IMG/VR virus record: IMGVR_UViG_3300032731_000113
Span: 1 to 30,753 of that record
Direction: 5' to 3' (one strand)
Origin: a virus
Length of the DNA stretch: 30,753 bases
A program made the translations under genes and the position numbers. The notes beneath the pieces are model-generated. The model did no database searches. It was not told the DNA's origin and worked only from the letters and a program-made list of their open reading frames with translations. Shown here in pieces: positions 1 through 30,753 of the stretch. Each line of letters begins with the position of its first letter. Position 1 is the first letter of the stretch.

Positions 1-386
1 ATGCTATAGCGGGAGTCGTCCATCGGCTCAACAAGGTACTCGCCCTTTTCCACCACCTCGGGCAAATAGTTGTCATTGCCCTGTACCTTGTGCCTGTAAT
101 GCGTGTTGAAGTTGGGCACGCTGCCGACCTTGAACCATGAACGCCAATCAGCTTGTGCGCTCCGATAAAGCGCCAAAATCTGTCGATCAATTGCCACGCC
201 GAAGAGGTTGGGGAATGCCGTGGTCGTGATTGCCTCTTCGAGCATGGCCGCGTGCCGCCGTGGCGAAACGCGGTACTTGTTGGTGATAAGGTCAATTGCC
301 CCCGCTACAGCGGCCTCATTGACCAGGGACTTGGAAACGGCGTTATAGCCGCTCCAGTCCTCCATTAGTTGCAGAAACTCAGCCAT
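1..386 (-). CDS. Major capsid protein, N-terminal part (runs off left edge)
   Basis: The reading frame opens with ATG at 386 behind a good ribosome binding site (AGAGGAGAATACAA) and stays open to position 1, giving about 128 residues. It starts MAEFLQLMEDW. The stretch ADWRSWFKVGSVPNFNTHYR followed by LPEVVEKGEYL matches the N-terminal pattern of Mu gpT-like major head subunits (aromatic W-x-x-W, a v-x-DF-like turn, then L-x-V-x-E-x-GEY). It would form the icosahedral shell. Its place directly downstream of the protease/scaffold and decoration genes is the classical position. The ORF overlaps the preceding small coiled-coil gene by 8 nt. The C-terminal part lies outside the window, so total length is unknown. 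Confidence 0.82.
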   Translation of the reverse strand, partial: MAEFLQLMEDWSGYNAVSKSLVNEAAVAGAIDLITNKYRVSPRRHAAMLEEAITTTAFPNLFGVAIDRQILALYRSAQADWRSWFKVGSVPNFNTHYRHKVQGNDNYLPEVVEKGEYLVEPMDDSRYS

Positions 387-582
387 TTGTATTCTCCTCT
401 GCAGCCTCTATAGCCGCATCATTGTCTTGTTTTGCTTGCGCGGCCTCAATCTCAGTTACCAGGGCGAGCAGTTGGTCCATAGCTTCGATTGCGCCGTTGA
501 ACACGGACACACTGGCCACGGCCTGCTCGCGTCCCTTCACATACTGGCCGCGCTGGGTCTCTAGGATCTCCCTGGTTATCAT
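379..582 (-). CDS. Small coiled-coil protein between decoration and capsid genes
   Basis: This 67-residue acidic protein starts MITREILETQRGQYVKGREQ and is almost entirely predicted helix with heptad-like spacing (AIEAMDQLLALVTEIEAAQA). Small coiled-coil proteins of this kind occur beside phage head genes, but I do not recognise a defined family. The start at 582 has only a weak ribosome binding site just after the stop of the upstream gene, so translational coupling is likely. Its 3' end overlaps the capsid start by 8 nt. An assembly or chaperone role is inference from position only. Confidence 0.65.
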   Translation of the reverse strand: MITREILETQRGQYVKGREQAVASVSVFNGAIEAMDQLLALVTEIEAAQAKQDNDAAIEAAEENTNG

Positions 583-584
583 GT

Positions 585-1511
585 TTAGGTGGCCGCGTCG
601 TACAGGCGCACCCAGACCACGCCATGCCCCACAACGTCAAACAGCGGGACCGCGCCGGTCATAGTGCTAGTCTCAGCCGCCGTGTCAACAAACCCCACGC
701 TGCCAGGGTTGGCAGCTGCGATAACAGCGTCAACCGTCTGCGTGCTGTTGAGCCGCCACGCGTGCAAGCTGGTGGCCGGTGCGCTGGTGAGAATAGCGTG
801 GTGCTGACCAGCGAAAACCACACGGCCTGCGACCTGCGTATCGCCCGCATAGATTCCACCCTCGAATGGCGTCATGATGAAAGCACCCATCATATCTTGG
901 GCGTCTACGTTGATCCACGAGCCCAGGTTGTAGATAAGGCCCGTCTGAGCTGCGGTCAAGTGGCCCTCGAAATAGCCACTGAGGCCCTCAGAGGCCCCAC
1001 CGGCCAGCGTGGCGTTGAGCGCCAAGCCATAGGAGCCGCTTGTGGTCGTGGTATAGTTGAGCGTCTGATTGAGCACGGCGGGATCGTAGTGAACCTTGAC
1101 CGCCGTAACCGTGGTCGTAACACCTGACACAACCGGGCTCTGCGCAGTGCCGAATGGCTGATGTGTCGCAAAGTTGCTGATTCGACTGAGCACCGCCGTG
1201 GTTCGATTGATGTAAACCTCGTCGCCTGCGGCCACGGCCACGTTGCCCGCGTCATTGACGCCCTGAACCACCAGCGCCCAGACGCCCTCAGTGTCAATAG
1301 AGATATAATCCGTTGCCGCCGCGGCGCTCGAAAACGCCACGCCGACGATCTCATTACCAACAAGCACCGGATCCCCACCATCAACAAAGCCGTCAGCGTG
1401 GGTTGGGTGAACCATGGCGCTTTCAAGAACCGTAACGTGTCGGCCCTCGTAGGTAGAGCTGATTTCCTCTCCGGCACTTCTGCCGTCCATATTGATATTA
1501 ATATCTGGCAT
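585..1511 (-). CDS. DUF2190-like capsid decoration protein with C-terminal extension
   Basis: This 308-residue protein has an N-terminal half (about residues 20-125) with the DUF2190 capsid-decoration pattern: VDGGDPVLVGNEIVGVAFSS, GVWALVVQG, then NVAVAAGDEVYINRTT and a TAQSPV segment. The second half (about 140-308) is rich in Gly/Ala/Thr beta-strand sequence and is roughly as long again as usual for such proteins, so it may carry a surface-exposed domain. The start at 1511 follows a strong site (TAGGAGGACGAA). It lies between protease/scaffold and major capsid genes, as expected for a cement protein. The function of the extension is unknown. Confidence 0.72.
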   Translation of the reverse strand: MPDININMDGRSAGEEISSTYEGRHVTVLESAMVHPTHADGFVDGGDPVLVGNEIVGVAFSSAAAATDYISIDTEGVWALVVQGVNDAGNVAVAAGDEVYINRTTAVLSRISNFATHQPFGTAQSPVVSGVTTTVTAVKVHYDPAVLNQTLNYTTTTSGSYGLALNATLAGGASEGLSGYFEGHLTAAQTGLIYNLGSWINVDAQDMMGAFIMTPFEGGIYAGDTQVAGRVVFAGQHHAILTSAPATSLHAWRLNSTQTVDAVIAAANPGSVGFVDTAAETSTMTGAVPLFDVVGHGVVWVRLYDAAT

Positions 1512-1520
1512 TTCGTCCTC

Positions 1521-2654
1521 CTAGCGGCCCCGAGCCGCCAATTTCGCAAGATTCTCGGCTTCCGCGTCCGTCTTGCCCCGTTGAATCCATACCCGTTTCT
1601 CTGCCTCAAACAGAGCCTCCGAGCCATCGACCACTTGCGGCGTACTTGGGCCCATGCCTCGGATCTGCTTGGTGTCGCCCTCGGTCACACTGGCCAGGTA
1701 CGCCAGCTCTGCCTTGACTGCCTCGTCGATAGCCGTTTTGTACGCTCCCTCATCTAGCTTGCCGTCCACAATCGCGGGACTAGCAATCAGAGAGGCGGCC
1801 AATTTCTGGCGCGTTGGTTCGGGCACTTCGGCCCCTGCCAACGCCTCAGAAACAAACGTCTTGATCTCGCTGCCAAGCAGCGTGGCTTTCAATTCGGCGT
1901 TCTCGGCTTTCAATTCGGCGTTCTCAGCGACCAGAGCGGTGTTTGCCTCTTGCAACTCTTTCGCTTGCTTTTCGTCCACAATGTCCTCCTGTATCATCGT
2001 CCTTGCTGATTCAAACAACTGCAACACCTTGCCGCCCGCGCCCGCCGTGGTAACGTAATCCACAGACTTGGCAGCGACCAGCTCCGTGATGATCGGTCCC
2101 TTTTTGCCCTCAGCCACACCCTTTTTCGCCCGGCCCATAGCCCGCAGGCTAATGCCAATGTCGGGCGCAAGCTCGTTTACCTTGCCCGCCCAACCCTCAT
2201 ATGCCATGGCGTCAGCGTAGAGCCCAGCGCCGTCTGCGCCGTTGGGCCTCCATGCGGCATCTGTAAGCGTCTTGCCCACCAGCCGGTCAAGTGCGCCCTC
2301 CGGCTTTTCTCTATCCTCTGTCTCCGTGGCGTGGTCCCAGTACATCTTGGTGCCCGCCGGGAATACCTTTGGCCCGTCACGCTCTAGCACCTCTGGTGAG
2401 TAGTACCCAGAGCTGCCCCAGCCTGGCTTGATGATCTTGACCGTCAGCGAGTTGTCAGGCGCTACGGCCTTTTCTGAAAGCGCCATGATGTCGCCAGTCA
2501 GCTCGATATCCTGCGCAGCCTCGACTGGCTCGGGCGCCTCGATATCGCCCAGCGCCTTTTCCAGCGATTCAGCCGCGTCGTCTAACGATTGCTCTTGTGG
2601 CACAGGCCACAGGTCACTCAACGCCTCTTTGATTCGGTCTCTTATCTCGCCCAT
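1521..2654 (-). CDS. Prohead protease fused to scaffold
   Basis: This 377-residue protein combines a capsid maturation protease with a scaffold. Residues about 70-210 carry VKIIKPGWGSSGYY, a candidate catalytic His108 in MYWDHAT, a candidate catalytic Ser169 in IGISLRAMGRA, and the closing motif KSVDYVTTAGAGG seen in phage prohead serine proteases. Residues about 228-262 form a coiled coil with a repeated AENAELK block, followed by an Ala/Glu-rich helical tail typical of scaffolds removed during maturation. The start at 2654 has AATAGGAGACAAG upstream. It sits before the decoration and capsid genes, the usual order. The first 60 residues are acidic and low complexity. Confidence 0.85.
   Translation of the reverse strand: MGEIRDRIKEALSDLWPVPQEQSLDDAAESLEKALGDIEAPEPVEAAQDIELTGDIMALSEKAVAPDNSLTVKIIKPGWGSSGYYSPEVLERDGPKVFPAGTKMYWDHATETEDREKPEGALDRLVGKTLTDAAWRPNGADGAGLYADAMAYEGWAGKVNELAPDIGISLRAMGRAKKGVAEGKKGPIITELVAAKSVDYVTTAGAGGKVLQLFESARTMIQEDIVDEKQAKELQEANTALVAENAELKAENAELKATLLGSEIKTFVSEALAGAEVPEPTRQKLAASLIASPAIVDGKLDEGAYKTAIDEAVKAELAYLASVTEGDTKQIRGMGPSTPQVVDGSEALFEAEKRVWIQRGKTDAEAENLAKLAARGR
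1887..1930. repeat. Short in-frame direct repeat in scaffold coiled coil
   Basis: Two near-identical 21-bp units (core on the plus strand TTTCAATTCGGCGTTCTC) lie side by side inside the protease/scaffold gene and encode AENAELK twice. The unit is a multiple of three and matches one coiled-coil heptad, so copy-number change would lengthen the coil without breaking the frame. Confidence 0.8.
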
Positions 2655-2674
2655 CTTGTCTCCTATTGTGTCGT

Positions 2675-3160
2675 CTATCCTCGGAAGAACGCCTTCAGCT
2701 TTTGCGCTATCTCTAGCCTGGTATCACTCGCATCGAATACCGTCGCAAGCTGTTGCGCCGTGATAGCCGAGTTAGTCGTGATGTAGTTGACCGCTTGCTG
2801 TCGCTCTGCCACGGTAAGGGGTTCGCCCCAGTTGGAGAATGTCACTTCGCCCTCGTCGTCAAAGCGCTTATAACCCAGCGTCCATAGTCGTGGATCGCTG
2901 GCATATTGCGCCGCTGTCGTGGGCGTCAATTGCAGCTTGGCCACAAACACACCCAAGTTGTCGAGAATCTTCTGGTGTACGTTGTCCTGCCCAGTGATGT
3001 CCTCATAGCGCCCGAACGGCCCTATACCAGCATAGCCTTCGGGCAGGTATTCGTCATTAGCAATGGCCCACGCGTAGATCTCGTCTACCGCATCGGGTAC
3101 GTTGTTGCCGTCCACGTCGGGAATCCACTTCAGGAATACAACCGCGTCGATCATCGGCAT
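2675..3160 (-). CDS. Head-region protein of unknown function
   Basis: This 161-residue acidic protein starts MPMIDAVVFLKWIPDVDG. An N-terminal DVDGNNVPDAVDEIYAWA stretch resembles a short Asp-rich metal-binding loop, and the C-terminal half is helical (EPLTVAERQQAVNYITTNSA). The ribosome binding site GCTAGGAGGAGTG is strong. It lies between a lectin-like virion protein and the protease/scaffold. I do not recognise the family. A virion or head-completion role is inferred only from location. Confidence 0.7.
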   Translation of the reverse strand: MPMIDAVVFLKWIPDVDGNNVPDAVDEIYAWAIANDEYLPEGYAGIGPFGRYEDITGQDNVHQKILDNLGVFVAKLQLTPTTAAQYASDPRLWTLGYKRFDDEGEVTFSNWGEPLTVAERQQAVNYITTNSAITAQQLATVFDASDTRLEIAQKLKAFFRG

Positions 3161-3161
3161 G

Positions 3162-4460
3162 TCACACTCCTCCTAGCACAGCGTCATACTGTGCGCTGGT
3201 GCGGGGGTAGACGGTGAAAGTATCCCACGTAGCCGCCGTATCTGTGCCAGACAGATGAATCCCCTGCTTCGTCACAGTTTTGTTCAGGGTCGCACTGCCA
3301 TATGCCGTCTTGTTGGATCCGTCCCAAAAAGCATCAATGTCATCATCGTCCGCAATAACTCTCAGAGTATATGTCTGGCCAGCATTGACTACAACGGCAG
3401 TAGAAGCTCTTTGAGTGTACCCAGCGTCTTGCTCAAATATGAAAAGCCCATTGTCATCTGCTCCTATTAGCCAATAGTGCGTAGCATCGGCATAACGCAA
3501 ATTGATACCTGCATACGCCCCATTTGCCGGAACCCCCTGAGCAATAGCACAATCCACTATTACGTCAGCAACGCCCGAATCGCTCGTTGCTGTCCAATCA
3601 CCCGCGCCTGCCGTGACTAGATTGGCTTTATTCCCCTGAATATCCCAATCCCCTACCTGCTCCGTCCACGCCCCGCCGACCTCCGGCGTTATCGCGTCCA
3701 GGCTGGTGCCGTTGGGCGCCGTGAATGAGCTGTAGGCCGCAGGGACTTGGATGGCGGAGAGATCCTTGTCGGGCACGCGGAAGGCGCCGCTTCCCACCAG
3801 CGTCAGCGTACCAACTGCGTCCAGGTTGGAAATCATAGCGTAGAGCGTAGCGGTATTGTCAATAGTGTCCAGCCATGCCAAGTGCCATTGGACGCCATCG
3901 TGCAGGAAATACCAGCATCCGTAGACATATGTGGCCTTGGATTGCCCGGCATAATACGGATTCTCGCTTGCATCGAATCCGCCCAACACCAGGGCCAGCC
4001 TGTAATCTGTAGAAGTTGCCAATCCTGTCCAGATAGCCGCGCCGCCCTGATTGTCAAGCTGTCCGTCTGTGGCGTTGGCCTGCCATGCGTGCTTGGCGTT
4101 GTCAGGATCTACAACAGCCGCCGCGCTGTGCCACGCTATGCCCATCTCTTCCCATGTTGAAAGATTGAACCCGGTCAGCAGCGCCCGCCCCAGCGCTCGC
4201 GTAATAGCCTGACTCGGTGCTCCAAGGTCGCCCCATACCGGAGTCGCCTGCGCTGTGAATGCGAGTTGATTCGACACAATAGCCAACGTGCCGTCAACCT
4301 CGACGACCGTCAGCGTGCCGTCCTGGATGCCCTCGGCATGCGTGTCCAGCACCTGAGCGTCAGCATATCCCTGGTCTGGCGCGTTGAACGTGGCGCGAAG
4401 GAGATAGCGCAACCTTCGCGGTCCCAGCAGGGCGCGTCTAGTTCCTACAAGCATTGACAT
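3162..4460 (-). CDS. Putative virion surface protein with lectin-like (LamG/ConA-type) domains
   Basis: This 432-residue protein appears to hold two related beta-rich domains, roughly residues 24-235 and 246-422. Each begins with F-x-APDG/PNG-like sequence (FNAPDQGY and FTAPNGTS) and continues with W-T and GxW-x-I patterns. The second has the stretch YAGINLRYADATHYWLIGAD, then a TYTLRVIADDDDIDAFWDG segment and a closing TWDTFTVYP, typical of concanavalin A-like/LamG folds that bind carbohydrate or decorate virions. Start codon choice (4460, MSMLV) is uncertain because the site upstream is weak. It sits just after the stop of the preceding gene. A virion adhesion role is inference from fold and location. 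Confidence 0.7.
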   Translation of the reverse strand: MSMLVGTRRALLGPRRLRYLLRATFNAPDQGYADAQVLDTHAEGIQDGTLTVVEVDGTLAIVSNQLAFTAQATPVWGDLGAPSQAITRALGRALLTGFNLSTWEEMGIAWHSAAAVVDPDNAKHAWQANATDGQLDNQGGAAIWTGLATSTDYRLALVLGGFDASENPYYAGQSKATYVYGCWYFLHDGVQWHLAWLDTIDNTATLYAMISNLDAVGTLTLVGSGAFRVPDKDLSAIQVPAAYSSFTAPNGTSLDAITPEVGGAWTEQVGDWDIQGNKANLVTAGAGDWTATSDSGVADVIVDCAIAQGVPANGAYAGINLRYADATHYWLIGADDNGLFIFEQDAGYTQRASTAVVVNAGQTYTLRVIADDDDIDAFWDGSNKTAYGSATLNKTVTKQGIHLSGTDTAATWDTFTVYPRTSAQYDAVLGGV

Positions 4461-4464
4461 GGCA

Positions 4465-5097
4465 TCAGTCCTGTAGCAGCCCGATTTGCACCGTCACGTC
4501 GTCGGTGGCTGCGAATGTAGGCGTTCCTCGCGTGACAAGCTGGCCGAATAGGCTCGTGCCCTCGGCGTCATAGCGGTATGAGCACTCAATAGCGCAAGCG
4601 CGTGGTGTGCCAGCCGCTGCCCACCCGTTGGCGGCGTCATTGGTCGAAATGACGCACACCAGGTTGCGCAAGTCGGCCTCACTAGGCGCCCAGGCGTCGT
4701 TGTCTGCTATCGCGGTAAACGTGACGTCAAACAGCCACAGCTCCATAACCGCATCCTGGCCATTGTCGTCTATAAGCAGCGCGTTCTTGATCACGCCGCC
4801 ATAGGTTGCCACTCGTGCCGCATTGGCGAATGTCAGCAGCCCGCCAACCGCGTCATTGGCGGAGTAGATGCCCGCTGTCACGGTTGGCGTTTGCTGAATC
4901 GTTATCCCCTCGCCGCCCACCTGGCCAATGTGTAGCTCCGATGCAGCGGGCGTGGAAACGACCGCGCCGTCAACCGTGATACTATTTCCGCCGTCCTGGA
5001 TATTGACGGCCTCGGCGCCCGCTGCGTTCTGCGTCTCTACCGCAAGCGGCCTGCTATCAGTAATCAGATTGCCTTCTATGATATGATCTTGTGCCAT
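4465..5097 (-). CDS. Putative virion protein, NLITD-type (paralogue 2)
   Basis: This 210-residue protein starts MAQDHIIEGNLITDSRPLAV, nearly the same N-terminus as the product of 5225-5941 (MAQEAIIDGNLITDDRPLAV). The rest is beta-rich with many Gly, Ala and Thr residues (AFTAIADNDAW-like region, WAAAGTPRACAIECSYRY). The shared N-terminus suggests a common anchoring segment and different exposed domains. The ATG overlaps the stop of the upstream micro-gene (TAATG). I infer a structural role from its place in the head region. No enzyme motif is seen. Confidence 0.68.
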   Translation of the reverse strand: MAQDHIIEGNLITDSRPLAVETQNAAGAEAVNIQDGGNSITVDGAVVSTPAASELHIGQVGGEGITIQQTPTVTAGIYSANDAVGGLLTFANAARVATYGGVIKNALLIDDNGQDAVMELWLFDVTFTAIADNDAWAPSEADLRNLVCVISTNDAANGWAAAGTPRACAIECSYRYDAEGTSLFGQLVTRGTPTFAATDDVTVQIGLLQD

Positions 5098-5228
5098 TAG
5101 TCTCTCCTATGTACGCGCTTCCGTAGCTTGCGAAGGTTAGTTTTCAGCCATGCCCAGACACGGCCCGCGTTCTGCAATACGAGCACCGTCAGGATTCCGA
5201 TTAGCAGCCAGTCCGTTAGTGTTATCAT
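5097..5228 (-). CDS. 43-aa single-span membrane protein
   Basis: A 43-residue ORF starts at ATG 5228, overlapping the stop of the upstream gene (ATGA), and ends in a TAATG overlap with the next start. It encodes MITLTDWLLIGILTVLVLQN, a single membrane helix, followed by a strongly basic tail (WLKTNLRKLRKRVHRRD). Perfect coupling at both ends supports that it is translated. The arrangement (short outside, one span, basic cytoplasmic tail) recalls small holin-like or anchor proteins, but no role can be assigned. Confidence 0.72.
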   Translation of the reverse strand: MITLTDWLLIGILTVLVLQNAGRVWAWLKTNLRKLRKRVHRRD

Positions 5229-5941
5229 GCTACGCTCGTGTGCTCATAATAGGTGCACGACAGAGACGCAATCAGATTGTCTGCCTCCGCCGTGATCCTG
5301 ATGGCATGGGTAACGGCCTGATCAAGCACTCTTTCATCACGAGACCCCCCGGTCATTCCAACTGATTGATTCTTGTTGCCCCCTAGCGTCTCTGCCCAAA
5401 TCTGGGTTCCATCGTTCGTGATCGTCGGATTCCGCGTGGCCTGATTCACCACGGGGACCGCCTTGATGCTCAGCACCCCACTTGTATTGGCGCTGTTCCC
5501 ATTTCGGTTTATCGGCGTCAAGTCTGTCCCCGTATCCGCCGTAATAGTAGGCGCTCGCAGGATCTCAAATAGACTGGCACCCGAGCAGGCTGCCCTGACC
5601 GTGAGATGAACCCACTCGGCGGCAGCCGCTGTGGTAAATGCTACAATTAGCTCGTCGGTGTCATCTAAATCCGTGTCGTACACGAACAGATCAAACATGT
5701 CGCCTTCGTGAATCTCGTGGTGCTCATATGGGATATTTGTCAGCGCCGCAGTTGCTGCGTCCATTTGTAATGTAGCTAGCGTTCCGTTGATGCTGCCCTG
5801 GATCTCCACCGCTGGCGGCGTCGCTCTCAATTCAGCATCAGTCAACGGCCCGTCAACAGCGAGCACATCGTTTTGCACCTCTACCGCTAGAGGTCGGTCG
5901 TCGGTTATGAGATTGCCATCTATGATTGCTTCTTGCGCCAT
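5225..5941 (-). CDS. Putative virion protein, NLITD-type (paralogue 1)
   Basis: This 238-residue protein starts MAQEAIIDGNLITDDRPLAV at 5941, chosen over a longer frame because GTAGGAGAGAC precedes this ATG and because the downstream paralogue (4465-5097) begins identically. The remainder is beta-rich (EGDMFDLFVYDTDLDDTDELIVAFTT) and contains a stretch GTQIWAETLGGNKNQSVGMTGG. No catalytic motif is visible. Its place between the head morphogenesis and protease genes suggests a capsid-associated or host-contacting structural protein. A possible promoter lies just upstream (6008-6036). Confidence 0.68.
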   Translation of the reverse strand: MAQEAIIDGNLITDDRPLAVEVQNDVLAVDGPLTDAELRATPPAVEIQGSINGTLATLQMDAATAALTNIPYEHHEIHEGDMFDLFVYDTDLDDTDELIVAFTTAAAAEWVHLTVRAACSGASLFEILRAPTITADTGTDLTPINRNGNSANTSGVLSIKAVPVVNQATRNPTITNDGTQIWAETLGGNKNQSVGMTGGSRDERVLDQAVTHAIRITAEADNLIASLSCTYYEHTSVA

Positions 5942-6007
5942 GTCTCTCCTACACAAAAGCGCCAACTCTAGGCCCGCTGTTACGGTAGGCCCAAAAGTCG
6001 GCGCTGG

Positions 6008-6036
6008 GTTATTCCCGGTGCCTATTCGATTGTCAG
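6008..6036 (-). promoter_or_regulatory. Possible sigma70-like promoter before head-surface genes
   Basis: On the minus strand CTGACA (6036-6031) and AATAAC (6013-6008) are separated by exactly 17 nt, five and four matches to the consensus hexamers. It lies in the only sizeable gap (5942-6043) of the head region, upstream of the 5225-5941 gene. A GCGCC/GGCGC inverted pair lies between it and that gene. Sequence resemblance only. Confidence 0.35.
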
Positions 6037-6043
6037 ATTAGTG

Positions 6044-6172
6044 CTATACTTCTCGCTTGTGCCTCGGCTCTATGCTCCTGGGCCTGCCTAGATAGTCCTC
6101 GATAGCACCCAGGACCATTATGATAGCCTGGCGGGCTACTAGTAGTAATGCAGCCAATCGGGCGTCAGGCAT
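6044..6172 (-). CDS. 42-aa conserved-looking small protein
   Basis: This 42-residue ORF starts at ATG 6172 in a TAATG overlap with the upstream stop and reads MPDARLAALLLVARQAIIMV, then LGAIEDYLGRPRSIEPRHKREV. It has a hydrophobic helix followed by a basic tail. Small phage proteins with the pattern alIMvLGaiEDYLG-x-x-RS-x-x-P-R-x-KR are familiar to me as frequent small phage ORFs of unknown function. A regulatory or membrane-associated role cannot be separated on sequence. Confidence 0.7.
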   Translation of the reverse strand: MPDARLAALLLVARQAIIMVLGAIEDYLGRPRSIEPRHKREV

Positions 6173-6765
6173 TACAAAAAGCCCTGAATCCGCACAGCCC
6201 CGCAATGCGGACAGTTACTAGGTCGCCTTTCCGCCTCCTGTGCCCGCTCCGCCTCGATTGCGGCCTTGGCGGCGCGGCAGATAGCGATATTGCGCGCTTG
6301 CGTCAAGGCACTATTAGGCTTTATAGCCTCTTTGCGAAATCGAGCAAACCAGCCGTCGCTATCGCCATCCAACTCCATGTCCCAACCTAGCTCCACCATC
6401 CTGTCCAGAACCATCATGGCCTGCGCGTCGTTGGCGAGCGGATCCCAACTATCTTTGGCAACCAGAAGCACCCCACCCTTGTCAGTCCACCACGGCTCTA
6501 AGTGATAGACATAGCCAACGTATACATGCCACCCCATCACGTTCTCTGCCAGCCATGCGGCCAGGTCGTCATCGGGCGGATTGCTCTCTAACGCAACTGC
6601 AACCGTTTTCGCTCGCTTTCCTCGATATATCGCCCACCATGCCTTGCGCAGCCACTTATTGAGCCACACTGGACAGTTGGCGCCATCCAAGGCCCCAGGC
6701 GAACACAAAAAATCGCTCTCTAGCGCTTCCCGCAACAGCTCCTCATCTAGCTTGATTGTTCCCAT
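6172..6765 (-). CDS. Phage ABA-sandwich domain protein with C-terminal zinc ribbon
   Basis: This 197-residue protein carries the pattern of the phage ABA sandwich family: WDPLANDAQAMMVLDRMVEL, a beta segment with WFARFRK, then ARNIAICRAAKAAIEAE. The C-terminus NCPHCGAVRIQG looks like half a zinc ribbon. The N-terminal 75 residues include LWLNKWLRKAWW-type basic aromatic sequence and a DDDLAAWLAENVMGW block. The start at 6765 follows GGGAGGTAGGG. Similar domains occur in three other genes of this window (15712, 17738, 21931). The family is widespread in phages and its function is not known to me. Confidence 0.72.
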   Translation of the reverse strand: MGTIKLDEELLREALESDFLCSPGALDGANCPVWLNKWLRKAWWAIYRGKRAKTVAVALESNPPDDDLAAWLAENVMGWHVYVGYVYHLEPWWTDKGGVLLVAKDSWDPLANDAQAMMVLDRMVELGWDMELDGDSDGWFARFRKEAIKPNSALTQARNIAICRAAKAAIEAERAQEAERRPSNCPHCGAVRIQGFL

Positions 6766-6767
6766 CC

Positions 6768-6935
6768 CTACCTCCCGTCGCTTGTCTCGCTATAATCATG
6801 TGGCCTGCCACAGACATAGCACCGACCAGCCACTATGTCCTCTTGTTTCTTTTTCTCTTCCTCTTCCATCTGCTTGACGGTGCGCTTCATAGCTTCCCCA
6901 TAAGTGTCCCACCAAGCTCTTAGCTCTGGGTCCAT
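6768..6935 (-). CDS. 55-aa coiled-coil/zinc-knuckle protein
   Basis: A 55-residue ORF fits exactly between the head morphogenesis gene and the ABA-sandwich gene. It starts at 6935 behind GAGGAGGTAGGG and encodes MDPELRAWWDTYGEAMKRTV, a charged helix (KQMEEEEKKKQEDIV) and CYVCGRPHDYSE, a CxxC with a nearby His that may bind zinc. Its last codons overlap the ribosome binding site of the next gene. No family recognised. Coding status rests on the start signal, the spacing and plausible codon content. Confidence 0.7.
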   Translation of the reverse strand: MDPELRAWWDTYGEAMKRTVKQMEEEEKKKQEDIVAGRCYVCGRPHDYSETSDGR

Positions 6936-6937
6936 CC

Positions 6938-7771
6938 CTACCTCCTCACCCGCCTATACAACGCCGCGCATCTACACCCTGGAAACCGTAGCGGCTGCAT
7001 GTGCCCGCTTTGGAACAACTCGCCTCGCGGTATCCATCCCTGATCCTGGTTCTCCTGGCACCCGTCACTCACCAAACTGTCCCGGCTAGTTAGCCACGAC
7101 TTTTCCATCTCTAGGCCTGCATCCTCTAGGTTCTTCGCCACGATACCATTCCCGGCCTCGTATGCGTTGCCTATCTCTGTGATCGAGATAAGGTGCGCCC
7201 TGCTAGCAATGTGCTGTTGCGGCTTGCCGATCGCAAACTCCTCGAACCTATCGAGCAATGTCTTTGCCAACGTATCATACGACTGTCCCTTTTGCAACCC
7301 GTCGCTTATGATGGTGCGGATGTAACCCTGCGTTGTGTAGTTCATGCCGGTTACCATCTTTGCGCCATGCTCATACAGGTACCGCTCTGCTAGCGGGTTG
7401 GCCACATCGAACGCGAGCGCTAGCGACATATCTCTATAGAGCGCATTCCCCCCCGCCGTTAGGGCTATCGTCTCAGCGGCTACCACCGGATTGACAAACT
7501 CCTCTGTCGTCTGTGCTGCCACCGCATACCATTCCTGTTCCCAACCTGGGAACGTCAGTTGTTGCGGGATAGCGGCTTCCTGAATCACCGGCCACTGATC
7601 GCGCAGCTTGCCCAGCCGTCGCACGAACAACCGCCCCTGCTTGCGAAACGCCGCCGCTAGAGTCCTTTGCAGCGTTGGCCGCAATCGCGCCTCTACGCGG
7701 TCCTTGCGAGCCACCAAGGCGGCCTCTAGGAATGTATCGAGTGCGTCACGCAGGTCGATCATTGCGCCCAT
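6938..7771 (-). CDS. Head morphogenesis protein, Mu gpF-like minor head protein
   Basis: This 277-residue protein belongs to the minor head protein/head morphogenesis group. Evidence is the long helical N-terminal half, the repeated A-x-T-E helical pattern (RAHLISITEIGNAYEAGNGI), EKSWLTSRDSLVSDGCQENQ with the W-x-t-x-x-D-x-x-v-x-x-x-C pattern, and the terminal RFPGCRCAALYR motif that closes Mu gpF-type domains. It lies downstream of the portal, where these proteins usually are. They sit inside the head or at the portal and help capsid assembly. The start at 7771 has GAGGCGGTTT upstream. Confidence 0.8.
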   Translation of the reverse strand: MGAMIDLRDALDTFLEAALVARKDRVEARLRPTLQRTLAAAFRKQGRLFVRRLGKLRDQWPVIQEAAIPQQLTFPGWEQEWYAVAAQTTEEFVNPVVAAETIALTAGGNALYRDMSLALAFDVANPLAERYLYEHGAKMVTGMNYTTQGYIRTIISDGLQKGQSYDTLAKTLLDRFEEFAIGKPQQHIASRAHLISITEIGNAYEAGNGIVAKNLEDAGLEMEKSWLTSRDSLVSDGCQENQDQGWIPRGELFQSGHMQPLRFPGCRCAALYRRVRR

Positions 7772-7780
7772 AAACCGCCT

Positions 7781-7954
7781 CTACCCAGCAATGCTACCAG
7801 TACCAGGCGTCGCGCTATCAGTTTCGTCGTCAACACCCAGAAAGCCAAGCAATCTTGTCCCCCCACATAGTTTACACCTGCGCAATACTAGCATGCCGGC
7901 TCTTTCAAACGTTACCGACCACTTATGCCACCCCAGCCTACATAACAGATTCAT
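7781..7954 (-). CDS. 57-aa zinc-binding small protein
   Basis: This 57-residue protein starts MNLLCRLGWHKWSVTF at ATG 7954, which overlaps the TGA of the upstream membrane gene (ATGA). The pattern C-x-x-G-x-H-x-W followed by RRCKLCGG is the compact Cys/His arrangement seen in many small phage zinc-ribbon proteins. The C-terminal 20 residues are acidic and Gly/Ser-rich. A longer frame starting with TTG at 7999 lies inside the upstream gene and is less likely. Role unknown. Confidence 0.68.
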   Translation of the reverse strand: MNLLCRLGWHKWSVTFERAGMLVLRRCKLCGGTRLLGFLGVDDETDSATPGTGSIAG

Positions 7955-8118
7955 GCTGCCAAACTCATTATATCTATCGCCAGTGTGAAAATCCAGCAAA
8001 TGGTAATTATCCCACTAAGAGCAGTCTGCCACCAATAATCATCAATGAAAGCGTATGCCCCAGTTATAAACGCCCAGACAACGACAAGAAAAATGTGCAT
8101 CCCCATAATCAGAGTCAT
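7951..8118 (-). CDS. 55-aa membrane protein with two spans (holin-like)
   Basis: A 55-residue ORF starts at 8118 behind an excellent site (AAAGGAGGAGTAGGGG) and ends in an ATGA overlap with the next gene. It encodes two hydrophobic helices: MHIFLVVVWAFITGAYAF and ALSGIITICWIFTLAIDIM, separated by IDDYWWQT. Size and topology resemble small class II holins, but its place in the head module is unusual for a lysis gene, so the role stays open. It is too short for routine gene calling. Confidence 0.78.
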   Translation of the reverse strand: MTLIMGMHIFLVVVWAFITGAYAFIDDYWWQTALSGIITICWIFTLAIDIMSLAA

Positions 8119-8121
8119 CCC

Positions 8122-8367
8122 CTACTCCTCCTTTGGTAGCCAACGCGCCCCAATCTCTATTGGCTTATACGTCATAAAATCTGATCCTGGCACCCACACG
8201 ACGTCGCACGCCTCTCCCCGCTCGGCGACCATACAGCCTTGTGGCACTAGCGCGTCGATAAGCTCCAGAACGTCAGGAACCTCCATTGGCGGGCCTCGCA
8301 TCCCGGCGTTCCCCTTGGCGTCCTCGCGTAGTTCCTGTAGAACCTTTAGCGCCTTACTGCGCTTCAT
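8122..8367 (-). CDS. 81-aa protein of unknown function
   Basis: This 81-residue protein starts MKRSKALKVLQELREDAKGN with a basic amphipathic helix and continues with PDVLELIDALVPQGCMVAER and a beta-rich end (VVWVPGSDFMTYKPIEIGAR). The start at 8367 lies within the end of the upstream gene and follows GATGGGGAG. I do not recognise the family. It sits among portal-proximal accessory genes. Confidence 0.6.
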   Translation of the reverse strand: MKRSKALKVLQELREDAKGNAGMRGPPMEVPDVLELIDALVPQGCMVAERGEACDVVWVPGSDFMTYKPIEIGARWLPKEE

Positions 8368-8545
8368 CTCCCCATCCTCTCAGCTTTCGCAGCGATTCGC
8401 CGAACGCCATGTCAAACGACGCCTTGCGACACTTTTGACGAAACCGCACTTGCTCAATATCGCCCCAACGCCGCTGGGAGTACAACGCCCGCCCATCTTC
8501 TGCTACAATCTTGTAGGTGTACCATTGGTCGGCGTTTGGGTTCAT
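8354..8545 (-). CDS. 63-aa protein of unknown function after portal
   Basis: This 63-residue basic protein begins MNPNADQWYTYKIVAEDGRA at 8545, directly behind the portal stop, with the strong site GGAGGGGTAGGG. It contains an Arg/Lys-rich middle (FRQKCRKASFDMAFGESLRK). No motif recognised. It overlaps the next gene by 14 nt, so the two are probably co-translated. Confidence 0.6.
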   Translation of the reverse strand: MNPNADQWYTYKIVAEDGRALYSQRRWGDIEQVRFRQKCRKASFDMAFGESLRKLRGWGDEAQ

Positions 8546-8548
8546 CCC

Positions 8549-10183
8549 CTACCCCTCCAGTATCTTCTCTACCGCTTGCCTAACCCCTCGCAGCGCATCC
8601 GTGAATTGGCTCTCCTCTGTGTCCTCATCGTCCTCTGGCGCTGTAAACTCTGGCGGCGGCTCTGGCTCTTCGTCTTCCCACCCAGGCGGGAATAGGATAG
8701 ACAGTTTTTCCTCGACATCCGTCTCGCCCAGAGCAATAAGCAGCATTCGTGTCAGCGTCTCAGGATCGATTGTGCCCGCTTGCGCAGATCCGCCTAGCGT
8801 GGCAGCCTCGGAAATCGCTTTCACACTGGCCATCACGTCATGCTCTAGAATCGGCGGGAACTCTACTTTGATCGTCGTCACGCGGTCGACCATCTCGCCT
8901 TTAGCGTTGGTCTCCTGTGGCGGGAACAATTCAACCACTGGCGTCCCGTCCTCTTCGGGTATCACTGTGCCCGAGATTGTGCCCGCTTCGACCGCTTGGA
9001 CTAGCACGAAATCAAGTAGCGCCCTGAGCGCATCACTCCATAGGGTTTGCCTGGATACGAACTTTAGCTCTGTAGGCCTGTCCAGGCTCTTTGCTGTGGC
9101 TAACGTGCCCACCGACACGTCGCCGAAAAAGCTCTCAGGGAGGCCAAACACGGATGCAACCATGAGCATGAGCCGGCGCCCATCCTCGGCTGCGGTGGTG
9201 GCGCCTGCTGTGCGGATAGGATCCATGCCAACGCCGGGCTGTCCAATGAATGTAGCGCCTGTTACTGGAGGCGGGTTGGTTTCGCCTGTCCCTGTGCCTA
9301 TGGTCGTAGCGAGCTTTGCCTTTGCGGTTTTAACGCCTTGCCTGGAGTTGACTTTCAGCTGCCACGCAAACCGCGCGTACGCACGGACAATGGTAGCCCA
9401 GTCTTCTAGGAAAGACTTGTATGCCTTAGCCCAATCTATGGCCGCATACACCTCAGATACGCCGAACTTCATGTCGGACAATCCGCCAACCTTGATATGG
9501 AACACCGGCGCCGTCTCAAACTCGGCCTCGCGGACTTGGCTACCCGTGGGCTTCTCGTCACCCATGTATCGCCAGTCTTGGTAGAAAGTCGTCGCGGCCT
9601 CTTCCTTGCCGTCTAGTCCCTGCCGCTTATATTCCCGCTTGTACCACCACGGTTCCTTGGCATCGTCCGGGTTGCATATAATATCGGCAATCTCGCCAGG
9701 TGGGATAGTACGCACCAGGGTGCGGCCATCTAGAACGAATAGCACAAGGTAGAAGTTGCCAAACAGGGTAAGCTCCCGATCTTTGCTTAGAAGCGCTTGC
9801 TGTAGCGTTAGCTCTGCCTGATTCTTGGCGTCGTTCCAAAACGCCTGGACAACCTCGTCAACCTCGTCATCGACGCCCGACACCTCTACGCCCTGGCCAA
9901 ACACGTAATAGGCCTGGACATTGACGCCGCGCTGGATAAGTGGATTTTTCAGCCACATGGCGCGAGCTAGCTTGTTTATTTCTCTGAGCGCATGGCGGTT
10001 TAGCTCGGTGCCGGATCCGCCCGTCAGTGACTCCCAGCCTTGGCGCTCTAGCTGTAGCTCCAACACTGATAGGCTCTCTGTTAGAACCTCATTATCCCAT
10101 GACAAATTAGTCGCTAACTCGGTCAGGCTAGTGACCTTGGCGTCTAGCTCCTCAGTACGGAGAGATATTGACTCGGTTGTCAT
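8549..10183 (-). CDS. Portal protein
   Basis: This 544-residue protein is a phage portal, forming the dodecameric ring for DNA passage and binding terminase. Supporting segments are a helical coiled N-terminus, LNRHALREINKLARAMWLKN, the portal core PLIQRGVNVQAYYVFGQGVE, QALLSKDRELTLFGNFYLVL, RTIPPGEIADIICNPDDAKE, and a C-terminal clip/barrel region with ASVFGLPESFFGDVSVG. An acidic tail (EPEPPPEFTAPEDDEDTEES) ends the protein. Length is typical. The start at 10183 overlaps the large terminase by 32 nt and has only a distant GAGG, so coupled translation is likely. Confidence 0.88.
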   Translation of the reverse strand: MTTESISLRTEELDAKVTSLTELATNLSWDNEVLTESLSVLELQLERQGWESLTGGSGTELNRHALREINKLARAMWLKNPLIQRGVNVQAYYVFGQGVEVSGVDDEVDEVVQAFWNDAKNQAELTLQQALLSKDRELTLFGNFYLVLFVLDGRTLVRTIPPGEIADIICNPDDAKEPWWYKREYKRQGLDGKEEAATTFYQDWRYMGDEKPTGSQVREAEFETAPVFHIKVGGLSDMKFGVSEVYAAIDWAKAYKSFLEDWATIVRAYARFAWQLKVNSRQGVKTAKAKLATTIGTGTGETNPPPVTGATFIGQPGVGMDPIRTAGATTAAEDGRRLMLMVASVFGLPESFFGDVSVGTLATAKSLDRPTELKFVSRQTLWSDALRALLDFVLVQAVEAGTISGTVIPEEDGTPVVELFPPQETNAKGEMVDRVTTIKVEFPPILEHDVMASVKAISEAATLGGSAQAGTIDPETLTRMLLIALGETDVEEKLSILFPPGWEDEEPEPPPEFTAPEDDEDTEESQFTDALRGVRQAVEKILEG

Positions 10184-11396
10184 AGACGTATATACCCTCT
10201 GGTGGTACCTCTATAGCTCGTGTTCCCATGATGCCGTAGCGTAGCGCGTCCATTGCGTGATCGTTTGTCTTTTCGGGCTCATCGCGTATTCCTGCGCGTC
10301 CTTGCTTCCAACAGTATGATTCCATCTCTGCGATTGTGTTGGCGCACGACGGGTCAAATGTCAGCCTGGGTCGTCCGTCCCCTACTATAGCCAGCATGGC
10401 CTTGACTGCTTGGATGCCCTCGAATACCGCATTGACCGCTGGGTATACCCAAGTCCTGCTTATCCCCCCGCGCTCATTTATGCTAGACATGCTTGCCTGC
10501 ATCTCTGCAATGAGCCCCGCCGCCGATGGATCGACAAACACATCGCCTACCTGGTGTCGGTCCGCCAATTCTCTCGCAGCGCCAACAACGTCGGCCTGTA
10601 GGGCGCGGCGCATATAGAACTCTTCGAGTACGTGGCCGCGCCCGTCGTTATCGAGTCCGATAACCAGATGGACGGCAGGGTTTGTATAGCCCTCGTCAGT
10701 CCCCATGATGATCTGCGCCCACGGACCTGCCCTGCGTTGGATGTGACGATTTCGGTCGAACTCTTCATATACCAGCCCCTCAAACCCAACGAACTCGCCT
10801 GCTAGCTCTTGCTTGGCAAATAGTCCAGAATAAGCGGCCTCTAGGGATTCTACAAACTCTCTCGCTATGTATGGATTGTCCCGTGTGTGCGCCCTGAATA
10901 GCGTTAGCTGTGATATAATCTCATATAGCCAGTTGCGGCCCTTGGGTGTTGACGTGATCCAACACGGGCCCGCCTTGCCGTGGCCGCGCAAGCGACCTAT
11001 AACGATTTCCCACGTCTGGCGAGGACATAGCCCCGCTTCGTCAATGTGCGCCCAGTCTATGTTAGGCCCACGTAATCGGTCCGGGCTGTCGGCGCTTCTG
11101 AATAGCACCTCTGCCTGGCCGATATTGGCCAGAAACTCGCCCTTGTTGAACTTGGTTATCGCGTCGCCGCATACCTCTTGGTAGCTGCGCCATGTTGCAT
11201 CTCTGAGCATCGGATACGACGGCGCTACTACTAGCCCGACTGTCGGCTCATTGCAATGGAGTAGCCCCTTGACCGCCCCCGCAAAGCTCTTGCCCGATCC
11301 GATGCCCGCAACCATGGCAGTGAATCGGTCAGGGCATACAACAAAATCATGCTGAATCGGATATAGCTCAATCCTCCGCTTTGCGCACAATTTCAA
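10152..11396 (-). CDS. terL: Terminase large subunit
   Basis: This 414-residue ORF is the packaging motor. Walker A is GIGSGKS at about 31-37, Walker B is DWAHIDEA with D119/E120, and the coupling motif is ITSTP at 147-151. The RNase H-like nuclease has Asp234 (GTDEG), Asp289 (FVDPSAAG) and Asp379/Asp383 (NDHAMDALRYG). The frame has no ATG near the start. The longest version uses TTG at 11396 inside the small terminase gene. A GGAGG sits just before an ATT codon about 20 nt further in (near 11369), so the true start is uncertain. The order small terminase, large terminase, portal is canonical. Confidence 0.92.
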   Translation of the reverse strand: MKLCAKRRIELYPIQHDFVVCPDRFTAMVAGIGSGKSFAGAVKGLLHCNEPTVGLVVAPSYPMLRDATWRSYQEVCGDAITKFNKGEFLANIGQAEVLFRSADSPDRLRGPNIDWAHIDEAGLCPRQTWEIVIGRLRGHGKAGPCWITSTPKGRNWLYEIISQLTLFRAHTRDNPYIAREFVESLEAAYSGLFAKQELAGEFVGFEGLVYEEFDRNRHIQRRAGPWAQIIMGTDEGYTNPAVHLVIGLDNDGRGHVLEEFYMRRALQADVVGAARELADRHQVGDVFVDPSAAGLIAEMQASMSSINERGGISRTWVYPAVNAVFEGIQAVKAMLAIVGDGRPRLTFDPSCANTIAEMESYCWKQGRAGIRDEPEKTNDHAMDALRYGIMGTRAIEVPPEGIYVYDNRVNISPY

Positions 11397-11661
11397 TCAC
11401 CAGTGGGGCATTTCCGTCCCCGCTTACCTCTACCCTTTGCTGCGGCTTGCCTAACGCATAGTCAGCCACAAACCGCCTAGCGTCCTTATCGCCGGCCTTG
11501 GCTTGCTCAACGGCCTTGGCTACAATGGCCTTCATGTCCTGGATTGTGAGCGTTTTGTTGAAGGCAGCAAGATACGATGCACTCCGCTTTTTCGCCGAGC
11601 CACCGTTTGGATTGCCACTATGCCCTTTTACAAAACGCCCATTCTCGTCTCTTGGAGTCAC
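11368..11661 (-). CDS. terS: Terminase small subunit-like protein (DUF5681-type)
   Basis: This 97-residue protein starts with GTG at 11661 and carries the N-terminal GRFVKGHSGNPNGGSAKKRS motif of the DUF5681 group, often found directly upstream of large terminases. A helical stretch (LTIQDMKAIVAKAVEQAKAG) and DARRFVADYALGKPQQRVEV follow, common to small-subunit-like proteins that recognise packaging sites. It overlaps the large subunit ORF by 29 nt. The ribosome binding site is weak. The assignment rests on the motif and position. Confidence 0.75.
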   Translation of the reverse strand: MTPRDENGRFVKGHSGNPNGGSAKKRSASYLAAFNKTLTIQDMKAIVAKAVEQAKAGDKDARRFVADYALGKPQQRVEVSGDGNAPLVIEIVRKAED

Positions 11662-11675
11662 CTACAATTTACCTG

Positions 11676-11906
11676 CTACCAGGAAGACACAAACTCGCCT
11701 TCTAGCTCAAATTCGCCATTCCACGACTCAACCTCTGTCTCGTCTATCCACAATCTGCCCCCCGTACCACAGCCGACTAGACGCGAGCCTTCATAGGTGC
11801 CAAGATCCACGCCAACAACTGGCTCGCTCGGCTTAGGCAAATGCCTCACGGCCGCCACGCCCAGCGCAGCACTAGCCGCGCCTTTGAGAAACGTTCGTCT
11901 GTTCAT
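11676..11906 (-). CDS. Tat-signal small exported protein
   Basis: This 76-residue protein opens MNRRTFLKGAASAALGVAAV, a textbook twin-arginine signal (N-R-R-T-F-L-K) followed by a mild hydrophobic stretch. It then continues as an acidic domain (VVGVDLGTYEGSRLVGCGTG, then ETEVESWNGEFELEGEF). The mature part would be only about 50 residues. The start at 11906 is preceded by AGGATAAGCAAGG. It lies between a zinc-finger gene and the terminase genes. A phage-encoded Tat substrate is unusual. Cargo and role are unknown. Confidence 0.7.
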   Translation of the reverse strand: MNRRTFLKGAASAALGVAAVRHLPKPSEPVVGVDLGTYEGSRLVGCGTGGRLWIDETEVESWNGEFELEGEFVSSW

Positions 11907-11912
11907 CCTTGC

Positions 11913-12143
11913 TTATCCTGGCCATCCGGTAGCACCAGCCCCCCAGATTCGGTCCGTCTCTTCCTTATATACCCTGGCTTTCTCCTGCTTACGATCCGAC
12001 GCAAGGCGCACGTCAAAACACTCTTGAGAGCAATAAATCGAATAGTCATCATACCAGAGTCCTCCAAAATGAGAGATCTCTTTGTCGCATTTGCTACAAT
12101 GCCACGGTGGAATAGAGCCGCCATCTGCCAAGTGTATCGTCAT
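11913..12143 (-). CDS. Zinc-finger protein (CxxC...CxxxC)
   Basis: This 76-residue protein starts MTIHLADGGSIPPWHCSKCD at 12143 behind GAGGGAGTAGCGG. CSKC (about residues 16-19) and YCSQECFDVRL (about 37-46) form a treble-clef-like four-Cys site, followed by a basic helix. The second pair, aromatic-C-S-x-E-C, also occurs in the product of 17111-17335 (WFCSKECIVQ), suggesting related folds. A nucleic-acid-binding or protein-interaction role is plausible but unproven. Confidence 0.7.
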   Translation of the reverse strand: MTIHLADGGSIPPWHCSKCDKEISHFGGLWYDDYSIYCSQECFDVRLASDRKQEKARVYKEETDRIWGAGATGWPG

Positions 12144-12146
12144 CCG

Positions 12147-12314
12147 CTACTCCCTCATACTTACGGCGGGGATATAGGAGCAGAGCGTCCACATCGTGTC
12201 CGTTGCCCACCTGGGTGAACCCAGCATTTCATCCCCGCGTGTTATAATGTGCCATGTCTCTCCCGTAACCTCTGACACAGCCGCTCCGTCCCATTGCTCT
12301 GCGGAGCTGCCCAC
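12147..12314 (-). CDS. Possible small CDS in sparsely coding interval
   Basis: An open frame with GTG at 12314 runs to TAG at 12147, just before the start of the zinc-finger gene, giving 55 residues (MGSSAEQWDGAAVSEVTGET, then WHIITRGDEMLGSPRWATDT). Composition looks protein-like, but there is no convincing ribosome binding site and a hairpin (CTGGG-TTCA-CCCAG, 12211-12224) lies inside. It may equally be non-coding. Confidence 0.35.
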   Translation of the reverse strand: MGSSAEQWDGAAVSEVTGETWHIITRGDEMLGSPRWATDTMWTLCSYIPAVSMRE

Positions 12315-12537
12315 TCCCCGATTATGTTAGAGGCTCGGGACCGCCCCGGATGAATCCTAGCCGCCTACCTTGCAGCGGTTCAGATCCGTGATACACTCAT
12401 CATTGGCGTCCCGCACCCTCCCCCTCAGGCCGCATTACTACCACCCCGCCCTGTATTATCCTGCCCGGCGTCAGCAGTGGATAGAGACCACCCTTCGCAT
12501 CTGTATTTTACCACACTACTCTCACAAAACGAAATAC
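12315..12537. other. Intergenic interval with no supported gene
   Basis: About 220 nt between the HTH gene stop and the possible small ORF contain no convincing gene. On the minus strand there is an AT-rich start (GTGGTAAAATACAG, a weak -10-like TAAAAT), then GC-rich sequence with short inverted repeats, including an imperfect CGGTCCC/GGGACGG pair reaching into the neighbouring ORF (to about 12285). Only very short ORFs (under 30 codons) are present. A leader or regulatory role for the terminase operon is possible but unproven. Confidence 0.45.
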
Positions 12538-12981
12538 TCACGGTATTCTATGTTTCTTCCGCAAAAATGCCGCCGACGGCTTGCCCGATAGCCCCTCACA
12601 TAACACCTCAAACCAGTCGCTATGGAAAAACCGGCGCAATACACTGCGTCTGCTCGCCTTTCTGCTGCCTCCTGCCAGGGTGGGCCAATACGGCGTCCCT
12701 TCGAGGCGGGGAGAAACCCTCCTGCCGTTGAGATTATGCCAGTCCATCAATGACCGCTCAACTATACGCCACACCAACAAGTTCCACGGCTCTAGCTCCA
12801 GGCTCTTTTCGTGCTTTTTTCCGCCGCCCCCCGCCCGTAGCTTATACCCACCGCGTTTCATGTCACGAGTTAACCGGCCCTTGCTAATCCCAAACTCATC
12901 AGCGACGGCTTGCTGGGAGAGGCCATCGGCGTATCTTTGCGCCGCCTCCTCTAGATTGTACGCGGGCCCGCTTCTGCTCAC
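12538..12981 (-). CDS. Helix-turn-helix DNA-binding protein
   Basis: This 147-residue protein has an N-terminal HTH (about residues 10-45): EEAAQRYADGLSQQAVADEF followed by GISKGRLTRDMKRGGYKLR, the shape of resolvase/sigma-type HTH with a recognition helix after GIS. A basic Gly/Lys linker leads to a helical C-terminal domain (LLVWRIVERSLMDWHNLNGR, then SVLRRFFHSDWFEVLCEGLS) of a type seen in phage proteins near terminase genes. The start at 12981 follows AAAGAGGTGCT. It could regulate late genes or recognise packaging sites. The sequence cannot decide. Confidence 0.7.
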   Translation of the reverse strand: MSRSGPAYNLEEAAQRYADGLSQQAVADEFGISKGRLTRDMKRGGYKLRAGGGGKKHEKSLELEPWNLLVWRIVERSLMDWHNLNGRRVSPRLEGTPYWPTLAGGSRKASRRSVLRRFFHSDWFEVLCEGLSGKPSAAFLRKKHRIP

Positions 12982-13061
12982 ATAGCACCTCTTTCATCTT
13001 GCGCATCCATTCGGCAACCGTTCGCTCTCTTTCCATCGCTTCCCAGCAAGCGGATACGAGA

Positions 13062-13331
13062 TTATTCACGTAGCTCTATATCTCGATTCTTCAGACACGT
13101 ATCCCCCCACCTTTCACATACTGCTTGAAAATAGCCTGCACCCCGACCGCCTATCACATCCAATACACGGCCAGCGCCTCGCAATCGCCGCACCTCGGCC
13201 ACTGCATCCCGCAGCCCCCGGCCCAACGAGTTCACATGCCGCGCCCCATAAGTGCCGGGGGCACTTATGGCATCAGTTGCCATCGCACTCAGCCAGACCA
13301 GGTCTTGCTCATTCAGCTCTTTGTCATCCAT
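13062..13331 (-). CDS. 89-aa accessory protein
   Basis: This 89-residue protein starts MDDKELNEQDLVWLSAMATD at 13331, chosen because GGAGG lies 8 nt upstream of this ATG. A middle segment DAVAEVRRLRGAGRVLDVIG shares the AEVRRL helix with the product of 13324-13548. No further motif is seen. It overlaps the upstream gene by 8 nt and belongs to a run of small co-translated genes. Confidence 0.6.
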   Translation of the reverse strand: MDDKELNEQDLVWLSAMATDAISAPGTYGARHVNSLGRGLRDAVAEVRRLRGAGRVLDVIGGRGAGYFQAVCERWGDTCLKNRDIELRE

Positions 13332-13548
13332 CAGACACGCCTCCATGTGTACTAGATTCCCAGCCAACAAGCTCGTCTAGAAGCTTGCCTTCCCGCTTCT
13401 TCAACCGCCGCACCTCTGCGATTAGCGCGAGCACACGCTTTGCTTGCTTGCGAACATTTCGCCTATCCAGCCCTCCAAACATAGGCACTCTAGGGTCTAC
13501 CCAATATGCAGCCGATGCTTCCCAAGCGGCCAGCTCTTCCTCATTCAT
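13324..13548 (-). CDS. 74-aa helical protein
   Basis: This 74-residue protein starts MNEEELAAWEASAAYWVDPR and has a long basic helix (RKQAKRVLALIAEVRRLKKR). The ATG at 13548 overlaps the end of the preceding gene, with translation probably coupled because no strong ribosome binding site is visible. The LIAEVRRL helix is shared with the neighbouring 13062-13331 product. Function unknown. Confidence 0.62.
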   Translation of the reverse strand: MNEEELAAWEASAAYWVDPRVPMFGGLDRRNVRKQAKRVLALIAEVRRLKKREGKLLDELVGWESSTHGGVSDG

Positions 13549-13774
13549 CTAGCTGCGCCTTTACGTTTGCAGCTCTAGTTAGGGAAAGGCTCACCGTATC
13601 CTTGCCCCATCGCGGATCATAGCCGACATACATACGGCGGCCCTCTTCGAGCACCCTTGCGCCCGTGACTCCTGGTATGCCCTCGACTTCAGCAGGTGTC
13701 AGGTCAGACCAAACATCTAGCTCAAAGTGTGAGCCCCCCCAAACCGGATCGACGATCATAATCACTTTAGGCAT
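13541..13774 (-). CDS. MPKVI-family small protein (paralogue of 23095-23469)
   Basis: This 77-residue protein starts MPKVIMIVDPVWGGSHFELD at 13774 (site GGAGTGGAGAG). It aligns with the product of 23095-23469: the same MPKVI start, then W(S/T)DLT-x-x-EV-x-x-(I/V)PG, a YV/VYI beta strand with DPRW, and L-T-(R/H)-AAN-(V/A)-KA. The longer paralogue adds a helical tail. Two copies about 9 kb apart point to gene duplication. I do not recognise the family, and no catalytic residues stand out. Confidence 0.68.
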   Translation of the reverse strand: MPKVIMIVDPVWGGSHFELDVWSDLTPAEVEGIPGVTGARVLEEGRRMYVGYDPRWGKDTVSLSLTRAANVKAQLDE

Positions 13775-14627
13775 CTCTCCACTCCTGCCCTCTCCATACT
13801 CCTGGTAGCGTGTACACCGTCTCCCAATGGCCCTCTTTCGGTGGCGGGTCGGTCGGCACCGTATCCCCGGTGGGCAGATCCCGCCATACCTCACCCAGCG
13901 GCCTGAGCGTGCCATCCTGATTGGTCAGCACATAGTCGGCATTTTTGAACCCGGCGCTTGACGCGCACCCCACATACCACGACGAGGCGTAGCAATGCAC
14001 TTCCCGCTGCTCTTCCCAGCATTGCCGCATATATTGAGAGTATGCCGGTATGTCGGGCCCTTCCCCTGCGCGCCACAAACTAGACAGGTCGCCCCACTCG
14101 GTAACGGCAAACGCGTCATAGTCCTGGCGGATATCAAACATCTGTTCGTACTGCCATCCCGCCGCAATAGCAGGATCCTCCGCGTGGTTGTGGTATAGAT
14201 GAACACCCAGGATAGCGTCAAAGTCCAGGGCGCCCATGAACCACGCGATCTCGGCGGCATAATCGGAATAGTTACCTGGCATGATTAGAAAGTTGCCAAC
14301 GATACACACGTCCGAATCGCGCATATATCCGCCTGCAATCAACTCGTGCCTCTTGGCGTTGGTCCACTCAGCCAGCGCAACGGCGGCGCCTGGATTCCGT
14401 ATCGGCGGCTCGTTGTGCCAGAGAACGTGATCGAAAAGGTGGCTAGTGGACCACCACCTGAATCGCTCTATGCTGGTTTCGTTGTTTATGATCATTGGCC
14501 AGATTGCGTCATCTGGTAACGGCAATGATATCTTGCCTGGCCAGTCCCAATTGTATGCAACATCCGATCCAGTTAGCTCAAACGCCTGCTTGTATCCCGG
14601 ACAGTAGCCGCTAAGTAGCTTGATCAT
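13767..14627 (-). CDS. Glycoside hydrolase-like protein, clan GH-A TIM barrel
   Basis: This 286-residue protein looks like a small TIM-barrel glycosidase. The segment VLWHNEPPIRNPG holds an N-E-P triad (Asn72-Glu73-Pro74) in the position of the clan GH-A acid/base. YDAFAVTEWGDLSS supplies a second Glu (Glu177) at the end of a strand as nucleophile candidate. DAILGVHLYHNHAEDP looks like an intermediate barrel strand. After about residue 240 a Pro/Thr linker and a short WETVYTLPGVWRGQEW tail follow. The start at 14627 has GGAGGCAAGGG. There is no signal peptide. It lies among replication and accessory genes, not beside tail genes, so endolysin, depolymerase or host-metabolism roles are all possible. 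Confidence 0.7.
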   Translation of the reverse strand: MIKLLSGYCPGYKQAFELTGSDVAYNWDWPGKISLPLPDDAIWPMIINNETSIERFRWWSTSHLFDHVLWHNEPPIRNPGAAVALAEWTNAKRHELIAGGYMRDSDVCIVGNFLIMPGNYSDYAAEIAWFMGALDFDAILGVHLYHNHAEDPAIAAGWQYEQMFDIRQDYDAFAVTEWGDLSSLWRAGEGPDIPAYSQYMRQCWEEQREVHCYASSWYVGCASSAGFKNADYVLTNQDGTLRPLGEVWRDLPTGDTVPTDPPPKEGHWETVYTLPGVWRGQEWRDA

Positions 14628-14817
14628 CCCTTGCCTCCTTGTATGGTCGATATGGTTTACTTGCCAGCCTTTGCCAGATGCACATTCGCACATCTGCCGC
14701 CAGCACTTCTGCCACCAGCTTGGGGATGTAGCCCACCAACTCGTTTTCCTCCCACGGCACGCGAGTGTCCCCAAGCGCTAGCAGCCACTTGATCCGCTTC
14801 AACTCTTGCTTATTCAT
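14611..14817 (-). CDS. 68-aa helical protein
   Basis: This 68-residue protein starts MNKQELKRIKWLLALGDTRV and is mainly helical with a basic N-terminus and C-terminus. The ATG at 14817 lies within the last codons of the NrdD-like mini-gene, suggesting translational coupling. The MNKQEL start resembles the MNEEEL start of 13324-13548, but the rest differs. Function unknown. Confidence 0.6.
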   Translation of the reverse strand: MNKQELKRIKWLLALGDTRVPWEENELVGYIPKLVAEVLAADVRMCIWQRLASKPYRPYKEARDDQAT

Positions 14818-14956
14818 CTACACTGTCATCCTGTGGCACCTCATACACCTTGCGCTCCTTGAACTCCTGTTTCTTGCCCCTGTTCCAGTTTCGAACGGGA
14901 GCATAGTAGCCAACACAACGAGAGAAAACCAGGCACGGCACCCGCTTTTTACTCAT
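14810..14956 (-). CDS. Standalone NrdD C-terminal-like mini-protein
   Basis: A 48-residue ORF runs from ATG 14956 (AGGAGAAAAGGACT upstream, ATGA overlap with the previous stop) to TAA at 14810. Its sequence, MSKKRVPCLVFSRCVGYYAP then VRNWNRGKKQEFKERKVYEV, strongly resembles the C-terminal end of class III anaerobic ribonucleotide reductases (SRVVGYYRPVQNWNKGKKEEFKDRK). Tiny standalone proteins of this kind occur in phages and bacteria and tend to be labelled anaerobic ribonucleoside-triphosphate reductase. Only one Cys (Cys8) plus Cys14 are present and there is no catalytic core, so activity as a reductase by itself is not expected. It might act with a host or separate NrdD. Confidence 0.8.
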   Translation of the reverse strand: MSKKRVPCLVFSRCVGYYAPVRNWNRGKKQEFKERKVYEVPQDDSVDE

Positions 14957-15126
14957 AGTCCTTTTCTCCTGTCACCGCCCTCCTCCTCGCCCTCCTGACA
15001 ACGCTCCCACTCGTCTAGTTCTGCCAAGAGTGCTGTCATGCTTGGTATTGTCGGTGCTGCCAACAACACCACGCCTAACTCTGCCAACTCTTCTAACTTA
15101 TCCGCCCATTGCTCATTCACCACCAT
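14953..15126 (-). CDS. 57-aa acidic helical protein
   Basis: This frame encodes MVVNEQWADKLEELAELGVV and LLAAPTIPSMTALLAELDEW, an acidic helical protein with a charged end (GEEEGGDRRKGL). GGAGGTGG lies immediately before the ATG at 15126, so one of the following GTG codons (15123 or 15120) may be the real start. It overlaps the next gene by 4 nt (ATGA). Function unknown. Confidence 0.58.
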   Translation of the reverse strand: MVVNEQWADKLEELAELGVVLLAAPTIPSMTALLAELDEWERCQEGEEEGGDRRKGL

Positions 15127-15134
15127 CCACCTCC

Positions 15135-15341
15135 TCAATATCCTCTGTGCAAAAAGACGAACCCAATGCCGGCCACCACATACGGCCCGCGTCCCTCATG
15201 CCATATCGGGGTCCAGAGCACAAGGCCGAGTCCTGGGCGCTTGTGAAACCGGATACCATATTTCACCTTGCCATGCGGCCATCGAAATGCCCGAATGCCA
15301 CGCCACGCGCTGCCAAAATCTATATGCCAATATCCTATCAC
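15135..15341 (-). CDS. 68-aa basic aromatic protein
   Basis: This 68-residue protein starts with GTG at 15341 in a GTGA overlap with the RusA stop. It is rich in Trp, Tyr, His, Arg and Gly (MIGYWHIDFGSAWRGIRAFR, then FHKRPGLGLVLWTPIWHEGR). The GPYVVAGIGFVFLHRGY tail is moderately hydrophobic. Coupling to the upstream gene supports translation. I do not recognise a family beyond general similarity to small phage ORFs. Confidence 0.6.
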   Translation of the reverse strand: MIGYWHIDFGSAWRGIRAFRWPHGKVKYGIRFHKRPGLGLVLWTPIWHEGRGPYVVAGIGFVFLHRGY

Positions 15342-15715
15342 CCGTCCACCTCCAGCGTGATCTCTGTACGCGGCCTGTCCCTATCCTTCCAGAACCGCAC
15401 CCTGGTCTCACACCACTCGGGCGAATCGTCATACAGTAGGCCGTTCTGCACCAGCGCATCGAGGATGATCTTCTGATAGTTGTCGGCATCCCGCCGCCGG
15501 TTGGTGCGGAAATAAAAATCCAGCGTTACCAGCTTTTTGACCTTCGGCGTCATCTCATAGGGCAGAATCGGCGGCCCGTAGGCCCTGCCATAAGCCTCGA
15601 ATATCATCAGCCGCCAATCGCGCTGGGCCATTCTCCCCGTTGCCCAGTGCATCCGCAGCAGCTTGTTGAGACTCGGTGGTAATGCGTCAACGACCAGCTT
15701 CATCGCTCCGCTCAT
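15338..15715 (-). CDS. rusA: RusA-like Holliday junction resolvase
   Basis: This 125-residue protein matches the RusA family. ALPPSLNKLLRMHWATGRMA is the DNA-contact N-terminus, RRRDADNYQKIILDALVQNG holds Asp76, Asp78 and Lys82, and GLLYDDSPE holds Asp97, together the expected acidic metal site. RusA cuts four-way DNA junctions and in phages resolves branched replication or packaging intermediates. Length (about 120) is normal. The start used here (15715, MSGAMKL) follows GAGAGGAGCGGGGA and overlaps the previous stop. An internal ATG (MKLVVDALPPS) is an alternative. Confidence 0.9.
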   Translation of the reverse strand: MSGAMKLVVDALPPSLNKLLRMHWATGRMAQRDWRLMIFEAYGRAYGPPILPYEMTPKVKKLVTLDFYFRTNRRRDADNYQKIILDALVQNGLLYDDSPEWCETRVRFWKDRDRPRTEITLEVDG

Positions 15716-16098
15716 TCCCCTCTCCTCTCTGCCCACGCCAACACGCATAGCGCCCGAGCGAACGCCTGCGCCCGGAATGCATTTCCCCCGTTATCTGACA
15801 GAAAAGCCAATTCATAGATAGGCGCGTCGTCCGCCGGGAATAGCGAAACCTCTACGTGGTCCTGCATAATATCCTCGGCTTTCCATCCCCACCCGTCACG
15901 CTCCCAGTCCCATGCTATCAGCGACGTGGTGTAGTGAGGGACTTCTAGCCCTGGTCCTCCTACTAGCGGCCATGCAACCCAGTAGCGTTTATCGCCGCAC
16001 TCTGGCGTCCCTGGCGATTCGTGTGTGATCCTCTGCTCCGGCCACAGCGCCCGATGCACCAGCGCGTCCGTGGCTCTGCCGGGTTTATGTTCCATCAT
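15712..16098 (-). CDS. ABA-sandwich-type protein, KPGRATDA family (copy 2)
   Basis: This 128-residue protein starts MMEHKPGRATDALVHRALWP and shares, with 17738-18139, the N-terminus, the core LEVPHYTTSLIAWDWE and the tail FRAQAFARALCVLAWAERRG. The PHYTTS-L pattern and the terminal helix with A-x-A-L-C-x-L-A are features of phage ABA sandwich proteins. The middle is divergent (35 or so residues differ). The ATGATG start lies in a CATCATCCACCTCG junction related to that of copy 1. Function unknown. Duplication with its flanks is discussed under findings. Confidence 0.7.
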   Translation of the reverse strand: MMEHKPGRATDALVHRALWPEQRITHESPGTPECGDKRYWVAWPLVGGPGLEVPHYTTSLIAWDWERDGWGWKAEDIMQDHVEVSLFPADDAPIYELAFLSDNGGNAFRAQAFARALCVLAWAERRGE

Positions 16099-16339
16099 CC
16101 ACCTCGTCTCTAGCCGCACGCCGCAATAGGCTCTCTGTCAGCTCAACCACCTCTCTCCGGCTATAGGCCGGCGCCGACCATTGCCACGAGCCAATCTCGG
16201 CTACCTCATAGATATGATACCACCCGCGCTCATGGCTGAGGGAACTCTTGTCAGCCCGCTCCCTGCCATGGCACGCCACTAACGCCTCGCGGTAGGCCGC
16301 CAACAGTTCATCTCCCCTCAAGTCTCTTGGATTGTCCAT
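16085..16339 (-). CDS. 84-aa protein of unknown function
   Basis: This 84-residue protein starts MDNPRDLRGDELLAAYREAL at 16339 behind GGTGGTGTAGGG. A central WYHIYEVAEIGSWQWSAPAY segment suggests a beta hairpin between two helices, and the C-terminus (ELTESLLRRAARDEVDDGT) ends in an acidic DDG peptide similar to the EADDG ends of other genes here. It overlaps the next gene by 14 nt. No family recognised. Confidence 0.6.
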   Translation of the reverse strand: MDNPRDLRGDELLAAYREALVACHGRERADKSSLSHERGWYHIYEVAEIGSWQWSAPAYSRREVVELTESLLRRAARDEVDDGT

Positions 16340-16341
16340 CC

Positions 16342-16611
16342 CTACACCACCTTGGCTTTCCAGTCCCCACAAAAGTAGCTTGGCTTTGGAAATCCATCAT
16401 AGACGTTGCACCACAAATCAGGGCAATCATCTGTATATGGCGCCAGCCGAGCACACGTCTCGCACGTCTGCGCCTCTTTGGCACGACGCTGTTGGAGCTC
16501 GCGCAGAGCGAGCGCCGCCATAGCGCTTCTAACCGGCGCGATGTTTATTCTGACACAATATTCATTCTCAGCAGCAAGAGACTCTAAATCAGCATCACTC
16601 ACCCTTGTCAT
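16342..16611 (-). CDS. Cys-rich LQQRRAQTCETCA-family protein (copy 3)
   Basis: This 89-residue protein starts MTRVSDADLESLAAENEYCV at 16611. It shares with 18120-18410 and 18394-18720 a helix ending ELQQRRA, then (KEA)QTCETCA, a short variable loop and a second Cys pair, here CPDLWC and a YFCGDW end. The four or more cysteines suggest a zinc-stabilised fold in which the C-terminal half binds metal. KEA is inserted before QTCETC relative to the other copies. Function unknown. Confidence 0.7.
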   Translation of the reverse strand: MTRVSDADLESLAAENEYCVRINIAPVRSAMAALALRELQQRRAKEAQTCETCARLAPYTDDCPDLWCNVYDGFPKPSYFCGDWKAKVV

Positions 16612-17107
16612 CCTCAGCCTCCTCAAACCACGAGCAGTTAGTAATGATTTTGATGCACCTGGTATCGTCAACGGTCCAATAGTGCGGCTCTACGCACGGC
16701 GTATTCCCCGTGCCCAGGTCAATCCCGCAGTAGCGCTTTCCGTCATGCTCAATGCACATGTTCTCGCAATATGGACAGATCCATTCGGTCCACTCTGGCC
16801 CCGGCGCTCCTACTATGAACTGGTGATATCCTTCATCGTTAGCCTCCAACGCTACGAGCATATCCAGCAGATCACGGCGCGTGAACGTTGCCACGCCTAT
16901 CGTCTGGATGTGGCCCCAAACGTCTTTACGCCAGTAACCCTCGCCCAGCGCGCTGATTACCCATGAACACTCTGGCTCCAGCATATAAGCACGATTCGCC
17001 CATTCTCCCAGCTTCTTCGCTTTCTCTGCCATTTCCTTTGATCCAACAAACGCGTCACGGATGCACTGCCCAGCCGCCCTTAGGGCCGCCATGTACTTAT
17101 CCTTCAT
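16595..17107 (-). CDS. 170-aa protein with zinc-ribbon segment
   Basis: This 170-residue protein starts MKDKYMAALRAAGQCIRDAF at 17107 (site GGGGGAGTTGACC). The first 95 residues are helical with a WVISALGEGYWRKDVWGH turn and DLLDMLVALEANDEGYHQFI. Then WICPYCENMCIEHDGKRYCG gives a Cys-rich ribbon, and the C-terminus adds two more cysteines. The last codons (EEAEDDKGE) form the ribosome binding site of the next gene. No specific function can be given. Confidence 0.65.
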   Translation of the reverse strand: MKDKYMAALRAAGQCIRDAFVGSKEMAEKAKKLGEWANRAYMLEPECSWVISALGEGYWRKDVWGHIQTIGVATFTRRDLLDMLVALEANDEGYHQFIVGAPGPEWTEWICPYCENMCIEHDGKRYCGIDLGTGNTPCVEPHYWTVDDTRCIKIITNCSWFEEAEDDKGE

Positions 17108-17110
17108 TGG

Positions 17111-17335
17111 TCAACTCCCCCAGGTATACTTGGATGGCCCGCCATATCTTCGACTCTGCACTATACATTCCTTCGAGCAAAACCACGAACCGCGCCACAA
17201 AATCATATCTGTTTTGTCGCACAGTTCTCCGCAATAGTTGCAGAACTCCACGCATCGCGCTCCGCGCACCAGCACATCGTTCCCGCGCTTTAGCACGTCG
17301 TTCATCCGCTCAAATAGTGACTTGCGCTTACTCAT
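17111..17335 (-). CDS. 74-aa zinc-finger protein
   Basis: This 74-residue basic protein starts MSKRKSLFERMNDVLKRGND at 17335 (site GGGAGAGGGCT). FCNYCGELC and WFCSKECIVQ provide two Cys pairs (CxxC and CxxxC) in a treble-clef-like arrangement, as in the 11913-12143 product. The N-terminal basic helix could bind nucleic acid. Role unknown. Confidence 0.7.
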   Translation of the reverse strand: MSKRKSLFERMNDVLKRGNDVLVRGARCVEFCNYCGELCDKTDMILWRGSWFCSKECIVQSRRYGGPSKYTWGS

Positions 17336-17414
17336 AGCCCTCTCCCTCGCTTGCCCTGCCCGCCACGACACAACATGCCAGCCCAATTGCCGCGCATACA
17401 ATCGCCAACACCAA
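17328..17414 (-). CDS. Possible 27-28-aa membrane micro-protein
   Basis: A short frame with TTG at 17414 or GTG at 17411 encodes LVLAIVCAAIGLACCVVAGR followed by an acidic end. This is a single hydrophobic span, and the frame ends in an ATGAGTAA overlap with the next gene. GTGGGGA precedes it. Another frame in the same gap (ATG 17436, 33 codons, ending in the same junction) competes, so this call is tentative. Confidence 0.4.
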   Translation of the reverse strand: MVLAIVCAAIGLACCVVAGRASEGEGYE

Positions 17415-17432
17415 GTCCCCACAGCGCTTCGC

Positions 17433-17741
17433 TCATTCTTTGCTCCTCTTCATCCAATGCTTTCGATGGCTCGCCCCTGCCCGCTCCCAGAATTTACGGA
17501 AAAAGTGCGACAACTTCACCGCGTCATCTGGGTCTACCTGCACATCGGCATAGACCAGGTGACTATCCCGACCAAACACATAGCGCCACGCCATCCTGAG
17601 CCGATGCCAGATGTTCGGCGTTTGGTGTACGACCTCGATGTAGCACTCGGGCCACTCAGGGTCATCGTACCACGAAATGGTCACGGAATGAGTCGGGTCA
17701 CCGCAAAAACAGATAATGGTTAACTTCTCGGCGCTTCTCAT
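17433..17741 (-). CDS. 102-aa protein of unknown function
   Basis: This 102-residue protein starts MRSAEKLTIICFCGDPTHSV at 17741 behind GAGAGGAGCGGGGA, overlapping the preceding stop. WYDDPEWPECYIEVVHQTPN, IWHRLRMAWRYVFGRDSH and VDPDDAVKLSHFFRKF look like a compact alpha/beta fold with many aromatic residues. It occupies the position that rusA has in the second cassette copy, and the two starts are alike at the DNA level (ATGAGAAGCGCC and ATGAGCGGAGCG). Function unknown. Confidence 0.65.
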   Translation of the reverse strand: MRSAEKLTIICFCGDPTHSVTISWYDDPEWPECYIEVVHQTPNIWHRLRMAWRYVFGRDSHLVYADVQVDPDDAVKLSHFFRKFWERAGASHRKHWMKRSKE

Positions 17742-18139
17742 TCCCCGCTCCTCTCTGCCCATGCCAACACGCATAGCGCCCGAGCCATGGCCTGCGCCTG
17801 GAAGCGGTTGTTGTCGTGGTCAGCTACCAATACAACCTGTGTTCTTTCATGGCCATGGCCTGAACGCCAGAACTCAGACTGCACCCGGTCCTCGTCCGCA
17901 AACCTATATTGCACATCTCGCCAATACCATCCCCTATCATCACCCACCCCATCCCATGCCATCAGCGACGTGGTGTAGTGGGGAACCTCTGTCCACAAGC
18001 CACCGCCCGCACGATACCACGATACAATTTCCCTGTCGACGTAGCCGTCGTAGCCTGGTTTAACCTTGTGTTCCGGCCATAGCGCCCGATGCACTGCGGC
18101 GTCCGTGGCTCTGCCTGGTTTATGTGCCTGTTCCATCAT
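17738..18139 (-). CDS. ABA-sandwich-type protein, KPGRATDA family (copy 1)
   Basis: This 133-residue protein starts MMEQAHKPGRATDAAVHRAL at 18139 and pairs with 15712-16098: identical KPGRATDA, WPEHKV/WPEQRI, EVPHYTTSLMAWD and the tail AQAMARALCVLAWAERSG. VPHYTTSL and the C-terminal helix are typical of phage ABA sandwich proteins. The start sits in the exact 16-bp junction sequence found at two other gene starts (18404, 18714). Function unknown. Confidence 0.7.
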   Translation of the reverse strand: MMEQAHKPGRATDAAVHRALWPEHKVKPGYDGYVDREIVSWYRAGGGLWTEVPHYTTSLMAWDGVGDDRGWYWRDVQYRFADEDRVQSEFWRSGHGHERTQVVLVADHDNNRFQAQAMARALCVLAWAERSGE

Positions 18140-18410
18140 CCGCCTCCTTGGCTTTCCATGAGCTACAGTAATCCCCGGCTTCCCGTGTCGCCAGGTTCAG
18201 GCCACAATGGCTATGGTCGTCATATTCTTTCGGTCGCCAGCACCAGCTTGCACACGTCTCGCACGTCTGCGCCCGGCGCTGTTGGAGCTCTTTGAGCAGG
18301 ATTGCCAGATCCTCGAAATCCTCACGGGGCGTATCTGTGCACTCGCTCTCAGCTCTCCAGCCACACGTTTCGATCAACTCTTCCAGCCTCTTGTCACTCA
18401 CCGCCATCAT
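18120..18410 (-). CDS. Cys-rich LQQRRAQTCETCA-family protein (copy 2)
   Basis: This 96-residue protein starts MMAVSDKRLEELIETCGWRA at 18410, in the ATGATG of the shared junction. A helix LLKELQQRRAQTCETCASWC leads into a Cys/His-rich end (HSHCGLNLATREAGDYCSSW) that may bind zinc. It shares a 32-bp exact DNA match with the copy at 18394-18720 over this motif. Its C-terminus KEADDGTGT is encoded by the ribosome binding site of the next gene. Confidence 0.72.
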   Translation of the reverse strand: MMAVSDKRLEELIETCGWRAESECTDTPREDFEDLAILLKELQQRRAQTCETCASWCWRPKEYDDHSHCGLNLATREAGDYCSSWKAKEADDGTGT

Positions 18411-18720
18411 CCGCCTCCTTCCACTCGTGACATCCCATCCCATCTATCCCATATGCCTGTTCTGGCGTCATCGCAAACTCCCAACAACCACAAACGATCC
18501 ACACCTTGCCATCGTCATCAATCTCTGGGCCAGAGGACGCACATGTCTCGCACGTCTGCGCCCGGCGCTGTTGGAGTTCTAGCAGTAACTCAACCACCGT
18601 CTCGTTACAAGCCGCGCCATACGTGTTCCCGACCGCCTCACAATCTGCTTGCCTGGCCCCAATCCATCCTATCAAACTTTCCAGTCTCTCGTCTGTGGGC
18701 CTACTATCCCGTTCCATCAT
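18394..18720 (-). CDS. Cys-rich LQQRRAQTCETCA-family protein (copy 1)
   Basis: This 108-residue protein starts MMERDSRPTDERLESLIGWI at 18720. The core LLLELQQRRAQTCETCASSG is followed by a divergent ribbon with VCGCWEF and a GCHEWKEADDGGE end. Cysteines at CETC, CGC and GC could form one zinc site. It overlaps the replication initiator by 17 nt and the next copy by 17 nt. It is one of three paralogues in 2.4 kb. Function unknown. Confidence 0.72.
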   Translation of the reverse strand: MMERDSRPTDERLESLIGWIGARQADCEAVGNTYGAACNETVVELLLELQQRRAQTCETCASSGPEIDDDGKVWIVCGCWEFAMTPEQAYGIDGMGCHEWKEADDGGE

Positions 18721-19747
18721 CCGCCTCCTCTAGTTTCCATCCCCAATCATCCCCCAACGCTTGCCCCACCGCGTCCGTAATGCTCGCGGCCATGCGGTTT
18801 TCGATCCAATCGCGCGCGTTCCGTGTAGACGGCCCGATTATCAGCGTCTTGTCAATCACCTCGACCGTGGCGGATCCTAGCCACATATCGACGCTTTTCC
18901 GCGTTTGCGTTGAGTACATGGTTTCAAGGACTCGATTCCATTCAGCCGGAGGCCCTGCTCTCTTTTCCCTAATCTCAACAGGCTTGACGGGCTGCGCGTT
19001 CTCTTGAGCCGTTGCTAGACATTTATCGAGATAGCGTAGGTTCCGCGTTTGGCTAATGGCGCACTCCCGCAAGGCATAATCCCACCATTCGCGCTCAGGA
19101 TAGTCGTCAATCAACGCCCCGATCTCTTCTAGGGCATTCGGAGCCAGCTTCCAGCCCATGCCCTCGGCGATTGTCGTGTAAACGTGAGAGGCAAGGCTCT
19201 CAGGGGATTCAGAAATGGCGGCTGCGGCGGTTGTTACTGTTGGTATTGCATCTGCCTCTGAATCTGCATCTGAATCTGCATCTGAATATTGAATCTGCAT
19301 AGTGCATACTGAATCTGTGCTAGAGTTAGTCGGGAGTTGGTCCGGAGTAGGTCCGGAGTTAGTCAAGAGTAGGTCCGGAGTAGACTCTGTATCATTCGAC
19401 CATTGCTCTGGAGGGGGTGGATAGTTGCTATCTGATTCCTTTACGGTATTGCCCTGGTAGTGCGCAAAGTTGACGGCCCATAGATACTGATGTCCTTCCG
19501 CCTCATAGAATCGGATCATGTCGCGCTCTGCGAACCAATTCAGCGCAACGCGTATCATATCAAAAGTGATATCTTCGCGTAACGGAAAGATCTTGCTGCG
19601 CACAAGTGCGGGCGTTGCCGGCAGCGTTCCCTCCCGACTCAGGCCCAACGGAAGCAACACCCAGAACAGCCGTGTAAAGTCGTCTGGCATTTCGTTGAAG
19701 TCAAAGCTCTCGACTGTCTTGGCGTGTAGCTTGCGATATCTAGGCAT
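18704..19747 (-). CDS. Replication initiator: winged-helix/DnaD-like plus DnaA-N-like domains
   Basis: This 347-residue protein is the likely replication initiator or replisome organiser. Residues 1-100 look like a winged-helix DNA-binding domain (DDFTRLFWVLLPLGLSREGT, ALNWFAERDMIRFYEAEG). Residues 101-175 are a Ser/Asp/Thr-rich linker. Residues about 185-248 match a DnaD-like helical domain (REWWDYALRECAISQTRNLR, YLDKCLATAQ). Residues 270-331 resemble DnaA domain I (WNRVLETMYSTQTRKSVDMW, LGS, VIDKTLIIGPSTRNARDWIE), which recruits helicase or other replication proteins. The start at 19747 follows GCGGGGGCTA and overlaps the upstream ORF. It lies beside a 23-bp tandem repeat (20074-20175). Confidence 0.78.
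   Translation of the reverse strand: MPRYRKLHAKTVESFDFNEMPDDFTRLFWVLLPLGLSREGTLPATPALVRSKIFPLREDITFDMIRVALNWFAERDMIRFYEAEGHQYLWAVNFAHYQGNTVKESDSNYPPPPEQWSNDTESTPDLLLTNSGPTPDQLPTNSSTDSVCTMQIQYSDADSDADSEADAIPTVTTAAAAISESPESLASHVYTTIAEGMGWKLAPNALEEIGALIDDYPEREWWDYALRECAISQTRNLRYLDKCLATAQENAQPVKPVEIREKRAGPPAEWNRVLETMYSTQTRKSVDMWLGSATVEVIDKTLIIGPSTRNARDWIENRMAASITDAVGQALGDDWGWKLEEADDGTG
19245..19390. repeat. Degenerate short repeats encoding the initiator linker
   Basis: Two blocks of short imperfect tandem repeats lie inside the initiator gene: 12-bp units with core GAATCTGCATCT at about 19258-19302 (encoding SDADSDADSEADA) and units based on GTCCGGAGT at about 19330-19382 (encoding repeated TNS/PD peptides). 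Both fall in the flexible linker between the DNA-binding and DnaD-like domains. Confidence 0.7.
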
Positions 19748-20093
19748 TAGCCCCCGCTTTCAATCTGGCCCATAGTACGCCTGCTGTATAGCGCACGAGG
19801 CCATCAAACCCACCATAGACTTTCCCTTCAGCCAGCTTGACCCCGGCCTTGTCGATTGCGATCTCGACCTCTTGCGGCCCGAATGTTTTCACCCATGATG
19901 TCATCATTGCGTTACCAGGCGCGAAATCTTGTTGTAGTTGCTCATACCAATATCCCTGGAGTAGCTTAACTGTCTGATTGAGCACCGCGTCTCTTTGAAC
20001 CTTTGCCTCATTGTACCGCTTGAGTTCGGCGTATTCCTGTTGCGTCTCAAGCCATGCCAAGTCAGCGTCGGGCCTTGGCGCCCGCTCTGTCAA
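19740..20093 (-). pseudogene. C-terminal part of a split HNH protein
   Basis: This 117-residue frame starts, if independently translated, at a TTG (20093) inside the last unit of the tandem repeat and has no good ribosome binding site. Its sequence, RPDADLAWLETQQEYAELKR followed by YNEAKVQRDAVLNQTVKLLQ and a small domain (FGPQEVEIAIDKAGVKLAEG), is the kind of C-terminal region that in related phage proteins continues directly from an HNH domain. It is in the same reading phase as the HNH ORF upstream, separated from it by a single TGA in the repeat. I interpret it as the detached half of one gene. It could still be expressed by stop readthrough or from the TTG. Confidence 0.62.
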
Positions 20094-20175
20094 TACCTTG
20101 GCGCCCGCTCTGTCAATACCTTGGCGCCCGCTCTGTCAATACCTTGGCGCCCGCTCTGTCAATACCTTGGCGCCC
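20074..20175. repeat. 23-bp tandem repeat, four full copies plus 10 bp
   Basis: Four exact 23-bp units (20074-20096, 20097-20119, 20120-20142, 20143-20165) and a 10-bp partial unit (20166-20175) lie head to tail. On the minus strand each unit begins GTATTGACAGAG and contains TTGACA. The array spans the end of the HNH frame and the beginning of the next frame. Because 23 is not a multiple of three, each unit shifts the phase. Three extra units (69 bp) restore the phase but bring one in-frame TGA (20138-20136). It may be replication slippage. An iteron function near the initiator gene is an alternative. Confidence 0.92.
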
Positions 20176-20366
20176 TTGCCGCGATTGCAGGCCACGCACG
20201 CACTGACGAGATTCATAATGTCATTGTCGCCGCCCTTGGCTACGGGCTGGATATGGTCAATCTCAAGAATCACGTCGGGCGGCGTGCGGCCACAATACTG
20301 GCATGCGAATCCGTCGCGCTTGAACACATCGAATCTGATACCCTTGCTAATTGCTTTTCTCACCAT
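20136..20366 (-). pseudogene. HNH nuclease domain, N-terminal part of a split gene
   Basis: The 76-residue frame starting MVRKAISKGIRFDVFKRDGF at 20366 (GGGGGCAAGC upstream) carries a complete zinc-type HNH core: CQYC (22-25), IDH with His38, Asn52 in DNDIMNLV, and CVACN (57-61). It ends VLTERAPRY* only because it enters a second unit of the 23-bp repeat. With one unit it would continue in frame into 19740-20093 to give about 185 residues. The core itself is intact, so this half could be active. A longer start (20399, MKGETTYLG) exists but lies in a direct repeat. Confidence 0.75.
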
Positions 20367-20386
20367 GCTTGCCCCCAAGTACGTGG

Positions 20387-20417
20387 TCTCCCCTTTCATT
20401 CAGTCCCCTATCGGCTC
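20387..20417. repeat. 31-bp direct repeat, copy A
   Basis: This 31-bp sequence is identical to 20825-20855. It lies in the gap between the 20447-20821 gene and the HNH ORF. On the minus strand it begins GAGCCGATAGGGGACTGA and ends in GAAAGGGGAGA, so it would carry both a stop codon and a ribosome binding site. Here the stop context is not attached to any intact gene. Confidence 0.88.
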
Positions 20418-20446
20418 GCTGCTTCTACAATCCGACTGCCAACCCA

Positions 20447-20821
20447 CTACGGCCAGCGAATCAACCACGGCGTGCCAGGTTCGAATGACCGCGCAACCCC
20501 CTCGATCATCTCCTCGCGTTCAGCACCAGATAGCGCCAATGGCGAGCCGTCAGCAGAAGCGACCCGCTGCGCTGCAAAGAGTCGTTTGATGTTGTCTGGC
20601 ATGTCAATGAACACGCCCATTCCGGCGACCGGCCTAAAGTCGGGCTGTATCACATCCCCGTTCCAATTAATATGCAGCATATCTGGTTTTCCACAACATG
20701 GGCAGCGAACGCCAAAGGGCGTCACGCCGTCCCGAGAGTTCCAGAACGTTTCCTGGTGTTCGCACCGCTTACAGCGGTACCTCATAAGGCAATATGCTTC
20801 AGAGTACTGATACTTTTTCAT
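20447..20821 (-). CDS. 124-aa zinc-ribbon protein
   Basis: This 124-residue protein starts MKKYQYSEAYCLMRYRCKRC at 20821. CKRCEHQETFW and VRCPCCGKPDML form two Cys pairs (CxxC, CxxC) of a zinc ribbon at residues about 17-44. The rest includes FRPVAGMGVFIDMPDNIKRL and ends EPGTPWLIRWP. The ribosome binding site GAAAGGGGAGAGGG belongs to the 31-bp direct repeat. The gene is bracketed by both copies of the repeat, suggesting insertion or shuffling as a unit. Function unknown. Confidence 0.68.
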   Translation of the reverse strand: MKKYQYSEAYCLMRYRCKRCEHQETFWNSRDGVTPFGVRCPCCGKPDMLHINWNGDVIQPDFRPVAGMGVFIDMPDNIKRLFAAQRVASADGSPLALSGAEREEMIEGVARSFEPGTPWLIRWP

Positions 20822-20824
20822 CCC

Positions 20825-20855
20825 TCTCCCCTTTCATTCAGTCCCCTATCGGCTC
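20825..20855. repeat. 31-bp direct repeat, copy B
   Basis: Identical to 20387-20417. This copy encodes the last residues (EPIGD and stop) of the 20838-21113 gene and provides the ribosome binding site for the 20447-20821 gene. A 3' end and start signal duplicated on both sides of one gene is what a recombination event at a gene junction would leave. Confidence 0.88.
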
Positions 20856-21113
20856 ACACATCTGCTCTGGTACGATGCACATATCCTCTAGCACCTCTGC
20901 CAAGGACGCCCCCGCGTTGACCGCGTGCTGAATCTTAGCGGCGATGTGAATGTACCGAGCTGCTCCTACAATCCAACCGTTGTTCTTCGAATAGTTGGCA
21001 GGCCATGAAACGAAGACGCCGCCCCCCGCAGTTGCCATGCGGACGCCTGACTTGTCTAGCTCGAAGTCCCACCGCACATCACGCTCGTTACCAACCGTAA
21101 ATGTCGCTTTCAT
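20838..21113 (-). CDS. 91-aa protein of unknown function
   Basis: This 91-residue protein starts MKATFTVGNERDVRWDFELD at 21113 with GGAGAGGAGAGCC further upstream. The first half is beta-rich (GVRMATAGGGVFVSWPANYS), and the second half is a helix (GAARYIHIAAKIQHAVNAGA) ending CIVPEQMCEPIGD. No motif recognised. The 66-nt gap upstream (21114-21179) shows no gene. Confidence 0.62.
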   Translation of the reverse strand: MKATFTVGNERDVRWDFELDKSGVRMATAGGGVFVSWPANYSKNNGWIVGAARYIHIAAKIQHAVNAGASLAEVLEDMCIVPEQMCEPIGD

Positions 21114-21179
21114 CCTGCCGGCTCTCCTCTCCTATGCCAATACAAAATCCCCGCTACTCGGCGACTTGTGGGCTGATCC

Positions 21180-21644
21180 TTAGATACGCGCCCAAGTCTT
21201 GCGTCGCACAACCATATGGATTGTTGACCTCGATACTTCAAAGCGTCTCGCGAGAACACTTTGTTTTATGCCATTCTTGAAGGAGGTCCGAATATCTCTC
21301 ACGTCCACATTCGTCAGCTTGGCGAGGCCCTGCGATTCCCCGCGAGCCTCGCGCCCCTTTGCGGTCATGTCGGCCATGTTGTCGGCGGGCGTGCCAAGGA
21401 ATAAATGCGTGGGATTAACGCAGCGCCGGTTATCGCAGGTATGGCAAACGCACAAGCCTGCGGGGACAGGACCGCTCGCAAGCTTCCAGGCAAGCCGATG
21501 TGCTAAAACAAGGAGTCCATCTCTCTTGCCAGATCCTAGCGCCCCATATCCACAAGTGTTTACGCTCGCCGTCCACTCCCAGCACTCATCTGGTCCCCGC
21601 TTCTCGACCTTTGCCCAGAAGCGTTCCTCGAGCGTTCCTTGCAT
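21180..21644 (-). CDS. Free-standing HNH endonuclease with C-terminal HTH
   Basis: This 154-residue protein is an HNH_3-type homing-like nuclease. It has the opening ERFWAKVEKRGPDECWEWTA, GYGALG, AHRLAWKLASGPVPAGLCVC, then HTCDNRRCVNPTHLFLGTPA with His68, Asn77 and His80 as the HNH triad, and DNMADMTAKGR. A C-terminal HTH (AKLTNVDVRDIRTSFKNGIK, VLARRFEVSRSTIHMV) would bind target DNA. The start at 21644 has TTGGAGGACGTC. It overlaps the 3' end of the upstream Cys-rich gene by 59 nt in another frame, as expected for a mobile gene inserted near a gene end. Confidence 0.9.
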   Translation of the reverse strand: MQGTLEERFWAKVEKRGPDECWEWTASVNTCGYGALGSGKRDGLLVLAHRLAWKLASGPVPAGLCVCHTCDNRRCVNPTHLFLGTPADNMADMTAKGREARGESQGLAKLTNVDVRDIRTSFKNGIKQSVLARRFEVSRSTIHMVVRRKTWARI

Positions 21645-21852
21645 GACGTCCTCCAAACACGAAACCCGCGCTCTCGGCGGCCTGTGGCAGCCTGTCTCTG
21701 TGCACTAGAGAACACATAACAGGAATACAGGCCCCCGACGTGTCGATACTTTGCGCTTGTGTAGCCACGTCTATCCCCGCGCACACGTCTCGGAGTTTGC
21801 ACCCGTCGCATGTGTCGAGGGGCCATCCTGTCAAGATGCAGATGTAGGTCAT
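21586..21852 (-). CDS. Cys-rich small protein, 3' end altered by HNH gene
   Basis: This 88-residue frame starts MTYICILTGWPLDTCDGCKL at 21852 in an ATGA overlap with the upstream micro-gene. CDGCKLRDVCAG and SGACIPVMC suggest metal binding by a Cys cluster. The last 20 residues (ARNARGTLLGKGREAGTR) overlap the HNH gene in another frame and look like read-through sequence, so the original C-terminus may be lost. Function unknown. Confidence 0.58.
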   Translation of the reverse strand: MTYICILTGWPLDTCDGCKLRDVCAGIDVATQAQSIDTSGACIPVMCSLVHRDRLPQAAESAGFVFGGRHARNARGTLLGKGREAGTR

Positions 21853-21938
21853 CGCTTCAGCGCCCCCTTGGTCCCCTCGTACACCAGGATGCCCACTACT
21901 ATCACACATGCCAAGACGAGCCCTATTGTGCTAGTCAT
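21849..21938 (-). CDS. 29-aa membrane micro-protein
   Basis: A 29-residue ORF starts at ATG 21938 behind GAGGGAGGATCCG and ends TGA at 21849 in an ATGA overlap with the next gene. MTSTIGLVLACVIVVGILVY is a single membrane span, followed by a basic tail EGTKGALKR. Strong start signal and coupled stop/start support translation. No function can be assigned. Confidence 0.72.
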   Translation of the reverse strand: MTSTIGLVLACVIVVGILVYEGTKGALKR

Positions 21939-22425
21939 CGGATCCTCCCTCGTCGGGCTTGTTCAGGTCGTGGCCGCACTTGTAGCAGAAGCGGCCATTG
22001 GTCTTAAATTCGTCTCGACTGTAGTATGCCCACCAGTCGGAGGGATGCGTCTGTCGCCATTCGGCGTCTGTCCGCATATCCTTGCACCGATGCGGCTTGG
22101 GCTTCTCAGCATCCAGTGCCGCGCAGGCCGCCAGCACGATGTGCTCGTTGCGGTTGGTGATGTCAGTCTCGCGATAGAGCTTTTCTGCCCCGCGCAACTT
22201 ATACAGAACGACGTCGTGCAGCACCTCCCCCTCCTTGCCAAACGTCCGCACGCTCCAATGGCACCCTAGCTTGGCGACCTCGCGGACCACCATGTCGGCC
22301 TGGGCGTCGTCGGCGTCGGGATGCCAGCCTTTGACGCTTTGGCATATGCCGCTGGTATCGTGCCACCAAGCGCTATCCGTCTCCCACCCAAACAACTCTC
22401 TCGCCAGTCTCTCATTCGGATCCAT
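21931..22425 (-). CDS. Phage ABA-sandwich domain protein with C-terminal zinc ribbon
   Basis: This 164-residue protein starts MDPNERLARELFGWETDSAW at 22425 (GAGGGAGGACGTG). The phage ABA sandwich pattern is visible: KGWHPDADDAQADMVVREVA, a beta stretch (CHWSVRTFGKEGEVLHDVVL) and NRNEHIVLAACAALDAEK. A Cys-rich tail HRCKDM then FCYKCGHDLNKP gives a zinc-ribbon-like end. Comparable to 6172-6765. It lies between two micro-genes with coupled ends. Function unknown. Confidence 0.72.
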   Translation of the reverse strand: MDPNERLARELFGWETDSAWWHDTSGICQSVKGWHPDADDAQADMVVREVAKLGCHWSVRTFGKEGEVLHDVVLYKLRGAEKLYRETDITNRNEHIVLAACAALDAEKPKPHRCKDMRTDAEWRQTHPSDWWAYYSRDEFKTNGRFCYKCGHDLNKPDEGGSDD

Positions 22426-22436
22426 CACGTCCTCCC

Positions 22437-22637
22437 TCAAATTGCCCAAGCCCGGTCTGGGCTTAGTACCACATATTCGGCCTTGCACACTTGGCAGTGC
22501 CGAGAGCCATCGCGCGCCCGTTGCGTTCGCTTGCCGCAGCAGAACGACCAGCCCCGCCGTCTATGAGCAGGCTGATCTATGCTCCCAGATGGGTCGCTCT
22601 TATGATACTGCTTACGCCGCTCTGTTCGTGCGGTCAT
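22437..22637 (-). CDS. 66-aa basic Cys-rich protein
   Basis: This 66-residue protein starts MTARTERRKQYHKSDPSGSI at 22637 behind GAGGAGGTGATCC, one of the strongest sites in the window. It is very basic. WSFCCGKRTQRARDGSRHCQ followed by VCKAEY gives a CC...CxxC site likely to bind zinc. It is the first gene after the structured non-coding island, and a strong hairpin (22659-22710) lies just upstream of its ribosome binding site. Nucleic-acid binding is plausible. Confidence 0.7.
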   Translation of the reverse strand: MTARTERRKQYHKSDPSGSIDQPAHRRRGWSFCCGKRTQRARDGSRHCQVCKAEYVVLSPDRAWAI

Positions 22638-22658
22638 GGATCACCTCCTCGCAAATGT

Positions 22659-22710
22659 GCCCGGCTTTCTAACGGGGACACAACCCTATTGTGTTATTAG
22701 AGAGCCGGGC
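22659..22710 (-). terminator. Long hairpin upstream of the Cys-rich gene
   Basis: GCCCGGCT (22659-22666) pairs perfectly with AGCCGGGC (22703-22710), the stem continues with TCTAA/TTAGA after one mismatch, and an inner 6-bp hairpin ACACAA/TTGTGT (22678-22694) caps it. There is no U-tract, and the ribosome binding site of 22437-22637 follows within 20 nt, so it may be a processing or attenuation element rather than a true terminator. Confidence 0.55.
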
Positions 22711-22747
22711 TAGCCGAGCGTGTGCTGATACGCGTTTCGCTCGGTAG

Positions 22748-22812
22748 TGGGGGCGCTCCGATTTGAACGGAGTCCGGGAGCTACCCGTGATCGGCCTTAA
22801 TACCGCACCCCC
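22748..22812 (-). ncRNA. tRNA-like element 1 (acceptor and T arm, no normal anticodon arm)
   Basis: On the minus strand GGGGGTG (22812-22806) pairs with CGCCCCC (22755-22749) as a 7-bp acceptor stem with one wobble. Directly inside the 3' strand is a canonical T arm: CTCCG, loop TTCAAAT, CGGAG (22772-22756). Only 33 nt separate the 5' acceptor strand from the T arm, where about 40 are needed. I find CGG/CCG and CGGG/CCCG stems but no standard 5-bp anticodon stem with a 7-nt loop. No CCA is encoded. Confidence 0.5.
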
Positions 22813-22816
22813 AAGT

Positions 22817-22867
22817 GTCCCGTTTTGGCTCGTCCGTTTACGGTGTCCTGCCATGCAGCTACGGGAC
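22817..22867 (-). ncRNA. tRNA-like element 2 (acceptor and D-arm-like hairpin, no T arm)
   Basis: Four nt upstream of element 1, GTCCCGT (22867-22861) pairs perfectly with ACGGGAC (22823-22817). It is followed by AGCTGCATGGCAGG, a D-arm-like hairpin (CTGC/GCAG) resembling the TAGCTCAATGGTAGAGC pattern of real tRNAs. The rest (37 nt between strands in total) has CCGT/ACGG but no T arm. At 51 nt it is far shorter than a functional bacterial tRNA. Confidence 0.38.
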
Positions 22868-23094
22868 CGAACTGCCATCTATTTGGTTATCCCGCCGAGT
22901 TAGGCCGGGTTCCAGGCGGCAGATGTGCGCTGTCCCCTGTCGCGTGGGTTATCGCCCGCCACGCGATCTTGTGCGTCTTGCTCCTGGATTGAAACATAGC
23001 CGCGCCGCCGTCTAGCCTCTTTCTACGAGCCGGATCCCCGTACTGGCGTCGCCATATCCGGGTGGCGTTTGTCACGAACGGCGCAGCTATGCGG

Positions 23095-23469
23095 TTACTC
23101 CTGTGCGGCCAGGGCTTCCAGCTCTGCGATTTTGGCGCGGGCCTCGTCCAATAACCGTATGGCACAGTCGCCAGCACCTTCGCTTTGGCTTGGTTCTCCT
23201 GGTATGTTGAAAATGATATGGTCTGCTAGAATGTCGATTTGCTCTTTCACTTGTGCGGCCTTTGCGTTGGCGGCATGAGTGAGCGCGCCGATCACAAATT
23301 CCTTGGTCCATCTTGGGTCGATGTAGACGCTCATATGAGATGAGTCGCCATAGGTACAATAAGCCGCGTCTATTCCTGGGACGGCATCGACCTCCTCTTG
23401 CGTCAAGTCCGTCCAGATCTCTAAGTTTCGATCTCCGTACCCGTCTCTGATCTCGATAACCTTTGGCAT
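23095..23469 (-). CDS. MPKVI-family protein (long paralogue)
   Basis: This 124-residue protein starts MPKVIEIRDGYGDRNLEIWT at 23469 (site AAAGGGGAGAGAG). Residues 1-75 align with 13541-13774 (WTDLTQEEVDAVPGIDA, VYIDPRW, LTHAANAKA). Residues 76-124 add a helical tail (VKEQIDILADHIIFNIPGEP, then LLDEARAKIAELEALAAQE) ending in a coiled coil. It closes the 28.2-23.1 kb gene run before the structured island. Function unknown. Confidence 0.7.
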   Translation of the reverse strand: MPKVIEIRDGYGDRNLEIWTDLTQEEVDAVPGIDAAYCTYGDSSHMSVYIDPRWTKEFVIGALTHAANAKAAQVKEQIDILADHIIFNIPGEPSQSEGAGDCAIRLLDEARAKIAELEALAAQE

Positions 23470-23490
23470 CTCTCTCCCCTTTCTAAATGT

Positions 23491-23504
23491 AGCCCTCGCG
23501 GGCT
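23491..23504 (-). other. Intercistronic hairpin with GNRA-type loop
   Basis: On the minus strand AGCCC-GCGA-GGGCT is a 5-bp stem closed by a GCGA tetraloop, in the 42-nt gap between 23512-23847 and the ribosome binding site of 23095-23469. No U-tract follows. It may stabilise or process the mRNA. Confidence 0.5.
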
Positions 23505-23511
23505 TGAATCG

Positions 23512-23847
23512 TTACCCCGCATCTACTTCTAGCGCGCCCGTCACTGCGATTGCATTGCAGAGCACACACCCCGCCAGCCGCTCCAGCGCGGTGGCTATGC
23601 GGGAAATGTCTGGCGTGTTGATCGTAACGCACAAGTTCTCTATTGCGTGGGCGATACGTTTCAGCTCGTGCGTATATGACGGCGCCTCTTGCGCCTCTAG
23701 CACCACGCCCGCGCACAACTCTGATACCTGATTGCGTAGCTCCAGGATCTCGGCGGCCAGAATGCTGACTTCGTCCGGTGACACTGTACTCCAGCCTTTG
23801 ACAAGCCTGTCTAGCTGATAATCAGTGATCTTCTCGTCTTCGTTCAT
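23512..23847 (-). CDS. 111-aa helical protein
   Basis: This 111-residue protein starts MNEDEKITDYQLDRLVKGWS at 23847 behind AAGGAGGGGAGAG. It is almost fully helical: VSILAAEILELRNQVSELCA, ELKRIAHAIENLCVTI and DISRIATALERLAGCVL, with some coiled-coil character. No motif recognised. The start overlaps the end of the previous gene by 4 nt. Confidence 0.65.
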   Translation of the reverse strand: MNEDEKITDYQLDRLVKGWSTVSPDEVSILAAEILELRNQVSELCAGVVLEAQEAPSYTHELKRIAHAIENLCVTINTPDISRIATALERLAGCVLCNAIAVTGALEVDAG

Positions 23848-24026
23848 CTCTCCCCTCCTTGCGCTACTCTGTGCATCCCTAGCGATTCCGCCAACTCTAT
23901 CAGCCCCTTCAGTTCCTCGTCTGTGGGCTCTATGCCGTCATCCGACGGGTCGTGCGGCTGGAATAGCTCGCAGTCGAACTCGACCTTGGGATGGCGCTTG
24001 CCGTCGTGGTCGTAGGTGTCGGTCAT
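23844..24026 (-). CDS. 60-aa acidic protein
   Basis: This 60-residue protein starts MTDTYDHDGKRHPKVEFDCE at 24026 in an ATGA overlap with the stop of the Gp3/RDF-like gene. It is acidic and His-rich at the start, then helical (PTDEELKGLIELAESLGMHR). The last residues are encoded by the ribosome binding site of the next gene. Function unknown. Confidence 0.6.
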   Translation of the reverse strand: MTDTYDHDGKRHPKVEFDCELFQPHDPSDDGIEPTDEELKGLIELAESLGMHRVAQGGER

Positions 24027-25030
24027 AGCGCATTAGCACCCTTCCGGTTGTTGTGCAGGGTGGTCAACGCCTCTCCGGCTGTACCAGCGTATTCTGGTAA
24101 GTGTTCGACTTCCAGGACTAGAAGCACCTCGTCTTCGTCGTAGCCCATGGCGCCAGCCGCTCGCCAGAAGTTGCCGCTCTGCGCCTCGTCGTCAACCCAG
24201 TGGGGCTGACGCCCCTCGTATTTAGGCAGAAGCCCCTCTGGCGTAGCCTCTACCACCGGAGCCTCTTCTGTGAACTCGCCGTCCTCGATAATGTCAACTA
24301 GTGGCTCTGGCAAGGCCAACGCTTCGGGCATGGCCAGTTGCAAATGCTCGGCCTGTGCCAATTGCGCTTGCACCCAGCGCGCCGTCGGGGCCAACTTGAC
24401 CAACCACTTGGCCCGGCGCACTCGCTTGACCACGCCCGTCTGCTTGTTGATCATGGGTGTGCTGATCTTCTGTTCCACGCGGTACAGACGAAACTCGATA
24501 CCAGTCAGCCCGTAGCCATTGCCCTTTCTGGCCGCATCCTCCAAGCAGGCCTGGATGCTCATAATGTCATGCTTGCTGTGAGTCTCGACGGTCACATAGC
24601 CCACGTATCCGGCTTGTAACAACTCTGGCAATATGACTTGCAATCGCCCAACCGGCGCGCATCCTCCGGGGCAAAGGGGGAGCACCTCCAAGCCCGCCAG
24701 GTCGTCAACGGCTCGGTACTCTCCGCTCTCGGTCTGCCAAACGACGCACGTTTCACCATCGCATCTGTGCATAAGCCCGCCCGCAACCCAATGCTCTTGC
24801 CAGCACGCCCAGTTGTCGTCGACGCTCTTGTTGGGCAGGAATACGTTGATGCTCTTGGGTTCTGGCGGATATGCCGCATAAAACGCGGCCTCGATTTGCG
24901 GATCGTCCGATGTAAAGCGGAAATACTCCAAGTCCGGCCCCGGCCTGTTCGCCTGGGTTTTCGGCCCACCCTTCCTCAGCTTTCCCAAGGTCGGAAACGC
25001 TGGTCGCACAGTCAATCCCTTGATAGGCAT
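24023..25030 (-). CDS. Gp3/RDF-like metal-binding phage protein
   Basis: This 335-residue protein starts MPIKGLTVRPAFPTLGKLRK, then GGPKTQANRPGPDLEYFRFT. INVFLPNKSVDDNWACWQEH, AGGLMHRCDGETCVVW, CPGGCAPVGRLQVILPELLQ and YVTVETHSKHDIMSIQACLE follow. The Cys-rich centre and LxVxLPEL strand recall the family that includes phiC31 Gp3-like recombination directionality factors, and such proteins are often labelled hydrolase or metal-binding protein in phages. No integrase is seen here, so a role in excision is not supported. DNA binding or replication-linked roles remain possible. The C-terminal 90 residues are acidic and helical. Confidence 0.65.
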   Translation of the reverse strand: MPIKGLTVRPAFPTLGKLRKGGPKTQANRPGPDLEYFRFTSDDPQIEAAFYAAYPPEPKSINVFLPNKSVDDNWACWQEHWVAGGLMHRCDGETCVVWQTESGEYRAVDDLAGLEVLPLCPGGCAPVGRLQVILPELLQAGYVGYVTVETHSKHDIMSIQACLEDAARKGNGYGLTGIEFRLYRVEQKISTPMINKQTGVVKRVRRAKWLVKLAPTARWVQAQLAQAEHLQLAMPEALALPEPLVDIIEDGEFTEEAPVVEATPEGLLPKYEGRQPHWVDDEAQSGNFWRAAGAMGYDEDEVLLVLEVEHLPEYAGTAGEALTTLHNNRKGANAL

Positions 25031-25031
25031 C

Positions 25032-25340
25032 CTATTCCTCCTTGTACTTAGCAGCCCAATTGAGCAGACTCAGAACGTCGGCAGGCGTCTGATCGCCGAG
25101 CACATCATCGCCCTCGTCTTTCCAGCCCTTGGTCAACCAATGCCCTCGGCCCTCCCCACCAGGCCCCATTGCAGCAACCTCGGCGTTTGGACTCTTTGCG
25201 CCATCCATCGGTTGCGGATATATCTGCGCATCATAATTGGCGCAGTAGTTGCCGCCCCCAAACTGGACGGATACCGTAACCCCATTGGCAAACGTAACAT
25301 GAAACCCCTTGTTGCCGCAAATTGCGAAACCCGCGCTCAT
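25032..25340 (-). CDS. Conserved phage protein, FANGVTVSVQFG type
   Basis: This 102-residue protein starts MSAGFAICGNKGFHVTFANG at 25340 (site GAGGAGGGATAG). The opening GFHVTFANGVTVSVQFGGGN with YCANYDAQ is a pattern I know from small phage proteins of unknown function. AEVAAMGPGGEGRGHWLT and DQTPADVLSLLNWAAKYKEE complete it. It is coupled closely (1-nt gap) to the RDF-like gene. The role is unknown. Confidence 0.7.
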   Translation of the reverse strand: MSAGFAICGNKGFHVTFANGVTVSVQFGGGNYCANYDAQIYPQPMDGAKSPNAEVAAMGPGGEGRGHWLTKGWKDEGDDVLGDQTPADVLSLLNWAAKYKEE

Positions 25341-25341
25341 C

Positions 25342-25767
25342 CTATCCCTCCTCTAATGCTTGGTACATGTCCAGGATCCCGGCCACGCTGGCCAGGGCCT
25401 CCCCTTCCTTGCGTAGTGCTTCCCGCGCCACAGTCACCGACTCGAATGGTTGCGGGTGGTGCCCAAGTTCGCGCATGATCTCAGGCGAGGCTTTGCGATT
25501 GCTGCCCCCCAGGCGCGCCGGTCGAAAACTTCCATCGCTTCTCATGGCGGTATAGTAGCGCCTGACAAACTCAACCGGCCCGCATACTGGGCATACGATG
25601 AACCACCGCTGCTCCGTGTCCTCTGGTTCGAGCCAGCGAGAGAACAGAGCGGTGCCACAATCACCGCATACGAACTTGGCAGCCCCCTCTAGCGTCATGG
25701 TCTCGTCACCCACCAGAACGTCACGCCCGGCATAGGTTAGCTGGTACACGTCTGTCAGCGCGTTCAT
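25342..25767 (-). CDS. 141-aa zinc-ribbon protein
   Basis: This 141-residue protein starts MNALTDVYQLTYAGRDVLVG at 25767 in an ATGA overlap with the upstream gene. FVCGDCGTALFSRW and FIVCPVCGPVEF form a classical zinc ribbon (residues about 33-65). The C-terminal half is helical (ESVTVAREALRKEGEALASV). Function unknown. Position suggests an accessory role in early phage metabolism. Confidence 0.68.
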   Translation of the reverse strand: MNALTDVYQLTYAGRDVLVGDETMTLEGAAKFVCGDCGTALFSRWLEPEDTEQRWFIVCPVCGPVEFVRRYYTAMRSDGSFRPARLGGSNRKASPEIMRELGHHPQPFESVTVAREALRKEGEALASVAGILDMYQALEEG

Positions 25768-25988
25768 AGCTCCAGATCCTCCACATAGCCGCACTCGGGA
25801 CAGCACCAGTAGACGTAACACCCGAAAGAGTCTAGCTCCGTCCAAGCCCCGCACCAGCCGCAAAGCCTCATGTCTCCGCGCATCCTCATGTCAGCGAATA
25901 CGGCCGCAGTGTCCAGCTCGAATCCTAGCGACTGCGCCAAGCGAACTTCGCATATCCACTCCCTCGCCTCTTGTGGCAGCGCTTCCAT
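25764..25988 (-). CDS. 74-aa zinc-ribbon protein
   Basis: This 74-residue protein starts MEALPQEAREWICEVRLAQS at 25988 (GAGGAGGGCTAGGG). A helical first half (GFELDTAAVFADMRMRGDMR) is followed by LCGWCGAWTELDSF and VYWCCPECGYVEDLEL, a compact zinc ribbon with CxxC and CxxC. Likely nucleic-acid or protein binding. No more specific call is possible. Confidence 0.7.
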   Translation of the reverse strand: MEALPQEAREWICEVRLAQSLGFELDTAAVFADMRMRGDMRLCGWCGAWTELDSFGCYVYWCCPECGYVEDLEL

Positions 25989-25990
25989 CC

Positions 25991-26185
25991 CTAGCCCTCC
26001 TCTTTTGGCTCATAGATAGCGCGCAAGAACGTACATAGCGGGTCGTCATAGAACTCGACTTCCCACATGCTGAGGCCGTCTCCTGCGTCGGGTCGATGCT
26101 CTCGAATCAGCTTGGCGCTGCCTTCTATTTGCCGCCGTGTCAGTGGATCGTGGAATATGTTGACAACCATCCCTTTCTGCAACAT
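25991..26185 (-). CDS. 64-aa protein of unknown function
   Basis: This 64-residue protein starts MLQKGMVVNIFHDPLTRRQI at 26185 (site GGAGGGCTAGGG). It reads as a small beta barrel-like domain (EGSAKLIREHRPDAGDGLSM, WEVEFYDDPLCTFLRAIY), similar in style to KOW/SH3-like phage proteins that bind nucleic acid. The gene is overlapped in another frame by the tail of 26046-26285. Confidence 0.65.
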   Translation of the reverse strand: MLQKGMVVNIFHDPLTRRQIEGSAKLIREHRPDAGDGLSMWEVEFYDDPLCTFLRAIYEPKEEG

Positions 26186-26285
26186 CCCTAGCCCTCCCTT
26201 GTTGGTACATCCGCCATAGCGTGCAATCCTTGGAGCATTGCGCCGTGTAGGTTTTGGCGCATGTGGCACATGGGCTGTTCTTCAT
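26046..26285 (-). CDS. Cys-rich small protein overlapping the next gene
   Basis: The 79-codon frame starts at ATG 26285, overlapping the upstream stop (ATGA). Its first 33 residues, MKNSPCATCAKTYTAQCSKD then CTLWRMYQQGRA, contain CxxC and CxxxC and look natural. The remaining 45 residues overlap the 25991-26185 gene in another frame and are very Arg-rich, as if read in the wrong phase. The gene may have lost its original stop, or a frameshift may be present. Confidence 0.5.
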   Translation of the reverse strand: MKNSPCATCAKTYTAQCSKDCTLWRMYQQGRARDVAERDGCQHIPRSTDTAANRRQRQADSRASTRRRRRPQHVGSRVL

Positions 26286-26518
26286 AGCAGGTCGTCTAGT
26301 CGTCGCTGTTCCAATGCCTTGAATGCCAGTTGTATTACACTAGGCTTGGCTTGCTTGGCTTCCAGGGCCTTGATTTTGGCCTTGAGAGTTTTGACGTGCC
26401 CTTGGCAAGAGATTCGCCGCGTCTCCGCAGATCGGGGCAAGCTCTTTACCATGTCGGCAAAGTGGGCCAACTGGCGCTCTAGCTCCTCTATCGTTGCGGG
26501 CAGCTTTACGTGTGGCAT
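26282..26518 (-). CDS. 78-aa coiled-coil protein
   Basis: This 78-residue basic protein starts MPHVKLPATIEELERQLAHF at 26518 in a TAATG overlap. It is helical throughout (ADMVKSLPRSAETRRISCQG, HVKTLKAKIKALEAKQAKPS) with heptad spacing. No strong ribosome binding site is seen, so it depends on coupling. Function unknown. Confidence 0.62.
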   Translation of the reverse strand: MPHVKLPATIEELERQLAHFADMVKSLPRSAETRRISCQGHVKTLKAKIKALEAKQAKPSVIQLAFKALEQRRLDDLL

Positions 26519-26715
26519 TAGAAGTCGTTTACTTTCACAAGCTCTTTTGCCTCGGCAGCCAGCGCGACACCAAATCCACGCCGCCATTCGTTAGCAATGA
26601 TCACGGCGGCACCGTTAAGATATAGTTGCCCGCTCTTTGCGTTGTACGCTTGGACAAACTCTGGGTTTACAAACAAAACAGATCCGTACTTATCGGTCGT
26701 CTCAATCAGCCGCAT
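26518..26715 (-). CDS. 65-aa FlbD-like small fold protein
   Basis: This 65-residue protein starts MRLIETTDKYGSVLFVNPEF at 26715 (GGAGGACGAATAGCC). VNPEFVQAYNAKSGQLYLNG then AAVIIANEWRRG resembles the compact beta fold of FlbD-like proteins (x-x-F-V-N-P-x-x-V/I, then an L-x-N-G strand pair). The C-terminal helix (VALAAEAKELVKVNDF) may mediate contacts. The resemblance is general and the function unknown. Confidence 0.6.
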   Translation of the reverse strand: MRLIETTDKYGSVLFVNPEFVQAYNAKSGQLYLNGAAVIIANEWRRGFGVALAAEAKELVKVNDF

Positions 26716-26717
26716 GG

Positions 26718-27068
26718 CTATTCGTCCTCCATTAGCTTTGCCAGGGAGCCCAACTGCTCGGATGTGGCGGTTCTCAACCATCGTTCAACTGCCCGGCCCA
26801 TGGCACGGCGACGATATTTCAACCCTCCCGTCTTTTGCCATTGTAGAAACCGCGCATTGGTTTCTGGAGTACGACTAACCAAGTGAGCGCCACCCCAGTC
26901 TACCCCTACTTCCCAGCCACCCCTTCGACGAAAGCGCCCCTTGTCGCTTGTGATAATCAACGTCTTGGTTAGTCGCTCAACGTTCACGGGCTCCCAGTCG
27001 GGGCGAAATGCGCTAGAATTGATTCGATAAACGGGGTCGCCTACCTGAATATCCTCAAACGTGGTCAT
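26718..27068 (-). CDS. 116-aa KOW/SH3-like basic protein
   Basis: This 116-residue protein starts MTTFEDIQVGDPVYRINSSA at 27068 (GAGGAATAGGG). The GDPVY start, VERLTKTLIITSDKGRFRRR and GGWEVG match a frequent small phage/bacterial domain with V-x-R-V/L-TKT and FRR-x-G-x-x-G motifs, probably an SH3-like barrel. The C-terminus is a basic helix (AMGRAVERWLRTATSEQLGS). Likely nucleic-acid associated. Evidence is pattern only. Confidence 0.65.
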   Translation of the reverse strand: MTTFEDIQVGDPVYRINSSAFRPDWEPVNVERLTKTLIITSDKGRFRRRGGWEVGVDWGGAHLVSRTPETNARFLQWQKTGGLKYRRRAMGRAVERWLRTATSEQLGSLAKLMEDE

Positions 27069-27070
27069 CC

Positions 27071-27268
27071 CTATTCCTCCTCTGCCTTGACTAGCCCGTC
27101 GTTGGCTTTCATCGCGGCCAGAAGAAACCGAAGCATATTCGAGTCGGCCAGCTCAATCAGCCAGCGAACGAGCATGGAAAAGTTGCCGTCCGCGTAGCGG
27201 CGAGCGAGTTCCTCGCCTTTCTCGATAATGTCAATCGGTGCCGATATCATCTTGATCTGTGCTCGCAT
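27071..27268 (-). CDS. 65-aa helical protein
   Basis: This 65-residue protein starts MRAQIKMISAPIDIIEKGEE at 27268 (GGAGGATAGGG). It is helical (LARRYADGNFSMLVRWLIEL, ADSNMLRFLLAAMKANDG) with amphipathic segments. The start signal is almost identical to those at 27528 and 27068. Function unknown. Confidence 0.62.
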   Translation of the reverse strand: MRAQIKMISAPIDIIEKGEELARRYADGNFSMLVRWLIELADSNMLRFLLAAMKANDGLVKAEEE

Positions 27269-27291
27269 CCCTATCCTCCGTTTCGCGCCTA

Positions 27292-27528
27292 CTATTTTAT
27301 CAGATCGTACAACTTGGCCTTCAGCTCGATGATCTCGAGCCCCTTCAACTTCGCCGCAATTTCCCACCCCGACGCTCTTTCGCGCTCGGCCTCTTCCTTC
27401 TCAAAGGCGCAATCCAGCTCTTTCATGTTAAACTCGACCAGCGATTTGTACTTGTCAGTCTCGGCACGCGCATCGGCCAACTGCTTTTTGAGCCGCTCGT
27501 GCGCCGTCATTTCACTCTCATCTCGCAT
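27292..27528 (-). CDS. 78-aa coiled-coil protein
   Basis: This 78-residue protein starts MRDESEMTAHERLKKQLADA at 27528 (AGGAGGATAGGG) and is a continuous charged coiled coil: RAETDKYKSLVEFNMKELDC, then EKEEAERERASGWEIAAKLK. Such proteins often act as structural or partner subunits, but nothing specific is visible. Confidence 0.65.
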   Translation of the reverse strand: MRDESEMTAHERLKKQLADARAETDKYKSLVEFNMKELDCAFEKEEAERERASGWEIAAKLKGLEIIELKAKLYDLIK

Positions 27529-27538
27529 CCCTATCCTC

Positions 27539-27928
27539 CTATGCTCGGGTGAATCTGACGCCGCAGCGTGCGCACTCTACAAACTCCCCAACCGGTTCAC
27601 CGTAGTGCTTCTGGACTAGCCGGTCCATGCGCCGCTCGCCGCATCCTGAACATCTGCAATTGTGCGTCACCAGCTTGTTTCCATACCTGTCGGTCACGGT
27701 ATTGGCATCAATCACTATTCTCTCCATTCCGCCAATGTGCTTCCCAACTTTTAGCCCATACTTACCAAGGGCTTGACACGCTCTCGTGTTGCAAGTCACT
27801 AGTTGCCACGTTTTGCCACTATTCAGACAAAGAATGTCCCCTGCCTGTGGCGTCATTGATTCTTGATGGTTGTTCACCCAAATATCTGGCCCGTCATAGT
27901 GTAGATAGTCCCTGCCCGGCCTAGCCAT
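27539..27928 (-). CDS. 129-aa zinc-binding protein
   Basis: This 129-residue protein starts MARPGRDYLHYDGPDIWVNN at 27928 (GGAGGATAGGGGAG). Cys pairs occur as CRCSGCGERRMD and ECARCGVRFTR near the C-terminus (about residues 90-127), with ICNTRAC-like cysteines (TCNTRACQALGKYGLKVGKH) in the middle. The N-terminal part is beta-rich (MTPQAGDILCLNSGKTWQLV). Two possible zinc sites suggest nucleic-acid binding. Function unknown. Confidence 0.68.
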   Translation of the reverse strand: MARPGRDYLHYDGPDIWVNNHQESMTPQAGDILCLNSGKTWQLVTCNTRACQALGKYGLKVGKHIGGMERIVIDANTVTDRYGNKLVTHNCRCSGCGERRMDRLVQKHYGEPVGEFVECARCGVRFTRA

Positions 27929-27950
27929 CTCCCCTATCCTCCTGTGCTGT

Positions 27951-27970
27951 GGCGGGGATTGCTCCCCGCC
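27951..27970 (-). other. Intercistronic hairpin
   Basis: GGCGGGG (27951-27957) and CCCCGCC (27964-27970) form a perfect 7-bp stem with a 6-nt loop, between the stop of 27981-28202 and the ribosome binding site of 27539-27928. No U-tract follows on the minus strand, so a processing or partial attenuation site is more likely than a strong terminator. Confidence 0.55.
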
Positions 27971-27980
27971 GCGTTGGTTG

Positions 27981-28202
27981 CTATATGACCATGACCATTT
28001 GCGAGTTGTCAATGGGCTCTATTCGCCAGGCGCATTCGGTCTTGGGATAAGCGTCGCCTTCCCATTTGACCATTAGGATTCTAGCATCGGGGAATGTCTG
28101 AGTCACTGTTCCAGTCAATGGCGCCTTTGGCCCGTAGAGTTTCGCCCACATGGTTCGCCTTGCAAAAGCCTCTGTCTGCTTTACCCGCATTCCCTCTATC
28201 AT
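27981..28202 (-). CDS. 73-aa KOW-like basic protein (first gene of the operon)
   Basis: This 73-residue protein starts MIEGMRVKQTEAFARRTMWA at 28202, chosen because GGGAGCGGCGAG precedes this ATG while the longer frame (28232) has no site. APLTGTVTQTFPDARILMVK followed by WEGDAYPKTECAWRIEPID reads as a KOW/SH3-type barrel. It is the first gene after the promoter at 28246-28274, leaving a leader of roughly 35 nt. Role unknown. Confidence 0.66.
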   Translation of the reverse strand: MIEGMRVKQTEAFARRTMWAKLYGPKAPLTGTVTQTFPDARILMVKWEGDAYPKTECAWRIEPIDNSQMVMVI

Positions 28203-28245
28203 CTCGCCGCTCCCTTGTCTCGTGTTTCTCATTGGCTATGTCATC

Positions 28246-28274
28246 ATTATAGCATATTTATGCTAGCTTGCCAA
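28246..28274 (-). promoter_or_regulatory. Near-consensus sigma70-type promoter
   Basis: On the minus strand TTGGCA (28274-28269), a 17-nt spacer, and TATAAT (28251-28246) form an almost ideal promoter, with five of six and six of six matches. It points into the 28.2-23.1 kb gene run, and predicted start of transcription is near 28239. It follows the hairpins that close the lipoprotein/lysis operon, so it probably drives the early or middle operon. Confidence 0.75.
28250..28265. promoter_or_regulatory. 16-bp palindrome in the promoter spacer (operator candidate)
   Basis: TAGCATATTTATGCTA is a perfect inverted repeat (7-bp arms, 2-bp centre) that begins inside the -10 element and fills the spacer. 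A dimeric repressor bound here would block the promoter. A second shorter inverted repeat, AGTTG-GCA-CAACT, lies 15 bp upstream of the -35 (28289-28301). No repressor gene for it is identified in the window. The HTH protein at 12538-12981 is one candidate. Confidence 0.6.
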
Positions 28275-28330
28275 GGGGTTATAGGGCGAGTTGGCACAAC
28301 TTTAACATTCTGAAAGGCGAATATAGAAGC

Positions 28331-28360
28331 GGGCGCCGAGGGAGGGAGCCCCCGACGCCC
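28331..28360 (-). terminator. Strong hairpin 1 (terminator-like)
   Basis: As minus-strand RNA this 30-nt segment folds into a 12-bp stem (ten Watson-Crick, two G-U pairs) with a 6-nt loop CUCCCU. It is followed by GCTTCTATATTC, only moderately U-rich. Because the G-U pairs appear as mismatches on the plus strand, the structure is better in the minus-strand transcript, matching the direction of the lipoprotein operon that ends at 28451. Confidence 0.6.
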
Positions 28361-28369
28361 TTGGGGAGG

Positions 28370-28396
28370 TGAGCGGGGTGGATGAGTCCCCGCTCA
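28370..28396 (-). other. Strong hairpin 2
   Basis: TGAGCGGGG (28370-28378) and CCCCGCTCA (28388-28396) give a perfect 9-bp stem with a 9-nt loop. It sits between hairpins 1 and 3. The 9 nt separating it from hairpin 1 include CACCTCC on the minus strand, which resembles the 3' end of 16S rRNA. Confidence 0.6.
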
Positions 28397-28402
28397 GATG
28401 TC

Positions 28403-28429
28403 GGGCCAGAAGAGTCTCACTCCTGGCCC
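28403..28429 (-). other. Strong hairpin 3, 21 nt after the lipoprotein stop
   Basis: GGGCCAG (28403-28409) pairs with CTGGCCC (28423-28429). After a 2-nt bulge GAGT (28412-28415) pairs with ACTC (28419-28422) around a CTC loop, 11 bp in all. It is the first structure met by transcription leaving the lysis-type operon. Confidence 0.6.
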
Positions 28430-28450
28430 TCTAGGATCCTCGTTGGATGT

Positions 28451-29035
28451 CTAATTGTGGTGTACCCAGCCCTCAACAAACAGCGTGCCCGTGTGCGGGT
28501 TGCCATGATCTTTGTCCCCCGACATATAGCCCCACCATTGCCAGGCTGTACCGTTCCAATTGCAGGCTGCCCAGAGGCGGATAGCGCTGTATGCCTCATA
28601 GGGCTCTAGCTCCCAGAGCTGGGCATAGAATGCGCCGGTATCCGGGTCGTACACGTCCCATTGCACAACGCGGGGCTGATCCCACATATTGTCTAGAGTC
28701 AGTAGCACCTCGATAACGCCGATGCCCTGAATGGTCTCTAGCGGAACCGGGATGCTTATGCTCAAAAAGGACTCGTAGCCATACAGGTTATTGTGAAACA
28801 CGGGAACCCATTTTGCAGCGCCAGGCGTCCAAGTTGCCGGAGGTGTGGCCGTGGGAATGGGCGTCATGGATGGAACCGCTGTCGGATAGACGGTATGCGT
28901 TGGCAATTCCGTTGCAATAGGTTGCCGCGTTTGATAAGTTATTGCCACGGAAGGTGTTCGTGTTACGCGAACGGGCGGCGTAGGCGCACACCCAACAGCC
29001 AGCAACAAGGCCAACGCCAAGAGCAGACGGGTCAT
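28451..29035 (-). CDS. Lipoprotein with Thr/Pro-rich linker
   Basis: This 194-residue protein starts MTRLLLALALLLAVGCAPTP at 29035 in an ATGA overlap. A signal peptide ends in the lipobox A-V-G-C (Cys16), so it should be lipidated and surface- or outer-membrane-anchored. A Thr/Pro-rich linker (about residues 17-75) leads to a beta-rich C-terminal domain with many Trp and Tyr (IGVIEVLLTLDNMWDQPRVV, LWAACNWNGTAWQWWGYMSG). Placed after a holin-like gene it could be a spanin-type or superinfection-exclusion protein. Both are inference. The last gene of its operon. Confidence 0.72.
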   Translation of the reverse strand: MTRLLLALALLLAVGCAPTPPVRVTRTPSVAITYQTRQPIATELPTHTVYPTAVPSMTPIPTATPPATWTPGAAKWVPVFHNNLYGYESFLSISIPVPLETIQGIGVIEVLLTLDNMWDQPRVVQWDVYDPDTGAFYAQLWELEPYEAYSAIRLWAACNWNGTAWQWWGYMSGDKDHGNPHTGTLFVEGWVHHN

Positions 29036-29343
29036 GCTTGCGGCTTCAGGTACTTGCTCCACAGGTCGTGCACATAGTTGCTGCCACGTCCTATGGCCAT
29101 TCCGGTTAGCAGGATCCCCACCCATGGCGGGTTTGCTGCCATCTCGAATACCACGTTGAGCAAGTCCAAGCTGTAGGCGAATGCCATGCCAACACCTACG
29201 CAAACCGACACGTATTTGAGCGGCTGCCCGAGTCCAGGGAACCTTGCGACTAGCGCGTCAACCCATGGCGCGAATAGGTACTCTGTCATGCTCTCGGCCA
29301 AAAAGGCCAGAGCGAACGCAAGTAGTGCTTGCTTGACTATCAT
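29032..29343 (-). CDS. Holin-like multi-span membrane protein
   Basis: This 103-residue protein starts MIVKQALLAFALAFLAESMT at 29343, selected over a longer frame because GGAGGGAGAATC stands just before it. Three hydrophobic stretches are visible (about 3-18, 42-62, 72-86), and the end carries LLTGMAIGRGSNYVHDLWSK, a GRG-x-N-(Y/F)-(V/L)-HD motif known from small phage membrane proteins. Size and place beside the coiled-coil/membrane protein and lipoprotein suggest a lysis cassette. Holin activity is inferred. Confidence 0.68.
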   Translation of the reverse strand: MIVKQALLAFALAFLAESMTEYLFAPWVDALVARFPGLGQPLKYVSVCVGVGMAFAYSLDLLNVVFEMAANPPWVGILLTGMAIGRGSNYVHDLWSKYLKPQA

Positions 29344-29354
29344 GATTCTCCCTC

Positions 29355-29945
29355 CTATAGCACGACGGACACTTGCCGCGTGCGCTTTACAACGTCTACC
29401 TCGCACTTGTCTGGCCGTATCTTGACCAGCACCTCCGTGCTTGCGGGGTTGGGCCTGTAGCCCTTTCGCTCCTGGTAGGTATCCACGCCATCAATGCGCC
29501 CCCTCAGGAACGTGCCACAGATAGCGCCTTGTTTGTCTGGCGGTTGCACGAGCTGCATAGCGTCATTGACTCGTATCGGTCTAGCCTGGGCATGGGTTAG
29601 GATTTTGTGGTGATGGCCCATTAGGAATAGGTCAGCGTCATAGCGAGCCATCTCGCGCTCCAGCTTGAGAGCCACGCCGCCCGACAGATCCCCGCCGTGC
29701 CAGGCTTGCAATAGCCACTGCGGCAATGTGCGCACGTCAAACCGTGGATCTTTGGCCTTGATAGCGTCATACTGGTCGCCTAGCAGGATGTAAAGCGCTT
29801 TCCTGTTTTTGGCTATGGCGTCCAGCGTCGCATCTAGCCGGTCCTCGTCACAGGCCCGATTGCCCAGATGGATGTCGGCCAGAGGGTACAGTGTAAACTC
29901 TGCCGACCTCGATCGGTATTCGATGATCCGCTCTACTACTCGCAT
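29355..29945 (-). CDS. Metallophosphoesterase with missing GNH block
   Basis: This 196-residue calcineurin-like metallophosphoesterase keeps motif I (LADIHLG, Asp24, His26), motif II (LLGDQYD, Gly56-Asp57), an HG-type motif (AWHGGDLSGG, His83) and the final GHHHK (His111-113). The GNH(D/E) motif expected between GD and HG is absent: only about 20 residues (DPRFDVRTLPQWLLQ) separate them where phage homologues have many more. With about 196 instead of roughly 260 residues, an in-frame internal deletion is the best explanation. The start at 29945 follows GGGGGAGGGATGG. Catalysis is doubtful. Confidence 0.78.
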   Translation of the reverse strand: MRVVERIIEYRSRSAEFTLYPLADIHLGNRACDEDRLDATLDAIAKNRKALYILLGDQYDAIKAKDPRFDVRTLPQWLLQAWHGGDLSGGVALKLEREMARYDADLFLMGHHHKILTHAQARPIRVNDAMQLVQPPDKQGAICGTFLRGRIDGVDTYQERKGYRPNPASTEVLVKIRPDKCEVDVVKRTRQVSVVL

Positions 29946-29957
29946 CCATCCCTCCCC

Positions 29958-30239
29958 CTACCATATTCTTTGTAGCAACTGCGCCACCACGCCGCCGACG
30001 CCGCCAGAGCCCAGTACCAACCCAACGGCCTTTGCCCACGTTAGCTCCAGCTTGTCAACCTTGCTTTCGACGACGCCCAGTCGCTCGCCTTGATCGTTTA
30101 TCTGCAAGATCATCTCGCCAAAAGGGAGGCGGTCTGCCTCCGTTTGTTGCAAGGTTTCCAGCTTGGCCACCTTTTCCAGCAGCTTGTCTAACTTTTGGTC
30201 AATCGGCTTCAGATCGTCGCGCGTGATTTCGTTGGCCAT
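29958..30239 (-). CDS. Coiled coil plus C-terminal membrane segment (XhlA-like)
   Basis: This 93-residue protein starts MANEITRDDLKPIDQKLDKL at 30239 (AAGGATAAAAC). Residues 8-65 form a coiled coil (LEKVAKLETLQQTEADRLPF), and residues about 68-90 form a Gly-rich hydrophobic segment (AKAVGLVLGSGGVGGVVAQL). The layout resembles XhlA-type hemolysin proteins that assist holins, and tail- or membrane-linked small proteins beside lysis genes. The exact role is not provable here. Confidence 0.65.
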   Translation of the reverse strand: MANEITRDDLKPIDQKLDKLLEKVAKLETLQQTEADRLPFGEMILQINDQGERLGVVESKVDKLELTWAKAVGLVLGSGGVGGVVAQLLQRIW

Positions 30240-30242
30240 GTT

Positions 30243-30731
30243 TTATCCTTGTAGGCACGCTGAAAACATCGGTCCATAGTTATTGGTAAACCATGCTAGA
30301 TCGCCGCCACTGTTCTGGTAGGCCCAGAGTTCGGCGTAATCCGTAGGGCTCATGTGCCAGTCCAGCGTTATCTCTTGAAATGTCTGACCGGTTTGGTTTA
30401 GACTAACCCTGGCTCGAATAGTTCCATTGATCCTGATTTGCAACTGGCGGGTTCCTGCTTTGACGTCAGTCCAGCCGATAGCCCCTCGGAATGAGTACAG
30501 GCCGCCGACCACCACGTAAACCCTGTCAGTGTTTACACCCGCATCAAACATCGCCCCGACATCATTGTATTCAAGCGCCCACGGGCACACGGTCCATGTA
30601 GCAGTAGTGAACGTCTTGGCCCCCTGATTCGAGAGCACACAATATGGGATGTGCCGCTCATATACGTCCCGCTTTCGCGCCTGTTGCTCCAGGGCGCCTA
30701 TTCGTTTAGCAAGCTGTTCATTTAGGGCCAT
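30243..30731 (-). CDS. Putative virion protein with C1q/TNF-like beta fold
   Basis: This 162-residue protein starts with a short coiled coil (MALNEQLAKRIGALEQQARK) and continues as a beta-rich domain: TTATWTVCPWALEYNDVGAM, GVNTDRVYVVVGGLYSFRGA, TRQLQIRINGTIRARVSLNQ and TFQEITLDWHMSPTDYAELW. The order (trimeric-type coil, then (V/G)YxF-x-G, R-x-x-x-I-R-x-NG, D-x-xE-x-W) is that of C1q/TNF jelly-roll domains often found on phage appendages. It probably belongs to the tail or fibre region whose earlier genes lie beyond the right edge. Its start has a weak site (GGCGGACCT). Confidence 0.68.
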   Translation of the reverse strand: MALNEQLAKRIGALEQQARKRDVYERHIPYCVLSNQGAKTFTTATWTVCPWALEYNDVGAMFDAGVNTDRVYVVVGGLYSFRGAIGWTDVKAGTRQLQIRINGTIRARVSLNQTGQTFQEITLDWHMSPTDYAELWAYQNSGGDLAWFTNNYGPMFSACLQG

Positions 30732-30753
30732 AGGTCCGCCTTTGCGCCATGGG

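Follow-up and report, generated by a model that had tools for sequence, protein, structure and literature searches.

The locus described here raises the question of whether two neighbouring open reading frames of an uncultured phage, separated by a tandem array of 23-bp units, are two genes or a single gene that the array has broken and, if the latter, what the break does to the phage. We address it in one genome copy of the phage, the single IMG/VR record IMGVR_UViG_3300032731_000113, whose full 30,753-nt stretch is referred to below as the window and supplies all coordinates unless another locus is named. An initial annotation of this DNA had described four exact units lying between a frame for an HNH nuclease and a following frame in the same phase, and had interpreted them as a slippage-generated switch or a very recent disruption.

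Results

A perfect 23-bp array separates two frames of the same phase

The array is made of the unit GGCGCCAAGGTATTGACAGAGCG, present in four exact copies on the minus strand (20175-20084 in our register), with 10 further matching nucleotides after the last unit and 1 before the first. Counted as four exact units and an 11-nt partial copy, it spans 20073-20175 on the minus strand. TRF run on the window reported the same interval with 4.5 copies, 100% matches, and a score of 206. As a control, 100 dinucleotide-preserving shuffles of the window were scored in the same way, and their top score was 65; the array is therefore not a product of chance, and the earlier observation is confirmed. An IMG/VR search for the exact 23-bp unit gave no other record. 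Scanning 685 kb of related loci for arrays with a period of at least 12 and at least 2.5 copies returned seven, six of which had triplet-multiple periods and rows with 0% indels, while the seventh, with a period of 33 bp, was likewise a multiple of three, so that the 23-bp unit stands out. Elsewhere in the window, two exact 21-bp units at 1884-1925 lie in frame within ORF 1521-2654 and encode a repeated AENAELK-type stretch; about 20 copies of a 12-bp unit occur at 7205-7450 of the phage contig L044, which also has a relative of the window's replication gene.

The HNH frame (20136-20399, minus strand) encodes 87 aa from an ATG at 20399, with an alternative ATG at 20366, and ends at a TGA (20136-20138, minus strand) in repeat unit 2. 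The second frame (19740-20093, minus strand), referred to here as the C-terminal frame, encodes 117 aa from a TTG at 20093 to a TAG at 19740, contains no internal stop, and is in the same phase. Both have codon usage like that of other genes (0.185 bits per codon for the HNH frame and 0.217 for the C-terminal frame), and all other frames scored negative. The plus strand of the unit is free of stops, which leaves long antisense frames at 19995-20810 and 20011-20589 open through the array as well; in the parts flanking it their codon scores are negative, and they are probably not genes.

Translation through the four units meets exactly one stop, the TGA at 20138-20136, as had been claimed. With one unit, the two frames fuse into a protein of 196 aa if translation begins at 20399, or of 185 aa if it begins at 20366, the latter in agreement with the roughly 185 residues predicted for the joined protein. 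When copy numbers from 2 to 8 were translated, all of them terminated at one codon, since the stop sits in the second unit; the ribosome would halt at the same TGA and release the same 87-aa product. Thus, the premature TGA is common to every copy number of at least two, a single unit alone leaves the frame open, and copy number modulo 3 is irrelevant to the product.

The two frames are parts of one gene

The HNH frame contains a complete HNH nuclease motif, matches the Pfam family HNH (PF01844; E 5.8e-15) as well as PHROG 16986 (E 4e-32) and PHROG 14314 (E 8e-25), and its HNH domain is 59% identical to that of gp1 of Pseudomonas phage JBD44. The C-terminal frame alone gave no match in Pfam, PHROGs, or NCBIfam, none by tblastn against annotated phages, and none as a single-sequence query in IMG/VR, so that its detection required profiles made from relatives. 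One drawn from the C-terminal parts of HNH relatives recognized it with an E value of 4e-4, where the top hit among 1000 shuffles reached 0.8; one that included closer relatives did so with an E value of 1.8e-19, where the top hit among 1000 shuffles reached 0.75. These closer relatives (L135, L138, L137, L139, and L142) come from uncultured phages and were found by an alignment-based IMG/VR search; each is one unbroken frame with an HNH domain ahead of the C-terminal domain, and they are 38-44% identical to the C-terminal frame (E 5e-24 to 2e-18). The best blastp matches were L135 (38.6% over 114 columns, E 5e-24), L138 (40%), and L137 (41%), with E values from 5e-24 to 1e-22.

On this homology, we conclude that the HNH frame and the C-terminal frame are one gene, the second frame supplying the domain that the first lacks. 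The helical C-terminal domain is not in one frame with the HNH domain, but lies in phase downstream, cut off by the TGA of the array. The window gene is accordingly a broken member of the phage replication-module HNH proteins of the PHROG 16986/14314 kind. Terminase-associated HNH proteins, as discussed for brucellaphages (PMC4422536), were considered and set aside as different, the neighbour in the window being a replication gene. About 0.8 kb upstream of the broken gene, a second frame at 21180-21656 resembles an unrelated HNH-type nuclease (HTCDNRRCVNPTHLFLG motif).

The predicted structure of an unbroken relative, L021 (mean pLDDT 81), has an HNH domain, followed by a linker of low confidence and then by one long and three shorter helices. 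Modelled as a read-through product, the window sequence has the same layout and both domains fold confidently, whereas residues 76-100, which are encoded by the array, have pLDDT below 50 and are predicted to be disordered. The array site is thus the linker between the two domains, which in this model would tolerate a change in length, though not in frame. A Foldseek search of the PDB with intact L021 returned only weak matches (E ≥ 0.04), all to the HNH domain and none to the C-terminal domain.

Unbroken relatives have a single copy of the linker segment

Uninterrupted homologues, for which a search had been suggested by the initial annotation, were found at 112 loci encoding 88 distinct proteins; the loci were drawn from IMG/VR, from annotated phages, and from one bacterial genome. 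TRF detected no array in the linkers of any of them. The alignment-based search gave a set of 80 loci that was ranked by whole-query match and is therefore biased toward unbroken genes; a less biased search with the HNH domain only also yielded two frameshifted members. In these two prophage-type IMG/VR records (L018, 3001-3417, and L029, 2971-3757), the same HNH gene is frameshifted at other positions, so that its decay is not unique to the window but recurs. TerL used as a query retrieved two distant relatives only and thus revealed no close relative of the phage as a whole.

The linkers of L135 (GKSAKVISEVAPRPDADL), L137 (GKADKQLQNISPRPDADL), and L139 (GKAAKVLSNIAPRPDADL) align without gaps to the window sequence reduced to one unit (GKGAKVLTERAPRPDADL), which has the same length. 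Together with L138 and L142, they share with the window the C-terminal domain and the linker motif PRPDADL, into which the repeat unit runs; they differ from it in that the linker segment is single, with no array and no stop. JBD44 gp1 (YP_009275488.1) resembles the window gene in its two-domain layout, in its position before the replication initiation gene gp2, and in an 8-nt overlap with that gene, but it is one unbroken frame of 248 codons, whereas three additional 23-bp units interrupt the window frame at the linker. The expectation that the joined sequence would have the layout of intact phage HNH proteins is borne out by this C-terminal homology and by linkers colinear with one unit. Taken together, the comparisons support a single copy as the intact, ancestral layout.

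The array probably arose by slippage

In the inferred single-copy state, an 11-nt direct repeat, GGGCGCCAAGG, occurs twice at a spacing of exactly 23 nt, in the codons for GAK and APR. The corresponding APR segment of L135, GGCGCCCAGG, is similar but not identical, and the linkers of L135 and the other relatives contain no repeat of 7 nt or more. The array itself has 100% identical head-to-tail units and end microhomology of 10+1 nt, and its relatives are single-copy, all features of a slippage duplication. These data suggest that the array was probably made by slippage. Identical units point either to a recent event or to homogenization by turnover, two histories that would leave the same sequence here.

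Perfect head-to-tail units, end microhomology, frame disruption, and the potential for reversal are shared with tandem-duplication frameshifts and with the slipped-strand arrays of VNTRs and minisatellites. We see no essential difference from those systems.

A replication-initiation-like gene overlaps the end of the C-terminal frame

The next gene downstream (18704-19747, minus strand) encodes a 347-aa replication-initiation-like protein that matches PHROG 16167, "replication initiation protein" (E 3e-8), and PHROG 186, "DnaD-like helicase loader" (E 4e-6), and is similar to the genes that follow HNH in L046 and JBD44. Its start overlaps the end of the C-terminal frame by 8 nt, ATGCCTAG, at 19740-19747 (minus strand). 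In L046, whose downstream gene is homologous, the overlap is ATGCCTAA. The linker of the replication gene contains degenerate tandem repeats at 19247-19381 (6/12/18-20-bp and 11/22-bp units), so that two neighbouring genes both have repeat-rich linkers.

The arrangement is general among the unbroken relatives. A substantial reading frame begins within 60 nt of the HNH stop in 88 of 88 distinct relatives, and in 53 of the 88 its start falls in the range from 8 nt ahead of the end of the stop codon to 6 nt past it, with overlaps that are most often 8, 4, or 1 nt. Where annotated (JBD44, Louie, Krappator27), the gene after HNH codes for a replication initiation protein or a DnaD-like helicase loader, and the window likewise has a replication-initiation gene immediately after, and overlapping, its HNH gene. 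Translationally coupled genes typically overlap by 4, 1, or 8 nt, in prokaryotes most commonly by 4 nt, and coupling is almost lost once the gap reaches about 20 nt (PMC10666635). The replication gene is likely to be translationally coupled to the C-terminal frame. The premature TGA lies 389 nt ahead of the replication gene start, and given the loss of coupling at a gap of about 20 nt, the array may lower translation of the replication gene, unless that gene starts by itself or ribosomes restart in between.

Discussion

We consider it probable that a gene of a known kind, belonging to the phage replication module, was recently disrupted at this locus by tandem duplication, and that the lesion can probably revert. 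As a first step, slippage between the 11-nt copies would have produced a 23-bp duplication that grew to four units. Because 23 is not a multiple of three, the HNH frame is broken from the second copy on; by translation, it then meets the TGA and would yield an 87-aa HNH protein without its C-terminal domain. Ribosomes stopping short of the natural stop would couple more weakly to the overlapping replication gene, if that gene does not initiate by itself. Finally, a long perfect array may contract, which would make the lesion probably revertible.

The alternative that fares best, though we regard it as rather unlikely, is that the gene is split but functional, with termination and reinitiation passing ribosomes along to the C-terminal frame, so that two proteins are made at a fixed, reduced ratio. 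The candidate route is a chain of 4-nt TTGA stop/start overlaps (20139-20136, 20116-20113, and 20093-20090; 20090-20139 as a whole, minus strand) enclosing two 8-codon mini-frames. The chain is exact: TGA20136 overlaps TTG20139, TGA20113 overlaps TTG20116, and TGA20090 overlaps TTG20093, the third TTG being the one that opens the C-terminal frame. Eight codons need one base more than the unit provides, and the 4-nt overlap restores it, so that the chain would work for any copy number of at least two. All three overlaps have a length found in termination-reinitiation pairs (4, 1, or 8 nt), and the commonest coupled arrangement in prokaryotes is the 4-nt one, with coupling nearly gone at a gap of about 20 nt (PMC10666635); moreover, the split falls at a domain boundary and the C-terminal frame is intact. 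However, the common 4-nt overlaps are reported as ATGA or GTGA rather than TTGA (PMC10666635). Initiation at TTG is weak, the accaaggta-TTG region lacks a well-placed Shine-Dalgarno sequence, and three restarts in series would multiply losses. The TTGA sequences derive from ancestral VLT codons, so that selection is not needed to account for them, and none of the 112 collected loci is split in this way. If the chain does work, the gene may not be null.

Phase variation offers a second alternative, which we judge unlikely: slippage during phage growth would generate mixed populations of ON genomes (one unit) and OFF genomes (two or more), controlling HNH and perhaps the replication gene. A long perfect array with a non-triplet unit inside coding sequence would suit such a role, as would intact one-unit relatives and a 23-bp period that is unusual beside the triplet-multiple arrays in 685 kb of related loci. 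Against this, every copy number from two upward is OFF with the same product, and most slippage steps would have no effect. The simple-sequence-repeat contingency genes of Neisseria (PMC5084427) also have a non-triplet repeat inside the gene, but the window unit is long, at 23 bp, and is ON at one copy number, whereas classical contingency repeats are ON at one third of lengths. One-unit steps thus do not toggle the window gene between ON and OFF, and its tract does not recur in related genes, the linkers of the 112 relative loci having no array. The ON state, moreover, has lost the array and retains just the 11-nt repeat, which would lower switching back. In the literature library searched, no precedent came up for a phase-variable phage gene with tandem repeats and HNH. 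The initial reading of a slippage switch or a recent disruption therefore divides: slippage is likely and the identical units fit a recent disruption, but with one product at all copy numbers of at least two and 88 intact relatives without an array, the on/off switch is weakly supported, the array itself being the sole positive evidence for it.

It is similarly doubtful that the array reflects an assembly or population artefact, in which the consensus would show a copy number that few or no phages of the actual population have. Short-read assembly is known to handle short tandem repeats poorly, and both the window and the exact unit come from a single IMG/VR record. The only repeat in a single-copy locus, however, is 11 nt long, much shorter than the words that assemblers usually work with, and so gives them no cause to invent units. 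Some molecules at least probably carried more than one unit, although the copy number itself could be wrong.

Fainter still is the prospect of a self-framing minisatellite, in which each added unit would supply a TTGA overlap restoring the lost base, ribosomes would get to the C-terminal domain and from there to the overlapping replication gene whatever the copy number, and output would fall with each unit; copy number would then tune the ratio of HNH to the C-terminal domain and the replication initiator rather than act as a switch. Least probable is read-through of the TGA, programmed or leaky, into a 219-residue fusion with 23 extra linker residues: the four units do hold both frames in phase, and the model, as a prediction, shows two domains joined by a disordered linker, but in-phase frames are expected one time in three, TGA is an ordinary stop in 12 of the 27 window genes checked, and the RNA around the stop and array has no structure beyond that of shuffles (z 0.45), for which reasons we rejected recoding or a special read-through context and find a programmed event unsupported.

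In the reading that we favour, recent disruption by tandem duplication, the annotation of the locus is corrected from two apparent genes to one broken gene. Comparison with colinear single-copy relatives shows how a microhomology of 11 nt can silence a phage replication-module gene. In the 88 distinct relatives, the HNH gene stands directly before, and usually overlaps, the gene for the replication initiator, which suggests that the two have a coupled function. Should the reinitiation chain prove to work, the locus would have an unusual tolerance of a frame-breaking repeat, with the array acting as a rheostat.
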